From: Salegentibacter lacus | GTDB lineage: Bacteria; Bacteroidota; Bacteroidia; Flavobacteriales; Flavobacteriaceae | Assembly (NCBI RefSeq): GCF_020164555.1 | Contig: NZ_JAIQZB010000013.1 | Coordinates: 1-64,000 of the forward strand | Direction of reading: 5' to 3' | Length of the DNA: 64,000 bases | Shown here: positions 1 through 64,000 of the stretch, piece by piece | How positions within the stretch are numbered: the stretch's first letter is position 1 | Layout: each line of letters begins with the position of its first letter | Notes under the pieces: generated by a model | The model's input: the letters and a program-made list of their open reading frames with translations, nothing else | Database searches by the model: none | What the model was told of the DNA's origin: nothing | Made by a program: the position numbers and the translations under genes

Positions 1-67
1 GGCTGTCCGCTAAAGTTGTTACTTTTGTTCATATATCTGGTTTTGTGGTAAAAACAAGATATAAAAT

Positions 68-101
68 AAGCGGGAAATCCTTTTTAGGAAATCCCGCTTT
101 T
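68..101 (+). terminator. Intrinsic terminator-like hairpin upstream of the MCE gene
   Basis: AAGCGGGA pairs with TCCCGCTT, with an internal AAA/AAA bulge and an inner TCC/GGA pair, followed by TTTT. It probably ends a gene lying left of the window. The MCE gene starts 35 bases later, so it is probably transcribed separately or by read-through. Confidence 0.55.
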
Positions 102-135
102 AAAAATCTTTATCGGACACTACTGATAAAATACT

Positions 136-1125
136 ATGAAATCAAATTCATCACAAAATATAAAATTGGGCATTCTCATTGTTTCGGGGCTTATAATCTT
201 TACCCTGGGAGTTTTTTTTATTGGGAATAAGCAAAACCTGTTTGGAGATTCTATTTTGGTTAGTTCTGTTTTTAAAAATGTAAATGGATTGCAATCTGGT
301 AATAATGTTCGATACTCCGGCGTAAACGTAGGAACCATAAAAGAATTAAAATTTTTAAATGACACAGCGATTTGTGTAGATATGCTTATAAATCGGGAAG
401 CCGGAAACCTTATAAAATATAGTTCTGTGGCGACCATAAATTCAGACGGATTGGTTGGAAGTATGGTTTTAAATATTCTACCTACCAATAAAACACCATC
501 CAGAACTATAGAAGAAGGCGATACACTTGCCTCCCTTAGCCAGGTTGCTACTGCCGATATGCTAAACACCCTGAGCAAAACCAATGAAAATGCCGCTCTT
601 TTAACCGAAGATCTATTGAAGATCACCAACAGCATAAATGCTGGAAAAGGAGTCTTAGGCAATTTGCTTAAAAATGAAACCCTGGCAAAAAACATTCAGG
701 AAAGTGCAGCAAATTTAAATCAAACAACCAGGTCTGCTAAGTCAGGACTTGCAAAACTAAATAGTATTTTGAACGAAGTAGATTACGAAAACAGTGTAGC
801 CGGTTTACTCCTCAGCGATTCTACCGCTCAAAATAGCTTTAGTACCATTATTGAAGATTTGCAGAGTACATCTTCCCAAATAAAGGAAATTAGTGCCGAT
901 TTGGGACAGTTTTCAAATAACCTAAATTCAGAAAAAGGTGTGCTTAATTATGTAGTAAAAGATACCAGCTTTGTAAACAACCTCGACCAAAGTATGGAAA
1001 ATATTGAAGAAGCTACGCATCGCTTTAATCAGAATATGGAAGCATTAAAGCATAATATTTTATTTCGTGGCTATTTTAGAAAACTGGAACGCCAAAAGGC
1101 CAGAGAAGAAAAACAAAATCAATAA
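136..1125 (+). CDS. MlaD/MCE family lipid-transport protein
   Basis: Substrate-binding component of the MCE type, expected to be anchored in the inner membrane and to face the periplasm, where such proteins carry phospholipids between membranes. One N-terminal membrane helix is seen at about residues 9-27. An MCE domain follows at about residues 35-115 (NVNGLQSGNNVRYSGVNVGTI, VATINSDGLVGSMVLNI pattern), then a long polar helical tail rich in Asn, Ser and Glu that predicts coiled coil. The 329-residue length is usual for flavobacterial single-MCE proteins. The partner ATPase and permease (MlaF, MlaE) are not in the window. It starts at ATG, 35 bases after a terminator-like hairpin. The next gene begins 18 bases downstream on the same strand. 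Confidence 0.9.
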   Translation: MKSNSSQNIKLGILIVSGLIIFTLGVFFIGNKQNLFGDSILVSSVFKNVNGLQSGNNVRYSGVNVGTIKELKFLNDTAICVDMLINREAGNLIKYSSVATINSDGLVGSMVLNILPTNKTPSRTIEEGDTLASLSQVATADMLNTLSKTNENAALLTEDLLKITNSINAGKGVLGNLLKNETLAKNIQESAANLNQTTRSAKSGLAKLNSILNEVDYENSVAGLLLSDSTAQNSFSTIIEDLQSTSSQIKEISADLGQFSNNLNSEKGVLNYVVKDTSFVNNLDQSMENIEEATHRFNQNMEALKHNILFRGYFRKLERQKAREEKQNQ

Positions 1126-1143
1126 AATTTTAAATGGTTTATT

Positions 1144-1644
1144 ATGAAACTGGAACATTTGGAAGAGCGCATCAACGAATATAAAAGTTCGATAAAAACA
1201 GTGGTAAACAAACGTATTACCTGGGAAAACAATACTAAAAAGCTAATTGTTGAAACTTTAAGAAAGGTCGAAACTGCCTATCCAGTAGGATGGAAAGTGC
1301 AGGAATTAAAATGGATACACACCAACGAAGCCGTCAATATTACTTTTGATTCATTTCCTGCCGATCTTATAGATTTCACCAATAAAATACCAACCTATCA
1401 ATTTTTACAAGGGGGCGCGCTCGTTTTTTCTCAATTACACAATGGGGATATAGAAATAATTGTCACTTTCCCTATTCTTGAGAATTGGATTCTTTCAGAA
1501 AATGAAATTGTGGAGCTGGGTGTTTTTTCACCCCGGGACATTACTGAAAAGCTAATCGTGGAAAAGATAGATGAATTCCTAAAAGAAATGATTAAATGGG
1601 AAGTTCCTATCATAAAAAATAAGATGGGTTTTAAAGCGCAATAA
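1144..1644 (+). CDS. Conserved hypothetical protein
   Basis: A 166-residue soluble protein that I do not recognise. It has no signal peptide and no membrane segment. The N-terminal half is charged and probably helical (LEERINEYKSSIKTVVNKRITWENN); the second half alternates beta-like and helical stretches and ends in a basic tail. It lies 18 bases after the MCE gene in the same direction, so the two may be cotranscribed, but nothing in the sequence ties it to lipid transport. Confidence 0.7.
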   Translation: MKLEHLEERINEYKSSIKTVVNKRITWENNTKKLIVETLRKVETAYPVGWKVQELKWIHTNEAVNITFDSFPADLIDFTNKIPTYQFLQGGALVFSQLHNGDIEIIVTFPILENWILSENEIVELGVFSPRDITEKLIVEKIDEFLKEMIKWEVPIIKNKMGFKAQ

Positions 1645-1739
1645 TTATAATCCCACCTCGCGTTGTATCAAAAATTTATAGACATAAAAAACCAAAAAAG
1701 CACCAGTATTAATTGAGCATTGTACGTTGGTTAGTGAAG

Positions 1740-2003
1740 TTAAATATGATCCATTCGCCATCTTTTGAGTTCAGGAAGCTTCTTGATGAGTTGCTGTGCT
1801 TCTTCCAGACTGATATCCTCGTGCACTTCGGCCATTTCCAGTAATTTCACCTCCAATTCATGTAAATTAAGGGATTTATCGGTAAAAGCACCAACCTGGT
1901 AGCAATCCCGGCAATAATCCAAATTTTCCGATTTATCGCGATTTGTGCCCGCGGTAGCTGTTGTAAACGGCCATCCACAGCTCTGGCAGATTAGTGTTTT
2001 CAT
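1740..2003 (-). CDS. Small putative zinc-ribbon protein
   Basis: An 87-residue protein with two Cys pairs, CQSC near residues 6-9 and CRDC near residues 32-35, which is the treble-clef/zinc-ribbon arrangement of small Bacteroidota proteins of this type. The C-terminal half is helical and acidic. It is the second gene of a two-gene unit: it starts 26 bases after the stop of the TerB-like gene at 2030..2458, whose promoter carries a TGA-N6-TCA site. Function unknown; a stress-linked role is inferred only from that shared promoter pattern. Confidence 0.75.
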   Translation of the reverse strand: MKTLICQSCGWPFTTATAGTNRDKSENLDYCRDCYQVGAFTDKSLNLHELEVKLLEMAEVHEDISLEEAQQLIKKLPELKRWRMDHI

Positions 2004-2029
2004 CTCCTGATTTTTATTATAATATTTGA

Positions 2030-2458
2030 TTAGTTATTTCTATTATCTCCAGTAGTGAGTAATGTTTTTAATTTTGAAAGCATGATGAGCTCAGATTTAT
2101 TCTTTCCTGAAAATGAAGCCGCAATTGCATCAGCCGTTTCCCAGATTAACTGGTTAATTTGCAAGGTAAATAATTGTTCATTTTCCTTTTTATACTCTTT
2201 AAACTCCTTAAATGCCCAATCTGCTTCCGGTGAATTTTCCTCAAGCCAATCAAAGATCATTTCAATTTTAAAGGCTTCATCGGTTCCGTATTCATCGGTT
2301 AGAGTGTCTATTGGAACCCATTTTTTCTGAACAAGTTCTTTTAATGTTTTTATTTCTTCGGCTTGCACCACTTTATCTGAGGCTGCAATTGCATAAAAAA
2401 GCATTCCAATATTTTTATAAAATTCTTCGGTGAGCAGCTGTTTATTAGAAAGTTCCAT
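2030..2458 (-). CDS. TerB-like tellurite-resistance-type helical protein
   Basis: A 142-residue all-helical acidic protein. The stretch GMLFYAIAASDKVVQAEEIKTLKELV (residues about 18-43) has the shape of the TerB/DjlA fold (helix, D-x-x-V-x-x-E-E, helix). No catalytic motif is visible. It leads a two-gene unit with the zinc-ribbon gene at 1740..2003. Its promoter has a TGA-N6-TCA palindrome (2508..2519) with a TATCTTTA -7 box at exactly the spacing seen upstream of hsp20 and of the usp operon, so it is a likely member of the same regulon. The family assignment is by pattern only. Confidence 0.7.
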   Translation of the reverse strand: MELSNKQLLTEEFYKNIGMLFYAIAASDKVVQAEEIKTLKELVQKKWVPIDTLTDEYGTDEAFKIEMIFDWLEENSPEADWAFKEFKEYKKENEQLFTLQINQLIWETADAIAASFSGKNKSELIMLSKLKTLLTTGDNRNN

Positions 2459-2476
2459 AATTAAAGTTTTACCTCT

Positions 2477-2519
2477 TAAAGATAAGTCTAAGCCACTTAG
2501 CTAAAAATGATAAAAATCA
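2477..2519 (-). promoter_or_regulatory. Crp/Fnr-type operator plus -7 box of the TerB-like/zinc-ribbon unit
   Basis: Read on the minus strand, the palindrome TGATTTTTATCA (2519..2508) is followed by TATCTTTA (2484..2477), a 7/8 match to the Bacteroidota -7 box TANNTTTG. The first bases of the two elements are 35 nt apart. That would put the palindrome at about -41, the usual place for class II activation by Crp/Fnr proteins. The start codon of 2030..2458 is 19 bases further on. Confidence 0.6.
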
Positions 2520-2621
2520 GTTTTTAGATAGAAGCAACATGCAATAAAATACACAGAAAACATACAATACACTGTATTTAAGCTATTTAAGTCATTTTAA
2601 TCTTTTATGATTTATAAAAAA

Positions 2622-2629
2622 TAACTTTG
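2622..2629 (+). promoter_or_regulatory. -7 box of the Crp/Fnr-type regulator gene
   Basis: TAACTTTG matches the TANNTTTG consensus exactly, about 100 bases before the start codon at 2730. No good -33 TTG is visible at the usual distance, and no TGA-N6-TCA site is at the activating position, so the regulator gene itself seems not to follow the regulon pattern. Confidence 0.5.
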
Positions 2630-2729
2630 TATATTTATATATTGTTAAGGCATTCCTGCCCTACTTACCCCCAATTGGAAATGCAAAACAATCCCAGTTA
2701 ACTTATTAATAATATTAAGCTCTCCAGGG

Positions 2730-3743
2730 ATGAAGCGTATTCTATATATATCAGGTAAAAATTCCGACCATCTTAAGCAAGATGAACTAACGGTATTAAA
2801 AAATTATGAATGGATCCTAACCTATTCGCTAAAAAGCTTAAGAAGGCTTTTTATAGAGAATAAACCCGATTTGATTATCTGGGCTAATTATGGCAAACTT
2901 TCTTCTGAAGTTTTAAATAGCAATCCGGAATTTTATAACCTCCCAATACTTTCAATTATTCCTGAAGATAAGTTTGAAACTCGGGATCCACTTCACGCTA
3001 AACACCATTATTTACCAATTTCCCATTCACAGGATGAGCTTTTACACAAAATAACATCTCTAACAAATTCAAAAAATGAGAATTTTAAAACAAGCAATAA
3101 GATTGATAAGTCCACTATTCCAAATATTGCAGCTTTAAAACGTTTTATTGAAACAAAGGGGGATTTGATAAGTCTGGATAAGCATAAAATTTTATTTCGG
3201 GAAAACAGGCATTCCAGTTTTATCTATCTAATTAACAAGGGTCTGGTTAAAACCTCCAGGATGGACCAACTGGGTAAAGAATTAATTACTGGGATTTATC
3301 GTAAAAATGACTTGCTGGGCTTATATGGGTTTCATAAAAATCCTGTAGCTACCGAAATGGCATCTACTTTAGAACCCTCTAAATTTTATAGGATTTTGCA
3401 TAAAGATTTCAGGGAAATACTACAAGAAAACCAGGAGTTAAGCCTGGATCTTGCTCAATATTTGACTGACACAGTCCTGGCCCTGAAGTCACAACTGCTG
3501 GAAATGGCCTATGCATCGGTTTTAAAGAAAACTTCTAACACAATTCTTCAATTTGCCAACGAATTTCAAAATCCTGAATATAATGGTTTAAATATCTCCA
3601 GAACTGATTTGGCCAGTATGGCGGGTATTTCTCCGGAAAGTTTTATACGCAGTCTTTCAAGTCTTAAAAAAGAGGGAATTATCGCTATAAAAGGAAGAAA
3701 AATAAATATTCTAAAACCAGAAAAATTACAGGAAATTATATAA
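2730..3743 (+). CDS. Crp/Fnr family regulator with receiver-like N-terminal domain
   Basis: A 337-residue transcription factor. Residues 1 to about 110 form an alternating beta/alpha domain like a degenerate response-regulator receiver, with no clear phospho-acceptor Asp site. Residues about 130-250 are the cyclic-nucleotide-binding jelly roll, and 255-337 are a Crp-type winged helix. In the recognition helix E303 and R307 (SPESFIRS) correspond to the Glu and Arg of E. coli Crp/Fnr that read the TGA half site. The protein has no cysteine, so an Fnr-type Fe-S cluster is excluded. The usual Glu and Arg of the cAMP pocket are not seen at LLGLYGFHKNPVATEMA, so cAMP binding is doubtful. The signal sensed is unknown. 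It lies beside the three TGA-N6-TCA promoters and is the obvious candidate to act on them. Confidence 0.88.
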   Translation: MKRILYISGKNSDHLKQDELTVLKNYEWILTYSLKSLRRLFIENKPDLIIWANYGKLSSEVLNSNPEFYNLPILSIIPEDKFETRDPLHAKHHYLPISHSQDELLHKITSLTNSKNENFKTSNKIDKSTIPNIAALKRFIETKGDLISLDKHKILFRENRHSSFIYLINKGLVKTSRMDQLGKELITGIYRKNDLLGLYGFHKNPVATEMASTLEPSKFYRILHKDFREILQENQELSLDLAQYLTDTVLALKSQLLEMAYASVLKKTSNTILQFANEFQNPEYNGLNISRTDLASMAGISPESFIRSLSSLKKEGIIAIKGRKINILKPEKLQEII

Positions 3744-3988
3744 TCCTAATTTTTTGTTAAATACTGATTTTCTGACATTTATCATTTTTTAGATAGATGA
3801 ATTCTTCTATTTTTAATGAAGTAAATTTATCTATATATATTCAAATAATTTGTTTTTCCTAACTCCCAGAGTTGGAAATCAAATTAGAAGATATCAAAGG
3901 TATTTTTTAACCGGATATACAAATTTTACTTTATGTAAGATCACTGATATCAAACTAGTGTTAAAGAGTAAACTTAATATCTTCTTAG

Positions 3989-4024
3989 GAAACAGGAGGC
4001 AATGGTCTCCTGTTTCTGTGTTTT
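3989..4024 (+). terminator. Hairpin terminator in the regulator-hsp20 spacer
   Basis: GAAACAGGAG (3989..3998) pairs perfectly with CTCCTGTTTC (4007..4016) around an 8-base loop and is followed by TGTGTTTT. The stem is 10 bp. It could end the regulator transcript or a small RNA. Confidence 0.55.
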
Positions 4025-4061
4025 AAAACCTTCACATTTTATTTTTTTAATTTTAAATTAC

Positions 4062-4104
4062 TGATTTTCATCATATTAAATTTAATTTTTTGCTTTTAAA
4101 TTAG
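4062..4104 (+). promoter_or_regulatory. Crp/Fnr-type operator plus -7 box of hsp20
   Basis: TGATTTTCATCA (4062..4073) is a TGA-N6-TCA palindrome. TAAATTAG (4097..4104) is a 7/8 match to TANNTTTG. First bases are 35 nt apart, as in the other two promoters of this set. The hsp20 start codon is at 4148. The extended upstream context ACTGATTTTCATCAT is shared with the sites at 2508 and 5452. Confidence 0.6.
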
Positions 4105-4147
4105 TGTATTGCAAAGTAAATTATTAACCATTTAAATTTTTAATATC

Positions 4148-4627
4148 ATGTCAATTACTAAATCTAGCAATCGCAGAAATCCTGCATTAGGAAGTTCATT
4201 TTTAGCTAACGATCCATTCTTTTCTGAATTAATGGCTACTAAAAGAGGAATCTTTAACCTCAACAGGTTCTTTAATGGAGATTTAGACCAGGATCTGTTT
4301 CCGGCATTGAATGTAAAGGAAAAGGATAATGAGTTTGAAATAGAACTCGCTGCTCCGGGACTTTCGAAAGAAGATTTTAAAATTTCTATCGAGGATGGTA
4401 TTCTATCCATCTCGGCAGAAAAAGAAAACAAAATCGAAGAAGAAAAAGAAGGTTTTATTAGAAACGAATTTAGCTACAACAGTTTTTCCCGAAATATTAC
4501 GCTACCCAAAGAGGTAGATATGGAAAAAGAAGTTGAAGCGAAATACAAAGAAGGCATCTTAAAAATGAGCCTTAAAAAAAGAAAAACCGATAAGTCTAAA
4601 AAGACCAAAACTGTAAATGTGTCTTAG
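4148..4627 (+). CDS. Hsp20/alpha-crystallin small heat shock protein
   Basis: A 159-residue ATP-independent holdase chaperone of the cytoplasm that binds unfolding proteins. The alpha-crystallin domain runs from about residue 50 (NVKEKDNEFEIELAAPGLSKEDFKI) to 145, with the hallmark A-x-x-x-x-G-x-L seen as KYKEGILKMSL, followed by a Lys-rich tail. Length and layout are typical of the family. It is transcribed alone, between a Crp/Fnr-type promoter (4062..4104) and a strong terminator, and belongs by promoter architecture with the neighbouring universal stress operon. Confidence 0.95.
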   Translation: MSITKSSNRRNPALGSSFLANDPFFSELMATKRGIFNLNRFFNGDLDQDLFPALNVKEKDNEFEIELAAPGLSKEDFKISIEDGILSISAEKENKIEEEKEGFIRNEFSYNSFSRNITLPKEVDMEKEVEAKYKEGILKMSLKKRKTDKSKKTKTVNVS

Positions 4628-4630
4628 AAA

Positions 4631-4670
4631 AAATGGAACAATCCCGAAATTTTCGGGATTGTTCCATTTT
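4631..4670. terminator. Bidirectional terminator between hsp20 and the WG-repeat gene
   Basis: A perfect 19-bp inverted repeat beginning AAATGGAACAATCCCGAAA with a one-base centre. It begins four bases after the hsp20 stop. The A-rich left flank and T-rich right flank let it serve both convergent genes. Confidence 0.85.
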
Positions 4671-4708
4671 GGAATTAAAGTTACTACTAACAGATAGCGG
4701 CTTCAGTT

Positions 4709-5332
4709 TTAAAGTTTATGAACTCGCCATTTTTTATTGGGTCCTTTTACGCTTACTACATTCTCTCCCAACCATTTCGCATTAATTGCTGGAGCATCTC
4801 TTAATTTTTCTTTAGATACAGAAACAGGAAAAGGCCCTTCTAAATATTTTAGGACTTCCCCGGTTTTATCTATAAGAACCACATCATATTTATAAGAAAT
4901 TACATTCTTTCCCAGTAGCTGATTCTCACCAAGACGCTCTTCTTCCAGTTTTAAGGCCACAGCTTTGCCGTTAGAGAAGTTGCTCACATTCAAAAATTCA
5001 GGTTCAATGATTGTTTTTCCTTCAGCATTAATAAAACCGTAATAATTAACGCCATCTTTCTGCTTTCTAATAATGGCTCGTTCTTCTTTTAATTGCGGAT
5101 ATTTTACCCCCGCAACGCCAATCTTATCACTTTTGGGATTTTCATTGGCAACAAGATCATTTCTTAGCTCAAATAACAGCTCGCCACTGGTATTTAAAAA
5201 ACCCCAATTACTACCTTGCTTTACCGCGGTAAATCCATCTTGCTGGTCAGATACAAAATCAAACTCTTTTGGCTCTTGTGCGAATAACACAAACGGAATA
5301 CTTAGTAAGATTCCTAATATTAAATTTTTCAT
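4709..5332 (-). CDS. Secreted WG-repeat-containing protein
   Basis: A 207-residue protein with a signal peptide (MKNLILGILLSIPFVLFAQ, cleavage after about residue 19), so it is periplasmic or surface-located. WG-type repeats are visible as NWGFLNTSGELLFE (about 43-56) and YYGFINAEGKTIIEPEF (about 97-113), and a more divergent one at DVVLIDKTGEVLKYL. Such repeats are common in Bacteroidota and are thought to mediate protein contacts; no enzymatic residue is evident. It is divergent from the usp operon. Confidence 0.8.
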   Translation of the reverse strand: MKNLILGILLSIPFVLFAQEPKEFDFVSDQQDGFTAVKQGSNWGFLNTSGELLFELRNDLVANENPKSDKIGVAGVKYPQLKEERAIIRKQKDGVNYYGFINAEGKTIIEPEFLNVSNFSNGKAVALKLEEERLGENQLLGKNVISYKYDVVLIDKTGEVLKYLEGPFPVSVSKEKLRDAPAINAKWLGENVVSVKGPNKKWRVHKL

Positions 5333-5451
5333 CGTAAGAAGTTTTAAAATTACCTCTAAATATATTGCAAAGTGTTGAGAGTAAATATGATACCTATCAT
5401 ACTAAGCTAAAGCTGTTTTTAACTGTAAAAGCTTAAAATTCAGATACAAAC

Positions 5452-5494
5452 TGATTTTCCTCATAGTTTAAACTTAGTTGTTCTCTTAACTTTA
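5452..5494 (+). promoter_or_regulatory. Crp/Fnr-type operator plus -7 box of the usp operon
   Basis: TGATTTTCCTCA (5452..5463) has the TGA-N6-TCA core. TAACTTTA (5487..5494) matches TANNTTTG in 7 of 8 positions. First bases are 35 nt apart. The first usp start codon is at 5514, which gives a short leader. Confidence 0.6.
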
Positions 5495-5513
5495 ATATTC
5501 AAAGTTTCAGAAG

Positions 5514-6368
5514 ATGAGAAAGATAATTTTACCCACCGATTTTTCAGAAAATGCTTATAACGCTCTGCGATATGCCTGCCAGCTTTTTAAGTATGAAAAG
5601 AGCGAAATAATTCTTTTAAACACTTATGCAGAAAAGATTTATACCGATGAAAATTTGCTAAGTAAAGAATTAATAGATGAGCTAAAAGCGGTTACCAAGA
5701 CAAAGGCAGAGTTTGCACTGAAAGAAATAAGTTCCAAAATTCACGATGAATTCTGCAATCCCAGGCATAGCATTAGATCTATAGCGGCGTTTGGCGATTT
5801 GGTAGATGAGGTTAATAGCCTGGTGAATTCAGAAAATGCCGATCTCGTTATCATGGGAACCCGTGGGGCCACCAACGATAGAGGTCTTGGTTTTGGAAGT
5901 AACACCTTACTCGTATTAAAATATGTGCAATGCCCTGTTCTGGCTATTCCTGCGAATTTTAGTTATCAGGAACCAAAAAACATCTTATTTCCAACCAATT
6001 TTTTAATTCCTTATCAAAAACGCGAATTAAAGATTGTTGGGGAAATTGCTCGGGATTTTAAATCTATTATTCATTTTCTCTATTTGTCTAAACATAAAGC
6101 AACTTCAGCAAGGCAGAAAGACAACCTGGAATTTCTAAAACAACAGTTCTATAATATTAGGTTAGAAGAACACCAAAGTGAGGAATTGCAGAAAGAAAAA
6201 GCTATAGAAGAATTTATTGCTACCAATAAAATAGACCTTTTGGTAATGGTAAATTCTCGCCACACTTATTTAGAAGATTTCCTACTTACCTCCACCATAG
6301 ATAAAGTGGGTTTACACCCAAAAGTTCCACTTCTTGCTTTGCAAAATTTTAATCGAGAATGCACTTGA
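5514..6368 (+). CDS. Universal stress protein, two UspA domains (first of three)
   Basis: A 284-residue cytoplasmic protein with two UspA domains. The first opens with RKIILPTDFSENAYNALRYA and has the nucleotide-loop-like GTRGATNDRGLGFGSNT (about 115-131, G-2x-G-9x-G-S/N pattern), typical of ATP-binding Usps. The second (about 155-280) is more divergent and lacks a clear loop. It leads an operon of three Usps, an ATP-cone nuclease and a beta-CASP protein. The next gene begins 13 bases after its stop. Confidence 0.93.
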   Translation: MRKIILPTDFSENAYNALRYACQLFKYEKSEIILLNTYAEKIYTDENLLSKELIDELKAVTKTKAEFALKEISSKIHDEFCNPRHSIRSIAAFGDLVDEVNSLVNSENADLVIMGTRGATNDRGLGFGSNTLLVLKYVQCPVLAIPANFSYQEPKNILFPTNFLIPYQKRELKIVGEIARDFKSIIHFLYLSKHKATSARQKDNLEFLKQQFYNIRLEEHQSEELQKEKAIEEFIATNKIDLLVMVNSRHTYLEDFLLTSTIDKVGLHPKVPLLALQNFNRECT

Positions 6369-6381
6369 AAATTTAGAAATC

Positions 6382-7230
6382 ATGAAAAAAATACTCTTAC
6401 CCACAGATTTTTCAGAAAACGCTTATAACGCAATTGCGTATGCAATTAAAGCGTTTAAAGATGAAGAATGTACTTTTTATCTTCTGAATACTTATACACC
6501 GGTTTTATATGATTCTGAATATATTTTATATAACAGCACACAACCCAATCTCGCTGAAGCTTATAAAAAAAATTCCCTCAGCGGACTGCGAAAAGTAGAA
6601 CGAAAAATTAATCGCGATTTTAAAAACCCAAAACATCGTTTCGAGAAAATTTCAGCTTTCAATCTATTAATAGACGAGATGAAAGAACAACTGAAGTCTA
6701 AAGAAATAGACCTGGTAATTATGGGAACCCAGGGAGCAACCGGCGCCGAAGAAATTTTAATCGGCACCAATAGTGTACACGCTATAAACAAATTAAAAGT
6801 TCCTTTATTAATGATTCCTTCAGATTATGAATATCATCCACCTGTAAACATCCTATTTCCTACAGATTTTGAATTAAATTTTAGTGCTGCTCAATTGGAG
6901 CCAATTTTAAATTTAGTAAAAAATCATACTTCAAAACTTAATATTTTACACGTTTATTTTGGAAAAGACCTGGACGAAAAACAGGAAAAGAATAAGAAAT
7001 ACCTCAGTAAAGTTCTGGAAGAAACTCCGCATCAATTTTATACTATTGAAGACAAAAGTGTTCCTAAAGCCATTAAAAAATATCAGGAACAAAATGGAGT
7101 AGATTTACTTTTTATGGTGAATAATAAACGTAGCTTCTTTGAAAACCTGCTATTTAGGCCGGTAGTGAATAAAATAGGTTTTCATATTAAAGTACCATTT
7201 ATGGTTATCCCATCAGGAAAATTCAACTAG
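6382..7230 (+). CDS. Universal stress protein, two UspA domains (second of three)
   Basis: A paralogue of the preceding gene with the same opening (KKILLPTDFSENAYNAIAYA) and loop GTQGATGAEEILIGTNS near residues 113-129, so ATP binding by the first domain is likely. I chose the ATG at 6382 because it starts at the conserved MKKILLPTDFS; an in-frame ATG 48 bases upstream would overlap the previous gene and add a non-conserved extension. Two bases separate its stop from the next gene. Confidence 0.93.
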   Translation: MKKILLPTDFSENAYNAIAYAIKAFKDEECTFYLLNTYTPVLYDSEYILYNSTQPNLAEAYKKNSLSGLRKVERKINRDFKNPKHRFEKISAFNLLIDEMKEQLKSKEIDLVIMGTQGATGAEEILIGTNSVHAINKLKVPLLMIPSDYEYHPPVNILFPTDFELNFSAAQLEPILNLVKNHTSKLNILHVYFGKDLDEKQEKNKKYLSKVLEETPHQFYTIEDKSVPKAIKKYQEQNGVDLLFMVNNKRSFFENLLFRPVVNKIGFHIKVPFMVIPSGKFN

Positions 7231-7232
7231 TT

Positions 7233-8066
7233 ATGAAAAATATCCTCATCCCCACCGATTTTTCGGCTAACGCCTGGAAAGCTACTGTCTATGCCTTTAG
7301 TTTATTTCAAAACGAGCTTTGTAATTTTTATTTTTTAAATGCCTGCAAACCCGAATTTTATACTCCAGATATTAATGGAGATAGTTTATTACGGGCTAAA
7401 GCCGAAAATAAAATATTGATGAATAAGCTGCTGAAAGAAGTGGCGGTAATAAACCAGAACCAAAATCATAGGTTTAAATCCTTAATTATAGAATCCTGGT
7501 TGAACGATGCGGTCGTTGAAATTCAAGAAGAAATAATTTTTGATCTCATTGTGATGGGAACAAAAGGGGAAACCGAACCCGACGACAGAATCTTTGGCAC
7601 CAATAGCATGAACGTTATAGAAAACGTAGATCATATGCCCGTTTTACTAATACCCGACAATAGTGTTTTTGTGCCCGAAGTGAAGAAAGAATTGGTACTG
7701 GCCACTCGTTTTGATAAATCATTTTCAGATTATGAAATAAACTTTTTAATAGATATGGCTAAAAAGTTTAAAGCCAGTATTAGAATTCTTTATATTCAGG
7801 ATACCGAAAATCTTTCTGACGAACAGAAAAATACAAAAGAAGAATTACACGACTATTTTAAGGATGTTTCCCATAGTTTTCACACGTTAACCAATATAGC
7901 AGTTACCAAAGGAATTCATAGTTTTACACAAAGCAGAAATAGTGATGTGCTGGTATTAAACCATAAAAAAAGAGGTTTTTTTAAAAATCTTTTCTCAAAA
8001 TCCTTACTTAAAGAATTAGGAAAGAAGCCTCAAATTCCGATGCTTTTTATGCCTTCAGATTTATAA
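7233..8066 (+). CDS. Universal stress protein, two UspA domains (third of three)
   Basis: The third tandem Usp, 277 residues, opening KNILIPTDFSANAWKATVYA. The loop GTKGETEPDDRIFGTNS (near 109-125) keeps the glycines. The C-terminal domain is divergent. It begins two bases after the stop of the second copy, so translation is probably coupled. The three copies are clearly diverged paralogues and not a recent tandem duplication. Confidence 0.92.
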   Translation: MKNILIPTDFSANAWKATVYAFSLFQNELCNFYFLNACKPEFYTPDINGDSLLRAKAENKILMNKLLKEVAVINQNQNHRFKSLIIESWLNDAVVEIQEEIIFDLIVMGTKGETEPDDRIFGTNSMNVIENVDHMPVLLIPDNSVFVPEVKKELVLATRFDKSFSDYEINFLIDMAKKFKASIRILYIQDTENLSDEQKNTKEELHDYFKDVSHSFHTLTNIAVTKGIHSFTQSRNSDVLVLNHKKRGFFKNLFSKSLLKELGKKPQIPMLFMPSDL

Positions 8067-8100
8067 TTTTAGAAATCATATTCTTAAAAAACCCGCCGAA

Positions 8101-8937
8101 ATGGATATCTCCAACTTAAAAATTATAAAAGCTTCAGGTGAAAAAGCTAATTTTTCTATTGACAGAGTTGCAGAATCTTTGAGACGATCTGGTGCTAATG
8201 AAGAACTGATTCAAAAAACACTGGAGAAATTAAAAGCCGAGCTTTATGAAGGTATTACTACCAAAGAAATTTACAATCGTGCTTTTAATTTGCTTAAAAA
8301 GGGTAATAAAACCAGTGCTTTAAAGTATAAGTTAAAAACCGCTATTTATGAATTGGGCCCAACAGGATTTCCTTTTGAAAAATTTATTGCAGCGCTTTTA
8401 AGTCATAGTGGTTATAAAACCGAAATCGGAAAAATCTACCAGGGAAAATGTGTTACCCATGAAATTGATGTAGAGGCGAAATCAGATTCAAAACTGGTTT
8501 TAATAGAATGCAAATTTCATAATGCCGGTAGAAATTGCGATGTAAAAATTCCACTTTATATAGATTCAAGATTTCGGGATATAAAAAACTTCAGAAAAAA
8601 CGGAAATAATAAGCTAGATTTTGAAGAAGGTTGGGTAGTTACCAACACAAGATTTACGTCTGATGCAGTAAGATATGCAAAATGTGCCAATCTCAAATTG
8701 TTAAGCTGGGATTATCCAAAAGGTGAAGGTATTAAAGATAAGATAGACAAATTAGGACTCTATCCCATAACCGTTTCTACCCTGCTATCAGAACGGGAAA
8801 AAAACTTTTTGTTGAGTCGGGATGTGGTTTTGTGCCGGGAACTTATAAATGACACTTTTTACCTGGATCACTTAGGAATTAATAATCCGCGTAAAAAGAG
8901 GATTCTAGACGAAATGAAAGAACTCTGTAAACATTAA
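8101..8937 (+). CDS. ATP-cone domain fused to a PD-(D/E)XK (Mrr-like) nuclease domain
   Basis: A 278-residue fusion. Residues about 5-88 are an ATP-cone (KIIKASGEKANFSIDRVAESLRRSG, KTSALKYKLKTAIYELGP), the ATP/dATP-sensing module of ribonucleotide reductase and NrdR. Residues about 90-240 resemble the Mrr/PD-(D/E)XK endonuclease fold (FEKFIAALLSHSGYKTE, then D123, E136 and K138 in EIDV...LIECKFH), so the catalytic triad seems intact. No methylase or specificity subunit is nearby, which argues against a restriction system. It follows the usp genes by 34 bases, and its stop is 4 bases before the beta-CASP gene. A nucleotide-gated nuclease of the stress response is my inference. Confidence 0.85.
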   Translation: MDISNLKIIKASGEKANFSIDRVAESLRRSGANEELIQKTLEKLKAELYEGITTKEIYNRAFNLLKKGNKTSALKYKLKTAIYELGPTGFPFEKFIAALLSHSGYKTEIGKIYQGKCVTHEIDVEAKSDSKLVLIECKFHNAGRNCDVKIPLYIDSRFRDIKNFRKNGNNKLDFEEGWVVTNTRFTSDAVRYAKCANLKLLSWDYPKGEGIKDKIDKLGLYPITVSTLLSEREKNFLLSRDVVLCRELINDTFYLDHLGINNPRKKRILDEMKELCKH

Positions 8938-8941
8938 AAAA

Positions 8942-10315
8942 ATGGAAAATCAAGTTAAAATTCATTTTCTTGGCGCATCGGGTACTGTTACCGGATCTAA
9001 GTTTCTGCTGGAAACACCGGAATTAAATATTTTAATAGACTGCGGACTTTTCCAGGGAATTAAAAGTTTACGCGAACTCAACTGGAAAGATTTCCCGTTT
9101 GATCCAAAAGCTATAGATCTCATTTTACTTACCCACGGGCACCTGGATCACACGGGTTATTTACCACGTTTGGTAAACCAGGGTTATGTAAATCCAATTT
9201 TAGGTACACCACCAACTTTGGGAATTGCCGGCGTGATTTTGAAGGATAGCGCTAAAATCCAGGAAGAAGATGCTGAAAGAGCCAATAAAGAAGAATACTC
9301 TAAACATCAACCCGCTCTACCGTTATATACCACGAGTGATGCGGAAAAAACGATTGGTTTATTTAAAAGTATTAATCTGAATGAATGGTATCAGGTTTCA
9401 GAACATATTAAATATCGCTACCAGGCCAACGGCCATATTTTAGGTTCGGGTTTTATTGAATTAGACATTTTTGAAAAGCGTTTTGTGTTTTCGGGAGATG
9501 TGGGCCGCGAAAAAGATTTACTTCTTGAAGCACCTAATAAGCCGGAATGGGCCGATTATCTCTTTTTAGAGAGCACTTATGGCGACAGGCTTCATCCCCA
9601 AGATGATTCAGATGAAATACTTATTGAAGCCATTAAAAATACAGTCAATAAAAAAGGAAACCTTATTATTCCAAGTTTCGCTGTAGAACGTTTACAGGGA
9701 ATTATGTACAAACTTTATCTTTTAATCAAAAAAAATAAAATTCCTGAAATTCCTATTTACATAGATAGCCCAATGGGCAATGAAGTGTTGGGCTTATTTG
9801 AAGGGTTCAGCAAGTGGCACAAAATAGAGCCGGCAGAATTTAGAAAAATGCTTTCCTATTTTAATATTATCACTTCTTACCGGGATACCTGGAAAACCCT
9901 AGATGAAAACAGGTCTAAAATTGTAATTGCCGGAAGTGGAATGGTAACCGGTGGCCGGGTCCTCACCTACCTAAGATATTTAATAGATAAACCCGAAACT
10001 ACTGTTCTATTAGCAGGATACCAGGCTGAAGGCACAAGAGGAAGACAACTGGAAAATGGAGCTTCTGAGGTGAAAATCTTTGGAAAATACTGCCCTGTAA
10101 AAGCAAAAATCTTAAAAATGGAAAGTCTTTCTGCTCATGCAGATCAACAGGAATTATTGAATTGGATTTCAGAAATAAAGAATATACCGCAACAGGTTTT
10201 TTTAATTCATGGAGAACCCACAGCTTTAGATTCATTAAGGGTAAAAATTAAAGATCGATATAAATATAAAGTTACAATCCCTGCACTTAAAGATATTATA
10301 GGTTTAAAGTTTTAA
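8942..10315 (+). CDS. Beta-CASP metallo-beta-lactamase RNase-like protein
   Basis: A 457-residue MBL-fold protein of the CPSF73/Ysh1-like beta-CASP group, expected to cut RNA in the cytoplasm. Motif 2 THGHLDHTGYLPRL lies at about 63-76, the FSGDVGRE motif and LESTYGDR near 180-220, and the beta-CASP parts IVIAGSGMVTGGR, GYQAEGTRGR, SAHAD and FLIHGE follow in order. All metal ligands I can place are present. It ends the usp operon. Proteins of this COG1236 type often sit with stress genes in other bacteria, but the substrate is unknown. Confidence 0.9.
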   Translation: MENQVKIHFLGASGTVTGSKFLLETPELNILIDCGLFQGIKSLRELNWKDFPFDPKAIDLILLTHGHLDHTGYLPRLVNQGYVNPILGTPPTLGIAGVILKDSAKIQEEDAERANKEEYSKHQPALPLYTTSDAEKTIGLFKSINLNEWYQVSEHIKYRYQANGHILGSGFIELDIFEKRFVFSGDVGREKDLLLEAPNKPEWADYLFLESTYGDRLHPQDDSDEILIEAIKNTVNKKGNLIIPSFAVERLQGIMYKLYLLIKKNKIPEIPIYIDSPMGNEVLGLFEGFSKWHKIEPAEFRKMLSYFNIITSYRDTWKTLDENRSKIVIAGSGMVTGGRVLTYLRYLIDKPETTVLLAGYQAEGTRGRQLENGASEVKIFGKYCPVKAKILKMESLSAHADQQELLNWISEIKNIPQQVFLIHGEPTALDSLRVKIKDRYKYKVTIPALKDIIGLKF

Positions 10316-10573
10316 ATTCTAAATTCCATAACGAAAACCTTTTCGTTCAATTTAGCACACGTTCTCTGCAATAATGGCAGTGAAAATGTCAGTTTCCTAT
10401 TGGAACAAAATTCAAATAAAAAATTACCTAAACTTCCTACTTCAGCTAAAACCTAAGATGAAAAATGCCCATAAGCAATGATTCTTAACGTTTTTCATAT
10501 TATAAATTATACCAAAAGCTAATTAAGAAAAGCTTTCAATCTACCTTATTATAAGGCCTAAGCGCTATTTGAA

Positions 10574-10581
10574 TATATTTG
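10574..10581 (+). promoter_or_regulatory. Candidate -7 box for the proCBA operon
   Basis: TATATTTG is an exact match to TANNTTTG. No clear -33 TTG is visible, and the implied leader of about 200 bases is long, so this is tentative. Confidence 0.3.
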
Positions 10582-10681
10582 CATCCCCAGTAGCAACAGC
10601 TTTTTTTACATTAGTTTAACCTAAAATTTTATTATTTCCGCTTAAATTAAATTAATTTCCATTTGGCGTTTGGCCCAAGTA

Positions 10682-10704
10682 CAATGTTTTTACCCTAAAC
10701 ATTG
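10682..10704. promoter_or_regulatory. Inverted repeat, possible operator upstream of proC
   Basis: CAATGTTT and AAACATTG form perfect 8-bp arms around a 7-base centre, 77 bases before the proC start. Size and symmetry suit a dimeric repressor or a leader hairpin; no matching regulator is apparent. Confidence 0.35.
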
Positions 10705-10780
10705 CATAGTCTTTGTTCTTTATAGAATGGATTTAAAGATCCCAACGTCGAAAATGAATTAATTAACCAAAAAATAAAGA

Positions 10781-11584
10781 ATGAAAGTATTAGTTATTGG
10801 AGCAGGAAATATGGGACTTACATACGCCGAAGGAATGGCGAAGTCTAGTTTTCTTAATCACCGAAATCTTATGATTTTCGATAAATCGGCTGAGATAATC
10901 ACCACGCTGAGTAAAGTAGATCATTTTGATGTATATGATGATATAGAAGAATGTCTTCCAAAGGCAGACATCGTATTTCTGGCTGTAAAACCATATCACT
11001 GTGATGCTTTATTTGAAGAAATTAAACCTTTAGTAAACGATCAGCAAATCTTTGTTTCCCTGATGGCCGGAATAACCATCGATAAGATACAACAAGGATT
11101 AGGTGTTAAAAAAGTGGTTCGTTCTATGCCTAACCTTCCTGCACAGGTAGGAAAAGGAGTTACTTCGTTTACCGAAGCTAAAGAAATATCCAGAGTAGAA
11201 CTTCTTATGGTAAGAAACTTACTGGATACTACCGGAGCCTCAATTCACGTAGAAACAGAAAAATTTATCGATGCTTCTACAGGAATTTCAGGAAGCGGAC
11301 CAGCCTACGTTTTTTACTTCATGAACTCTATGATGGAAGCCGCCTTAAAAATGGGCTTTTCCAAAAACGATTCAAAAGTATTGGTAAGCCAAACATTTGA
11401 AGGTGCTGTAAAACTTTTTAATGATTCAGATCTTTCTCCTAGTACCTGGATGGATCGCGTTGCTTCTAAAGGAGGAACAACTCGTGCAGCTTTAGATTCT
11501 ATGGACGATAATAACATTGAAGAATTAATTAAAGATGCGGCCTACGCGGCATTTGACAGAGCTGTGGAATTAGGGAAAGAGTAA
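10781..11584 (+). CDS. proC: Pyrroline-5-carboxylate reductase
   Basis: Last step of proline synthesis: NAD(P)H reduction of pyrroline-5-carboxylate in the cytoplasm. The 267 residues start with the Rossmann motif VLVIGAGNMGLTYAEG, have AVKP at about 68-71 and the family signature near ISGSGPAYVFYFMNSMMEAAL, with SKGGTTRAALD in the dimerisation domain. Length is normal. First gene of proC-proB-proA, with gaps of 40 and 46 bases, so one operon carries the whole glutamate-to-proline path. Confidence 0.97.
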   Translation: MKVLVIGAGNMGLTYAEGMAKSSFLNHRNLMIFDKSAEIITTLSKVDHFDVYDDIEECLPKADIVFLAVKPYHCDALFEEIKPLVNDQQIFVSLMAGITIDKIQQGLGVKKVVRSMPNLPAQVGKGVTSFTEAKEISRVELLMVRNLLDTTGASIHVETEKFIDASTGISGSGPAYVFYFMNSMMEAALKMGFSKNDSKVLVSQTFEGAVKLFNDSDLSPSTWMDRVASKGGTTRAALDSMDDNNIEELIKDAAYAAFDRAVELGKE

Positions 11585-11624
11585 TCTAAGTCTAAAAAAA
11601 GAAGTTTAAATATAACTTTATAAA

Positions 11625-12395
11625 ATGGAAAAAAAGAGAATCGTAGTTAAGGTCGGAACTAATGTAATGACCAATAAAGATAACAGGATTTTAGGCCCCG
11701 TACTAAAACATCTTGTAGAACAAATAGCTACACTTTATGAAGAAGATATTATGGTAGTTCTCGTTTCTTCAGGGTCGGCGATCGCCGGAAAAGAAGTGCT
11801 TGGAGATGTAGATATAGAAGATGCCTCTAAAAGAAGACAAGTATTTTCTGCGGTAGGACAACCGCGTATGATGCGTCACTATTATAGTATTTTTCATGAT
11901 TACGGAATGCGTTGTGCTCAGGTACTGGCTACCAAAAGAGATTTTAGCCCGGGAATTCACCGCGAAAATATGATTAACTGCTACGAATCTTTATTATCTG
12001 AAGGGATTATCCCAATTGCTAATGAAGATGATGCAGTATCAGTAACCATGTCCATGTTCTCTGATAATGATGAACTTGCCAGCCTTGTTGCTGAACTGAT
12101 AAATGCCGATTCCTTAATTATTCTAAGTGATACTGATGGTCTATACACCGGTCATCCCGGAGACGACGAATCAGAAAAACTGAATAAAGTTACGGTTGAT
12201 GAAAACGTTGAAAAATACGTACAGGAATCCGGAAAAGGCGAAGGTGAAGGCCGTGGTGGTATGGAGTCTAAAATTAAGATTGCCAAAGGAACCGCAGCCA
12301 AAAACATTACCACTTATATCGCTAATGGTAAGCAGCATAATGTGATCCTTGATATCGTAGCCGGAAAACCGGTGGGTACCAAATTTACCGCTTAG
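11625..12395 (+). CDS. proB: Glutamate 5-kinase without PUA domain
   Basis: First step of proline synthesis: ATP-dependent phosphorylation of glutamate. Amino-acid kinase fold with IVVKVGTNVMTNKD at the start, VLVSSGSAIAGK, IANEDDAVSV, LLSDTDGLY-like ILSDTDGLYT and GRGGMESKIKIAK. At 256 residues it ends after the kinase domain and lacks the about 100-residue C-terminal PUA domain of the E. coli enzyme, a short form seen in various bacteria. Proline feedback control may therefore differ. Central gene of the proCBA operon. Confidence 0.96.
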   Translation: MEKKRIVVKVGTNVMTNKDNRILGPVLKHLVEQIATLYEEDIMVVLVSSGSAIAGKEVLGDVDIEDASKRRQVFSAVGQPRMMRHYYSIFHDYGMRCAQVLATKRDFSPGIHRENMINCYESLLSEGIIPIANEDDAVSVTMSMFSDNDELASLVAELINADSLIILSDTDGLYTGHPGDDESEKLNKVTVDENVEKYVQESGKGEGEGRGGMESKIKIAKGTAAKNITTYIANGKQHNVILDIVAGKPVGTKFTA

Positions 12396-12441
12396 TACAC
12401 GATAAAATTGAAGTTTAATCAAACTAAAATATATTTAAGTA

Positions 12442-13641
12442 ATGAAATTATTAGATTCTAAAACCAAAAATAACGTCCTGCAATCCATGATCAATATCCT
12501 GGATAAAAGACGTGAGGAAATTGTAGCCGCAAATAAAAAAGATCTTGACGCTTTTGGCGATGGAGATCAGGCTATGCGTGATAGATTGGTAGTAAATAAT
12601 GCCAAGGTAGACGATATGATGCGCTCTGTAAAAGAAGTTATGGACCAGGAAGATCCTGTAGGCCAAACTATAGAGCATAGAAGATTGGACACCGGATTAG
12701 ACATCACCAATAAAACCGCACCATTTGGAACGATTATGATTATTTATGAATCTCGTCCCGATGTAACAATTGAAGCTGCGGTGCTTGCATTTAAAGCAAA
12801 TAACAAAATCTATCTAAAAGGTGGGAAAGAAGCCAATTTCTCCAACAGAATTCTTGAGGAATGCTGGCACGAAGCGCTTCAGGAAAACGGTTTAGAAAAA
12901 GACTGGATCGAGTTATTGCAAATGAATAGAACCGAAACCCAGGAATTCCTTAAAAATCCACCACAGCATATCGATTTAGTGGTGCCAAGAGGAGGAGAGA
13001 AACTTATCGCATTTGTAAAAGAACATTCCACTGGTGCTGTACTGGTAAGCGGACGAGGAAATAATTTCCTTTATGTTTCTAAAAACGCCGATTTTGATAC
13101 CGCTAAAAAAGTAATGCTGAATGCTAAAATCGATAAGATTTCAGGATGTAATGCATTAGATAAGGTATTAATCGATAAAAACCTTCCAGACTTTGAAAAA
13201 AGAGTAAAAGAACTTTATGATATGTTCACTCAAAACAAAGTACAGATTCAGGTAGATGATGATATCGCCAAAGTACTTCCAAATGAAGAAAAAATACCTT
13301 CAGAAGACACGTGGTACGAAGAATTTCTTGCAATGAGAATTGTACTTGGAGCTATAGATGGCACTGACGCCGCAATGGATAAGATCAATAAATATTCAGG
13401 TGGGCACTCTGCCGTGATTATTACAAAAGATAAGGAAGAAGCCGCAAACTTTATGGAGCAGGTAGATAGCGCCGCTGTTTATCATAACGCTTCCACCCGT
13501 TTCACCGATGGTGGTCAAATGGGCGTTGGAGCAGAACTCGCTATTAGTACCGATAAACTTCACCACCGTGGGCCACTTGGTTTAAAACAATTGGTTACCA
13601 ATAAATATTATGTTTTAGGTGAAGGTCATATTAGAGAGTAA
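12442..13641 (+). CDS. proA: Glutamate-5-semialdehyde dehydrogenase
   Basis: Second step of proline synthesis: NADPH reduction of glutamyl-5-phosphate. A 399-residue aldehyde-dehydrogenase-fold enzyme with IYESRPDVTIEAA at about 103-115, KGGKEANFSN, VPRGGEKLI, and the catalytic Cys in KISGCNALDKVLID near residue 238. C-terminal STRFTDGGQMGVGAELAIS matches the family. It ends the operon, just before a strong terminator at 13662. Confidence 0.97.
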   Translation: MKLLDSKTKNNVLQSMINILDKRREEIVAANKKDLDAFGDGDQAMRDRLVVNNAKVDDMMRSVKEVMDQEDPVGQTIEHRRLDTGLDITNKTAPFGTIMIIYESRPDVTIEAAVLAFKANNKIYLKGGKEANFSNRILEECWHEALQENGLEKDWIELLQMNRTETQEFLKNPPQHIDLVVPRGGEKLIAFVKEHSTGAVLVSGRGNNFLYVSKNADFDTAKKVMLNAKIDKISGCNALDKVLIDKNLPDFEKRVKELYDMFTQNKVQIQVDDDIAKVLPNEEKIPSEDTWYEEFLAMRIVLGAIDGTDAAMDKINKYSGGHSAVIITKDKEEAANFMEQVDSAAVYHNASTRFTDGGQMGVGAELAISTDKLHHRGPLGLKQLVTNKYYVLGEGHIRE

Positions 13642-13661
13642 TTTATTCTCTTAATAAACTT

Positions 13662-13692
13662 AAAAAACCGCTGAATTTATCAGCGGTTTTTT
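13662..13692 (+). terminator. Terminator of the proCBA operon
   Basis: AAAAAACCGCTGA and TCAGCGGTTTTTT form a perfect 13-bp stem around a 5-base loop, with the T-run inside the right arm; 20 bases after the proA stop. Confidence 0.9.
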
Positions 13693-13785
13693 AATACCCA
13701 ATTTTATATAAATCCCAATTCTTTCCTTGATAGATGTAACGTTTACGCACTTTTAGAGTCCTATTATATAAAGAAACGTTTATCA

Positions 13786-15651
13786 ATGAAAAAAGCTATT
13801 TATACGCTGGCCTTTATTGGCGCACTTTACAGCTGTAAAACCACACAAACCTCAGAGAAAGCTCAACCGGTAATTGCAAGCATAGACCTTGTAAATGTTG
13901 AGGAAGACAAAGTTTCGGTAATTGTTGATCCCGATAGGTTCACTACTGAAAATACTATCTTTTACATTCCTAAAACCGTTCCCGGCACCTACTCTACCGA
14001 TAACTACGGAAAATTTATCGAAAATTTTAAAGCCCTAGATTATGATGGAAATGAATTGGAGTTTGAAAAAATTGACGATAATTCCTGGACTATTCCAAAC
14101 GCCGCAAACTTAGATAAAGTAAGCTATCAGGTTAACGATACTTATGATATTGAAGGTGAAGAAGGTGTTTTTTCACCATCGGGAACTAATATTGAAGCCG
14201 GAGAAAACTTTATGCTTAACCTGCACGGTTTTGTTGGGTATTTCGAAAATGAACAGGAAGAACCGTATCGTTTAGAAATTAAAAGACCGCAGGATCTTAT
14301 TCCCGGGACGGCCTTAAGCAAAACGGTTGCAGCTTCAGAAGATATGTCGTTTAAAGAAGATATTTATTCTTTAGGTCGCTATTTTGAAGTTATAGACAAC
14401 CCGATTATGTACGCCAAACCCGATACTACCAGTTTTATGATAGAAGGCATGGAAGTACTTATCAATGTTTATTCTCCCAACGAAAAATATACTTCAGAAA
14501 GTATAAAACCCGGGATTGAAGAAATGATTAGCGCGCAGAAACGCTTTTTAGGTGAAGTAGATAATACCGGAAAATATGCCATTTTATTATATCTTTCAGA
14601 TAGTGAAACTCAGGATGCTCGTGGTTTTGGTGCTTTAGAGCATCATACTTCTACCGTAGTTGTTCTTCCTGAATCTATGCAACCTGAACAATTGCAAAAG
14701 ACAATGACTGATGTGGTTTCGCACGAATTCTTTCACATTTTGACTCCGCTAAACGTTCATTCTGAAGAAGTTCATTATTTTGATTATAACGATCCTAAAA
14801 TGTCTCAACACTTATGGATGTATGAAGGTGTGACTGAATATTTCGCAAACCTTTTTCAAATCAATCAGGAGCTTATAGAAAAGCAGGATTTTTACGATAG
14901 GATTTCAGATAAGATAAAATCGGCACAACAGTTTGACGACACGATGCCATTTACTGAAATGAGCAAAAATATCCTGGAAGATCCTTACAAAGACAGTTAT
15001 TATAATGTATATCAAAAAGGAGCTCTAATTGGGATGGCTTTGGATATTCGTTTAAGGGAATTAAGCAATGGAGAAATGGGAATTCTTGACCTTATGAAAG
15101 CGCTTAGCGATAAATACGGAATGGATAAACCTTTTGAAGATGAAGAATTATTTGATGATATCGTTGAACTCACCTATCCTGAAATAAGAACTTTCCTGGA
15201 AACGTATGTTAGCGGCTCTACGCCAATTCCATACAATGAATTTTTCGCAAAAGTAGGTCTTGAAGAATCTGAAACTGAAATCAACACCGGCTACTTTATA
15301 AAAGGACAAACCCCATATATAGATGGTGACCCTGCTAAAGGTGAATTATTCTTTAGAGAAAATATTCAGTTTAATTCCTTTTTACAGGAACTTGGTATTG
15401 AAGGTGGCGATATAATTAAATCTGTAAACGGTGAAGAATATAATATTCAAAATGTTTATAATCTAATTATGAAAGCTGAATCCTGGGAAGAAGGTCAGGA
15501 AGTTACTTTTGTAGTGATTCGAGACGGGGAAGAGCTAGAACTTACTGCCACTACAGCACAGCCCACAGATACCGATACTACAATTACTGAAAAAGACCTG
15601 CCCGAAAGCAGCGAAGAAGTAAAACTTAGAAATGCTTGGTTAAAAGGTTAA
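13786..15651 (+). CDS. M61 family metallopeptidase lipoprotein with PDZ domain
   Basis: A 621-residue lipoprotein: the signal MKKAIYTLAFIGALYSC has a lipobox ending at Cys17. An N-terminal beta domain (about 30-220) is followed by the zinc peptidase domain with VVSHEFFHILTPLNVH (HExxH-like HEFFH near residue 313) and the third ligand in MYEGVTEYFANLF. A PDZ domain lies at about 500-595 (FLQELGIEGGDIIKSVNGEEY). M61 enzymes are glycyl aminopeptidases; the true substrate here is unknown. Attachment to the outer membrane or inner membrane outer leaflet is expected. Single gene, ended by the palindrome at 15675. Confidence 0.92.
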   Translation: MKKAIYTLAFIGALYSCKTTQTSEKAQPVIASIDLVNVEEDKVSVIVDPDRFTTENTIFYIPKTVPGTYSTDNYGKFIENFKALDYDGNELEFEKIDDNSWTIPNAANLDKVSYQVNDTYDIEGEEGVFSPSGTNIEAGENFMLNLHGFVGYFENEQEEPYRLEIKRPQDLIPGTALSKTVAASEDMSFKEDIYSLGRYFEVIDNPIMYAKPDTTSFMIEGMEVLINVYSPNEKYTSESIKPGIEEMISAQKRFLGEVDNTGKYAILLYLSDSETQDARGFGALEHHTSTVVVLPESMQPEQLQKTMTDVVSHEFFHILTPLNVHSEEVHYFDYNDPKMSQHLWMYEGVTEYFANLFQINQELIEKQDFYDRISDKIKSAQQFDDTMPFTEMSKNILEDPYKDSYYNVYQKGALIGMALDIRLRELSNGEMGILDLMKALSDKYGMDKPFEDEELFDDIVELTYPEIRTFLETYVSGSTPIPYNEFFAKVGLEESETEINTGYFIKGQTPYIDGDPAKGELFFRENIQFNSFLQELGIEGGDIIKSVNGEEYNIQNVYNLIMKAESWEEGQEVTFVVIRDGEELELTATTAQPTDTDTTITEKDLPESSEEVKLRNAWLKG

Positions 15652-15674
15652 TAGATTTTAATTTAAGTATTTGT

Positions 15675-15700
15675 AGCGGCGGGAATTCCCGCCGCTTTTT
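15675..15700 (+). terminator. Terminator after the M61 peptidase gene
   Basis: AGCGGCGGGAATTCCCGCCGCT is a perfect 22-bp palindrome followed by TTTT, 23 bases after the stop codon. It is much richer in GC than the surrounding spacer. Confidence 0.9.
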
Positions 15701-15761
15701 ATTTCCATAATCGGGTTTTATCTACTAAATTAGGGCGGCTAACCAACTTGAAGATTAATTT

Positions 15762-17765
15762 ATGGAAATTCCTATCTTACAGGATATTGTTATTATTCTG
15801 GGACTCTCAATTTTGATTATCCTTTTATTTCAAAAGATAAAAGTGCCATCAATCCTGGGATTTCTTCTGGCGGGAATTATTGCAGGCCCACATGCTTTCA
15901 ATCTTATAAGTTCCTCACACGAAGTAGAATTACTTTCTGAAATTGGGATTATTTTCCTGCTTTTTGTTATTGGAATTGAACTCTCGATAAAAGAGCTTCT
16001 TGCCATGAAAAACACGGTCTTAATTGGCGGTGGTCTTCAGGTTGGTGGTACTATTCTGTTTACCACAATAGTTGCGTATTTTTTTGGTTTACCTTTAAAT
16101 TCCGCTGTATTCTTAGGGTTTCTATTCTCTTTAAGTAGTACGGCAATTGTTTTAAAGCTTATTCAGGAACGCGGCGAAATTACCGCTCCTCACGGTCGGG
16201 TGGCACTTGGTATTCTTATTTTCCAGGATATAATCGTGGTTCCTATGATGTTGCTTACCCCGATTTTGGCAGGTGACGGTGGCGATCTTCTTACCACTGT
16301 GCTTATACTTATCGCTAAAATTGTTGGAGTTGGCGTAGTAATCTATTTATTGGCGCGGTATATTGTACCTCGAATTTTTAGTATGGTGGTAAAAACAAAA
16401 AGTAAAGAACTTTTTATTTTAACTACTGTAGTTTTCTGTTTTGCCATTGCGTGGCTAACTTCTTCGGTTGGATTATCGCTGGCTTTAGGTGCTTTTTTTG
16501 CGGGACTTATTATTTCTGAATCGGAATACAGCCACCAGGCTACCGTAAATGTTTTGCCTTTTAGAGAGATCTTTATTAGCTTCTTTTTTATCTCGGTAGG
16601 AACATTGCTGAATTTAGAATTCTTCATCCAAAACATTTTAATGATCCTGCTCCTGGTCATTGGAGTTGTATTTTTAAAAATGTTGGTAGTGGGTTTAACG
16701 GTTATGTTGCTTAAATACCCTCCAAGAACAGTCTTTTTAAGTTTATTTAGCTTATTCCAGGTAGGGGAGTTTTCTTTATTGCTTTCCGGAGTTGGATTGG
16801 ATAATAATATTATTCCAGATAGTATTTACCAGTATTTCCTGGCAATTTCGATCATTACTATGGGCTTGACCCCTTTTCTAATAGCAGCCGCGCCAAAAAT
16901 TACGTATTCAATTTTAAAGGCCAGGGTCCCATCTTCAGTAAGACATAGATTGGAAAGTCTTAATAAACATAAAACTACTGATGAAACCCAGGAAGCAAAG
17001 AACCTGGAAGATCATTTAATTATTATCGGCTACGGAATTAACGGTGAAAATATTGCGAAAGCAGCCCGAAACGCTGAAATTCCCTATGTGATTTTAGATA
17101 CCGATCCGGTTACATTTAAAAAAGCAAAGAATAACAATGAACCTATAATTTTTGGGGATGCTACAAACTCGCTAATCTTGAAACATCTTCACGTTCAGGA
17201 TGCCCGTGTTGTAGTAATTGCTATTTCAGATCCCGGTGCAACTAAAAAGATTATCAGCAATGTGCGTTTATATTCTAAAACCGCTTTTATTATTGTAAGA
17301 ACACGCTACGTTAGAGAGATTGAAGAAAATATTAAACTGGGTGCCGATGAAGTGATCCCGGAAGAATTTGAAACTTCTATTGAAATCTTTAATCGTGTAC
17401 TTAAAAAATACCTAGTGCCCTATAACGAAATAATGGATTTTACCGCGAGCATACGCTCTTCAGACTATGAGATGTTAACATCAGTAAAAGGCAGGCCCCA
17501 TAAACCCTCATTACAACATTTGCACATTCCCAATCGTGAAATTGTAACTTTAAGTGTTCAGCAAAATAACAGTGATATTGTGGGGAAAAGTATTCAAACC
17601 TCAGGAATTGGTAAGAATTTTAGGGTTACCGTGCTGGCAATAAAAAGAGATACCCAATACATAACCGAAATCCTTCCAGATACCAAGATTAAACAAGGGG
17701 ATTTATTATATATTTTTGGGAACCCTGTGAATATAAATAGATTAAACGAAGCGCTTTCGTATTAA
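15762..17765 (+). CDS. Kef-type cation:proton antiporter with TrkA domains
   Basis: A 667-residue CPA2 family membrane antiporter for K+ or Na+ against H+. About twelve hydrophobic segments cover residues 5-385. A TrkA-N (RCK) Rossmann domain starts near 420 (LIIIGYGINGENIAKAARNAEIPYVILDTD), and a TrkA-C domain covers about 575-665. The RCK domains normally bind NAD(H) or other nucleotides to gate the pore. Its stop codon overlaps that of the convergent SulP gene by two bases, so the two genes leave no room for a shared terminator. Confidence 0.93.
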   Translation: MEIPILQDIVIILGLSILIILLFQKIKVPSILGFLLAGIIAGPHAFNLISSSHEVELLSEIGIIFLLFVIGIELSIKELLAMKNTVLIGGGLQVGGTILFTTIVAYFFGLPLNSAVFLGFLFSLSSTAIVLKLIQERGEITAPHGRVALGILIFQDIIVVPMMLLTPILAGDGGDLLTTVLILIAKIVGVGVVIYLLARYIVPRIFSMVVKTKSKELFILTTVVFCFAIAWLTSSVGLSLALGAFFAGLIISESEYSHQATVNVLPFREIFISFFFISVGTLLNLEFFIQNILMILLLVIGVVFLKMLVVGLTVMLLKYPPRTVFLSLFSLFQVGEFSLLLSGVGLDNNIIPDSIYQYFLAISIITMGLTPFLIAAAPKITYSILKARVPSSVRHRLESLNKHKTTDETQEAKNLEDHLIIIGYGINGENIAKAARNAEIPYVILDTDPVTFKKAKNNNEPIIFGDATNSLILKHLHVQDARVVVIAISDPGATKKIISNVRLYSKTAFIIVRTRYVREIEENIKLGADEVIPEEFETSIEIFNRVLKKYLVPYNEIMDFTASIRSSDYEMLTSVKGRPHKPSLQHLHIPNREIVTLSVQQNNSDIVGKSIQTSGIGKNFRVTVLAIKRDTQYITEILPDTKIKQGDLLYIFGNPVNINRLNEALSY

Positions 17766-20008
17766 GAAACCTTTGTGGGATCGTATAATTCAGAAAATTC
17801 AATATTCCCATTTTCACGATGAAAAAATGCAGTGGCCAGGCCTATTTTACCTTGAGTAATTCGTTGGTTTAGGTATTGACTTTGTTTCATAATTCTTTTC
17901 TGTGATTCTTTAAGGCTCCATCTTGTCAAAAGATCGGCATAAATGTAAAAATCTTTCTCCTCTAATTGAGCAGGAATTTGTTTTGCTTTTAAAGCTTCAA
18001 CAATTAGCGAATCAGGGTTTTGGTATCCATTTTCCTTATACTCCTTCAAAGCTTCCAAATAAATTTTATTAGAAGAATTTCCCATCATCAGAATCAAACG
18101 AGCTCCCTGCTGCTTACAGGCAATTTCTATACTTTTAATGATATGGCTATCTACCAGGTTTCCGGCCGCCCTAATTGGAATCAGATCCCCAATTCCGGTA
18201 TTCATCATCACATTTAAAGGCTCTCTCAAATCTATACAATTAACAACGGTAGCAAGGGGTGGCGAATTAATAAAATCCATTAATTCTTTATTCCGCAGGC
18301 GTCTGGAAACGAGTTTTCCATCTATATAACGAGAATTTCCATCCTTTAAATATTCAAGAATTTCGTGTGGAGTAGATTTTTCTTTAGATTCTTCAATATC
18401 TTCCCGAACAAAGTCCAATTCCTTCCCTGCCGAATATTTATCTTTAAGCCCAATGATACTTACATTTATATTATTCTCTTCGGCGAAAGTAGTTTTAAAA
18501 TCTTCAAAAATCTCTAAAATATCGTGGTCTATATAGCTGGCAAAAGTTGCATCAATGATCACGTTAGAATTTTTCGGAACATGCCAAAGACTGTTTTTAA
18601 TCGAAGCTTTATTAAAAAATGAAACTTCGTTAGAAAGCTCCAGCCTTATGGTTTCTCCTCTAAAAATCTTAGTGTTTTCAATAAAAAAGGCATTATGATA
18701 ATTGCTACGAAGTAAAAAGAAAATACTCACCAGCGAGCCTATGAATATACCAATTAATAGATCGGTTAGAATAATTGCCACCACGGTTACCACAAAAGGA
18801 ATAAACTGGTTCCATCCCTTTTTATACATCGTGCTAATTACATCCCACGAAGCCAGTTTATAACCAACTACCAACAAAATAACTGCCAGGCTGGAAAGCG
18901 GAATAAGGTTCAGAATGGTACTTAGAAATAAAACGCTTAATAGGAGAAAAATCCCATGTAAAATTGTGGAAAGCTTTGTTTCGGCACCCGCATTTATATT
19001 TACTGAACTTCTAACAATCACCGAGGTTAATGGAATACCACCTACCAATCCCGCTAAAGTATTCCCAACTCCCTGGGCAACTAATTCCCGGTTGGGTGGA
19101 GTTTTTCGTTTATGTGGGTCAATCTCATCTGCAGCTTCAATGGCCAATAAACTGGCTATAGAAGCAATAAGTGTTATCGTAATTGCCACACCCCAAACTT
19201 CTGGATTGGTAATTGAATTGAAATCTGGAAAGGTAACAAGTTCGCTTACCCTGTCTATTTTCGGAATATTCACCAAATATTCTTCTCCTAAATGAAGAAC
19301 CGGTGCGATATATTTAAAAAGCAGGTTTAAAAATACGCCAAGAATTACCACAATTAAAGATGGCGGTAAAAGCTTAAAGTTTTTCAACGGACTTTTCTCC
19401 CAGAATATAATGATGGCAAGTGAAATTAACGATAAAACTACCGCACCGGGATGCAGGGAGTAAAAAAAGTTTTTAAACATAGCTGATGCCTGTGCAAACA
19501 TATTATCTCTTACACCAAAACTGGCACCGGAATCTTCTACAAACCCAATAGCATAAGGCAATTGAGCTATGATTAAAATAATTCCAATGGCGGCAAGTAA
19601 ACCTTTAATAATATTTGAAGGCATATAATCAGCAATAAGTCCGGCTTTAAGAATTCCCAAAATAAACTGAAAAATTCCACCGAGCACCACAGCCATTAAA
19701 AACACATCAAAACTTCCAAGAGAAGCTATAGAGGCTAAAACCACCGCTGTTAAGCTGGCAGCAGGCCCACTTACACTTACCGAAGAATGACTAACACTTC
19801 CTATTACAATTCCGCCAATAATCCCAGAGATTAGTCCCGACACCAAAGGTGCACCACTAGCGAGGGCAATTCCAAGACATAAAGGAAGAGCCACAAGAAA
19901 CACTACAATACTGGAAGGAATATCCTTATCCAGGCGGGAAAACAATGGTTTGCTCAAAGCAGATTGATCTACCCTTTCCTTGAAATTAAAATTACCGTTT
20001 TTGCCCAC
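17762..20008 (-). CDS. SulP family anion transporter with STAS and degenerate carbonic-anhydrase-like domain
   Basis: A 748-residue protein in three parts: SulP membrane transporter (about 20-440, hydrophobic segments, LPLCLGIALASGAP), STAS domain (about 445-540), and a beta-carbonic-anhydrase-like domain (about 550-740). SulP/CA fusions are usually read as bicarbonate transporters coupled to CO2 hydration. Here the Zn motif CxDSR is CIDLRE (about 591-596) and RAAGN is kept, but the second Zn motif, normally GHxxCG, reads GNSSNK (about 641-646), so the His and second Cys ligands are lost. Transport is likely; CA activity is not. Start is GTG, with no in-frame ATG nearby. Confidence 0.92.
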   Translation of the reverse strand: MGKNGNFNFKERVDQSALSKPLFSRLDKDIPSSIVVFLVALPLCLGIALASGAPLVSGLISGIIGGIVIGSVSHSSVSVSGPAASLTAVVLASIASLGSFDVFLMAVVLGGIFQFILGILKAGLIADYMPSNIIKGLLAAIGIILIIAQLPYAIGFVEDSGASFGVRDNMFAQASAMFKNFFYSLHPGAVVLSLISLAIIIFWEKSPLKNFKLLPPSLIVVILGVFLNLLFKYIAPVLHLGEEYLVNIPKIDRVSELVTFPDFNSITNPEVWGVAITITLIASIASLLAIEAADEIDPHKRKTPPNRELVAQGVGNTLAGLVGGIPLTSVIVRSSVNINAGAETKLSTILHGIFLLLSVLFLSTILNLIPLSSLAVILLVVGYKLASWDVISTMYKKGWNQFIPFVVTVVAIILTDLLIGIFIGSLVSIFFLLRSNYHNAFFIENTKIFRGETIRLELSNEVSFFNKASIKNSLWHVPKNSNVIIDATFASYIDHDILEIFEDFKTTFAEENNINVSIIGLKDKYSAGKELDFVREDIEESKEKSTPHEILEYLKDGNSRYIDGKLVSRRLRNKELMDFINSPPLATVVNCIDLREPLNVMMNTGIGDLIPIRAAGNLVDSHIIKSIEIACKQQGARLILMMGNSSNKIYLEALKEYKENGYQNPDSLIVEALKAKQIPAQLEEKDFYIYADLLTRWSLKESQKRIMKQSQYLNQRITQGKIGLATAFFHRENGNIEFSELYDPTKVS

Positions 20009-20141
20009 TAAATTTAAGTATAAGGAATGATTAAAATTAATTACTGAAAATAGGAAATTTAGTGATTACCAACCTAATTTCTGTAAAACATTCAAAAGCT
20101 TTCTTAAATAATACCAAAAAAATATGATGCAATTCTACTCT

Positions 20142-20174
20142 TATTGGTGTTATAATTATAAATAGATATCTTTA
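20142..20174 (+). promoter_or_regulatory. Promoter of the AarF/UbiB gene
   Basis: TATTG (TTG at 20144..20146) and TATCTTTA (20167..20174) are separated by 20 bases and match the Bacteroidota -33/-7 layout; the start codon is 29 bases downstream. Confidence 0.55.
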
Positions 20175-20202
20175 AAATTAATAACCTACAACCAATAATT
20201 AT

Positions 20203-21873
20203 ATGTCTGTACTGCCTGACAATCTTTTGCGTTACCGGAAATTTATAGGTTTTATGCTAAAATATGGGAACAGCGATTTGTTTTCAAACACGGCTTCTCA
20301 AGCAATGGATGAAACTTCAGAAAAAAATAACGCCCACCATACTTACGATCAAACTCCCGATGAACTTGTTGAAGACTTAAAAAACATGGGCCCAACCTAT
20401 ATAAAAATGGGTCAACTGCTTTCTACCCGCCCAGATCTTCTTCCAGACGCTTATTTAGAAGCTTTAGCTACTTTACAGGATGATGTACCGGCAATTCCTT
20501 ATGAGGAAGTACATCGTATTGTGGAAGAAGAAATTGGAACCAGGATCTCCAAAGCTTTTGAAAGTTTTGATAAAGAACCTCTTGCCAGCGCTTCTATTGG
20601 GCAGGTGCATAAAGCTACCCTAAGATCTGGTAAACCGGTGGCGGTAAAAATTCAAAGGCCGGGAATTAAAAAACAGTTCCTTTCAGATTTAGATACTTTA
20701 AAAGAGCTGGCCGATCTTGCTGTTAAACATAGTACAACCGCTCAAAAATATGCTTTTGATGATGTTTTAACCGAATTAAGACGTATTCTATTACAGGAGT
20801 TAGATTACCATCGGGAAGCTCAAAACTTAATCACGCTTGGTGACAATTTAAAGGATTTTGAATATTTAATTGTTCCGCAACCTATTCAGGATTATTCTGC
20901 TGCCAAGGTACTCACCATGGAATATATTGAAGGCAAAAAGATCACTTCAATATCACCACTTAAACAAATTGAAGTAGATTATTCGTCTCTTGTAGATCAG
21001 CTGGTAAAAGCCTATTTACAGCAGGTAATCAATGATGGATTTGTACACGCCGATCCACATCCGGGAAATATTCAATTTACAAAAGATGACAAAATTGCTC
21101 TTATAGATCTTGGAATGGTGGCTAAGTTCAGCCCGGCAATCAAAGAATTTATTTTAGAGCTTTTAATGGCTATTAGTAAAAATAATGGCGAAGAAACCGC
21201 TCGCGTTTTGTTAAGTATGAGTGAGCTTACCGAAGATGCTAATTTAAAATTCTTCAGGAAGACCATCAGCGATATTATAATGGATAGCGAGCATAGTAGG
21301 GCAAAAGATATGCAAACAGGCCGCCTGCTTATCCAATTAAACCGACTCGCAGCCAATTGCGGAATTCACCTTCCTGTAGAAGTAAATATTCTAGGAAAGA
21401 TCCTTTTAAATATGGATCAAATTATCGCTGTTTTAGATCCCGATTTTGATCTTAGAGATGCTATAAAACGTCACTCCAGTAAAATGATGCGCGATAAAAT
21501 GTATGAAGAATTAAAGCCTGAAAACTTCTTCTCATCCATCCTGGCCTCAAAGAAATTCCTGGAATATTTACCCGATCGTTTAAATATAATTTCAAAAAAC
21601 CTTGCTGAAAACGAATTTAAAATTAAAATCGAAGCTTTTGATGAAAAACGGGTTACCGATGGTTTTCAGAAAGTGGCCAACCGCATTACCTTAGGCTTAA
21701 TTATAGCAGCAATGATTATAGGTGCGTCAATGTTAATGCAGGTTCCTTCAGATTTTACTATTTTTGGATATCCAGGTCTTGCAATGCTATTTTTCCTGTT
21801 AGCCGCAATTGGTGGGATTGTTCTTAGTTATATCATTATTTTCAGGGACGAAAATCTTAATAATAAAGATTAG
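20203..21873 (+). CDS. ABC1/AarF/UbiB family kinase-like protein
   Basis: A 556-residue atypical kinase-like ATPase, family ADCK/UbiB, linked in other organisms to ubiquinone or isoprenoid metabolism. The KxGQ-type motif is visible as GPTYIKMGQLLSTRPDLLP (about 63-81), the Ala-rich nucleotide loop region as PLASASIGQVHKATL, VAVKIQRPG holds the Lys (about 148), and VHADPHPGNIQF (about 282-293) and IDLGMVAKF supply the metal-binding Asn and Asp. Two membrane helices close the protein (about 490-550). Flavobacteria use menaquinone, so the role is likely in quinone or membrane lipid homeostasis; this is inference. Confidence 0.92.
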   Translation: MSVLPDNLLRYRKFIGFMLKYGNSDLFSNTASQAMDETSEKNNAHHTYDQTPDELVEDLKNMGPTYIKMGQLLSTRPDLLPDAYLEALATLQDDVPAIPYEEVHRIVEEEIGTRISKAFESFDKEPLASASIGQVHKATLRSGKPVAVKIQRPGIKKQFLSDLDTLKELADLAVKHSTTAQKYAFDDVLTELRRILLQELDYHREAQNLITLGDNLKDFEYLIVPQPIQDYSAAKVLTMEYIEGKKITSISPLKQIEVDYSSLVDQLVKAYLQQVINDGFVHADPHPGNIQFTKDDKIALIDLGMVAKFSPAIKEFILELLMAISKNNGEETARVLLSMSELTEDANLKFFRKTISDIIMDSEHSRAKDMQTGRLLIQLNRLAANCGIHLPVEVNILGKILLNMDQIIAVLDPDFDLRDAIKRHSSKMMRDKMYEELKPENFFSSILASKKFLEYLPDRLNIISKNLAENEFKIKIEAFDEKRVTDGFQKVANRITLGLIIAAMIIGASMLMQVPSDFTIFGYPGLAMLFFLLAAIGGIVLSYIIIFRDENLNNKD

Positions 21874-21931
21874 CACATTTGGGGAATTGTGTATTTCAGT
21901 GTATTTTTCAGTTCTAAAAAATTAGAACCAC

Positions 21932-23416
21932 ATGAGAAATATCTTTACCCCTCTATTTTTAATTGTTTTTATCGCCACGGCCTCGAGCCAAAAAGTCGAA
22001 ATTCCGGTTGATACCACGGTAACAACCAAGCATTCGGTAACTATTAATTCAGAAAATATAGATTACACCGCTACCACGGGAATGCAGCCGGTTTGGAACA
22101 GTGATGGTGAACCCATAGCCAGCTTATTCTATACGTATTACAAAAGAAGCGATATAAAAAATACCGAAAACCGCCCATTGGTTATTTCCTTTAATGGCGG
22201 ACCAGGTTCAGCCTCAGTATGGATGCATATCGCTTATACCGGTCCCAGGGTCTTAAAAATCGATGATGAAGGTTTTCCGGTTCAACCTTACGGAATAAAA
22301 GAAAATCCACATTCTATTTTAGATGTTGCCGATATTGTATACGTAAACCCGGTAAATACCGGTTACTCCCGCCCTATTCCAGATGAAGAAGGAAAAGTTG
22401 ATAGAGAAAAGTTCTTTGGCGTACAAGCCGATATTAAATATTTAGCAGAATGGCTAAATACCTTTATGAGTAGAAACGAACGTTGGTTATCGCCTAAATA
22501 TCTTATTGGAGAAAGTTACGGAACCACTCGTGTTTCAGGCTTAGCATTAGAATTGCAAAACAGCCAGTGGATGTATCTTAACGGAGTTATTTTAGTTTCA
22601 CCTACAGAAATTGGGATTGAACGCGACGGCCCCGTAGGTATCGCCAATAGATTGCCTTATTTCGCGGCCGCTGCCTGGTATCACGATGCTTTACCGGCAG
22701 AGCTTCAGAATAAAGAATTAGAAGATTTACTGGAAGAAGTTGAAAGCTATACTATAAATGAATTAACGCCAATACTCGTAAAAGGTGGTTTTACTGAAAC
22801 TGCTAAAAAAGAGAAAGCAGCCGAAAAAATGGCTTATTATTCCGGAATTTCTAAGGAGGTTATTCTACAAAACAACCTTGATGTAGATTATCGTTTTTTC
22901 TGGAAAGAATTAAAGCGAAAAGAAGGAACCACAATTGGCCGACTTGACTCCAGGTATCTTGGAATAGACGCTAAAGAATCCGGGGATTCTCCCGATTATA
23001 ATGCTGAACTGACTTCCTGGTTACATTCGTTTACACCGGCAATAAATCATTACTTGAGACAGGATCTCAATTTTGAGACAGACCTTAAATATTTTATGTT
23101 TGGCCCTGTACATCCCTGGGATCGCGGCGGTAACAATACCGGTGAAAATCTAAGACAGGCAATGGCTCAGAACCCGAATTTAGATGTAATGATACAATCT
23201 GGGTATTTTGATGGTGCAACTACCTATTTCAATGCAAAATATACGATGTGGCAATTAGACCCAAGCGGAAAAATGAAAGACCGACTTAGTTTTAAAGGTT
23301 ATGAAAGCGGGCATATGATGTATTTAAGAGCTGAGGATCTTAAAAATGCAAATGAAGATATTCGGGAATTTATAGAAAACAGCCTTCCAGAAGAAGGTGT
23401 TCCTGCTAAGTATTAA
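21932..23416 (+). CDS. Secreted S10 family serine carboxypeptidase
   Basis: A 494-residue exported peptidase with signal peptide MRNIFTPLFLIVFIATASSQ. The S10 fold shows FNGGPGSASVWMH (oxyanion region, near 88-100), GESYGTTR with the catalytic Ser near 193, the Asp in SGYFDGATTYF near 428 and the His in ESGHMMYL near 467, so the triad is intact. It releases C-terminal amino acids. Single gene; downstream spacer holds nested inverted repeats shared with the convergent threonine operon. Confidence 0.93.
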   Translation: MRNIFTPLFLIVFIATASSQKVEIPVDTTVTTKHSVTINSENIDYTATTGMQPVWNSDGEPIASLFYTYYKRSDIKNTENRPLVISFNGGPGSASVWMHIAYTGPRVLKIDDEGFPVQPYGIKENPHSILDVADIVYVNPVNTGYSRPIPDEEGKVDREKFFGVQADIKYLAEWLNTFMSRNERWLSPKYLIGESYGTTRVSGLALELQNSQWMYLNGVILVSPTEIGIERDGPVGIANRLPYFAAAAWYHDALPAELQNKELEDLLEEVESYTINELTPILVKGGFTETAKKEKAAEKMAYYSGISKEVILQNNLDVDYRFFWKELKRKEGTTIGRLDSRYLGIDAKESGDSPDYNAELTSWLHSFTPAINHYLRQDLNFETDLKYFMFGPVHPWDRGGNNTGENLRQAMAQNPNLDVMIQSGYFDGATTYFNAKYTMWQLDPSGKMKDRLSFKGYESGHMMYLRAEDLKNANEDIREFIENSLPEEGVPAKY

Positions 23417-23422
23417 AGTAAT

Positions 23423-23552
23423 AAATTGTTTGGGAAGTTATTTCCTTTTTAACGTCACCCTGGACTTGTTTCATGGTCTAACTATTATTTCAACCTAGAT
23501 TCTGAAATAAATTCAGAATGACGATAATTAAAGCAAGCTTCCCAAACAATTT
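23423..23552. repeat. Nested inverted-repeat (REP-like) element between convergent genes
   Basis: Outer arms AAATTGTTTGGGAAG (23423..23437) and its exact complement (23538..23552) enclose an imperfect 27-base inverted repeat at 23453..23523 that opens CGTCACCCTGGACTTGTTTC and ends in CAGAATGACG. The inner part belongs to the palindromic family also seen at 40631..40719. The position between the S10 and thrC stops suits a bidirectional terminator. Confidence 0.7.
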
Positions 23553-23561
23553 TATATAAAA

Positions 23562-24857
23562 CTACTGAATCAAATATTCCTTCAATTCAGAGTAATCTGA
23601 AATTTCGATGGATTTCTTCGCTTTATCCATCGCTTCTTTAATCGAAGCAGGAATTTCCACTTTTTCTTCTATCACCTCCTCAACAGTTTCCAGAAACTTA
23701 ACCGGATGTGCCGTTTCCAAAAATGTACCGTGGTAATCAGGGTTTTTAGTTAAAAACTCCTGAAGACCAAGATAGCCAACCGCTCCGTGGGGATCCATTA
23801 CATAATCATACATCTGCTTTACTTCTTTTATAGCTTTTCTGGTTTCTTCATCAGAATAACTAAAAGAAGAAAGTTGTTTTGACAGCGGCTTAAATTCGTT
23901 CTCAAACAATTCCAGGATTCGTACAAAATTACTTGGGTTCCCAACATCCATTGCGTTAGAAATAGTTTGCACACTAGGCTTTGGACTATATTCCTGCGAT
24001 TGCAAATAACGGGTAACTACATTATTTTCATTGTTTGAAGCGATAAAATGATCAATAGGCAGCCCCATCTTTTCCGCCAACATCCCGGCGCAAATATTTC
24101 CAAAGTTCCCACTAGGTACTGAAAAAGCCAGCTTTTGAGATTTTTCTGCCAATTGTTTATAAGCAAAAAAATAATAAAACATTTGTGGCAGCCAGCGCGC
24201 TACGTTAATGGAGTTAGCCGAAGTAAGCTGGCGTTTCTCACTAATTTCTGAATCGGAAAATGCTTTTTTCACCATATCCTGGCAATCGTCAAAATTACCA
24301 TTAACTTCCAATGCCGTAATATTTTGACCCAAAGTAGTTAGCTGTTTTTCCTGAATTTCACTTACTTTTCCTTTAGGATATAAGATTACTACATCTATAC
24401 CTTCGACTCCTAAAAATCCGTTGGCTACTGCCCCTCCGGTATCACCAGAAGTAGCAACCAACACCGTGATTTTCCCCAGATTTCCTTTTTTTACAAAATG
24501 GCCCAGGCAACCTGCCATAAATCCTGCTCCTACATCTTTAAATGCCAGCGTTGGTCCGTGAAATAGCTCCAGTGTTCCAATATTTTCTGAAATCGGAACT
24601 ACTGGAAACTCAAAATCCAGTGTTTTTTTCAGGATTTCCTGTAGACTATTTTTATCAATTTCATCGCCAACGAACGGTTTTATCGCTTCGTAAGCAATTT
24701 CCTCTTTGGATAGTTTTTCCAGGTGCTGGAAGAAATCATTGGGTAAAGCCGGGATTTCTTCTGGAAAATAGAGTGCTTTTCCCGGTGCAAGTCCGCGAAC
24801 AACTGCATCTTCGAAGGAAACTTTATGATTTTTATCGTTTAAGCTGAAATATTTCAT
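23562..24857 (-). CDS. thrC: Threonine synthase
   Basis: Last step of threonine synthesis: PLP-dependent conversion of O-phosphohomoserine to threonine. A 431-residue fold-type II enzyme; LFHGPTLAFKDVGAGFMAG carries the PLP Lys (near 113), ATSGDTGGAVANGFLG binds the phosphate, and SGNFGNICAGMLA lies further on. Length normal. Its ATG overlaps the last base of the thrB stop (TAATG), so translation is coupled. Last gene of thrA-thrB-thrC. Confidence 0.97.
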   Translation of the reverse strand: MKYFSLNDKNHKVSFEDAVVRGLAPGKALYFPEEIPALPNDFFQHLEKLSKEEIAYEAIKPFVGDEIDKNSLQEILKKTLDFEFPVVPISENIGTLELFHGPTLAFKDVGAGFMAGCLGHFVKKGNLGKITVLVATSGDTGGAVANGFLGVEGIDVVILYPKGKVSEIQEKQLTTLGQNITALEVNGNFDDCQDMVKKAFSDSEISEKRQLTSANSINVARWLPQMFYYFFAYKQLAEKSQKLAFSVPSGNFGNICAGMLAEKMGLPIDHFIASNNENNVVTRYLQSQEYSPKPSVQTISNAMDVGNPSNFVRILELFENEFKPLSKQLSSFSYSDEETRKAIKEVKQMYDYVMDPHGAVGYLGLQEFLTKNPDYHGTFLETAHPVKFLETVEEVIEEKVEIPASIKEAMDKAKKSIEISDYSELKEYLIQ

Positions 24858-25780
24858 TAGTTAAGTATTTTTATTCCTTCGGAATTGATTTTAGATAGAT
24901 GCAGGTCAAAACCTATATTTTTATCCTGGTAAAATTCCTGAAATTCGGCTTTCACTTTTTCGGCAACAGTATCACCTTTACACAAAGCAAAAACAGAAGG
25001 TCCAGATCCTGAAATCCCGAAACCAAGAGCGCCGTTGGCGGAAGCCAAAGCTTTAAGATCGTCGAAATATGGAATTAAAATAGAACGAACCGGCTCTATA
25101 ATTTCATCTTTTAAACTCCTGCCTAAAAGTTCGTAATCTTTTGTGTACAACGCACTTACCAAAGCGGCTAAATTACCCCATTGGCTAATTGCCTTTTTAA
25201 GTTCAACATTCTGCCTGATAACTGACCGAGAATCCCGGGTTTTAAGTTCGATTAGTGGATGCAACACCAACATTCGCAATTCCGGTAAACTTGGTAAACT
25301 TATAATTTCCAGCGGTTCATAACTTTTCACCAGGCTAAACCCGCCAAGTAGTGCCGGTGCAACATTATCGGCATGGGCATTTCCGCTGGCAAGACGTTCG
25401 CCTTCCATCGCAAATCTTATCAATTCGTTTGCTGAAAAAGGTTCTCCCAGTAATTTATTGATTCCAAAAACGGCACCTGCAGCACTAGCCGCGCTGCTCC
25501 CAATTCCGCTACCGGCTTTAATATTTTTCTTTATTTCTATATCGAAACCCTGTTTTTTATCAAGGGCAGCCAACATTGCTTTTGCAGAAACCCCGGCCAC
25601 ATTTTCATCAACCTCCAAAGGAAGATCCTGACCGGTAATTTTGGTAATTCTAAGTTTCTGTTCTGAATTTTTAGAAATGATCATCTCATCACCCACACCG
25701 TCTAAGCAACAGCCCAAAACGTCGAATCCGCAGGAAAGGTTGGCTACAGTTGCCGGTGCAAACAGTTTTATTGTATCCAT
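24857..25780 (-). CDS. thrB: Homoserine kinase
   Basis: ATP-dependent phosphorylation of homoserine, a GHMP-family kinase of 307 residues. The N-terminal FAPATVANLSCGFDVLGCCLDG and the ATP loop IKAGSGIGSSAASAAGAVFG (about 88-107) are typical, as is the C-terminal GFGISGSGPSVFAL motif. Three bases separate it from thrA, and it overlaps thrC by one base, so the three enzymes are made from one message. Confidence 0.97.
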   Translation of the reverse strand: MDTIKLFAPATVANLSCGFDVLGCCLDGVGDEMIISKNSEQKLRITKITGQDLPLEVDENVAGVSAKAMLAALDKKQGFDIEIKKNIKAGSGIGSSAASAAGAVFGINKLLGEPFSANELIRFAMEGERLASGNAHADNVAPALLGGFSLVKSYEPLEIISLPSLPELRMLVLHPLIELKTRDSRSVIRQNVELKKAISQWGNLAALVSALYTKDYELLGRSLKDEIIEPVRSILIPYFDDLKALASANGALGFGISGSGPSVFALCKGDTVAEKVKAEFQEFYQDKNIGFDLHLSKINSEGIKILN

Positions 25781-25783
25781 AGC

Positions 25784-28231
25784 CTATTTCTTTCCTATTC
25801 TTATAACATCAGCAAAAATTCCCGAAGCAGTTACCTCTGCTCCTGCACCGGCACCTTTTACAATTAAAGGTTGTTCCGGATAACGTTCCGTAAAGAATAA
25901 CACGATATTATCGCTACCGCTAAGGTTATAAAAAGGATGTTGAGCATCTACCGATTGTAAACCTACAACAGCTTTTCCATCTTCGAGTTGCGCCACGTAT
26001 TTTAACTGTTCTCCTTTTTCAGCAGCCGATTTATAAATTTCCTGGAATTTAGGTTCATCCTTTTTCAGGAGTTCGAAAAAGTCTTCATTATTGGTGGTCG
26101 CCAAACTTTCTTCAGATAGGAAATCTTTACTTTCAATATCTTCCAGTTCCATTTCATATCCACTTTCGCGGGCAAGAATTAATATTTTTCGCGCCACATC
26201 TACCCCACTCAAATCAATTTTAGGATCGGGTTCGGTATAACCTTCTTCCATCGCCATTTCAACGGTTTTATAAAAAGGATCTTCTCCTTTATAGGTATTG
26301 AATACGAAATTCAAACTTCCGGAAAGCACAGCCTGTATTTTGGTGATCCTATCCCCTGAAGCAATTAGGTTTTTAAGGGTATCAATAATTGGCAATCCTG
26401 CACCCACATTGGTTTCATATAAAAATGAAGCTCCATATTCCCGGGCCAGGGTTTGCAATTCCTGGTAGTTTTCAAAACTATCGGCGCAGGCGATTTTATT
26501 ACAGGTTACAACTGAAACTGAATTCGCTAAATATTCTCTATACCAGGCCGAAATTTCGGCACTTGCGGTGTTATCTACAAAAATGCTATTCCTAAGGTTA
26601 AATTCGTCAACTTTTTTAAAGAATTCAGCTTTATCGGCTTTTTCTCCTTTCTCTAAAGCTTCTTCCCAGTTTTGAAGATCAATACCATTTTCATCAAAAA
26701 GCATTTTTCTTGAATTTGAGAGTCCGTGTACGCGAACTTTCAGTCTTAACTTCTCCAATAGGAATTTCTCCTGTTTCTTTAATTGGTTTAATAATTTACT
26801 TCCCACATTTCCAACGCCGGTAATAAATAAATTGAGTTCTTTTGAAGGCACTTCAAAGAATTGCTCGTGTAGAGTGTTGAGCGCTTTCTTTACATCTTTC
26901 TTAGCGATTACTGCAGAAATATTACGTTCTGAAGAACCCTGTGCGATTGCCCGAATATTGATATTGTTATTCCCTAAGGCACTAAACATTTTTCCGCTTA
27001 AACCGTGGTGGCTTTTCATCCGGTCCCCTACTAGGGCTACAATAGCAACATTATCTTCAATCTCTACCGGTTTGATCTTCTTATACTGAATTTCCACTTC
27101 AAAAGCTTCATCGAGCGCTTCTTTAGCCAGTTCAGCTTCATCATCTTTAACCGCGATACAAATACTATGTTCAGAAGAAGCCTGGGTAATCAAAACCACA
27201 TTAATGTTTTCCTGGAAAAGCACTTCGAAAAAACGCTTGGAAAAACCGGGGATGCCAACCATTCCACTGCCTTCAATATTCAGCAACTTTATAGAATCTA
27301 TATGGGTAATCCCGGTAACCCAACGGAAGTTCTTTTCTGAAGATTTTGAAATTAAAGTTCCTTCTTCATCGGGTTTAAATGTGTTTTTAATAAGTATATT
27401 AATTTGTTTATCGAGCAAAGGTTGAAGCGTTGGCGGATAAAGGACTTTTGCGCCAAAGTGCGACAATTCCATCGCTTCCTGGTAAGAAATATCTTTAAGC
27501 GGATAAGCGTGCGGCACAATTTGCGGATTGGCCGTGTACATGCCGTTTACATCAGTATAAATAAGTACTTCTTTTACATCTAAAGCAGCACCATATAGCG
27601 CAGCTGTAAAGTCTGAACCACCTCGGCCGAGCGTGCTTGGAACCCCCTGTTCGTTTCGCGAAACAAAACCTGGTGCTATATACAGGGAAGCATCTTTTTC
27701 AGCAAAATACTTGTCGATATTTTTATTGGTTAACTGATAATTAACCTGCACCTTTTCATTCGTATTTTTACATACAATAAGTTCACGCGAATCAACATAT
27801 TGAGAATTAATCCCCAGGTTTTTGAAATATTCAGCAATAATTAATGAAGATAAAACTTCCCCAAAACCAGCTACCACGTGGCGTGTTTTATTGGATAATT
27901 CGTTAAGCAGGTAAACACCTTCATATAAAGTTTCAAGGCGATTTAATTCGGTTTTTACCTTGCTCAAAATACTGCTTTGCGCATTTACCGGGATTAATTC
28001 CCGTACCGCTTCAAGATGTCTCTTTTCGTTTTTTATAAGAATATCTTTGTAGGCAAGATCTTCACGGGAAGCAAGATCGGCCATTTCCAGCAAATCGTTG
28101 GTAACTCCGCCAAATGCGGAAAAGACTACGAGGGTTTTGTCTTCCTTTAAATGTTTTTGTACTGTTTTAGCTACGAGTTTTATACGCTCTGGAGATGCCA
28201 AAGAGGTACCTCCGAATTTTAGGACTTTCAT
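25784..28231 (-). CDS. thrA: Bifunctional aspartate kinase/homoserine dehydrogenase
   Basis: Catalyses the first and third steps of threonine synthesis. The 815 residues contain the aspartate kinase domain (1-about 290, starting VLKFGGTSLASPERI; GRGGSDFTAALYG), two ACT domains (about 310-455, where threonine usually inhibits the enzyme), and the homoserine dehydrogenase domain (about 463-812, FITGVGNVGSKLLNQL; NVGAGLPIIDTL). Domain order is as in E. coli ThrA. It is preceded by a Thr/Ile-rich leader peptide gene, so attenuation is likely on top of feedback inhibition. Confidence 0.97.
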   Translation of the reverse strand: MKVLKFGGTSLASPERIKLVAKTVQKHLKEDKTLVVFSAFGGVTNDLLEMADLASREDLAYKDILIKNEKRHLEAVRELIPVNAQSSILSKVKTELNRLETLYEGVYLLNELSNKTRHVVAGFGEVLSSLIIAEYFKNLGINSQYVDSRELIVCKNTNEKVQVNYQLTNKNIDKYFAEKDASLYIAPGFVSRNEQGVPSTLGRGGSDFTAALYGAALDVKEVLIYTDVNGMYTANPQIVPHAYPLKDISYQEAMELSHFGAKVLYPPTLQPLLDKQINILIKNTFKPDEEGTLISKSSEKNFRWVTGITHIDSIKLLNIEGSGMVGIPGFSKRFFEVLFQENINVVLITQASSEHSICIAVKDDEAELAKEALDEAFEVEIQYKKIKPVEIEDNVAIVALVGDRMKSHHGLSGKMFSALGNNNINIRAIAQGSSERNISAVIAKKDVKKALNTLHEQFFEVPSKELNLFITGVGNVGSKLLNQLKKQEKFLLEKLRLKVRVHGLSNSRKMLFDENGIDLQNWEEALEKGEKADKAEFFKKVDEFNLRNSIFVDNTASAEISAWYREYLANSVSVVTCNKIACADSFENYQELQTLAREYGASFLYETNVGAGLPIIDTLKNLIASGDRITKIQAVLSGSLNFVFNTYKGEDPFYKTVEMAMEEGYTEPDPKIDLSGVDVARKILILARESGYEMELEDIESKDFLSEESLATTNNEDFFELLKKDEPKFQEIYKSAAEKGEQLKYVAQLEDGKAVVGLQSVDAQHPFYNLSGSDNIVLFFTERYPEQPLIVKGAGAGAEVTASGIFADVIRIGKK

Positions 28232-28301
28232 AAGTCAGATTGGTTAAATTAGAATGATTTTGTTTTAAAAAAACAGGTGTGTACGCAGGTGCTATGTAGA
28301 A

Positions 28302-28403
28302 TTATACCCCAAAAGGGGTAATACGAATAATAGTCATGCCAGATGTGCCAAGGCCGAAAATGCCTGTTGAAGTGCTGAAATTAATATTTTCTGTAATCCT
28401 CAT
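28302..28403 (-). CDS. Putative thr operon leader peptide
   Basis: A 33-residue reading frame ending 70 bases before thrA, with 6 Thr and 6 Ile, including the run MTIIRITP near the end. Thr and Ile are the two control amino acids of the E. coli thr leader. A hairpin TACCCC-TTTT-GGGGTA overlaps its last codons, and a T7 run lies between it and thrA. A TACTTTTA -7-like box lies 21 bases upstream of its ATG. The frame is too short for usual gene finders. That it works by ribosome-mediated attenuation is inference; no clean terminator stem adjoins the T-run. Confidence 0.55.
   Translation of the reverse strand: MRITENINFSTSTGIFGLGTSGMTIIRITPFGV
28305..28320 (-). promoter_or_regulatory. Hairpin at the end of the thr leader peptide gene
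   Basis: TACCCC and GGGGTA pair around a 4-base loop and overlap codons 28-33 of the leader. A ribosome paused at the Thr/Ile codons would cover or free this hairpin, which fits an attenuator. A T7 run follows 32 bases downstream on the minus strand (28273..28267). Confidence 0.4.
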
Positions 28404-28423
28404 TTTTGACCATATTCTGGTGA

Positions 28424-28457
28424 TAAAAGTATATAATTTTAGGGGTAATAAAAACAA
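28424..28457 (-). promoter_or_regulatory. Candidate promoter of the thr operon
   Basis: On the minus strand TTG (28457..28455) precedes TACTTTTA (28431..28424) by 23 bases; the box matches TANNTTTG in 7 of 8 positions. The spacer is at the long end of the usual range. Confidence 0.35.
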
Positions 28458-28502
28458 AAAGGAGGCTTTCGGAGAAGAATTATGAATTTCTTTTTATTCC
28501 AT

Positions 28503-28542
28503 AAAAAAAATACCCAATTAATAATTTAACCGGGTATTTTTT
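28503..28542 (-). terminator. Terminator after the Mg-chelatase-like ATPase gene
   Basis: AAAAAATACCC and GGGTATTTTTT form a perfect 11-bp stem around a 16-base loop, with a T-run on the minus strand. It lies 20 bases past the ATPase stop and separates it from the thr leader region. Confidence 0.85.
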
Positions 28543-28562
28543 CGTTTTATTTCAATAATTAC

Positions 28563-30032
28563 CTAAAGATCACTTATATAACTTCCGTAGAGGTCTTTAA
28601 ACTGAACACCTGTGGCAAAACGATGTTTGCTAAGCTTCTTATATTCTACCAATGCCCAAAGCAAAAACTCCTTTAAAAAATAAGCGTCTTTCTCTGAAAT
28701 TTCAGGCTGGTATTTCTTAATAAGCTCATTTAAAGGTTTTACAGAATCTAATTTCTTTTTGTATTCCGCATCGGTAAGATCATCGGGTAACTCAAAACCG
28801 CTTTCTTCGAAAAACCATTCAACCAGATCGTCATAAGGCGTGGTTTCATCTGGTTTTTGCAGTTTTTCTATTTTTGGAAAATACAGTGGAAATAAAGTTT
28901 TTACAGACTCACCTATTAACTGAAGTGCGACACTTGCTGCTCCTTCTTCCTCTCCTTCGTAAACGAGTTCTACTTTTCCGGTAATAGAAGGAACAACTCC
29001 AAGAAAGTCACCAAACCTCAACAAGGTTTGATCGTCACCAGATTTTAGCGAACGCCTTTCTGCGGTACTTAAGAGGTTTTCGTAAGCTGTGATACTGAGC
29101 CTGGCGCTAATCCCACTTTTTTCATCTATAAATTCACTTTCACGGGCTTCAAAACTGATTTGTTCCAAAAGATCTTTAGCGAGTTCAGGGACGTGAACCA
29201 AATCACTTTGTCTTTTATCGAGTTTTGCTTCCTGGGCGGTGATAGTTTTCGCTACCTCAATACTATCTGGATAATGCGTTAATATTTGAGAGCCAATTCT
29301 ATCTTTTAGCGGAGTTACGATACTTCCCCTATTGGTATAATCTTCCGGGTTTGCAGTGAATACAAATTGAAGATCTAGTGGTAATCTTAATTTAAATCCG
29401 CGAATTTGAATATCGCCTTCCTGAAGAATATTGAACAAAGCCACCTGGATACGCGCCTGCAAATCGGGCAACTCGTTTATTACAAAAATACTTCTATTTG
29501 CGCGCGGAATCATTCCGAAGTGAATTACGCGATCATCAGCATAACTCAACTTTAAATTTGCAGCTTTAATGGGATCCACATCCCCAATTAAATCGGCTAC
29601 CGTAACATCAGGTGTAGCCAGTTTCTCAAAAAAACGTTCATCTCTATGAACCCAGCTTATTGGGGTTTCATCTGCTTTTTCTTTTACCAGTTCCGTGGCG
29701 TAACGGGAAATTGGATTTAACGGATCATCATTTATCTCTGACCCCTGGATCACCGGCATATATTCATCCAGTAAATTCACCATTAAACGAGCGAGCCTTG
29801 TTTTCGCCTGACCTCTTAAACCGAGCAAATTAATATTATGTCGTGATAAAATTGCCCGTTCTAATTCCGGGATTACACTATCTTCATAACCGTGAATCCC
29901 GGGAAAAGTAGGTTCGTTTTTCTTTATTTTTTCAATTAAATTTTCCCTGAGCTCCTCTTTAATTCCCCGACTTTTATATCCGGATTTCTTTAATTCGCCA
30001 AGCGTGTTTATATTTTCTATTTTCATGTTCAT
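28563..30032 (-). CDS. Magnesium-chelatase-subunit-I-like AAA+ ATPase (MoxR-type)
   Basis: A 489-residue AAA+ ATPase resembling the ChlI/BchI subunit, with NLLGLRGQAKTRLARL as Walker A (near 80-95), SIFVINELPDL as Walker B and VFTANPEDYTNRG as sensor I region. Flavobacteria do not make chlorophyll, so this is the general chelatase-like or MoxR-like chaperone pair with the VWA protein at 30573..31703, whose gene normally adjoins it. Here a DUF559 gene lies between them. Such pairs are thought to insert metal or remodel target proteins; the target is unknown. Two in-frame ATGs (30032 and 30026) could start it. Confidence 0.88.
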   Translation of the reverse strand: MNMKIENINTLGELKKSGYKSRGIKEELRENLIEKIKKNEPTFPGIHGYEDSVIPELERAILSRHNINLLGLRGQAKTRLARLMVNLLDEYMPVIQGSEINDDPLNPISRYATELVKEKADETPISWVHRDERFFEKLATPDVTVADLIGDVDPIKAANLKLSYADDRVIHFGMIPRANRSIFVINELPDLQARIQVALFNILQEGDIQIRGFKLRLPLDLQFVFTANPEDYTNRGSIVTPLKDRIGSQILTHYPDSIEVAKTITAQEAKLDKRQSDLVHVPELAKDLLEQISFEARESEFIDEKSGISARLSITAYENLLSTAERRSLKSGDDQTLLRFGDFLGVVPSITGKVELVYEGEEEGAASVALQLIGESVKTLFPLYFPKIEKLQKPDETTPYDDLVEWFFEESGFELPDDLTDAEYKKKLDSVKPLNELIKKYQPEISEKDAYFLKEFLLWALVEYKKLSKHRFATGVQFKDLYGSYISDL

Positions 30033-30071
30033 TATTTTTTATTTTTGTTTAAATCCTATGGCTATTTAAAC

Positions 30072-30124
30072 CCTCCGCCTGAATTTTTATGAAAATTCAG
30101 CCACCTCCCTTTAAAAAAGGGAGG
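30072..30124. repeat. Palindromes flanking the DUF559 gene (downstream side)
   Basis: Two adjacent palindromes: CTGAATTTT with AAAATTCAG (30079..30100) and CCTCCCTTT with AAAGGGAGG (30104..30124). The second may double as a terminator. Similar CTCTTT/AAAGAG structures lie on the other side of the gene. Confidence 0.6.
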
Positions 30125-30128
30125 AGCT

Positions 30129-30497
30129 TTAATTGGGTTTAAAACTATCTGTAATTTCCTTTAATACTGAAGGCAGAAAGTCGAATACCATTTTATTTTC
30201 AAAACGAATAACTTTAAATCCTAATCCTTGTAAATACTCCGAACGTTTTGAATCCTTTTCCTCTGCGGTACTATTTAAATGCACTTCTCCATCCAATTCA
30301 ACAATTAATTTTTCTGAAGCACAGTAAAAATCTACTATATAGTTCCCAATACTATGTTGTCTTGTAAATCTTTTACCTTCAAGCTTTCTGGCTTTTAAAA
30401 AATTCCATAGAAAAGCTTCAGCCGGTGTCAGGCTCTCTCTGAGGATTTTTCGATATCCTTTTAATTCCTGACGTGTATGTATCTGTTTCCTTATCAA
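30129..30497 (-). CDS. DUF559 domain (endonuclease-like) protein
   Basis: A 122-residue protein of the DUF559 group, related to the very-short-patch-repair endonuclease fold. Seen here: RESLTPAEAFLWNFLKARKLEGKRFTRQHSIGNYIVDFYC, then E-L-D-G (VELDGEVH, about 68-75) and GFKVIRFENKMV near the end, the conserved core of the family. Substrate unknown. The frame opens with TTG directly after a stop, with no ATG choice. It is flanked on both sides by palindromes and interrupts the chelatase-like gene pair, which suggests insertion as a small mobile-type cassette. Confidence 0.88.
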   Translation of the reverse strand: MIRKQIHTRQELKGYRKILRESLTPAEAFLWNFLKARKLEGKRFTRQHSIGNYIVDFYCASEKLIVELDGEVHLNSTAEEKDSKRSEYLQGLGFKVIRFENKMVFDFLPSVLKEITDSFKPN

Positions 30498-30510
30498 TTA
30501 TTTTTTCTTT

Positions 30511-30568
30511 GACTGCTCTCCTCTTTAGATAAAGAGGGGAAGTTTGGTTGTAAACCAAAACGGAGAGT
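30511..30568. repeat. Palindromes flanking the DUF559 gene (upstream side)
   Basis: CCTCTTT with AAAGAGG (about 30520..30537) is followed by TTTGGTT-G-TAAACCAAA-type dyad symmetry (30543..30559). The arrangement mirrors the pair on the other side of the gene without being an exact copy. Confidence 0.5.
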
Positions 30569-30572
30569 TTGA

Positions 30573-31703
30573 TCAATTTCCTCTAATTCTCTTTTTTCTA
30601 TTGGTTTCGTAATCCTCAAAAATCATTTCCCCGAGACCTTTTAAGCCGGTGTAAAATGCTTTTCCCTGATTAGCGTATGTGAACTCCCTTACAAACTGCA
30701 TTAAATAAGGATCTTGCGCAATCATAAACGTGGTGATGGGAATATGTAATTTTCGCGCCTGCCGGGCCATTGTATAACATTTTCCCAGAATATAAGGATC
30801 GAGTCCCATACTATTTTTATAATAAGAGCCGTCGCGTTCATGTAGGCAACTCGGTTTTCCGTCGGTGATCATAAAGATCTGACGGTTGGTGCTTCGCTTT
30901 CTTCTAAGAATATCCATAGCCAGTTTTAAACCTGCAACGGTATTGGTATGATAAGGTCCAACTTTAAGATAAGGTAGATCAGCAATTGAAACCGGCCAGG
31001 CGTCATCCCCAAAAACAATAATATCAAGGCTGTCTTTTGGATATCGGGTAGTGATGAGTTCGGCTAAAGCCATCGCTACTTTTTTCGCCGGAGTAATTCG
31101 ATCTTCACCATATAAAATCATACTATGGCTGATATCTATCATTAACACCGTGCTCATTCGAGATTTGTAATGGGTTTCTTCTATCACCAAGTCCTCTTCG
31201 GTCATATTAAAATTCCCGATACCGTGGTTAATTTGAGCATTCCGAAGACTTTCGGTTACCGAAATCTTATCGGGCGAATCCCCAAATTGAAATGCCCTAA
31301 AATCGCCGGTGTGTTCGTCTCCTCTACCTACGTGATTTGTTCTATGGCTTCCGGAGGCACTTTTCTTTAATTTTCCAAAGATTTGGTCTAAAGCCTGTTT
31401 TCTAATTGCACGTTCGGTTTTAGCAGTGATTGCCATTCCGCCGCCTTCTTCTTCATTCTCCTCTTTTATGTAACCTTTCTTTTTAAGATCTTCTACAAAA
31501 TCATCCAGCGTATAATCTTCTGTAGATAATTTATATTCTTCGTCCAACTGTTTTAACCAGTCTAAAGCTTCATCTAAATCTCCTGAGGTATGCGTAATTA
31601 GTTCCTTAAAAACCTCGAATAACCTGTCAAATGGTGATTTTTTAGGCTCTTCAAATTTATTAAAGACAAAACCGCTTCCCTGTCTGTAATCTTTCTTCTT
31701 CAT
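30573..31703 (-). CDS. VWA domain protein, partner of the chelatase-like ATPase
   Basis: A 376-residue protein with an acidic N-terminal helical part (about 1-110) and a von Willebrand A domain (about 180-360). The MIDAS residues are visible: D-x-S-x-S in MIDISHSM, Thr in the middle and FMITDGKPS. It resembles the ChlD/BatA-like partner that binds the AAA+ protein through its metal site. The VWA-ATPase pair is broken only by the DUF559 gene, so the two probably still work together; whether they are on one message is uncertain. Confidence 0.88.
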   Translation of the reverse strand: MKKKDYRQGSGFVFNKFEEPKKSPFDRLFEVFKELITHTSGDLDEALDWLKQLDEEYKLSTEDYTLDDFVEDLKKKGYIKEENEEEGGGMAITAKTERAIRKQALDQIFGKLKKSASGSHRTNHVGRGDEHTGDFRAFQFGDSPDKISVTESLRNAQINHGIGNFNMTEEDLVIEETHYKSRMSTVLMIDISHSMILYGEDRITPAKKVAMALAELITTRYPKDSLDIIVFGDDAWPVSIADLPYLKVGPYHTNTVAGLKLAMDILRRKRSTNRQIFMITDGKPSCLHERDGSYYKNSMGLDPYILGKCYTMARQARKLHIPITTFMIAQDPYLMQFVREFTYANQGKAFYTGLKGLGEMIFEDYETNRKKRIRGN

Positions 31704-31778
31704 ATTCTAAAATTACGGTATTTTAGATAGAATTGGAAAGTCTTTGGCTGCAACAGGAATTAAACTTATGTTAATCTA

Positions 31779-31786
31779 TAAATTTG
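31779..31786 (+). promoter_or_regulatory. -7 box upstream of the PAP2 gene
   Basis: TAAATTTG matches TANNTTTG exactly, 112 bases before the PAP2 start codon. No matching -33 at the right distance; tentative. Confidence 0.3.
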
Positions 31787-31898
31787 TTTATGGTCTAATT
31801 ATGTTGTGAATATTGTTATTCTTTTCTTAAATACTTCAGTGTTTATAATGTAGTTAAGAGATTTGAAAATAATTAAACCTACAATAAATAACAGATTA

Positions 31899-32714
31899 AT
31901 GAAGAAATTACTTTTAATTCTTTTTTGTTTCGCTCTTAGTTATAATAGTTATTCCCAAGATTCTCCCTATAAAACTGATGGTTGGAAAGATGGGGCCTAT
32001 ATTGCCGGTGCTGTGGGATTAAATGTGCTAGGGTTTACTTTTATTCAAAATAAAGAAGCTCTTACCGAAGCTGAAATTGCTGCTTTAGATAAAAATGATA
32101 TTTGGGGAATAGATCGCTGGGCTGCAGGGAATTATTCTAAAAATGCCGATGCATTAAGTTATATTCCTTTCTATGCTGCTTTGGGAGCACCTCTGTTTTT
32201 GTTACCCGGCGAGGCAGAGAGAAATAATTTTGGACAAATAAGTGTTTTATTTGTTGAAACCATGGCTACTACCGGTGTTTTTTATACAATTACTGCCGGT
32301 TTAATAGATAAAAGCAGGCCGTTAGTTTACAACGAAGATCTTCCTTTTGGTGAGCGTGCAGAAGGTGGCGCGCAACGCTCTTTTATTGCCGGTCACACCG
32401 CGGTAGCTTCTGCCGGAAGTTTTTTTGCAGCTAAGATTTTTAATGATTTTCATCCAGACTCTAAAGCTATCCCTTATGTATGGGGCGGTGCTACAGGAGT
32501 ATCGGTATTAATGGGTTATTTGAGAACAAAAGCGGGTAAACATTTTTTAACCGATAATATTGTAGGTGCAATAGTGGGCGCAGCAAGCGGAATCTTAATT
32601 CCTGAATTACACAAAAAAGGGAAAGAGAATATAGATCTTTATCCTACGGCCAGTTTTAATGTTAACGGCACAGGAATAAACACTAAAGGCCTTGCATTAT
32701 CTTATAAATTTTAA
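31899..32714 (+). CDS. Exported PAP2 family phosphatase
   Basis: A 271-residue phosphatase of the PAP2 (type 2 phosphatidic acid phosphatase) superfamily. A signal peptide (MKKLLLILFCFALSYNSYSQ) comes first. The three PAP2 motifs are visible: DKSRPLVYN (K..RP), SFIAGHTAVASAG (usual PSGH replaced by IAGH), and LRTKAGKHFLTDNIVG (R..H..D). Possible substrates are undecaprenyl-PP, lipid A or phosphatidic acid in the periplasm. I used the ATG at 31899, where the signal peptide begins, over a TTG 36 bases upstream. It probably forms an operon with the next gene, 11 bases on. Confidence 0.87.
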   Translation: MKKLLLILFCFALSYNSYSQDSPYKTDGWKDGAYIAGAVGLNVLGFTFIQNKEALTEAEIAALDKNDIWGIDRWAAGNYSKNADALSYIPFYAALGAPLFLLPGEAERNNFGQISVLFVETMATTGVFYTITAGLIDKSRPLVYNEDLPFGERAEGGAQRSFIAGHTAVASAGSFFAAKIFNDFHPDSKAIPYVWGGATGVSVLMGYLRTKAGKHFLTDNIVGAIVGAASGILIPELHKKGKENIDLYPTASFNVNGTGINTKGLALSYKF

Positions 32715-32725
32715 GTTTATTATCT

Positions 32726-33802
32726 ATGGAAATTTCAGAAATAATAATGCTTGTTTTTTGTGGATTATTTCTAATCCCCAGCCTGGCATCTGCCACACGT
32801 TTTGATCAATGGTGGATTCGTGCTTTCGATTTTCCACGTATTCAAATTTCAATACTTATTATCTCGGTAATTATAATTGGTATTATTGTTTTTGATTTTT
32901 CTGAACTAATTCATTTTATAGCCATTGGCTTGCTTATACTGAGTCTTATCTATCAACTCCATAAAATTTATCCATATACCTCGCTTGCGAAAAAAGAGGT
33001 GATGGAATTTGAAGATGAAGATCCCAGCGATAATATTTCTCTTTTAGTAAGCAATGTACTTACCACAAACAACAAATACCATAAACTTCTTGAAATTGTA
33101 AACAGAAGACAGCCCGATATTCTACTTACCCTGGAATCTGACAAGAAATGGGAAGATGCCTTAAAAGAATTGGAAAAAGAATATAAATACACCGTAAAAG
33201 TTCCGCAGGATAATCTCTACGGAATGCATCTTTACTCTAAACTTAAGTTAGAAGAAACCGAAATTAGGTATTTGGTAAGAAATGATATTCCTTCTATTCA
33301 TGGATTTGTTCGGTTGGATGATAATAGCAAAATTAGAATTCACTGTATGCATCCAAAACCTCCCAGTCCTTCTGAAGCCGATACTTCTACCAACCGTGAC
33401 GCCGAATTGCTAATGCTGGGTAGAGATGTAAAGGATCAGGATAAAAGCGTTCTGGTTTTTGGGGATTTAAACGATGTAGCCTGGTCCAGAACTACCAGAT
33501 TATTTCAGCAAATGAGTGGTTTATTAGACCCCAGGATAGGTCGTGGGTTTTTTAATACTTTCCATGCTGGTCATCGATTTTTGAGATGGCCGCTTGACCA
33601 CGTTTTTCACAGCAACGATTTTACTTTAATAGAAATTGCACGCGAAAAACCTATGGGATCTGATCATTTTCCAATGTATATTAATTTGAATTTTGAACGC
33701 CGGGCCGAACAGGAACAAGAGAAACCTGAAGCTGAGGAAGAAGAAAAAGAATGGGCCCAGGATAAAATTGATGATGCAGAACCCAGGCAAAAGGGAGTCT
33801 AA
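32726..33802 (+). CDS. Membrane-anchored endonuclease/exonuclease/phosphatase family protein
   Basis: A 358-residue protein with two or three hydrophobic helices in the first 85 residues, then a full EEP (DNase I-like) domain: TLESDKKW, HCMHPKPPSP, FGDLNDVAWS, PLDHVFHSND and GSDHFPMYI occur in the right order, so the active site looks intact. Substrate might be DNA, lipid phosphates or inositol phosphates. The C-terminal tail is very acidic (EEEEKEWAQDK). It overlaps the convergent response-regulator gene by four bases at their stops. Confidence 0.87.
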   Translation: MEISEIIMLVFCGLFLIPSLASATRFDQWWIRAFDFPRIQISILIISVIIIGIIVFDFSELIHFIAIGLLILSLIYQLHKIYPYTSLAKKEVMEFEDEDPSDNISLLVSNVLTTNNKYHKLLEIVNRRQPDILLTLESDKKWEDALKELEKEYKYTVKVPQDNLYGMHLYSKLKLEETEIRYLVRNDIPSIHGFVRLDDNSKIRIHCMHPKPPSPSEADTSTNRDAELLMLGRDVKDQDKSVLVFGDLNDVAWSRTTRLFQQMSGLLDPRIGRGFFNTFHAGHRFLRWPLDHVFHSNDFTLIEIAREKPMGSDHFPMYINLNFERRAEQEQEKPEAEEEEKEWAQDKIDDAEPRQKGV

Positions 33803-34209
33803 ACCGGCTCAAAAAAATGACTTATTTCTGAAATTTCTTTAATCTTATCACAATCTGAAGCAGAAATAGGTTTTTCTATAAAAGAACGTACCGTACTAAA
33901 GTTTTTAGCCTTCTCTTTGTCTTTCCTGTCTATAGAAGAAGTTACCATAATAACATGGTATTTAGATTTTTGTTCGTGACTTTCTAAACATTTCAAAAAA
34001 TCCCAGCCATTCATATTAGGCATATTAATGTCTAAAAGAATAAGAAAATCTTTTTGTTGAGAGAGCTTTTGTTCTTGTATAATATAATCTAAAGCATCTG
34101 CAGCCTTACCAAAACTAATAGGGTTTTGAGCGATCTCGTGATTGTTCATCATTTTCTTTTGAATGAATACCACAATTTGATCGTCATCTACGATAAGTAC
34201 TTCAAGCAT
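33799..34209 (-). CDS. Single-domain response regulator
   Basis: A 136-residue receiver domain with no output domain. Phosphorylation site residues are present: VDDDQ (acid pair), LLDINMPNMNG (phospho-acceptor Asp near 59), MVTSS (Thr) and EKP (Lys). It lies 23 bases after the PAS protein at 34233..35987, so the two are surely cotranscribed. A stand-alone receiver next to a kinase lacking its catalytic domain suggests a phosphorelay. Confidence 0.92.
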   Translation of the reverse strand: MLEVLIVDDDQIVVFIQKKMMNNHEIAQNPISFGKAADALDYIIQEQKLSQQKDFLILLDINMPNMNGWDFLKCLESHEQKSKYHVIMVTSSIDRKDKEKAKNFSTVRSFIEKPISASDCDKIKEISEISHFFEPV

Positions 34210-34232
34210 ATAAAAGAATTTAGGGCAGGAGC

Positions 34233-35987
34233 TTAGAATTCCTCTTCAGTCTTAATCGTGATTTTTCTAATCACCTTATCAAGCTCTTCAGACGAATTTA
34301 AGATATTATCTATGATTTCCTCAATATTATCGAGGTTATTTCGTTGGTTCTTCAACAAATCTATTAAACCCATGATTCTTGCTAAAGGAGCTCTCACTAC
34401 GTGAGACTGTGTCCAGGCAATTTCACGAAGTCTTGAGTTACTGCGTTCTATAGCGTTTATGTAATTTCTTCTTTCGGTAATATCCTGTATAGAACCAATT
34501 ATACGTGATGGGTTCCCACTATCGTCGGTAATTACATAGCTACGATCCAGGACATATTTATAGCTGCCATCTAAACATTGAAAACGGTATTCAATGTTTA
34601 ATAATTTCTGCCCTCGTTCATAAATTGAATTGGCAGCCTCAACTACGCGTAATCTATCATCAGGATGAATTTGCTCCTGCCACCATTTTTTCGAGAATCC
34701 TAATTCATTCTGAGAATAGCCGAAAATTTCGTGAATCGCATTGCTATACTGAAAAACATCCTTTTCAATATTATAATCAGTGATCAGGTCGCTGGTAGCT
34801 TTAGCAACTATATCATAGCGTTCCAGGCTTTCCCTTAACTGTCTTTCCTGTATTTTGAATTTCGTTATATCTCTTGAATTTGCTACCAAACCGTTTATTG
34901 AGGAATCATGTCTTAGATCGCTAATAATGGTTTCCAACCAGCGCCATCCTCCAGCGCCGTCTTTATATCTATAAGATGGTAATTGATAAGATTTTTTCTT
35001 TCCTAAATATTTAATTTTATCTTTTATTCGTTCACGGTCTTCTTTATGCATATATTGAAAAACATTCTTACCTTCCATCCCTTCAGGATTTACCCCCAAA
35101 ACATTCTCCACACTAGGGCTTATATAAGAATAATTAAAGTTTTCATCTATAATACTTATAAGATCACTACCATCCTGAACAAGCGCCTTAAAACGTTGCT
35201 GACTATGTTTTAACTTTTCTTCAGCCTTAAGCTTTTCAGTTATATTATGCGCCAGCGTAACCCGTGCTTCCCGGCCTCCAAATAAAATAGGGTTGCTCTG
35301 CACATCTATGTAAAGAGTCTCTCTATTTTTTGTAAAATGCTTTACTTTAACAGTAAATAACTCATGAAAATTATCTTGAACTACTTTCTCAATTCTATCG
35401 TCTTCTTCGGCCCATAAATCCCTAACCGTCATTTTCATGAATTCTTCTCGGGAATAGCCATAAAGTTTAGTTGCCGCCTGGTTTACGCTTAAGAACTCTA
35501 AGGTATGCCTGTCTAAGACCCACATAGGCAAAGGACTGGAATCAAAAAGGGTGCGGTATTTTTCTTCAGATTCGTATAGTTGTCGCTGTACTTTCTTCCG
35601 CTCCATACTATAATGGATGCTTTTTGAAAGATTAGAGGCATTAATTTCATCTTTCAACAAATAATCTGAAACTCCCCAGGAAAGGGTTTTAGCGCCATAA
35701 TCTTTATCTGTATACCCAGTAAGCACCACTACTGGAGCACCATTTGAGATAGAGAGGATATTTTTTACAAGTAATTCGGTATTATTAATATCTGGAAGTG
35801 ATAAATCGAGCAGTACGGTATTGAAATTTGAATGATTCTGAAGAATTTCTTTCGCTACTTTAAAGTTTTCGGCACGCTGTATTTCCAGGGCATGGTGTTC
35901 TTCAGACAGGTAATCTTGAATAAGCATAAAATCACCTGGGTTGTCTTCAATAACCAAGATTTTTAATTCCCCGGAATTTTTCCTCAT
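34233..35987 (-). CDS. Receiver-PAS protein with a histidine-kinase dimerisation domain but no ATPase domain
   Basis: A 584-residue signalling protein. An N-terminal receiver (1-about 120, VIEDNPGDFMLIQDYL, LLDLSLPD) is followed by three PAS/PAC units (about 140-260, 265-385, 390-500). It ends with a HisKA-like helix pair whose H-box reads AWTQSHVVRAPLARIMGLIDLL (near 525-546), the rest being ILNSSEELDKVIRKITIK and a stop. The HATPase_c domain of a true kinase is missing. The His could be phosphorylated in trans, for instance by the kinase encoded just upstream at 36133..38304. This truncated form also occurs in other flavobacterial proteins, so it is probably not a recent deletion. Confidence 0.87.
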   Translation of the reverse strand: MRKNSGELKILVIEDNPGDFMLIQDYLSEEHHALEIQRAENFKVAKEILQNHSNFNTVLLDLSLPDINNTELLVKNILSISNGAPVVVLTGYTDKDYGAKTLSWGVSDYLLKDEINASNLSKSIHYSMERKKVQRQLYESEEKYRTLFDSSPLPMWVLDRHTLEFLSVNQAATKLYGYSREEFMKMTVRDLWAEEDDRIEKVVQDNFHELFTVKVKHFTKNRETLYIDVQSNPILFGGREARVTLAHNITEKLKAEEKLKHSQQRFKALVQDGSDLISIIDENFNYSYISPSVENVLGVNPEGMEGKNVFQYMHKEDRERIKDKIKYLGKKKSYQLPSYRYKDGAGGWRWLETIISDLRHDSSINGLVANSRDITKFKIQERQLRESLERYDIVAKATSDLITDYNIEKDVFQYSNAIHEIFGYSQNELGFSKKWWQEQIHPDDRLRVVEAANSIYERGQKLLNIEYRFQCLDGSYKYVLDRSYVITDDSGNPSRIIGSIQDITERRNYINAIERSNSRLREIAWTQSHVVRAPLARIMGLIDLLKNQRNNLDNIEEIIDNILNSSEELDKVIRKITIKTEEEF

Positions 35988-36132
35988 TTAAAATAATTTA
36001 AAACTATATGTAAGAATTTTATTAACCGAATAATTGGATGAAGATAAAACAAAAACTATAAAATTGAACAGACCAAAAACATTGGTCTTAAAATATCAAA
36101 GCATTTTAAATCTTACTTCTTTAGTAAATATA

Positions 36133-38304
36133 CTAAAATTGTTTGGGGATTGTAAAATAAAAGCTACTACCCTTTCCGAACACTGAATCTACCCAAATTT
36201 CCCCACCAAAATGCTCTACAATTTTTTTACAAATCGCTAATCCTATTCCCGTGCCTTCATATTCTTCACGCGGGTGCAAACGTTGAAAAATTACAAATAT
36301 CTTTTCTTTAAATTCTTCTTCGATTCCTATTCCATTATCACTTATTTTAAATTCCCAGTAATTTTCTTTTTCTATGGCTGAAATACCTATTTTGGGCACA
36401 CGCTCTTTTGAATGATATTTTAAGGCATTTCCTATTAAATTAGAAAATAACTGTCTTAGAGGAGCCTCTTCGGCCTTTAAATTGGGCAGGGGACCTATTT
36501 CAATTTTAGCATTTTTCGCTTCTATGCATCTTTTCTGCAGCAATATAACTTCTGAAATTAAATCTTTAATATTGACTTCAGTAACTTTATACGCTGCTCT
36601 ACCCACCCTGGAATATTCAAGTAAGTCTAATATTATCTGGCGCATTCTGGTAGCACCATCGTGAGCAAAATAAATATATTGCTGTGCTTTTTCATCAAGT
36701 TGATTATTGTATTTTTTCTTAAGCTGCGTAAGAAAACTAGTGACCATCCTAAGTGGCTCCTGAAGATCGTGCGAAGCGATATAAGCAAATTGTTCCAGTT
36801 CTTTGTTAGATAATGCCAATTCATCTGCATGTTCTTTAAGCACCGCGTTTAATTCCTCTAAAGCCTTTTCTTTCTCTTTAATTTCAGTAATATTCCTTGA
36901 AATCCCAACCAGGCCTTTTTTATTATCTCCAAATTTAAAAGGGACTTTGGTCAAAAGGCTATAATTTTTTTCACCTCTAAAATCCTGAACTATATCCTCT
37001 CGATTGATTACAGGAATACCATTATTCATAACCTGTGTGTTATCTTCGAGTACTTTGATAGCTTCTTCTTTCTCAAAAAATTCTAAGGCCGTTAGCCCTA
37101 AACTTTCCTGTTCATTTTCAACCCCGTAATAATTCTTATAAAAACTATGGTTGGTTAAAATAGTTTCGTGCTTTTCATTTACCACAAAAATATGATCTGG
37201 AATATAATCTATAATTGCCCTGAACATATTATGTTCTTCCCGAAGTTTCTGCTCTATTTCCATCTGTTTAGTGATGTCTTTGGCAATTCCGTAAACCCCG
37301 GTTATTTTCTTATTTACATATATGGGAAAATTAGTTACTTCTATAAGCTTCTTTGTCCCTTTTAAGCTTTCAAAATTGGTTTGATAATTTTGTATTTCCC
37401 CTGCGGCTGCTTTATTGAAATAATCCATAACTCGAGCCCTATCTTTTGCTGGAATTAATGGGAGAAAAGTCATATCAAGTAATTCCTCCCTGGTGGCTTC
37501 ACCAAGTTTTGTGGCACCATCATTAAGACTCAGGAAATTCCCTTTCAAATCGAAAGAATAAACAGCATCGGGATTATAATCAAAAAGAGATTGAAAAGCC
37601 TGCTTACTATTTTCGACCATTACCTCCTGATGTTTTCTTTCTGAAATATCTACAATTGCAGTACTGGTTCTCTTTTTACCTTCATTATTGGTATAGATAA
37701 CCGAATGTACTTCACAAGGGAAAGTCTCGCCATTCTTTTTTATTCCTGTTAATTCCCTCCTTAATTCCCCGGTTTCATTTCGTTGCCAAACCGCCTCTTT
37801 CAAATCGGTGTTTTTTTGCATTATATCTTCACGACTTAAATTCGTGAGCTCTTCAAAAGTATAACCGAACATTCTACAGGCTGCCTTATTTACATCTAAT
37901 ATTGGTCCAGCGGGATCAGTTAAAAAAATGGCCAAAGAAGAATTTTCGAGAATATTTCTAAGTTGGATAATAGTCTCCGGCGATGTAGTCTTCGTTTGAG
38001 ATGTTAATTTTAAACATATAGAAAAACCGTCAATAGCTCCCTGAGTATCTAAACAAGGACTGCATGTTAACTCTAAGTTTTTTGTTTCTGAAAAAAGAAA
38101 ATCACATTGAAAAACAGCATCACCAGATGTAAAATAATTTTGGAGTTTATTAGAAATTTCCGAAGAAAAAATCTTCGTAATACTCAGTTGAGCTTTTAAT
38201 CTTTTGCTGAAATTATCGCTCACAAAACTTTCTGCAGAGGAATTCCATGATATAATTTCAAAATCTCGGTTGATTTTTAAAACAGGCGTAGCTATTTGCT
38301 TCAT
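36133..38304 (-). CDS. Multi-PAS sensor histidine kinase
   Basis: A 723-residue soluble kinase with no membrane segments. Four PAS-like regions occupy about 1-110, 120-235, 240-355 and 360-475. A coiled coil leads to the HisKA domain with H-box YIASHDLQEPLRMVTSF (near 515) and to the HATPase domain (N box NALKYH, G1 DNGIGIEEEFKEKIF, G2 EGTGIGLAICKKIV). All kinase boxes are present. It begins 30 bases after the Wzi-like gene, so capsule and signalling genes may be cotranscribed. The signal is unknown. Confidence 0.92.
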   Translation of the reverse strand: MKQIATPVLKINRDFEIISWNSSAESFVSDNFSKRLKAQLSITKIFSSEISNKLQNYFTSGDAVFQCDFLFSETKNLELTCSPCLDTQGAIDGFSICLKLTSQTKTTSPETIIQLRNILENSSLAIFLTDPAGPILDVNKAACRMFGYTFEELTNLSREDIMQKNTDLKEAVWQRNETGELRRELTGIKKNGETFPCEVHSVIYTNNEGKKRTSTAIVDISERKHQEVMVENSKQAFQSLFDYNPDAVYSFDLKGNFLSLNDGATKLGEATREELLDMTFLPLIPAKDRARVMDYFNKAAAGEIQNYQTNFESLKGTKKLIEVTNFPIYVNKKITGVYGIAKDITKQMEIEQKLREEHNMFRAIIDYIPDHIFVVNEKHETILTNHSFYKNYYGVENEQESLGLTALEFFEKEEAIKVLEDNTQVMNNGIPVINREDIVQDFRGEKNYSLLTKVPFKFGDNKKGLVGISRNITEIKEKEKALEELNAVLKEHADELALSNKELEQFAYIASHDLQEPLRMVTSFLTQLKKKYNNQLDEKAQQYIYFAHDGATRMRQIILDLLEYSRVGRAAYKVTEVNIKDLISEVILLQKRCIEAKNAKIEIGPLPNLKAEEAPLRQLFSNLIGNALKYHSKERVPKIGISAIEKENYWEFKISDNGIGIEEEFKEKIFVIFQRLHPREEYEGTGIGLAICKKIVEHFGGEIWVDSVFGKGSSFYFTIPKQF

Positions 38305-38334
38305 TGGGGTGAAGTTTAAAATTGCTGAAATTTA

Positions 38335-39693
38335 TTATAAAAAGGATTTAGAAATAGAAATCCCGGCACCAAAATTAGGTCCGTCAATTTCACTAAAATC
38401 AGTCCCCAACTGAAGATTGAGATTAACAATGTTTTGCAAGAGATTCAAGTCAAGATAGGTAGAAAGCACGTGTTTTCCATTTGTATTGCTACTACCTTTT
38501 CCACCATAGTTTTTTCTAAAACTCCCCAGAAATCTATAGGGAACTTTCTTAAAAGCCATCCCGCTTAAACCGATATGATGCGCAAGAATTTTGTTGTTGT
38601 TTATTCGAAATCGATCAGGCCCCAATGTAATGAATGGTAGACCAAGCACCCGATTTTCGTAAGTCCAACCGGAACGGTATAGATTATTATTGAAGTAATT
38701 ATCTTCCCCATCGGTAGTTGGGGTATTTTTACTCTGGTTTTTGGTATAATAAAACTCATACATCACCGCCTGAAACCAGGAATCTACCGGAGCCGCAGGA
38801 TCTTCTATAAAAATCCCATACCGACCATCGGGTGTATTTCTAAGAAGGCTTCCCGAGCCGTCTTCGAATAAATGATTGTAGATAACTTCAACATTATAAC
38901 CGGCCAAAATGGTTTTGATATTGATCTCGTAACTACCTAAATGGTTTCCTAATCCGTTAATTTCCTGTTCTGAAACTCCGTCGCCGGCATCATCTCCTAC
39001 TCCTCTTCCGGTTACCGCTCTGCTGTAAGCTTCAAAATCTGAAGGTAAATCACCAAATTCGGGATGAGTACCACCCCACTGAACAAAATGCCTTAATCCT
39101 GCAGAAATTTGGAAACGAGGTGAAAATTTATAAACTAAATGAAAACTTTTATGATGAAGCCTAGTGTTCTCTACATATCGCTCATCATCCATAAAATATT
39201 CTTCCAACGAAGCTTCAAAACCGAGTCCGCGATTATTCTTAAAAAATATTGGTCGATTGGTAAAAAGTCTGATTCCCGGAAGTGGTCTCGCATTCAAAGA
39301 CCATAAAATACTTTGATTAGTCACACTTAAACCACGATATAATTCCTTGCGCTGTTTGCGTCCAGCAACAATTCCCAGCCAGGAGTTATTAAAAGCTAGA
39401 TAGGCTTCATCTAACTGCAGTTTGTCCGCATAACCATCCTGATAAAGTGCTCCCACTCCTACCTCTACACTAGCATTTTCTGAAAATCTATAGATTCCTG
39501 AAGCATTTATAAAGCCAGAAAAATTGGTTAGTTCATCTATTCTTCCTCTTTGATTGGTATGTAACCAAAAAGGCGAATTTTCATCATTATATATTAAGCC
39601 GGTGGTATTTAAATTGCCCCGAAAATCTATTTGTTGGGCATTAACCGATAAGAAAAACAAAATAAATAAAATAGTAAGTAATCGTTGTTTCAT
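38335..39693 (-). CDS. Wzi-like capsule assembly outer-membrane protein
   Basis: A 452-residue exported beta-barrel protein (signal peptide MKQRLLTILFILFFLSVNAQ, many alternating amphipathic strands, C-terminal phenylalanine-leucine end SKSFL). It resembles the capsule assembly Wzi family, which in Klebsiella anchors capsule polymer to the outer membrane. It stands at the start of a minus-strand series followed by the histidine kinase, PAS protein and receiver, and is divergent from the CpsB-like phosphatase. Confidence 0.87.
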   Translation of the reverse strand: MKQRLLTILFILFFLSVNAQQIDFRGNLNTTGLIYNDENSPFWLHTNQRGRIDELTNFSGFINASGIYRFSENASVEVGVGALYQDGYADKLQLDEAYLAFNNSWLGIVAGRKQRKELYRGLSVTNQSILWSLNARPLPGIRLFTNRPIFFKNNRGLGFEASLEEYFMDDERYVENTRLHHKSFHLVYKFSPRFQISAGLRHFVQWGGTHPEFGDLPSDFEAYSRAVTGRGVGDDAGDGVSEQEINGLGNHLGSYEINIKTILAGYNVEVIYNHLFEDGSGSLLRNTPDGRYGIFIEDPAAPVDSWFQAVMYEFYYTKNQSKNTPTTDGEDNYFNNNLYRSGWTYENRVLGLPFITLGPDRFRINNNKILAHHIGLSGMAFKKVPYRFLGSFRKNYGGKGSSNTNGKHVLSTYLDLNLLQNIVNLNLQLGTDFSEIDGPNFGAGISISKSFL

Positions 39694-39768
39694 AAGTAGG
39701 CTGTAAGAGATTTAAATATGCTTAATTTGATTTAAAAATATGTAATTTTATGCTTCTAAAACTTAGAA

Positions 39769-40500
39769 ATGCTATCCATTTTTCAGAAAAAAATATTTTT
39801 AGCCGATTTACTGGACGGTTTTACCGATTTCCACAATCACTTATTACCTGGAATAGACGATGGGGCTAAAAGTGTTGAGGAGTCTATAGCGATGATAAAG
39901 AAGTTTAATGAATTTGGAGTAACTAATTTTGTAGCAAGCCCTCACGTAATGGGGGAGTTTTACCCTAATATTCCGGAAACCATTCTCCCTGCTCTGGAAC
40001 AAGTGGAAAAGAATTTACCTGACGGAAACTCAATAAAAGCTGCGGGAGAATATATGATGGATCAGTTTTTAATAGATCAACTGGAAAATGAGAATGTTTT
40101 AAACGTGGTAGATAATTATGTTTTAGTTGAAATGTCTTATTTCCAGGCACCTATTAACTTAGCTGAAATTTTATTTAAAATCCAGAATAGAAACCTAAAA
40201 CCTATTTTAGCCCATCCCGAGCGTTATGCTTTTTATCATGGAAGTAATCTTAGTAAATATGAAGATCTAAAAGCACGCGGATGTCATTTTCAGCTAAATA
40301 TGTTGTCACTTACTCCTCACTACGGAATTAGTATGCAGAAAACTGCCTTCCAACTCCTGGAAAACGGGATGATCGATTTTATTAGTAGCGACGCCCACCG
40401 TATGGAACATCTTGAAAAAATTGGGAATATAAAGCTTAAGAAAAAACAGCTTAACGTTATTGAGCCGGTAATAGAAAAATCCAAAGCTTTGTTTGTTTGA
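39769..40500 (+). CDS. CpsB/CapC-type PHP tyrosine-protein phosphatase
   Basis: A 243-residue manganese-dependent phosphatase of the PHP family. The motifs FHNHLLPGIDDGA (about 21-33), ASPHVMGEFYPN, LAHPERYAFY and SSDAHRMEH supply the metal ligands in order. In Gram-positives CpsB dephosphorylates the capsule autokinase CpsD; here the likely partner is the Wzc-like kinase at 40726..43131, whose C-terminal tail has nine tyrosines. Transcribed away from the Wzi gene. Confidence 0.92.
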   Translation: MLSIFQKKIFLADLLDGFTDFHNHLLPGIDDGAKSVEESIAMIKKFNEFGVTNFVASPHVMGEFYPNIPETILPALEQVEKNLPDGNSIKAAGEYMMDQFLIDQLENENVLNVVDNYVLVEMSYFQAPINLAEILFKIQNRNLKPILAHPERYAFYHGSNLSKYEDLKARGCHFQLNMLSLTPHYGISMQKTAFQLLENGMIDFISSDAHRMEHLEKIGNIKLKKKQLNVIEPVIEKSKALFV

Positions 40501-40521
40501 TTCTTCATTTTAACTTCTAAC

Positions 40522-40578
40522 GGGTCTCGATACTGCGTTATTTTCGCTTAAGACTCAAATAACGCAACTCGACCTGAC
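40522..40578. repeat. REP-like palindromic element
   Basis: GGTCTCGATACTGCGTTATTT and its inverted partner AAATAACGCAACTCGACCTGACG form 10-bp perfect arms (40534..40543 and 40557..40566) around a 13-base loop. The ends (TCTCGATA, TCGA...TGACG) resemble the element at 58164..58214. Confidence 0.65.
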
Positions 40579-40630
40579 GATTGAGAAAATTGTGTGATTT
40601 TCCTTGAGGCTGTCTAAAAGTTTTTTAAAT

Positions 40631-40719
40631 CATCATTTTGAACTTGTTTCAGAATCTAAGATATGGATAATCAAAACAAGTTAGAAGCTGAAACAAGTTC
40701 AGCTTGACGGCAAAATGAT
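40631..40719. repeat. REP-like palindromic element
   Basis: ATCATTTTG (40632..40640) pairs with CAAAATGAT (40711..40719), and AACTTGTTTCAG (40641..40652) with CTGAAACAAGTT (40688..40699). It shares the CTTGTTTC...AAGTTCAG...TGACG words with the element at 23453..23523 and lies just past the wzc stop codon. Confidence 0.65.
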
Positions 40720-40725
40720 AAGAGA

Positions 40726-43131
40726 TTATGATTTCTTTCCCGTCATTCTATTCTTTATTCGTTGCCAGCGGGATTCTCTATCCACTCCATAGCCATAACC
40801 ATATCCATAGGAATAACCGTATTTAGCTCCATAAGAAAACTTCGAGTAATCCACATCGTTTAAAATAATGGCTGGGCTTTTAATCTTCCCCTGTTGCTTA
40901 AGTTCTTTAGGGAAATCTAGCATTTTCTTATCGGTCAAATCAGCACGAACAACATAGAGAGTTGTATCAGCCAAAGGACTTATAAGTAAGGTATCAGTTA
41001 CAATCATCGTAGGCGCTGTATCTACAAGAACATAATCATATATTTTGGAAGCGTATTTAATAAGCTGCTCCATACGATCATTCATTAGTAATTCAGCGGG
41101 ATTAGGAGGAATCGGCCCTGAAAGGGCCATATCAATTTTTATACTTCCACTTTGATCTTTTGAAATTATTTGATTTTCCGTTACTTCAAAATCATATAGG
41201 TAGTCGGACAGTCCCTTCTCTCCCATAGCAACATCGGCATACCTATGTAATTTCGGATTTCTAATATCTGCTCCAATTAAAAGTACTTTTTTCCCCGTGC
41301 TGCCTAATGTTCTAGCCATATTGTAAGAAATAAAAGTTTTTCCCTCACCTTTAATTGTGGAAGTAATAAAAATTACTTCGCCCCGATCTTTATTTTTATT
41401 TTGAATCAAATAAGCAAGGTTAGTTCTCAGGATTCTAAAAGACTCCGCTAATGGGGAGCGATCATTTAGTTCTATCTGCTCACTTTGTTCTCCCGTAATC
41501 CTAGGAACTTCCCCTATAAACGGTACATGTTTAGTTAAGCTCTGCAATTCTCCTTTATGATGCACTTTAGTGTCCAACATATTTTTTAGAAAAATTATAA
41601 GAATTGGAATAATTAACCCAATAATAAATCCACCAACTAAAATTAACCAGGGTTTTGGATCTACCGGTGCATTGTTGGTAAAAGCCGCATCAATTACACG
41701 GGCTACAGAAGCAGTTGCAGCAAAGGAAATTGCTGCTTCTTCCCTTCTTTGTAGCAGGAATAAATAAAGTTGCTCCTTTATTTGTTGTTGCCGCTCAATG
41801 CTCCTCATCCCCTTCTCTAAACCGGGAAAGTTGCTAAATTGCCCCTGGGCAACATTTTCCCGTTGATTAAGTTCCCTTAACCGTACATTTAAGGAACGCC
41901 TTGTACTTTCAATATTTTCATAAAGATTTTCCCGTAAACTATCAAGTTGTTCAGTTATAGTTTCTACGAGAGGATTTTTTTCAGTTCCTGCTTTCAAATA
42001 CATATTACGCTCCATCACAAGCGTATTATATGAATTTATTAAACCAGAAACTCCACCCTCGCTTATTCCTACCTCTGGTAATAATTCATAATTACCCTGA
42101 TTTCTTAGAACCTCTTCAATAGATTCAAGAAGAGAAAGCTCTGTTTCAAGAGTAAAAATTTCCTGTTCGGCTGCAGAAAATTTTGATTGAAATTCTGATG
42201 CACCACTAGAAATATCCATTAAACGATTCTCTCGTTTAAATTCGGCTATACCTACTTCTACTGAATCCAATTCTGTGGTAATCATTTCAAGCCTATCCTG
42301 GATAAATTGAGTAGTATTCTCAGCTACCTCCTGCTTATCCTTTACCCCTTCTTCATTAAAACGTTCCATCAATTTATTAAGGAAGTCCTCAGATTCTTCT
42401 GGAGTTGGTTGAACTAAACTTAAAGCGAGTATATCTTTGGCCTGTCCTTTTTGAGCAATTTGCAGTTTTGAAATATAATCAGCAGCCACCTGTCTCAAGG
42501 GCTGAATTTTTATATTTACAGAACTGGTTTTTCTAAAAGTTCCTTCTTCTTCACCTGATTTTGGTAAAATAGTGAATTGAATATTATCCAATTTGATTAG
42601 TTCACCAATATTGTGACTTTCTGAATAACCACTTGCTTCCTCTTCGAGTTTAAAGGCAATATCTGAAGTCGGAGTAACTTTTAAATTTTTTGAGGTAAAA
42701 TGAATAATACTATCGGGAGTAATGAATTCAATTAGAACAGGACTTGATTTGTACGCCTCTACCGTAATTACATTACCCTCAATAAAGTAACTGATATTAT
42801 GGTCCAGTTCATCTACAACACTTTCTACTAATTGTTTGGACTTTAATTTTTCGATATGGTTTTGAATACCATCATCTTCCAGAGAAAAAATAGCTCCGCC
42901 CCCGGAAGGGGTGGCGTTCATTGCATTTTTCTCCTGATCATCCACGATCATCATCGTAGCTTCAGTATTATATTTAGGTATAGTATACCTATTATATAGA
43001 TAAGCTATTAAACCTCCAATAAGAAAACCCAGAAAAATCCATTTCCAATACGTAAGATATTTGAAAAGTTCTGCCTTCAAATCAAAAGTCGATTCTTCCC
43101 TCTCTTCAGTGAAATCGTTTAATTCATCCAT
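40726..43131 (-). CDS. Wzc-type polysaccharide co-polymerase and tyrosine autokinase
   Basis: An 801-residue inner-membrane protein. A Wzz domain with a first membrane helix (about 30-50) is followed by long coiled coils (about 200-470), a second helix (about 500-520) and a BY-kinase domain with Walker A STIKGEGKTFISYNMA (near 605), Walker A' VLLIGADIRNPK and Walker B YDYVLVDTAPT. The tail SKFSYGAKYGYSYGYGYGYG is the tyrosine cluster that is autophosphorylated in this family. With Wza it drives polymer export. Wzc, Wza and the PglF gene are separated by 0-10 bases, so they form one operon. Confidence 0.94.
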   Translation of the reverse strand: MDELNDFTEEREESTFDLKAELFKYLTYWKWIFLGFLIGGLIAYLYNRYTIPKYNTEATMMIVDDQEKNAMNATPSGGGAIFSLEDDGIQNHIEKLKSKQLVESVVDELDHNISYFIEGNVITVEAYKSSPVLIEFITPDSIIHFTSKNLKVTPTSDIAFKLEEEASGYSESHNIGELIKLDNIQFTILPKSGEEEGTFRKTSSVNIKIQPLRQVAADYISKLQIAQKGQAKDILALSLVQPTPEESEDFLNKLMERFNEEGVKDKQEVAENTTQFIQDRLEMITTELDSVEVGIAEFKRENRLMDISSGASEFQSKFSAAEQEIFTLETELSLLESIEEVLRNQGNYELLPEVGISEGGVSGLINSYNTLVMERNMYLKAGTEKNPLVETITEQLDSLRENLYENIESTRRSLNVRLRELNQRENVAQGQFSNFPGLEKGMRSIERQQQIKEQLYLFLLQRREEAAISFAATASVARVIDAAFTNNAPVDPKPWLILVGGFIIGLIIPILIIFLKNMLDTKVHHKGELQSLTKHVPFIGEVPRITGEQSEQIELNDRSPLAESFRILRTNLAYLIQNKNKDRGEVIFITSTIKGEGKTFISYNMARTLGSTGKKVLLIGADIRNPKLHRYADVAMGEKGLSDYLYDFEVTENQIISKDQSGSIKIDMALSGPIPPNPAELLMNDRMEQLIKYASKIYDYVLVDTAPTMIVTDTLLISPLADTTLYVVRADLTDKKMLDFPKELKQQGKIKSPAIILNDVDYSKFSYGAKYGYSYGYGYGYGVDRESRWQRIKNRMTGKKS

Positions 43132-43914
43132 TTAAAGACTATTAATTAAAAAGTAAAGACTAATAATTGTGGTGCCGACTGAAATTATCCCCTGGTAACT
43201 GCTAAAAAACCCCGCTGATTTAACCGTTCTGTAAGTAGGTTCAACATAGACTAAATCATTTTGTTTTAGATAATAAAACGGGCTATCAAATAGATCTGAT
43301 TCGGTCATATCAATATACCCTACTGTTTTAACGCCGTCAACTTCCCTGATTATCTTAATATTTTCACGTTTCCCATTATAAGTTATATCTCCACTAATTG
43401 CAATCAATTCAGGCATCGTAATTCTTCCATCTGTAATTTGCTTTCTACCCGGAGAACCTATTTCTCCTAAAACAGTAACACTAAAATTTACAATTCTAAC
43501 ATCAACTACAGGGTCCCGAACATATTCCGTAATTTGTTCTTGCAGCTTATGTTGTATTTCAGTTCTGCTAAGGCCTTCTACTTCTACCGTTCCAAGAACA
43601 GGGAAGTTTATAGTTCCTTGTGGACTCACCAAATAACCGGTTAAAGAAAGATTTTGGCCTCCACCCCCGCCAGATTGACCTCCTTGTTGATTCATTTGAA
43701 AGGGAGCAACAATTTCTTCATTTACTGAAGAAGAGGAAACATTAATTCTTAGTACATCATTAGCTTCAATTCTTGGTTCATAATCCAAAAGGTTTTCCTT
43801 TCCTTCAAGGCTTTCAGAATTATTAAAATAAACCACATCATCTTTGGTGGCACAACTTGATATTATTAGACTCGAAATAAGAAACAATCCAAGTTTCCTA
43901 ATTGATTTAAACAT
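43132..43914 (-). CDS. Wza-like polysaccharide export lipoprotein
   Basis: A 260-residue outer-membrane lipoprotein (lipobox LIISSC near residue 21). It has the polysaccharide-export domain (DVLRINVSSSSVNEEIVAPF; GYLVSPQGTINFPVLGTVEVEGLS, about 60-140) and one SLBB-type domain (VNFSVTVLGEIGSPGRKQI). A Gly/Gln-rich insert (GGQSGGGGGQN) breaks the domain. The C-terminus has a hydrophobic helix instead of the long amphipathic helix of E. coli Wza. It directly follows the PglF gene and abuts wzc (stop and start adjacent). Confidence 0.92.
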   Translation of the reverse strand: MFKSIRKLGLFLISSLIISSCATKDDVVYFNNSESLEGKENLLDYEPRIEANDVLRINVSSSSVNEEIVAPFQMNQQGGQSGGGGGQNLSLTGYLVSPQGTINFPVLGTVEVEGLSRTEIQHKLQEQITEYVRDPVVDVRIVNFSVTVLGEIGSPGRKQITDGRITMPELIAISGDITYNGKRENIKIIREVDGVKTVGYIDMTESDLFDSPFYYLKQNDLVYVEPTYRTVKSAGFFSSYQGIISVGTTIISLYFLINSL

Positions 43915-43924
43915 GCAGTTATTT

Positions 43925-45901
43925 TTATTTACTTATTACTTCTTCTTTATTATCCAAACTTTCGAATAATGAATTATTACTCTTAAACTCCGGAATAAGA
44001 ATTTTTAATTTTTTAACCATCTTATCGGCTTTGAAAGAGTTCGCTGATTTGATAATACTTTCTATTCTGTCACTAATATGCTCATAATCTCTAACCACCT
44101 CCTGGCCTATCATTATTTTCTTATGATGTGTTGGTAGGGTTTTACATTCATCATTTAGCAATTCTTCATAAAGTTTTTCCCCAGGTCTTAGTCCCGTAAT
44201 TTTTACTTTAATATTTTTATTTGGATCGTAACCGGCAAGTTTAATCATTTTTATTGCTAAATCCATAATTTTCACCGGTTCGCCCATATCAAAAATAAAA
44301 ATCTCTCCTCCCTTGCCCATTGCACCAGCTTCTAAAACCAGCTGACAGGCCTCCGGGATAGTCATAAAATACCTAATAATATCGGGATGTGTTATAGTGA
44401 CCGGACCGCCTTTTTCAATCTGCTTTTTAAACAATGGCACTACGGAACCATTCGAGCCTAAAACATTCCCAAAACGGGTGGTAATAAATTTTGTGGTTTC
44501 CGGATTTTCTTTAATACTTGAATGATAAAGTGACTGCACGTACATTTCAGCAGCTCTTTTGGAAGCTCCCATTACATTACTCGGATTCACCGCTTTATCG
44601 GTTGAGACCATTACAAAATGTGAAGCTTTATACTTCAATGAAAGATCTGCCAGATTTTTAGTTCCCTGAATATTTACAAAAACGGCTTCATGTGGATTCT
44701 CCTCCATTAAAGGAACGTGCTTGTAAGCTGCTGCGTGATAAACTACGTCAATCGACTGATTTTGGAACATCAGCTCCAAACGCTTAAGGTTACCAACATC
44801 GCAAATAATAAACTTACAACTAAGCTCTGGAAACTTAGCATTCACCTCAAGGCTTAAACTGTGTAAAGGAGTTTCAGCCTGGTCTAGAATTATTAATTTC
44901 TTCGGATTATATTTCGCGACCTGTCTTACTATTTCGCTACCAATAGAGCCAGCTCCCCCGGTTACCAAAATAGTTTTTCCGGTTAATTGTTCGATCTTGT
45001 TTTCGGGATTAAGCCTGATGGGTTCGCGTTCTAAAAGGTCTTCGATTTGAAGTGATTTTACTTTTTTGGCAATAGGCTGAGTGTCTTCACCCCAGGTTGA
45101 AATAATAGGCGCGTTAAAAACCTTTATATTATTTTCTAAGCAGTCTTCCACAAATGCGAATTTCTCTTCAGCTGTAAAATTATTTTCTGAAAGAATAATG
45201 GCTTCCGCATTAACCGATTCAACTGCCTTATGAATTTGAGCTGAATAATTAATTACCGGCTTATCCAGCAATCTGATACTTTTATTATGCCTTTCATTAG
45301 TTAGGAAACCAACTATTTTAAACCTCCTTGGAATTTCGATATCCAAAGCACCTGCAATAGAAATAGCATTTTCATCGGCTCCAAGAATAACTGCGTTCAA
45401 AATATCTTCATCCCTACTAACTAATTTGAAATATTCGTAAATCTGTTTCACACCTAATCTAAAGAGAAAAAGTAGAGAAAAAGAAATACAAAGATTAATC
45501 AGTAATCCACCTACCAAAAACAACTTTTCAGCTATAACAAAATAACTGATATAATTTATAATTAATAAGGTGAGAAAGGAACTAATAGTGGCAAGTAGTA
45601 GCTTTAGGGCATCAATATTAGAAGAATACCTGATAATCCCTGCATAAGTTTTAAAGACATAGAAGTAAAAAATATGCACTGCTATTACAATAAATGCCTT
45701 GTCGTAAAAACTAAGAACGGTATAGTAATTAGGAGTAAGATCTACTATAATTAAAACAGTGAACAAGGTAGAAATGGCCACTAAAGAAAGGTCTATTAAA
45801 TACACAGCCCATCTGGGAAGATATTTAATATTTCTCAAATCCAAAGCATTATCGGTGCCCGAAAGTATATTCCTTAATGCATTATTAACTTTGTTCCCCA
45901 T
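43925..45901 (-). CDS. PglF/WbpM/CapD-like NDP-sugar 4,6-dehydratase
   Basis: A 658-residue membrane-bound dehydratase. Four or five N-terminal membrane helices (about 30-150) lead to a CoA-binding-like Rossmann domain, then the catalytic SDR domain with TGGAGSIGSEIVRQ near 313 and the TDKAV/S-M-K signature MVSTDKAVNPSNVMGASKR. Such enzymes convert UDP-GlcNAc to the 4-keto-6-deoxy sugar. Together with the aminotransferase and acetyltransferase downstream it makes a UDP-diacetamido-trideoxyhexose (bacillosamine type). The three are adjacent in pathway order read against the operon. Confidence 0.93.
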   Translation of the reverse strand: MGNKVNNALRNILSGTDNALDLRNIKYLPRWAVYLIDLSLVAISTLFTVLIIVDLTPNYYTVLSFYDKAFIVIAVHIFYFYVFKTYAGIIRYSSNIDALKLLLATISSFLTLLIINYISYFVIAEKLFLVGGLLINLCISFSLLFLFRLGVKQIYEYFKLVSRDEDILNAVILGADENAISIAGALDIEIPRRFKIVGFLTNERHNKSIRLLDKPVINYSAQIHKAVESVNAEAIILSENNFTAEEKFAFVEDCLENNIKVFNAPIISTWGEDTQPIAKKVKSLQIEDLLEREPIRLNPENKIEQLTGKTILVTGGAGSIGSEIVRQVAKYNPKKLIILDQAETPLHSLSLEVNAKFPELSCKFIICDVGNLKRLELMFQNQSIDVVYHAAAYKHVPLMEENPHEAVFVNIQGTKNLADLSLKYKASHFVMVSTDKAVNPSNVMGASKRAAEMYVQSLYHSSIKENPETTKFITTRFGNVLGSNGSVVPLFKKQIEKGGPVTITHPDIIRYFMTIPEACQLVLEAGAMGKGGEIFIFDMGEPVKIMDLAIKMIKLAGYDPNKNIKVKITGLRPGEKLYEELLNDECKTLPTHHKKIMIGQEVVRDYEHISDRIESIIKSANSFKADKMVKKLKILIPEFKSNNSLFESLDNKEEVISK

Positions 45902-45909
45902 AATTTTAT

Positions 45910-47070
45910 TTACTTCTGTTTATTGAAACAGGATAAAATTCCGGTTTTAATTCGGGTTTGCTCTTCCTTGGTCAAATTAGACCCCGAAGGTAAACAGAGA
46001 CCGTTTTCAAATAATTGTTCTGCAACCCCTGTTCCATAAAAAGGAGCATTTTCAAAAACCGGTTGCATATGCATTGGTTTCCATAGAGGTCTGCTTTCTA
46101 TATTTAGTTTTTCAAGGTGTAAACGTAAATTTTCCCTATTTATTCCGCCGGTCTTTTCTTCATCAAGAGTAACTACACTTAACCAGTGATTGGCGAAATA
46201 ATCTTTATTAGGAGCATTAAAAACCTCAACTCCTTCTATATCAGAAAACAAATCTACATAAAAATCGTGCATTTGTCTTCTTGCATCTACTCGTTTATCC
46301 AGCGCTTCCATTTGTCCACGTCCAATTCCAGCTGAAATATTACTTAGCCGATAATTATAGCCTATTTCACTATGCTGATAATGCGGTGCTGCGTCTCTAG
46401 CTTGAGTTGCTAAAAAAACCGCTTTTTCTTTATCCGCCTGAGATTTAGTCACTAAAGCTCCCCCCCCGGAAGTTGTAATAATCTTGTTTCCGTTAAAAGA
46501 AAGTATAGCATAGTCTGCAAAAGTTCCACACTTCTCACCTTTATAAGTGCTTCCTAGAGCTTCGGCAGCATCCTCTATCACAGGAATTTCAAATTCCCGG
46601 GCTATTTCATTTATTTTATCTACTTGATATGGCATGCCATATAAATGTACGGCAATTATTGCTTTTGGTTTTTTTCCTTTCGAAATTCTATCTTCAATAG
46701 CTATTCTTAGCTGATTAGGACAAAGGTTTAAAGTTTCTTCTTCACTATCAATAAACACCGGCGTAGCCCCTAAATAAGCAATAGGATTAGCGGAAGCGGC
46801 AAAAGTCATACTTTGGCAAAGCACTTCATCTCCTGCTTTTACTCCTAACATTATTAAAGCCAGATGCAAAGCAGCAGTTCCTGAACTTAAAGCAGCCACG
46901 GCTCCTTCTTTCGAGGAATCATTAAATAAATAGTTTTTTATATCTTCTTCAAATCCGTTAACATTGGGACCTAACGGCGCCACCCAGTTTTCCTCAAAAG
47001 CCTCATTGACGAATTTTTGCTCATTTCCGCCCATGTGGGGAGATGATAACCAAATTTTATCTTTATTCAT
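45910..47070 (-). CDS. PglE-like DegT/DnrJ/EryC1/StrS aminotransferase
   Basis: A 386-residue PLP-dependent aminotransferase. The PLP Lys is in LSFNGNKIITTSGGGAL (near residue 193), with SSGTAALHLAL binding the phosphate and the usual PVIEDAAEALGS Asp. It probably aminates the UDP-4-keto sugar made by the PglF-like enzyme. Its start overlaps the acetyltransferase gene by 8 bases, and it ends 8 bases before the pglF-like gene, so coupling is tight. Confidence 0.93.
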   Translation of the reverse strand: MNKDKIWLSSPHMGGNEQKFVNEAFEENWVAPLGPNVNGFEEDIKNYLFNDSSKEGAVAALSSGTAALHLALIMLGVKAGDEVLCQSMTFAASANPIAYLGATPVFIDSEEETLNLCPNQLRIAIEDRISKGKKPKAIIAVHLYGMPYQVDKINEIAREFEIPVIEDAAEALGSTYKGEKCGTFADYAILSFNGNKIITTSGGGALVTKSQADKEKAVFLATQARDAAPHYQHSEIGYNYRLSNISAGIGRGQMEALDKRVDARRQMHDFYVDLFSDIEGVEVFNAPNKDYFANHWLSVVTLDEEKTGGINRENLRLHLEKLNIESRPLWKPMHMQPVFENAPFYGTGVAEQLFENGLCLPSGSNLTKEEQTRIKTGILSCFNKQK

Positions 47071-47665
47071 TTAAGTATTTTATAATTTTTCCAGGGTTGC
47101 CAACAACTACGGCAAAATCTGGTACGTCTTCAATAATTACAGCGCCTGCGCCCACTGAGGCCCATTTACCTATTTTTATTCCGGGGATAATTGAAGCACC
47201 AGTTCCAACCTGTGTACCTTCCCCAACACTTACATTTCCGGTTAACACAGCATTGGGCGCTATGTGCACAAAATCTTCAAGCCGAACGTCGTGTTCAACA
47301 ACCGCTCCAGAATTTATAATGCAATGTTTACCTAATACGGAACCCGAATTAATTATAGCTCCCGGCATCACAACGCTACCCTCTCCAAGCTCTATATCTT
47401 TAGAGATTATTGCTGAAGAATGACTTACCGCTTCAGATATTAAACCGATAAATCTCCGGGCTACTTGTTTTCTTATTGTATTGTTACCAATAGCCAAAAC
47501 AGAAGGGGTTTGAAGTTGATGCTCATTAGGTTCGTGAGTTACTTTAAATCCGAGAAATTCTTCAATTTCTTCATTATCATCAAAAATGGAATCAACTTGA
47601 ATATTCTTACTACTTAGAATATCAAAGACAACCTTTCCGTGACCACTTGCTCCGTAAATATTCAT
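47063..47665 (-). CDS. PglD-like sugar O/N-acetyltransferase
   Basis: A 200-residue left-handed beta-helix acetyltransferase: N-terminal PglD_N domain (MNIYGASGHGKVVFDIL), then hexapeptide repeats, with EHDVRLEDFVHIAPNAVL holding the catalytic and CoA-site histidines. It would acetylate the 4-amino group of the UDP-sugar from acetyl-CoA. I chose the ATG at 47665, one base after the stop of the sugar-transferase gene and at the conserved MNIYGASG; an in-frame ATG at 47680 is an alternative that overlaps that gene by 14 bases. Confidence 0.92.
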   Translation of the reverse strand: MNIYGASGHGKVVFDILSSKNIQVDSIFDDNEEIEEFLGFKVTHEPNEHQLQTPSVLAIGNNTIRKQVARRFIGLISEAVSHSSAIISKDIELGEGSVVMPGAIINSGSVLGKHCIINSGAVVEHDVRLEDFVHIAPNAVLTGNVSVGEGTQVGTGASIIPGIKIGKWASVGAGAVIIEDVPDFAVVVGNPGKIIKYLNE

Positions 47666-47666
47666 T

Positions 47667-48272
47667 TCAATTTTTCCCATTAAATGCTTCCGTAGTCGCC
47701 ATATTGGCGGTATTTATTCCTTCAGAAATAACAACCTTTTTAATTGTTTTAAAGATGATACTTACATCTAAACCAAAAGATAGGTTTTCTACATACCACA
47801 CATCATACTCAAATTTTTTAGTCCAGCTAATCGCGTTTCTTCCATTAACCTGGGCCCAACCGGTAATTCCCGGTTTCACCTCGTGTCGCTTTTTCTGCCT
47901 TTCAGAATATAAGGGCAAATATTGGGGAAGTAAAGGCCTTGGTCCAATTAAACTCATATCTCCCTTTAATACATTGATTAATTGTGGTATCTCATCTATA
48001 GACGTTTTCCTTACAAATTTACCGACCGCGGTTAATCTTTTTTCATCCGGGTGCAAATTTCCATTATCGTCCTTATCATCAGTCATTGTTTTGAACTTGA
48101 TGATATTGAAAATTCGCCCATCTTTACCCGGTCTTTTCTGAAAGAAAAAGGGTTTTCCGCGATTCGCCAAAGCTAGTAAAACTATGATTGGAATTAATAA
48201 CGGACTAAGCACTAATAATGCCGTAAAAGCAATAAAAAAATCCAATAAATTTTTAAAAAAGTGCCTGTACAT
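47667..48272 (-). CDS. PglC-like initiating sugar-phosphate transferase
   Basis: A 201-residue polyprenol-phosphate sugar-1-phosphate transferase of the short (PglC) type. One re-entrant hydrophobic helix lies at about 10-32 (LLDFFIAFTALLVLSPLLIPIIVLL), followed by the catalytic FKTMTDDKDDNG and the signature TSIDEIPQLINVLKGDMSLIGPRPLLP. It should transfer the diacetamido sugar phosphate to undecaprenyl phosphate and so start the repeat unit. It sits directly upstream of the PglD, PglE and PglF genes. Confidence 0.94.
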   Translation of the reverse strand: MYRHFFKNLLDFFIAFTALLVLSPLLIPIIVLLALANRGKPFFFQKRPGKDGRIFNIIKFKTMTDDKDDNGNLHPDEKRLTAVGKFVRKTSIDEIPQLINVLKGDMSLIGPRPLLPQYLPLYSERQKKRHEVKPGITGWAQVNGRNAISWTKKFEYDVWYVENLSFGLDVSIIFKTIKKVVISEGINTANMATTEAFNGKN

Positions 48273-48317
48273 AGATGAGTTCGGGAAATTATTATTGCAA
48301 AAATTGGCATTGCAAAA

Positions 48318-49484
48318 CTAAGATTTTATATATTCCCGTTCTAAGCTTTTGTACTCCTTTAACAAAATTTGCCAAAATTCCTTTCGTTCGTAGTATTTAC
48401 AGATCTCTTCACGAGCATTAGTTGATAGCCTTTTGGTATAATTTTCATTCTCAACAAACAACTCCATGGCGGTAAAAAGAGCTGAAGTATTCTTTGCCGG
48501 AATTACAACCCCATTAACGCCTTCAACAATAATCTCGTTACAACCATTAATATCGCTAACGATTGCAGGTAAGTTCATTGCCCCGGCCTGCATTACCACA
48601 TTCGGAAAACCTTCCCGATAGCTGGGAAATGCCAGCGCGTTTGAGATAGCTAAATAAGGCCGAACATCTTCCTGATAGTCGGTAGTAAAGATCTTTTCGT
48701 GATCCTTTATGGCTTTGAAAGTCTCTTCTTTTAAAGGATCCAGTTCTTTCTCAAATGGCCCCACCAAAAGCAGGGAAGTATTTTGATTTTGTTTCTGTAA
48801 CTTTTTAAAAGCCTCAATCAATTCATTTATACCTTTTTCACTAACTAATCTCCCAATAAAAATGAAGATAAAATCTTCCTGGGGAATGCCTAGCGATTGT
48901 CTTTTATTTCTCTTTTGGGTTTCATCAAATTGGGAAGGGCTAAAATAACCTGTGTCTATTCCATTGGAGCTTCCTTTACCTAGAACTTTTAGTTTAGATT
49001 GATTTGCAAATCCTTCCTCAAGAATAATATCTTGTAGCCCCCTTGAATTGGGATAAACTTTAGTTGCTAATTTATAAGTAAACTTTTCAACCGCATTTAA
49101 AACTTTTCGTTTGTTTCCAGTAGTTTCCAACAGAGGCAATCCCGCCACTGTGTGTAATCGTAATGGCACCCCGGCCATCTTCGCTGCCAACATTCCAACA
49201 ATACCTGCTTTTGGTGTATGCGTATGAACAATCTCAGGTTTTTCTCTTTTAAAGAAGTTATAAAGTTTCCAAACTGCTTTTAAATCCTGTACTGGGGTAA
49301 TTGCCCTGGTCATTTCTACCCAAAAAGTTTGCACCCCATTTTTTTTGCCATATTTCTCTAAACGCTCTTTCTCAGCAGCTACGGCGGTAACCTCGTAATA
49401 CTGGTTCATATAAGTAAGCTGCCCTTCCAGTAGTTTTTCCAGGGATAGTGGGATGGTGGTTATGCGGATGAGTTTTTTGGGCAC
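48318..49484 (-). CDS. GT4 glycosyltransferase, PglA-like
   Basis: A 388-residue retaining GT-B enzyme. HTHTPKAGIVGMLAAKMAGVPLRLHTVAGLPLLE in the N-terminal half and SEKGINELIEAF, SYREGFPNVVMQAGAMNLP (E-x7-E) in the C-terminal half are typical of PglA/WbpH-like GT4 enzymes, which add the second sugar to bacillosamine-PP-lipid. Its place beside the PglC gene fits that. The start is GTG; no better start is visible. The next gene upstream ends 56 bases away. Confidence 0.9.
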   Translation of the reverse strand: MPKKLIRITTIPLSLEKLLEGQLTYMNQYYEVTAVAAEKERLEKYGKKNGVQTFWVEMTRAITPVQDLKAVWKLYNFFKREKPEIVHTHTPKAGIVGMLAAKMAGVPLRLHTVAGLPLLETTGNKRKVLNAVEKFTYKLATKVYPNSRGLQDIILEEGFANQSKLKVLGKGSSNGIDTGYFSPSQFDETQKRNKRQSLGIPQEDFIFIFIGRLVSEKGINELIEAFKKLQKQNQNTSLLLVGPFEKELDPLKEETFKAIKDHEKIFTTDYQEDVRPYLAISNALAFPSYREGFPNVVMQAGAMNLPAIVSDINGCNEIIVEGVNGVVIPAKNTSALFTAMELFVENENYTKRLSTNAREEICKYYERKEFWQILLKEYKSLEREYIKS

Positions 49485-49540
49485 AGGATTGATTTGCTTT
49501 TGTGAAGTAATATTTACTATTTATTATAAACTAAGATGGC

Positions 49541-50707
49541 TTAACTTCTTCTTTGAATTCGCTGTATGCTTGTTAATATTCTCTCTGCATACTTATGCCA
49601 GGTAAAATTATTTTCCACTTTTTTAATTAAATCCTGTTTATTGCTTAATTGAGACTTTAGTACTGGATTATTCATTATAGCTTCCATTTTAGACATCAAA
49701 GAGTCTTCATTAGCCATAGTAATTAATAAATCTTCCCCCACTTTAAAGGAATTTCTGACAGATGGAATATCGGGTGCTATAACAGGTAAACCTGCAGAGA
49801 GATATTCAAAAATTTTTAAAGGATTCATATAAGGATTTGCATAATGATGAATAGCTACATCAAAACAATTTATATGCTCATTAATGTCCTTATGATTTAA
49901 CCAACCAGACAAACTAGTTTTACTACCTAATGACAGAAGATCAATACTTTTCTTAATTTTTTTAAATGCTGGCCCATCTCCAATTATAACTAGAAATAAA
50001 TTTTCATATTTTTTCTGTAAATCATAAAAAGAATTCAATAAAATTCCCATTTTTTTATGATGGTCCAAAGTGCCTATATACCCAAAAATAAAAGCATTCT
50101 CGGGATAACCTAAATTTGCACGTAAATCTTTTTTATTCGAAATAGGATAAAACTTAGAAACATTCGTTCCATTATGAATAACAATATTATTATCATCTTT
50201 AAAACATGGTCCCATTATATTTTTTCTTGAATATTCAGAAATAAAAATATTAAGATCAGTCTTTAGATAAGCTTTGTATTGGAGTTTAAGAAAATACTTT
50301 TTGAAAGCTATATTTTTATAACTTTCATCAAAAGGGGAACCGTTAATTTGCGCACAGATAATTAGATCGGGAAATTTTTTTCGTAAATAACCTATTTGAA
50401 GAAAGTTGGAATCAACCCTTATTAAAACCACATCGGGTTTAAATTTCTTAATTTTTGTGCTTAAAGCCTTTAAATAAAATTTGTTTCTTCTAAAAAAGGA
50501 GAAAGCTTGCAGAAACCCAAAATTTCTTAAATTATCCCTAAAATTAATTTTCATATTCCGGTCAACTGCTATTCTCTCATGTACTTTTGGAAATACCTCA
50601 ATAGCCTCAATAACAGGAAACTCTTTTAAATGTTTATGCAATTCTATAGATTGAATACTACCGCCGTGTTTTGCAAAGTATGATGTTGTATAAAAAAGTA
50701 TCCGCAT
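49541..50707 (-). CDS. GT4 family glycosyltransferase
   Basis: A 388-residue GT-B glycosyltransferase of the polysaccharide locus. The C-terminal domain has FIFGYIGTLDHHKKMGILLNSF, GDGPAFKKIK and PLKIFEYLSAGLPVIAPD (E-x7-E equivalent). The N-terminal acceptor domain is divergent, so donor and acceptor are unknown. From here through 53 kb the reading frames become noticeably richer in A/T (many AAA, ATT, TTT codons) than the conserved export genes, as expected for the exchangeable part of a capsule locus. Confidence 0.88.
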   Translation of the reverse strand: MRILFYTTSYFAKHGGSIQSIELHKHLKEFPVIEAIEVFPKVHERIAVDRNMKINFRDNLRNFGFLQAFSFFRRNKFYLKALSTKIKKFKPDVVLIRVDSNFLQIGYLRKKFPDLIICAQINGSPFDESYKNIAFKKYFLKLQYKAYLKTDLNIFISEYSRKNIMGPCFKDDNNIVIHNGTNVSKFYPISNKKDLRANLGYPENAFIFGYIGTLDHHKKMGILLNSFYDLQKKYENLFLVIIGDGPAFKKIKKSIDLLSLGSKTSLSGWLNHKDINEHINCFDVAIHHYANPYMNPLKIFEYLSAGLPVIAPDIPSVRNSFKVGEDLLITMANEDSLMSKMEAIMNNPVLKSQLSNKQDLIKKVENNFTWHKYAERILTSIQRIQRRS

Positions 50708-50709
50708 AA

Positions 50710-51432
50710 TTATTCTATCAGTTTTTGCAATCTGGAATCCAGGATTATTTTTCGACTTTTAGATTTCTGTAGCAAAGCTTTAAAAACTTTAAATTCCATC
50801 TCAGGATTATGAATCCCTTGTTTTCTAATATGCTCATCATTAATCTTTTTATCTCCAAGTTCATCCCTATATCCTTGTACATAAGGAGTTTTAAAGAAGG
50901 TGAAACCAGTCAAATATACCTCTTTACATTCGGTATTTAATACACTGTAAACAGTGGAAAATCCAACGGTTGGTTGAAACCCGAACAAAGATTTAGTAAT
51001 TTTATTATATAATAAAGGAGAGAATATATACGTCTTTACACACTTTAAATGCCTTTTATAAAAATTAAGATGGGCTATTAACCCTTTAATATCAGAATTT
51101 GGATGTATTATTTTTTGAATCCCCAAATCCTCAAATCTTTTTAAATCTATAGGTCCCCCTCCACTATAATTATTTTCAAAAAAACTATGAAACAGAAAAG
51201 TAAATTTAGTCCCCAAATAATCTGATTGTTTCTCATCCCAAACCTGGGCTGCTTTATTGATTCTAATTACAATATCATACGAATCTATAACACCCCCACT
51301 TTTTTTATCAAAAACCGAATCAGCAGCTCCCACTATGGCTACACGTTTATTTTTAAAATTCTTTTTAATGCTAAAGATCCTTAAGGATAATAACATTAAA
51401 ATAACGGCATAAAAAGATTTAATTAGCTTCAA
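50710..51432 (-). CDS. GT29 (sialyltransferase-like) glycosyltransferase
   Basis: A 240-residue enzyme with all GT29 sialylmotifs: L as RVAIVGAADSVFDKKSGGVI-DSYDIVIRINKA (about 30-62), S as PTVGFSTVYSVLNTECKEVYLTGFTFF (about 153-179), and the H-x4-E motif (HNPEMEF, near 208). In GT29 the donor is CMP-sialic acid. An N-terminal hydrophobic segment (about 8-20) may anchor it. It starts at TTG, overlapping the TGA stop of the HAD gene, so it is coupled to it. The neighbouring CMP-sugar synthetase supports use of a CMP-activated acid sugar. Confidence in the family is good; sugar identity is unknown. Confidence 0.82.
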   Translation of the reverse strand: MKLIKSFYAVILMLLSLRIFSIKKNFKNKRVAIVGAADSVFDKKSGGVIDSYDIVIRINKAAQVWDEKQSDYLGTKFTFLFHSFFENNYSGGGPIDLKRFEDLGIQKIIHPNSDIKGLIAHLNFYKRHLKCVKTYIFSPLLYNKITKSLFGFQPTVGFSTVYSVLNTECKEVYLTGFTFFKTPYVQGYRDELGDKKINDEHIRKQGIHNPEMEFKVFKALLQKSKSRKIILDSRLQKLIE

Positions 51433-52052
51433 GGAAATGAAATTATATAATTTTTGCCCTTATCCATAAGGGACTTATTATTATACCCAAAGAAATCAAT
51501 TTTATTTGATTCAGCAGCCTCCAAATCATTTTTAGAGTCTCCAATTAGACAAAGCTCTTTCGGGGTATAATTAAATTTTTCAATCAAATTTCTTACCAGT
51601 TCTATTTTTGGGGTTGGGGATCCTTCTATGCTTTTAAAATATTGAGATATACTTAATTGATTGCATAAATAACTTAACTCATTTTCATCTGATCCAGAAA
51701 CGATATGCATAGTATAATTATGCCTATTCTTCTTTATATAATTGATAGTTTCTGAAATCAAGTTTTTTCTTAAACACAGCTTTTCTCTCATTATTTCTGA
51801 ATAACTATCAGTAAGTCTACTCAATTTTTCTTCGCTTAATGCTTCGTTTCTTATTTCTTTAAAGAAATATCGAAATTTCACATATCGTGATAATCCTGCA
51901 TTTTCCTCATGGAAGTCTAAAAGCTCCTCAACTTCATTATTTGGATATTTCTCCAGAACTTTTTTAAATCCGTATTCTCTTATAGGCATAGAATCTAAAA
52001 TAACCCCGTCGAAATCCCATAATAATACCGACTTATCTATAAAATCTCTCAT
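51429..52052 (-). CDS. HAD family phosphatase
   Basis: A 207-residue HAD subfamily I hydrolase with motif I LLWDFDGVILDSMP (nucleophile Asp near 13), the SGS motif in MHIVSGSDENE and motif IV GDSKNDLEAAES. It overlaps the CMP-sugar synthetase gene by 20 bases and the GT29 gene by four bases. Next to an aldolase and a cytidylyltransferase it would fit removal of a phosphate from a phospho-ulosonate, as NeuNAc-9-phosphatase does in the animal sialic-acid pathway. That role is inferred from context. Confidence 0.87.
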   Translation of the reverse strand: MRDFIDKSVLLWDFDGVILDSMPIREYGFKKVLEKYPNNEVEELLDFHEENAGLSRYVKFRYFFKEIRNEALSEEKLSRLTDSYSEIMREKLCLRKNLISETINYIKKNRHNYTMHIVSGSDENELSYLCNQLSISQYFKSIEGSPTPKIELVRNLIEKFNYTPKELCLIGDSKNDLEAAESNKIDFFGYNNKSLMDKGKNYIISFP

Positions 52053-52719
52053 AAATTGCTTCTGCTATCTTAAAATCTTCTTCATAATCTATGTCCAAAG
52101 AAACCATCTTATTTTGAGTGTATAAAATTGGTCTTGATCCGGTTCTATTGCCATTTTTAAAATTTTTATGAGAAGTTAAGAATATTGCGTTATTTATTTC
52201 AAACCACTCCGATAAATCCTGAGTTCTTGGCCAAGGCAATTTCGTGTTATTATTCACAATTTTTCCCGAATTCTTATCAAGAAGGAATTCTTTATAATCT
52301 CTTCCTGATATCAAAGAATCATAATTTTTTCCTAAACCATCTTCATATTTTTTAATTGCCTCTAAATACTCCTTTGCATTGCAAAAGGGAGAAGTAACAT
52401 GAGTCCATAAAATAGCATCTCCGGAACACACCTCTCCAGCGTGCTTAATAAGTTCGCCCAAAGGCGTATTTGATTTACCCAATGTATTAGGCCTATCAAT
52501 TATTTTCAAGTTCTTTATTTTATTCTGAAAGTTTTTAGTAATCTCAAAACAGGCTTTATCATTGGTGGAAATTATTAGTTCAAAATTTTCTGGCAGGTTC
52601 ATTAACTGACTTAATTTTAAAAACAACAGTCCTCCGCTAATTCCAGCAAAAGCACGAGTATTCTTTTTAATAACACGTTTACTTCCTTTTCTTACGGGTA
52701 TAAAAATGGAATATTTCAT
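52033..52719 (-). CDS. CMP-sugar synthetase (NeuA-like cytidylyltransferase)
   Basis: A 228-residue nucleotidyltransferase with the cytidylyltransferase opening YSIFIPVRKGSKRVIKKNTR (CTP loop, about 3-22), LIISTND, WTHVTSPF and LDIDYEEDFKIAE at the end. This places it near CMP-NeuAc/CMP-Kdo synthetases. These activate an ulosonic acid with CTP. It is joined to the aldolase gene by a TAATG overlap and to the HAD gene by a 20-base overlap, so three enzymes of one pathway are likely. Confidence 0.88.
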   Translation of the reverse strand: MKYSIFIPVRKGSKRVIKKNTRAFAGISGGLLFLKLSQLMNLPENFELIISTNDKACFEITKNFQNKIKNLKIIDRPNTLGKSNTPLGELIKHAGEVCSGDAILWTHVTSPFCNAKEYLEAIKKYEDGLGKNYDSLISGRDYKEFLLDKNSGKIVNNNTKLPWPRTQDLSEWFEINNAIFLTSHKNFKNGNRTGSRPILYTQNKMVSLDIDYEEDFKIAEAIYERFYR

Positions 52720-54257
52720 TAAAAAAAGGAATAAATTGAAGAGTTTTCAATATTGTATTCAGAAGGAGTAATCGCTTTAATTTTAAAATCCTCTGCAAGA
52801 TAATGCTTAAAAACAATCTCATTTTCTTCAAACAATTCTTTTTGAGCTTTATTAAATAAATTACCATAACCATCATAGCCAATTAGGTAAATTCTCTCAG
52901 CTTTAAAAGCTTTTGCCACTTTTAAACAATATTCGGTTACTGAGCCAGGAAAATGATAATTTTCTTCTGCAGATAATTTAAAAAATTTAAGATCCGTAAA
53001 ATCTTCAAAGATTTCAAAAGAAGGTGGCCCGACCAATGAACGATTCTTAATCTCCTCTGGTGATAAATAATCTTTAAGTCGCTGTAACTCCTTACCCGGA
53101 ATTAAATGAATCTGTGGATTTTTTATGCCCCTGAATATTATAGAGTTTTTTGAACTGGCGAAAATTATAGGAATCTCGGGTTCGCTTTTTAAAAAACTAT
53201 GAATAGCGGCCTTATGAATTTCTGCCGACTCCCCACCACCAATTATTAAAACATTAGAATAAGAGGTGGTAGGCTTAAACACCTCTATTGACAACTTTTT
53301 ATTAACATGATCAATCTCTGCCGTGACTTCTCGTACAATATCATTTAATGAAAAATATCTTTTGTTAACCTGTTCCATTACCTTATTCTGAGGGAGAGAA
53401 AAACTACCTGAAACCATATAGGCAAGGTTGGTACCCCAGTTGTATTTTGGTTTTAGTTTCAAAAAGTGTTCTACTATTTTTATTAAAATATCAAAATCTA
53501 TTTCCAATGTTCCTCGTTGGTACAAGACACTTAGTAACAATTCCGTTTTAAGATTTCCAGCTCCTCTTCCCATTCCATCTATGGTAGCATCGATAATCTG
53601 AACTCCACAATTGATAGCTTCTAAGGAATTAGCAAGGGCCATTTCGAGGTTATTATGCCCGTGAAAACCAAGAGGTATAGTGAGTCCTGATTTCAGGTAG
53701 TTAAAAATGGTTTTTATATCCTGAGGGAAAAGCCCACCATAAGAATCGACCACATAAAAATAATCACATGTTTTATTCAATAATTCAAGTTGCTGCTTTT
53801 TTGGAAATTCAGTCTCCCATTTGCTGGCATACATCAAATTAAAAGCAACCTCAAAACCAAGATTTTTCACCCTATCTGCCAATTCTATACCTCTTAAAAA
53901 GTTTTGGGGAGCAACAGCAAGGCGAATCAATTTAACTTTCTCTATACAGGGTGTTAAAAGGTCTTCAACTTCATGCGTACGAACATCTTTTTCATTTAAT
54001 ATTATCGCAAGATCCTTTTTAGTCTGTTTCTTAATTCTCTCAATTAAAAAATCTGGTAAATAAAAATGACCGCCGGCATAGTTTTCTTTTGGAGGGGATT
54101 TATAACCTATTTCAATAATGTCTATAGGTAATTTATTCATCGCTGAAAGATAATTATCTACTAAACTTTCATCAAAATCCCAATTAGTATAATAACCTCC
54201 ATCACGCAGAGTACAGTCTAGAATTATCAGCTTATTAGTTATTGATTGTTTCTCCAT
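52719..54257 (-). CDS. DRE-TIM (4-hydroxy-2-oxovalerate aldolase-like) aldolase with extra C-terminal domain
   Basis: A 512-residue protein in two parts. Residues about 1-275 form the HMGL-like aldolase domain: LDCTLRDGGYYTNWDFD, PLGFHGHNNLEMALANS (H-x-H-N metal site) and GMGRGAGN. The C-terminal about 220 residues (NVLIIGGGESAEIHKAAI...IIFASSKNSI...RIYLIGYDGYG) resemble a Rossmann-like DUF115-type domain that I cannot name firmly. DmpG-type enzymes split or form 4-hydroxy-2-oxo acids with pyruvate, the same chemistry as making an ulosonic acid. I chose the ATG at 54257, one base after the ABC gene stop, over an in-frame TTG at 54278. Confidence 0.83.
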   Translation of the reverse strand: MEKQSITNKLIILDCTLRDGGYYTNWDFDESLVDNYLSAMNKLPIDIIEIGYKSPPKENYAGGHFYLPDFLIERIKKQTKKDLAIILNEKDVRTHEVEDLLTPCIEKVKLIRLAVAPQNFLRGIELADRVKNLGFEVAFNLMYASKWETEFPKKQQLELLNKTCDYFYVVDSYGGLFPQDIKTIFNYLKSGLTIPLGFHGHNNLEMALANSLEAINCGVQIIDATIDGMGRGAGNLKTELLLSVLYQRGTLEIDFDILIKIVEHFLKLKPKYNWGTNLAYMVSGSFSLPQNKVMEQVNKRYFSLNDIVREVTAEIDHVNKKLSIEVFKPTTSYSNVLIIGGGESAEIHKAAIHSFLKSEPEIPIIFASSKNSIIFRGIKNPQIHLIPGKELQRLKDYLSPEEIKNRSLVGPPSFEIFEDFTDLKFFKLSAEENYHFPGSVTEYCLKVAKAFKAERIYLIGYDGYGNLFNKAQKELFEENEIVFKHYLAEDFKIKAITPSEYNIENSSIYSFF

Positions 54258-54258
54258 T

Positions 54259-56058
54259 TTATAATTCCTGTAATTCAACCATTTTTCTAAATGATTTCGA
54301 AGACATCAGTAATTCGCCGTAGCTTCCGGTTGCCTTGATTTCGCCATCTTCTAACAAAATAATCATATCGGCATTTTTTACAGTAGTTAATCGGTGCGCT
54401 ATAATAATAAAGGTATAATTTCCTTTTAAATCATCAATATTTTTTTGAATTTCAAATTCTGTTTGTGTGTCAAGAGAGGAGGTGGCTTCATCCATCAATA
54501 AGATTTCAGCATTTTTATAAAGTTCCCGGGCAATAGATATTCTTTGTTTTTGCCCTCCGCTAATGTTTACCCCGTTTACTCCTAGAAGCGTATCTTCATT
54601 TTCGGGTAAACCTAAAATAAAATCATATATATTCGCCTGCTTAACGGCCTCATAAAATTTTATAAGGTTCGATTCATTTTTTTCTTCCCAGAAACTTACA
54701 TTATTAAATACACTATCATTAAAAATTGTAGCATCCTGGACTATGTATCCTAATAGATTTCTGTAAGATCTATGATCTATTTCCTTAAAATTAATATCAT
54801 CTACATAAAAATCTCCTCTTGCAGGCGTTAATAATCCGGTTAAAATATTTATCAATGTGGTTTTACCAGAGCCACTGGGTCCAACTATAGCAACGCTGCT
54901 GTTCTTTCTAATACTTATCGATATATCTTTTAAAGTCTGGTCCTGATTAATTTTATAACTAAAACTAACATTTTTTAAGGTTAAACCATGTTTCAGTTTT
55001 TTAATTACTTTCTTGCCCCCATAATTTTCCTGATCTTTTTGCAATACTTTATCAAAGCTTTTTAAATTTTCCAGACTACCTGAATTACCCAAAAATAAAT
55101 TCCATTGTTGTTGAGAAGCCATAAAAAACGAGAAAGCCCTGTAAATGAAAAGTAAGCTTAATAATACACTTGTAATTTCCTGATTAAAAAATTCAACATA
55201 AAGCAAAATAGCACCAAAAATAACGATTATTATTAATGGTTCTCTAATACCAAAAAGGGCTGCATCTACTATTCCCAATCGCTGTTGTACCTTTTCCATT
55301 TTAAGAATACTTAACCTCAATTTATTTACATACGATTCGATTAGCCCTGTGGCTTTTAGATACTTAAAAAGATTTATATTTTCCAACAATAATTTATGAT
55401 AGTAATTGGTCTCTACGACAAGTTTTCTGGAAAAATATTTAGTTCTTCTATATAGAAATTTAGAAAAAAGACTTATAATTAAACCTCCCATTAGCACCAA
55501 TAGCGTAAATTTCCAATCTACCCCAAGTGATAATGAGAAATAGGCCAGTACTAAAACAAAAAAATTAACAGTCTTAAAATAAAATTTATACGCCACACTT
55601 ATTTTTGCCACATCACCCCCAAGGGTATTTTGTACCCTTCCGGCATCAAGACTTACAAATGATGGATATTTATAATTACTAAAAAGAGAGATACTATTAA
55701 ACCTTATGTTACGCATCATTTTTTGTTGCCATACTACTCTAAGGTAAGCATCCAGGAACTTTACCATTCCTTTTAAACTAAACAACAAGAAAATAAACAT
55801 AAAAACATCTAAGAGTTCTGTTTCCAATCCTAACCAATCAAAAAATATTTTATCTAAGAAATGACTTCCCGGTATTTCGGGTTGTTCCTTTTCACTTAAT
55901 ACTATTTGCAAAAGTGGAATAAAAAGGGCAAGCCCCAACCCATCTAATATACCTGTAAAAAAACTTAGAAAAAAACTTAGAAATACTCTCCATTTAAGAT
56001 AAGAATAAAAAAACAGCAGATAGCTGAATTGTTTTCTAACAAATTGCTTAAGCAGCAT
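54259..56058 (-). CDS. ABC transporter, permease-ATPase fusion (PglK/MsbA-like flippase)
   Basis: A 599-residue half-transporter. Six membrane helices (about 15-320) are followed by an ATPase domain with Walker A AIVGPSGSGKTTLIN (near 395), signature ISGGQKQRISIARELY and Walker B AEILLMDEATSSLDTQ. The type resembles PglK, which flips the lipid-linked oligosaccharide in Campylobacter. No Wzx flippase is visible in this window, so this may fill that role. It leads into the aldolase gene with one base between stop and start. Confidence 0.9.
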   Translation of the reverse strand: MLLKQFVRKQFSYLLFFYSYLKWRVFLSFFLSFFTGILDGLGLALFIPLLQIVLSEKEQPEIPGSHFLDKIFFDWLGLETELLDVFMFIFLLFSLKGMVKFLDAYLRVVWQQKMMRNIRFNSISLFSNYKYPSFVSLDAGRVQNTLGGDVAKISVAYKFYFKTVNFFVLVLAYFSLSLGVDWKFTLLVLMGGLIISLFSKFLYRRTKYFSRKLVVETNYYHKLLLENINLFKYLKATGLIESYVNKLRLSILKMEKVQQRLGIVDAALFGIREPLIIIVIFGAILLYVEFFNQEITSVLLSLLFIYRAFSFFMASQQQWNLFLGNSGSLENLKSFDKVLQKDQENYGGKKVIKKLKHGLTLKNVSFSYKINQDQTLKDISISIRKNSSVAIVGPSGSGKTTLINILTGLLTPARGDFYVDDINFKEIDHRSYRNLLGYIVQDATIFNDSVFNNVSFWEEKNESNLIKFYEAVKQANIYDFILGLPENEDTLLGVNGVNISGGQKQRISIARELYKNAEILLMDEATSSLDTQTEFEIQKNIDDLKGNYTFIIIAHRLTTVKNADMIILLEDGEIKATGSYGELLMSSKSFRKMVELQEL

Positions 56059-56145
56059 ACTAAAGGGGTATTATTCAAACAAAGGTATAATTTTATACTA
56101 TCTTTACTGGCTGATAAAAATAGTTTATTACAATTAAATCATTTA

Positions 56146-57105
56146 ATGAACTTTTCCCAGTTTAAAATTCTATTTGAAAAAAAAAAGGTTTTTGAATACC
56201 CCGGTAAAATTCAACAACCTCCGCTAGTTAGTGTATGTATTCAAACTTATAACCAGGCACTTTTTATAGAAAAAAGTCTGGATGCCATTCTTTCCCAGAA
56301 AACTAATTTTAAATATGAGCTGCTACTTGGGGATGATGACTCATTAGATGGGACCAGGGAAATTTGTATTGACTACGCTAAAAAATATCCCGAAAAAATT
56401 AGATTATTTCTGCATCACCGTGAGAATAATATTAGTATTGCTTCAAAACCAACCGGAATATTTAATTCGCTATACAACCTATTTTCCAGTAGAGGGGAAT
56501 TTATAGCCTATTGTGATGGTGACGATGTATGGACCGATGAATATAAACTTCAGAAACAGGTAGATTATTTACTCGCTAATCCTAAAACCAGTTTTACTTA
56601 TCATGAAGTGAATCTAATAGATGAAAAAGGGGAAAATATTTCCAAAAAAGAAGATATAGAAATAAGTGAAAGGGATTTTACATCTACCGAATTACAGCAT
56701 GCACTTATTCAGCCCCCTATTTCCACCTGGTGTTTTAGAAACTTAATAGACGACATCCCCCTGGAGTTCACAAAAACATTTAATGGTGACAATTTCTGGA
56801 TGAGTTTATTAGGAAATTATGGCGACGGAAAATATCTTTCAGATATAAAGCCCAGCTTTTATAGGATACACTCACGAGCAATGTGGAGCTCGATAGAAAG
56901 ACCTCTTCAATTAAAATCAAAATTTAATACCTATAGTTACTTATCTCAATATTATAAACGTAAAAAGAATAAAAAACTATCCAGGTACTTTAAGGTGCGG
57001 GCTAATAATTATGCAAAAATGGTCTTTACTTACTATACAGAAAGAAGAAAAGTAATTAAGCTTTTTAACTTTTTAAGCTTATATCTTAAAACCACCTGGT
57101 TTTAA
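56146..57105 (+). CDS. GT2 family glycosyltransferase, opposite orientation
   Basis: A 319-residue GT-A glycosyltransferase. PPLVSVCIQTYNQALFIEKSLDAIL and LLLGDDDSLDGTREI, then FIAYCDGDDVWTDEYKL (DxD) show the GT2 core; KKVDYLLANPKTSFTYHEVN-like text follows. I chose the ATG at 56146, which starts 20 residues before the core; a TTG at 56029 would overlap the start of the divergent ABC gene. It is the only plus-strand gene in the right 20 kb, and its stop overlaps the deacetylase stop by 27 bases. Confidence 0.87.
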   Translation: MNFSQFKILFEKKKVFEYPGKIQQPPLVSVCIQTYNQALFIEKSLDAILSQKTNFKYELLLGDDDSLDGTREICIDYAKKYPEKIRLFLHHRENNISIASKPTGIFNSLYNLFSSRGEFIAYCDGDDVWTDEYKLQKQVDYLLANPKTSFTYHEVNLIDEKGENISKKEDIEISERDFTSTELQHALIQPPISTWCFRNLIDDIPLEFTKTFNGDNFWMSLLGNYGDGKYLSDIKPSFYRIHSRAMWSSIERPLQLKSKFNTYSYLSQYYKRKKNKKLSRYFKVRANNYAKMVFTYYTERRKVIKLFNFLSLYLKTTWF

Positions 57106-58047
57106 TTGATTCATATTTAATGACTGCATAGCATACTTATTTTTTAGTTTTTTATAAATACCAAGGAGCTGCTCAAGTTCCCTTAAATTTTCGGCTGAAT
57201 TATTCCCGAAATTATGTGGATGCCACCACAAATGATAAATTTCTTTATTTCGTGCCGCATAATCCATTTCCCTATAAATTCTTTTTATTTTTAAGCTGTC
57301 AAAAACTTTTTTACCGGAATAGGGCCTCAACAATCTACTGGCCATTTGACCGGTGGTTTGGGTAGAAAACTTATGTATCGCTGAAGACTTATAGGTTTTA
57401 TCCTGTAGACCAAAATAAGCATCTCCAGTTCTAAATATTTTTTGAAATAGACCGTCTTTTTGGGTATCCTGCCAATACCAATTTTTAGGATTTGTTCTTA
57501 CCGTATTAATTCCATTTTTTTTGCAAATTTCAAGGTATGCTGCGTTATACTGATTTCTCGGAAAAACTAAAGACTTTAAATCAAGCCTAAATTTAGAAGC
57601 CAATTCTGAGGCTTTATGGAGATCTGCCTGAAACGCTAAAGCATCCTGTCCCGGCTCCAAGCAATAATAATGAGAATAAGTATGGGTACCCAATTCCTGG
57701 CCTTTAGTATTTATAATACTCTTGATTAATTCTGGTGCAAAACATAACTTTTCAGTTTCTTTAGACTGAATAGACTTGCCATATTTATATGCTGAAAGGT
57801 TCTCATTCTCATAATTGGGTAGATAATCTGGAATATTTGCGTTCCACTCATCCCAATCGCTATTAAAAAGCATTCCTACCGTTGCCCAGGTACAGTTTAC
57901 TTCATATTTTTCAAAAAGCTGAAGAATAGCGGGAATTAACTTACGTGTATTTTGAAAATAATCTTGTTTTTGTTTATAATCAACCTTATCAAAAACTCCC
58001 CACAATAATTCAAAATCTAAGGAAATAACTAAAGATCCATTTTCCAT
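57079..58047 (-). CDS. Polysaccharide deacetylase (NodB homology)
   Basis: A 322-residue CE4-type deacetylase. The first catalytic motif is LVISLDFELLWGVFDK (Asp base near 11), the metal site is LGTHTYSHYY (H-x3-H, near 134-142), and SLVFPRNQYNAAYLEICKKNGI is the arginine motif. It would remove N- or O-acetyl groups from the polymer or from peptidoglycan. No signal peptide is visible, so it may act on cytoplasmic or lipid-linked intermediates. It overlaps the convergent GT2 gene by 27 bases. Confidence 0.9.
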   Translation of the reverse strand: MENGSLVISLDFELLWGVFDKVDYKQKQDYFQNTRKLIPAILQLFEKYEVNCTWATVGMLFNSDWDEWNANIPDYLPNYENENLSAYKYGKSIQSKETEKLCFAPELIKSIINTKGQELGTHTYSHYYCLEPGQDALAFQADLHKASELASKFRLDLKSLVFPRNQYNAAYLEICKKNGINTVRTNPKNWYWQDTQKDGLFQKIFRTGDAYFGLQDKTYKSSAIHKFSTQTTGQMASRLLRPYSGKKVFDSLKIKRIYREMDYAARNKEIYHLWWHPHNFGNNSAENLRELEQLLGIYKKLKNKYAMQSLNMNQLKPGGFKI

Positions 58048-58396
58048 TTCTTCTTAATATTTTAAAACTAAATATAAATTAACAAATCCACAATCGCCAG
58101 TGGCGATAATTGAGCCTAAGCGAAATAAATTTGTATCGAGCCCCATTAGAAGTTGTAAATCCACGTCACTTCTCGATACATCCCTCCTCCTCGCGTCGGG
58201 AAATCGAAATGACGATATGATATCTAACAATACCGTCATTGGATGAAAGAGCGTGGCAATTTTTCAAGTTTACCCCCCCGACAGCTATCGAGATCCATTT
58301 AACGAATAAACACCAGACCACAAACCCTAAACAACCAAACACACATTCGAGAACTGAAAATTGAAATTAGCCAAGCTCAAATCACCAATTAACGAA
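58048..58396. other. Repeat-containing spacer in the capsule locus
   Basis: A 349-base spacer without a credible gene. It holds a perfect palindrome ATCGCCA-G-TGGCGAT at 58093..58107, a REP-like element at 58164..58214, and a C-run (CCCCCCC) near 58272. A 61-codon frame through it coincides with the repeat and is not called. Confidence 0.6.
58164..58214. repeat. REP-like palindromic element
   Basis: CGTCACTTCTCGA at the left and TCGAAATGACG at the right form an imperfect inverted repeat, with a loop containing TCCTCCTCGCG. The ends resemble those of the element at 40522..40578. Confidence 0.6.
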
Positions 58397-59614
58397 TCAA
58401 GAATTAACTAACCTTCTTCTTTCCATCCCTTTCCTTTCCATCCCTTTCCTTCTTTTTTTTAACTTGATAATCTTATCATATTTTTTCTGTGCCAGATAAT
58501 AGTAAATCACAAAAAACAGAAAATACATAACCATGGATTTCTGTCTCATAATTATTCCCAGGTTAGACATTACAAAAGTTAATGCAAACGAGGAAAGAAA
58601 GAAAACTACCAGGCTCATCTTAACAGAAACAGGAGAGTTCTTTATAAAGGAAATAAAATCCTTTTTAAAGATCTTGGCAAATAGCAACAAATAAAGGAGG
58701 TTCTCCACCGAAACAATTAATCCCAATACTCCCGGAGCATCAAAAAATAATGGCCTAAACCAAAAAGTAAAAAGTTTTAATGGTAAAGGATAATCTGAGA
58801 TAGCAACTCCGGAACCCGATTCACTAAGACCTTGTGAACGATCGTCTGAAAAACTTTCAAAATCTGATACAAGATTTTCGGAATCTTCAAGGCCTGCCAT
58901 TCCTAAAATTTGATCCTGCACCAGGATTAATCCACCAATCATGCCAACATACATCATTAGTTTTTTTCCAAAGGAAATTTTTTCTTTTCCTGTCATGTAG
59001 CCTAAAACAGTGCCGGCAGCAACAAATAAAAAAACATGAGGTCTAATAAAGTAAATTATTGCCGATCCTAATATTAGAGTTATAAGCCTCGACTTAGGAT
59101 TCTTAATAGCATAAGCAAACATCATTAAACCTAAAAAAATTGGTGCACCCTTGCCTAAAGAGGCAGTCCAAAAATGCATATTAGGCAGAAAGAGTGTTAG
59201 TATCAGAAAATCAAAATTCTTAAAAACCTTAATCTTAACAGGTATATTTTCCCGAAAGAACATATAGGCATAAATGAAGCCCAAATACCCCAGCCATGAA
59301 AAGAGAACCATCATCATCTCATAGCTAAAACCAAGGATATTAATAAATGGCCAGGATAGAAAATCAATAAAGGTAGTACTCGTTCCAAAGAAAGAAAACC
59401 AGTCATCATTAAACTGAGGTCTCGCGTAATAGGCTTTAGAATCGGAGGGGTTAAAGGCCGCATAGGTATAATATACTCCAAAGAAAAAAAGATGATACAA
59501 AAAAAGAGTATTCATCAGTTTCTTTGAAAACCATTTATGCTTTTTTGAAAAAGAGTTAAATAAACCCTGATTAAGAGCAAATAAAAATAATATTAAAACT
59601 AATGCTCCTATCAT
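58397..59614 (-). CDS. EpsG/Wzy-like polysaccharide polymerase
   Basis: A 405-residue membrane protein with about ten hydrophobic segments and a large loop rich in Ser, Asp and Glu (ENLVSDFESFSDDRSQGLSESGSG, about 235-260). This is the layout of EpsG or Wzy polymerases, which join repeat units at the periplasmic face. The C-terminus is very basic (KKRRKGMERKGMERRRLVNS) and includes an exact 15-base tandem duplication in the DNA. It directly follows the GNAT gene, one base after its stop. Confidence 0.8.
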   Translation of the reverse strand: MIGALVLILFLFALNQGLFNSFSKKHKWFSKKLMNTLFLYHLFFFGVYYTYAAFNPSDSKAYYARPQFNDDWFSFFGTSTTFIDFLSWPFINILGFSYEMMMVLFSWLGYLGFIYAYMFFRENIPVKIKVFKNFDFLILTLFLPNMHFWTASLGKGAPIFLGLMMFAYAIKNPKSRLITLILGSAIIYFIRPHVFLFVAAGTVLGYMTGKEKISFGKKLMMYVGMIGGLILVQDQILGMAGLEDSENLVSDFESFSDDRSQGLSESGSGVAISDYPLPLKLFTFWFRPLFFDAPGVLGLIVSVENLLYLLLFAKIFKKDFISFIKNSPVSVKMSLVVFFLSSFALTFVMSNLGIIMRQKSMVMYFLFFVIYYYLAQKKYDKIIKLKKRRKGMERKGMERRRLVNS

Positions 59615-60550
59615 TTAAAAAAGTTCAAGATCTCCTAAACTATAAGCCCAGTTCTCTATATTATGAAACTTATTGTCTATTCTACAACTTTCTAAGTTTT
59701 TAAAGGTTAAAACCGGACCAAAATTACCGGAAGCTTTTAACTTAAAAATGTTTTGACCAACCGGAAAATTTAAACTAATAAAATGCACCCCATAATGCTT
59801 CGCCCATTTCTTAATAACTAACTGGCAAGCCTTTATATATTCAGGATCTACCAGAATTAGTTCTGAAATTCGTAATTCTTTAAAAGTTTTATGTTGCTTT
59901 ACATATGCGGCTAAAAAATAATTTTTAGTTGATTCTACTCTGTAAGCCTGTAATGGATTATTTATATAGCGCCAGTTAAGATAGTCTTTAGTTTTAGGCG
60001 TAAATAAATTTGATGTATTTTTTAATTTACTATTCCACAACTCTAATAAATTTATATTGAGATTGGGTTTGTTTTTTGGATCCTTTTGAATCGAATTTGA
60101 ATTCCAAAAAAAAGGAAATACAGGTATAATTTGCGTATGTAACTTGTCTACTTCCTTCCATCCCATTTTAAGATAACCGGGTTTGCTTTGTTCATTGGGT
60201 GTATTGAATACAAAATGATCTCCTCTTTCTTTTCCCAGCTCTAAAGCTTTTAAGGTAAGTCTTTTGAAAATCCCCTTCCCCTGGTGTGCGGGATGAGTAG
60301 CTGTATCTACTGCCCTAAAGGCTGAAAAAACATTCTCTTCCAGTTGCCACTGCCAACGCATAAAGGCCCTAACACCAATTATATCATCATTTTCTTCAGC
60401 TAAAAGGACTAATGATTCTCCAAAAGGGTTTTCAATATGCTTAAAGCTCCAAATATCTCTGGTTTTTTTTGAAGAAGTTTCTCCCAGACTGGCTTTTAAA
60501 ACTTCTAAAATCCCCGGTATATCCGTATGATTAGCTTCCCTTATTTTCAT
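59615..60550 (-). CDS. GNAT family N-acetyltransferase
   Basis: A 311-residue acetyltransferase. The N-terminal GNAT fold (IREANHTDIPGILEVLKASLGETSS, VDTATHPAHQGKGIFKRLTLKAL) has the acetyl-CoA loop Q-G-K-G near 94-98. The C-terminal half (about 180-310) looks like a second, degenerate acyltransferase fold. It probably acetylates a sugar amine or hydroxyl of the polymer. I used the ATG at 60550; a TTG nine bases upstream is an alternative. A perfect promoter lies 120 bases upstream. Confidence 0.85.
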   Translation of the reverse strand: MKIREANHTDIPGILEVLKASLGETSSKKTRDIWSFKHIENPFGESLVLLAEENDDIIGVRAFMRWQWQLEENVFSAFRAVDTATHPAHQGKGIFKRLTLKALELGKERGDHFVFNTPNEQSKPGYLKMGWKEVDKLHTQIIPVFPFFWNSNSIQKDPKNKPNLNINLLELWNSKLKNTSNLFTPKTKDYLNWRYINNPLQAYRVESTKNYFLAAYVKQHKTFKELRISELILVDPEYIKACQLVIKKWAKHYGVHFISLNFPVGQNIFKLKASGNFGPVLTFKNLESCRIDNKFHNIENWAYSLGDLELF

Positions 60551-60671
60551 ATTCACCAATTTCTTGAATTTCTCTATGTATTATACTCCTTCTCAAATTT
60601 ACAGGCAAATTTCACTTAATCTTTACAAAAAGGCTTTCCCGTATTTAATTACTAAAATGTTTGGCAATTGT

Positions 60672-60701
60672 CAAAGTTAATCCATTCTATACTGTTACCA
60701 A
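60672..60701 (-). promoter_or_regulatory. Promoter of the GNAT-polymerase unit
   Basis: On the minus strand TTG (60701..60699) and TAACTTTG (60679..60672) are separated by 19 bases, an exact match to the Bacteroidota -33/-7 consensus. The GNAT start codon is about 120 bases downstream, so a leader of about 115 bases is expected. Confidence 0.65.
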
Positions 60702-60759
60702 GAGTTTTAAAATATATTAAGACTATTTATAAACTGACTGTAATTTAAACACGGGGTGT

Positions 60760-61599
60760 CTATTTAACATCTTTTCCCGGATCTATTACTTTACCTAGTT
60801 TTTTAAAAATTCCGTGAAAAGTGCCGAGCAAAAAGAATTTCATTTTTTCTGATTTGTTATTCTCATAAAGAAGAATTCCTCCTAAGAGAAAAGACCAGGC
60901 TTTAAATGCTTTATATATTCTAACCGGCATACTCAGGGATGTTTTTCTAATAAATACCCGCACATAAATATTGTTTCTAGCTTCATAATAATAACGCCAG
61001 GGAGGACGGGAGTTTTTATCCCTTTTTGTGAAATGAACCCCTTTGGCTGAAGCAACCCATTGAGAGCTAAATTTATAAACCTCATTAATACGGTGCTTCA
61101 AATACTCAGTATCTTCACCCCAAAAAAATAAATCTTTATTAGGATACTTAACTTTATCTACTATTTCTATGGGAAGAAGAACACCCCACCACCCGGGATC
61201 TTTTTTTGATTTAAAATCTTTTTCCCTTATATACGGAAAATACAAGGCATGGGGAGTAGCAACTTTTAACAATTCTTCCAAACAATCATTTTTCGGAAAA
61301 AAATCGTCATCCATCAACCATAAATAATCTACATTTTTCTTCTCGGCGAAGTATTTAATCCCGTAGTAGAAGCCACCGGCAGGTCCAGAATTTTCTTCTA
61401 ATCGCAAATTTGTAATGTTTTTATTAGCGCTTAGATAGTCCGAAGTTCCATCCCAAGAGGCATTATCCACCACCAGTATTTCAACAGGTAGTGCTGATTG
61501 ATTTAAAATTTTACAAAGACCAATTTTTAAAAGTGAAATTCGGTTAAAGGTAAGGACCACCACTCCCACTCTCTTTCTTTGCCTTATTAAGTCTTGCAT
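60760..61599 (-). CDS. GT2 family glycosyltransferase (GlfT2/rhamnosyltransferase type)
   Basis: A 279-residue GT-A enzyme. VGVVVLTFNRISLLKIGLCKIL and ILVVDNASWDGTSDYL precede LRLEENSGPAGGFYYGIKYF and the DxD motif YLWLMDDDFFPKN (near 95). The pattern fits galactofuranosyl- or rhamnosyl-transferase-like GT2 enzymes of surface polysaccharides. RPPWRYYYEARNNIYV is a typical C-terminal motif. Its spacer to the next gene upstream contains the hairpin at 61684. Confidence 0.9.
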   Translation of the reverse strand: MQDLIRQRKRVGVVVLTFNRISLLKIGLCKILNQSALPVEILVVDNASWDGTSDYLSANKNITNLRLEENSGPAGGFYYGIKYFAEKKNVDYLWLMDDDFFPKNDCLEELLKVATPHALYFPYIREKDFKSKKDPGWWGVLLPIEIVDKVKYPNKDLFFWGEDTEYLKHRINEVYKFSSQWVASAKGVHFTKRDKNSRPPWRYYYEARNNIYVRVFIRKTSLSMPVRIYKAFKAWSFLLGGILLYENNKSEKMKFFLLGTFHGIFKKLGKVIDPGKDVK

Positions 61600-61683
61600 T
61601 TGAATAAAAATCTTTCTTACCTGTTATATAACTACCTGAAATAAAGACCACAAGGTATCATAGTGGATCAACTATTTAATTTC

Positions 61684-61718
61684 GAGGCAAGCCCGTGTGA
61701 ATGATACGGGCAGGCCTC
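61684..61718. repeat. Hairpin element between glycosyltransferase genes
   Basis: GAGGC (61684..61688) and GCCTC (61714..61718) pair, with the inner pair GCCCGT and ACGGGC around a 9-base loop. GC-rich against its AT-rich surroundings and without a T-run on either side; likely a relic of a palindromic repeat family. Confidence 0.5.
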
Positions 61719-61786
61719 AGAGCACCAGATATATATCGAGTAAAAAGTTAGTTTTTAAAGTGATTTACTATACTAAATTTAACCGG

Positions 61787-62896
61787 TTAAGCATTCATTG
61801 CTTCAGAATAATAAGCTTCTAATGCATCTACCATTCTTTTTAAGCTAAAGGCTTCAACAACTCTTTTTCTAGCGGCAAGTTTATATTTAATCATTTCTTC
61901 TGGTTGGTCCATTAGGCGCTGACATAAAACAGAAAGTTCTTCCCAACTATCAACTGGACAAATAAAACCGTCTTCATTATTTCTTATCACTTCCTTAATT
62001 CCCCCTGCATCTGTGGAAACTACTGCACATTCCATACTCATGGCTTCCAATAGTGCTATAGGAAGGCCTTCGAAGGAGGAAGACATCATAAAGATGTCCA
62101 TAGCTTCAAAATAAGGTTTCACATTTGTTTGTAAACCAGTAAAAAAAACTACCCCTTCCAATTCTAAACTTTTCCACTCTTGTTTAATTTCCTCTTCTAA
62201 AGGTCCCGCTCCAACGATTATTCCAACAACATTTTTATTATTTTGTCTTAGTTTTTTAATGACCTGTAACCACTCTACCAGGCGTTTTTGAAAACGGAAC
62301 ACAGCAACATTTCCTATAACAATGGCAGTATCAGGAATGCCCAAATCTTTTCTAATTGTAGATTTTTGTTCAGGTATAAAGGAATCTGTATTCACTCCGT
62401 TTAAAAGGGTTTTTACAGGAATAGTGGGATTAATATTTTTCTGTATGGAAGCTGTCACATCCTTAGAGACACCAAACGCAAGGCTTTGAGAGTTGAAACT
62501 TAATTTATTAATGGTTTTTGTAGCTATATGGTATCTTTCCTGCATATTATGTTCAGTATATAAAACCGGGATACCCGTTTGTTGGTAAACCAACCTTCCT
62601 ACAAAACCGGCCCAGGGAAGATGGCAATGAATAAGATTTATATTCTTTTCTTTACAATAAGAAATAATTCTTTTATATTGAAGCATCAATCTTATATTAT
62701 CCTTTGCCTCGAAACAAGTGACCCTCCCGCCGGAAGCTTCCAAAGCTTCTACCATTTGATTTTTCCAGGGTAGAAAATAAATATAATGGAATTCAAATTT
62801 TTCTTTGTTATGAAGCTTAAGAGTTTCTGGTAAAAGCATTTCGGCACCGCCCCTACCCAGGGATTTTATAATATGAAGAATTTTAGTTTTTCTCAT
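61787..62896 (-). CDS. GT4 family glycosyltransferase
   Basis: A 369-residue GT-B glycosyltransferase. KILHIIKSLGRGGAEMLLPE binds the acceptor side; NVAVFRFQKRLVEWLQVIKKL, GAGPLEEEIKQEW, FFTGLQTNVKPYFEAMDIFMMSSSFEGLPIALLEAMSMECAVVSTDAGGIKEVI (E-x7-E) forms the donor site. I used the ATG at 62896; a TTG six bases upstream is possible. It belongs to the sulfotransferase-glycosyltransferase end of the locus. Confidence 0.9.
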   Translation of the reverse strand: MRKTKILHIIKSLGRGGAEMLLPETLKLHNKEKFEFHYIYFLPWKNQMVEALEASGGRVTCFEAKDNIRLMLQYKRIISYCKEKNINLIHCHLPWAGFVGRLVYQQTGIPVLYTEHNMQERYHIATKTINKLSFNSQSLAFGVSKDVTASIQKNINPTIPVKTLLNGVNTDSFIPEQKSTIRKDLGIPDTAIVIGNVAVFRFQKRLVEWLQVIKKLRQNNKNVVGIIVGAGPLEEEIKQEWKSLELEGVVFFTGLQTNVKPYFEAMDIFMMSSSFEGLPIALLEAMSMECAVVSTDAGGIKEVIRNNEDGFICPVDSWEELSVLCQRLMDQPEEMIKYKLAARKRVVEAFSLKRMVDALEAYYSEAMNA

Positions 62897-62913
62897 TTTC
62901 AATTATTAATTTT

Positions 62914-63649
62914 TTAGGGATGGGAATTCTTAAATAAATAATGCCATTTGGTTCTCTTAAAATATGTTTTCAATTCTCCATAATTCTCTATCAAATCTTC
63001 CAGGGATTCTCTATTTTGTTTTTTCATTTTAGAGGAAACCTCATAAGTTTCTAGATACATAGCTTTAAAAACTTCATTAAGCGTTTCTTGTTTATCATTA
63101 ACCAAATCTTCATAAAAAATCTCAATATATGGGTGGCTTGAATAAATATTAGAAATATTTTCCCAATAATCCGTGATTAAGGAAAAATATGATTCACAGT
63201 CTTTTGGTTTTAAATCAATAAGGTTATTTCTATGATTAGTATCCCCATCGTCTTTCAGTATATTTTCTTTCCAAATCCCTGTTTTGTGACCTATTTTTAA
63301 AGAAGCATAGGATGCCAATAAATTTTCTCTTTTTAAATGGACAATCAAAATGCTTTTATCATTCTTTATGATCTCCCAGATGCTTTTATCTTGATTATCC
63401 GGGGGTTGATTATATAGCAATTTAAATCCAACAAGTTTTATTTTTTTATTTCTTCGGGAAAAGATTTGATTCCATATCCCCAATGTAGTTTGGCCTTCTA
63501 TATTTTTATATTGCCTTCGCAGCTAATCTCCGGATGGGAGTTTAAAAGGCTAACTAACCAGTTAGATCCAGTTCTGGGAGCCGCGATAATTACAAATTTT
63601 TTATATTTATGACTTCCAAAATAATATTGAAAAACCTACGTATTCCCAT
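62914..63649 (-). pseudogene. Sulfotransferase family gene with two apparent frameshifts
   Basis: The intact C-terminal frame (62914..about 63515) encodes about 200 residues with VGFKLLYNQPP, IVHLKRENLLASYASLKIG (3'-PSB-like motif) and EIFYEDLVND. The N-terminal PAPS loop lies in another frame: from about 63620 to 63510 it reads KKFVIIAAPRTGSNWLVSLLNSHPEISCEG. An ATG at 63649 opens a third frame (MGIRRFFNII) that must shift near 63617-63621, at a T4 run. A second shift near 63500-63518, by an A5 run, joins the PAPS loop to the C-terminal frame. Either the gene is broken or the sequence has homopolymer errors. Intact, it would sulfate a sugar of the polymer using PAPS. Confidence 0.75.
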
Positions 63650-63677
63650 TAATAAAAATTAGTTCCTCTTCTTAAAA

Positions 63678-64000
63678 TTACTTAAGCAAAATCTTCGTAT
63701 ATAACTCTACAAATCTTTCAGCTATTTTAAAATTTACAAATTCTCTGGTCACGTAATTATAAGCATTTTGAATTTGCTCCAAGTTAGGTTCCTCTATAGA
63801 TTTAGTTAATGCGAGAGCAAAAGCAGATTCGTCTCCTTGTTTTATTAAGGCTCCGGTCTTCTCGTCTACTATCTCCTTAATCCCTCCAACATCGTAAGCA
63901 ACAACGGGGGTTCTGCAATACATAGCTTCTAATAACACTCCTGGTAAACCTTCAATAATACTGGGTAAAACTAAAACATCTGCTGCGCTAATATAATCCA
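63678..64000 (-). CDS. GT4 family glycosyltransferase, C-terminal part (cut by window end)
   Basis: The C-terminal about 107 residues of a GT-B glycosyltransferase: ADVLVLPSIIEGLPGVLLEAMYCRTPVVAYDVGGIKEIVDEK has the E-x7-E donor-binding motif. The frame is open to the right edge, so the N-terminal domain lies outside. The stop at 63678 is about 30 bases from the sulfotransferase start region, in line with the same locus. Confidence 0.88.
   Translation of the reverse strand, partial: DYISAADVLVLPSIIEGLPGVLLEAMYCRTPVVAYDVGGIKEIVDEKTGALIKQGDESAFALALTKSIEEPNLEQIQNAYNYVTREFVNFKIAERFVELYTKILLK

Follow-up and report, generated by a model that had tools for sequence, protein, structure and literature searches.

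Ulosonic acids such as sialic acid, Kdo and their kin are usually sought through the synthases NeuB or KdsA. The capsule locus of Salegentibacter lacus carries a unit of four overlapping genes (50710-54257, minus strand) in which a CMP-ulosonate synthetase homologue and a sialyltransferase-family gene lie behind an aldolase, and this raises the question whether such an acid can be made without either synthase. The analysed window comprises 64,000 nucleotides (positions 1 to 64,000 of contig NZ_JAIQZB010000013.1). On the minus strand, the genes follow one another in the order aldolase, CTP transferase, HAD phosphatase and GT29, and their ORF coordinates overlap by 1, 20 and 4 bases, in agreement with the coupling stated in the initial annotation. 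We consider it likely that these genes together form a complete pathway that makes a CMP-activated 3-deoxy-2-ulosonic acid and transfers it into the surface polysaccharide.

The first gene (52719-54257, minus strand; ATG start at 54257, alternative in-frame TTG at 54278) was assigned by ORF, Pfam and AlphaFold model as a DRE-TIM (HMGL-like) aldolase, the 512 aa of which include a fused C-terminal domain. It scored 90.7 bits against PF00682 (HMGL-like, cut-off 29), which together with the TIM-barrel fold places it in the DRE-TIM family. The model was computed from an 80-sequence alignment (pLDDT 89.7) and replaced an earlier five-sequence model (pLDDT 64.1). Fold searches with the whole model matched essentially residues 5-317; the putatively catalytic N-terminal TIM-barrel domain was delimited by invariant residues and fold match to residues ~8-311 (53325-54236, minus strand). 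The nearest solved relative was PDB 3dxi (BVU_2661 of Bacteroides vulgatus; 48% identity, Z 40.1, rmsd 1.4, 298 residues of the N-terminal domain). This entry gives no functional name other than 'putative aldolase' and contains the N-terminal domain only, whereas the enzyme here has two domains. To our knowledge, no member of the aldolase family has a known activity, substrate or product.

The best two NCBIfam models for the aldolase were 4-hydroxy-2-oxovalerate aldolases, both below cut-off (119.2 vs 229 bits, and 103.4 vs 286 for TIGR03217). With DmpG (1nvm; Z 30.3, rmsd 4.1, 311 residues) the enzyme shares the fold and the Arg-Asp and His-x-His site, and R18, D19, H199 and H201 were invariant in 80/80 aligned members; residues that are catalytic in relatives are thus kept. 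The RDGxH histidine, which acts as base in DmpG, is however replaced by tyrosine (Y22) in 80/80 members, aligned gap-free to the histidine of 8ih7, so that the chemistry may differ from that of DmpG. A plain DmpG aldolase was ruled out by the score and by this replacement, and the label '4-hydroxy-2-oxovalerate type' given previously holds for fold and Arg/Asp/His-x-His site but is too narrow. Compared with DmpG, no dehydrogenase partner gene was seen in the module. DmpG carries a C-terminal communication domain; its place is taken here by a second domain of ~185 residues (residues ~330-512; 52722-53270, minus strand) that had been overlooked before. This domain scored 21.5 bits against the MptE-like Pfam family, under the cut-off of 34.6, and was aligned with GT29 by hhalign at a probability of 52.5% (E 1.4e-4, 41-75 columns), as against at most 1.6% for seven control families. 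A PDB sequence search with the domain gave no useful match. The domain may be a transferase, but its likeness to GT29 is weak.

The second gene (52033-52719, minus strand) encodes a NeuA/PseF-like CMP-ulosonate synthetase homologue, as had been proposed, according to Pfam, NCBIfam, PDB match and conserved residues. The match to PF02348 (CTP_transf_3) was borderline (22.7 bits, cut-off 22.6; 21.3 in the genome search), and CMP-NeuAc synthetase 6ifd was matched at E 7.9e-8. PseF (TIGR03584) was the best and sole NCBIfam match, at 43.9 bits vs a cut-off of 205.7, and the enzyme was not assigned to PseF. It keeps the metal-binding D209/D211, the N-terminal R..GS..K loop and the carboxylate-binding Arg position. 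Among 53 aldolase-linked NeuA-like enzymes, D209 was conserved in 52, D211 in 51, R10 and K19 in all 53, and the R165 position in 41, with roles of the metal Asp pair and the carboxylate-binding Arg as given in PMC2901514; a sugar-contacting Gln is replaced by His in 44/53. In a midpoint-rooted FastTree phylogeny, in which some deep supports were low (0.016 to 0.54), the window enzyme grouped with enzymes that are without exception aldolase-linked, in a clade of 51 members (support 0.994) that contains none of eight NeuB-linked enzymes. Three of the 53 linked NeuA-like enzymes (L029, L043 and the L033 fourth gene) fell outside the clade, and the L033 second gene, L046 and L050 were too weak for the score limit and were left out of the tree.

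The HAD phosphatase (51429-52052, minus strand) was identified by Pfam and motif alignment. Its assignment was upheld by 74.9 bits against PF13419 (HAD_2, cut-off 23.8), and with 21.3 bits against the KdsC subfamily TIGR01670 (cut-off 106.95) it is not of KdsC type. The family-specific cap motif [GA]-G-L-S-R-Y-x-K occurs in its G-G version in 70/74 loci and as A-G in the window; WDFDGV was found in 71/74, and S119, K149, G171-D172 and N175-D176 are conserved. The last gene (50710-51432, minus strand, TTG start) encodes a GT29 (sialyltransferase family) protein and putative ulosonyltransferase, identified by Pfam (PF00777, 50 bits, cut-off 23) and motif alignment. All sialylmotifs had been attributed to it, which is nearly correct. 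In an alignment of 23 relatives, the blocks of motifs L and S and the H-x4-E pair (H208, E213) are kept, but the place of motif III is divergent and reads Y-R, not H-Y.

Recurrence of the gene set was followed in 81 loci, namely the window and the best-scoring 80 of 182 relatives with one of two peptide patterns, a set that leans to close relatives. A CMP-ulosonate-synthetase homologue was located at most three genes downstream of the aldolase in 80/81 loci and within five genes in 81/81, being the fourth gene in L063. By comparison, such a homologue followed within three genes for 42/689 other genes of the same loci, and the linkage of aldolase and CTP transferase is not due to chance. The CTP transferase was found by seed BLAST in 78/80 loci, by Pfam in L029 and L043, and in L091 by its position immediately behind the aldolase match; L091 was excluded from the 80-locus counts since no ORF was called for its aldolase. 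It was the immediate next gene in 68/78 loci with a seed match. The gene after the aldolase always lay on the same strand and, with starts taken mechanically, was separated from it by at most 20 bp in 77/80 loci. The same HAD family was present downstream in 74/80 countable loci; two of the six loci without it end at a contig edge. The synthetase was NeuA-like only in 53 loci, KdsB-like only in 25 and of both types in two; profile comparison shows that these families are related. GT29 was carried by 22/80 loci overall, by 21/53 of NeuA type vs 0/25 of KdsB type (Fisher 7e-5, indicative only as shared ancestry is ignored).

A sample of 296 genomes of the phylum, unlike the 80 loci not biased to close relatives, contained the aldolase in eight genomes, the window's own included, with the HAD gene on the same contig at less than 3 kb in 8/8. 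The aldolase was also tied to a CTP transferase and HAD in one alphaproteobacterial plasmid. Plasmids of Mesorhizobium, Priestia, Paraburkholderia and Legionella carry relatives that consist of the N-terminal domain only; for 6-7 kb on each side of these, the incomplete gene table lists no CTP-transferase annotation, whereas one is present near the full-length relative of Leisingera caerulea. The Niallia record is unannotated in this region. Phage records yielded two partial matches.

We infer every reaction, substrate and product of the unit as follows. The DRE-TIM aldolase, in place of PEP-dependent NeuB or KdsA, would bind pyruvate as its enolate on a metal ion and add it to the aldehyde of a phosphorylated aldose supplied by central metabolism; the product would be the phosphate of a 4-hydroxy-2-oxo (3-deoxy-ulosonic) acid. 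The phosphate would be taken off by the HAD enzyme, and the free acid would be joined to CMP by the NeuA-like enzyme, or a KdsB-like one in other genomes. GT29 would then pass the acid to a glycan, a step perhaps performed elsewhere by a PF07388-like or another transferase. We infer the phosphate on the intermediate from the HAD enzyme alone. As the three enzymes have no other conserved neighbour that would make a sugar, a common metabolite (triose-, tetrose- or pentose-phosphate) probably serves as the aldehyde, and the product would accordingly probably have 6 to 8 carbons. The earlier idea of an alternative ulosonate route was retained as the best reading of gene linkage, NeuB-less carriers and synthetase exchange.

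The proposed step order is that of the Kdo pathway (KdsA/KdsC/KdsB), in which carbon-carbon bond formation to an ulosonate phosphate is followed by a HAD phosphatase and a CTP transferase, and KdsB homologues were present in 27/80 loci, two of them also with a NeuA-like enzyme. The acid might be housekeeping Kdo: the additional KdsB- or NeuA-like enzyme would raise the CMP-Kdo supply of the capsule, while the aldolase and the HAD enzyme would make or trim another substituent, or act in the direction of cleavage. We regard this as unlikely. All ten carriers examined had a KdsA-like enzyme as one of their two PF00793 proteins; of two linked KdsB-like enzymes tested, L021 exceeded the cut-off of one Kdo-synthetase subfamily and L035 narrowly that of another, although both were under the kdsB equivalog cut-off; and HpcH enzymes in some loci could form the carbon-carbon bond instead. 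Kdo as substrate would, however, make the aldolase needless, and the CTP transferase mostly follows it immediately. Nor does the NeuA-like form belong to a family of Kdo enzymes. Aldolases of two unrelated families occur close to these same partners, which points to the aldolase as the acid maker. The module also differs from the Kdo pathway in its HAD_2-like phosphatase and the DRE-TIM fold of its aldolase, and no KdsA match was found in any of the 80 loci. Since the ten carrier genomes already have KdsA, the product of the aldolase route is probably not Kdo itself.

The initial annotation had noted that neither NeuB nor KdsA is visible, and had named a NeuB or KdsA-like gene for this capsule just outside the window as evidence against the new route; taken literally, this case does occur. 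Both are indeed absent from the window, but the genome has two NeuB and one KdsA-like enzyme. One NeuB-family enzyme, PseI, is encoded at C34:71023, ~7 kb past the window end in the same locus, and the other on C47. PseB, PseC, PseF and PseI lie on the same strand at C34:71-77 kb, all above curated cut-offs. The CTP transferase and GT29 might serve this pathway as second CMP-Pse synthetase and Pse transferase, with the aldolase unrelated, and the sole NCBIfam match of the window enzyme, PseF, fits with this. We judge this improbable. The Pse pathway has its own PseF (318 bits), and each of the four CTP transferases found in the genome can be given a partner of its own, these being one KdsA, two NeuB and one aldolase, so that PseI leaves the module unexplained. 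The window enzyme moreover belongs to the all-aldolase-linked clade, and the NeuA-type carriers L038, L043, L047 and L049 had no NeuB match at all.

NeuB over cut-off was absent from 9/47 carrier genomes tested, each with a CTP transferase beside the aldolase; eight of the nine are draft genomes, and 33 of the 80 loci had been set aside as metagenome-assembled or uncultured by title. Each of these nine genomes had two PF00793 enzymes; CTP transferases numbered two in 7 genomes and three in 2. The proposed search for the aldolase with NeuA-like and GT29 genes but no NeuB was thus favourable. Dependence of the module on the nearby NeuB was rejected because of the separate PseF and the NeuB-less carriers. 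To NeuB/NeuA pathways (sialic, pseudaminic, legionaminic) the module is alike in its NeuA/PseF-type CTP transferase, the GT29 at the end and the predicted 3-deoxy-2-ulosonic product, but it contains a pyruvate-aldolase-like enzyme instead of NeuB and was not placed among the NeuB-type (NulO) pathways. That the sugar is not ulosonic at all, the CTP transferase activating another aldolase-made acid and GT29 being incidental, is highly improbable: the CTP transferase is a remote family member and GT29 is missing from most loci, but KdsB-like replacement, GT29 and PF07388-like transferases indicate CMP-ulosonates, and the carboxylate-binding Arg position and metal Asp pair are largely kept.

HpcH/HpaI aldolases, which are unrelated to DRE-TIM enzymes, also have HAD enzymes and CTP transferases of the same families in their vicinity. 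Groups with HpcH/HpaI, KdsB/NeuA and HAD (L119, L121, L123, L124, L125) follow the same logic with related partner families, and the HpcH-KdsB pair of L039 is likewise comparable. They differ in the aldolase superfamily, in HAD enzymes that are 25-31% identical, and in extra oxidoreductase and phosphosugar genes. Among seven distant HAD enzymes whose surroundings were read, a CTP transferase was present in 7/7 and an HpcH aldolase in 5/7 (none in L120 and L122). Some of the gene names used (PIG-L, formyltransferase, NeuC, Wza/Wzc, KdsA, PGDH, Gfo/Idh, SIS, transaldolase, GT4) were read from the sequence and are not profile matches. In 10/80 loci the NeuA-like gene is separated from the DRE-TIM aldolase by an HpcH/HpaI aldolase, so that one of the two aldolases may do something else.

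Within the search words used, no description of the aldolase/CTP transferase/HAD module was found in the accessible part of the open-licence literature. Our opinion is evenly divided on a broader reading, in which the module is a third, widespread entry to CMP-ulosonic acids without PEP-dependent synthases. At least two unrelated pyruvate-aldolase superfamilies (HpcH/HpaI, and DRE-TIM fused to a sialyltransferase-like domain) would have been recruited in front of related HAD enzymes and CTP transferases, chain length or stereochemistry would extend beyond those of NeuB or KdsA, and the fused domain would perhaps hand on or transfer the CMP-sugar. If the route is real, it would be driven by pyruvate rather than PEP and would likely yield a new sugar, and aldolase/CMP-synthetase pairs would be useful for making activated rare sugars. 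If the aldolase replaces NeuB and KdsA, some Bacteroidota that seem free of ulosonates beyond Kdo may bear such surface sugars, perhaps including gut species, as 3dxi comes from Bacteroides vulgatus.

The four genes of the unit (aldolase, CTP transferase, HAD phosphatase and GT29; 50710-54257) overlap in this order on the minus strand, and the gene coordinates and overlaps of the initial annotation were borne out by ORF calls. The window is part of contig C34 (139.8 kb) of a 4.05 Mb genome, and the surface-polysaccharide locus containing the unit includes Wza/Wzc-like genes (named from sequence). Five aligned members supplied two peptide patterns, with which a collection of 84,980 species genomes was scanned for relatives. 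The scan yielded 182, and the 80 best of these were fetched. The aldolase was called as an ORF in 79 fetched loci, which together with the window make up the 80 loci counted here; locus L091 was dropped. Among the best 80 of the 182 relatives, the nearest named ones for the aldolase gene were Salegentibacter (63-71% identity).

The aldolase (52719-54257) was modelled with AlphaFold from 80 sequences (mean pLDDT 89.7). The first 311 residues of the model matched the Bacteroides vulgatus structure 3dxi ("putative aldolase"; Z 40.1, rmsd 1.4, 298 residues, 48% identity), followed by the 4-hydroxy-2-oxovalerate aldolase DmpG (Z 30.3, rmsd 4.1, 311 residues). R18, D19 and H199/H201, which we take to be the Arg, the metal Asp and the metal HxH of the aldolase class, were invariant (80/80), whereas the histidine of the DmpG RDGxH motif was Y22 in 80/80 sequences. 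For these reasons, the protein would by its anatomy act as a metal-dependent pyruvate aldolase, and is assigned by sequence to a family of its own outside the 4-hydroxy-2-oxovalerate aldolase family. Its fused C-terminal domain (52722-53270, minus strand; window and 79 aligned relatives) is weakly like MptE-like and GT29 domains, with G341, G342, E390, D462, Y464 and E478 invariant.

By BLAST with the seed, a CTP transferase was found on the same strand at most five genes downstream of the aldolase in 78/80 loci (the very next gene in 68, within three genes in 77); in the remaining two, L029 and L043, Pfam placed it as the second gene. It also directly follows the aldolase match of L091, which is excluded from the counts. 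As background, a CTP-transferase gene lay at most three genes after 42 of 689 other genes of these loci. HAD was present downstream of the aldolase in 74/80 loci, two of the six lacking it stopping at a contig edge, and the gap from the aldolase to the next gene was ≤20 bp in 77/80 (starts set mechanically). Once the aldolase, HAD and CTP transferases are set aside, the gene family found most often near the aldolase is glycosyltransferase-like and reaches 42/80 loci.

The distribution of the module is patchy. The aldolase was present in 5/199 genomes of the window's family. In an evenly drawn sample of the phylum, 8/296 genomes had it (window's included). All eight sampled carriers had HAD on the same contig at ≤3 kb (a shortened match in genome G439). 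One further sampled genome, G358, had a close HAD without the aldolase (G358:C7:18326-18904; L118:7320-7943), and neither an aldolase nor recognisable sugar genes were found in the 16 kb read around it. Outside the phylum, an alphaproteobacterial plasmid polysaccharide locus of Leisingera caerulea (L126:6998-10000) carried the aldolase with its C-terminal domain (27.5% identity over 98% of length), followed by annotated KdsB and HAD. Relatives having the N-domain alone occurred in other gene settings.

The linked CTP transferase was NeuA/PseF-like in 53/80 loci, KdsB-like in 25/80 and of both kinds in 2/80; at L028:9989-15143, one aldolase is followed by NeuA-like and KdsB-like enzymes, HAD and two GT29. 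Where characterised, members of both families activate 3-deoxy-2-ulosonic acids. That one family can replace the other next to an unchanging aldolase and HAD offers the strongest hint of such an acid as the product. Profile comparison shows the two families to be related (hhalign 95.8%), and PMC2901514 compares them. Two linked KdsB-like enzymes were scanned; one scored 278.7 bits with a Kdo-synthetase subfamily model (cut-off 255), and neither reached the kdsB equivalog cut-off. In a tree that included 53 linked NeuA-like enzymes, 27 linked KdsBs and 8 NeuB-linked enzymes, 50/53 linked NeuA-likes and that of L091 formed one clade (support 0.994) containing 0/8 NeuB-linked enzymes. Of the linked KdsBs, 23/27 fell in their own clade (support 0.921) and the other four clustered with HpcH-linked KdsBs (support 0.789). 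Among the linked NeuA-likes, the metal-binding Asp pair was conserved in 52/53 and 51/53 and the carboxylate-binding Arg position in 41/53; the sugar-contacting Gln of the Neisseria enzyme was His in 44/53, in line with a different sugar.

The absence of NeuB noted in the initial annotation held for the window but not for the contig, where PseI (NeuB family; C34:71023-71739, same strand as the unit, over the NCBIfam cut-off) lies about 7 kb beyond the end of the window. It is part of a pseudaminic-acid (Pse) pathway on the same strand (G000:C34:70783-77147; L003:10783-17147), with PseB, PseC, PseF and PseI over NCBIfam cut-offs and a PseH-like gene below its own. This pathway is separate from the aldolase unit. 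The accompanying PIG-L-like and formyltransferase-like genes (both named from sequence) hint that the same polysaccharide contains Pse in modified form. A second NeuB was found on contig C47, with NeuA-like and NeuC-like genes at the opposite end, and the genome has one KdsA-like and one DAHP-synthase-like enzyme. Four CTP transferases were found, one each on contigs C53 (KdsB-like) and C47 (NeuA-like) and two on C34 (PseF and that of the window). The aldolase, the single KdsA and the two NeuB can each be assigned one of these four as partner, which is an accounting argument and no proof.

A NeuB profile search was performed on the genomes of 47/80 loci, mostly isolates. NeuB was over the cut-off in 38 and not in nine (L021, L038, L040, L043, L047, L049, L057, L068, L092), which include a complete chromosome (L057) and four NeuA-type loci (L038, L043, L047, L049). 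The sole sub-threshold match in these nine was a KdsA-like gene. Each had a pair of PF00793 enzymes whose sizes and scores fit KdsA and DAHP synthase, and two (seven genomes) or three (two genomes) CTP transferases, one beside the aldolase and one elsewhere (172-198 bits, KdsB-like by score). The fetched DNA contained NeuB in 25/80 loci and a KdsA match in 0/80.

Distant HAD relatives (27-31% identity to the HAD search query, 25-30% to the window's HAD) were read in seven stretches of 9-12 kb; CTP transferases were present in 7/7 and an HpcH/HpaI aldolase in 5/7 (L119, L121, L123, L124, L125). HpcH/HpaI enzymes are pyruvate aldolases; three were scanned, and none reached the cut-off of its closest NCBIfam models (2-dehydro-3-deoxyglucarate and 4-hydroxy-2-oxoheptanedioate aldolases). 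Their partner in these five stretches and in L039 is a KdsB or NeuA-like CTP transferase. In L039 the HpcH aldolase lies directly upstream of KdsB, 4 kb beyond the DRE-TIM trio (L039:16902-20399), and, unlike in the other five, the distant HAD relative is absent. Several groups also contain PGDH-like and Gfo/Idh-like genes, with a SIS-domain gene in L121/L123 and a transaldolase in L123. Together they apparently form a second kind of ulosonate gene group, based on an unrelated aldolase. The occurrence of the same partner genes near two unrelated aldolase folds supports the reading that an aldolase would make the acid. In 10/80 loci (L029, L032, L033, L036, L043, L046, L048, L050, L063, L085; by Pfam in L029 and L043), an inserted HpcH aldolase separates the NeuA-like gene from the DRE-TIM aldolase, and the presence of both counts against a simple one-aldolase story. 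The inserted gene of L063 is apparently broken into short ORFs.

For transfer, GT29 was found in 22/80 loci (21/53 NeuA-type, 0/25 KdsB-type, one mixed) and a PF07388 (polysialyltransferase) family, with one member Pfam-tested, in 11 (8 NeuA-type, 3 KdsB-type); the two never shared a locus among the 80. No further sugar-making gene recurs near the aldolase across the loci, which points to a common phospho-aldose as the aldehyde and so to a product that may be C6 to C8. In L088 the gene immediately after the CTP transferase, at the place of HAD, encodes a PfkB kinase related to KDG/KDGal kinases (L088:11551-13283), a faint hint that the product may be C6. With two corrections (a separate NeuB pathway nearby, and an aldolase of its own family with an extra domain), the aldolase-based CMP-ulosonate route proposed at the outset is supported as probably the best explanation of the unit.
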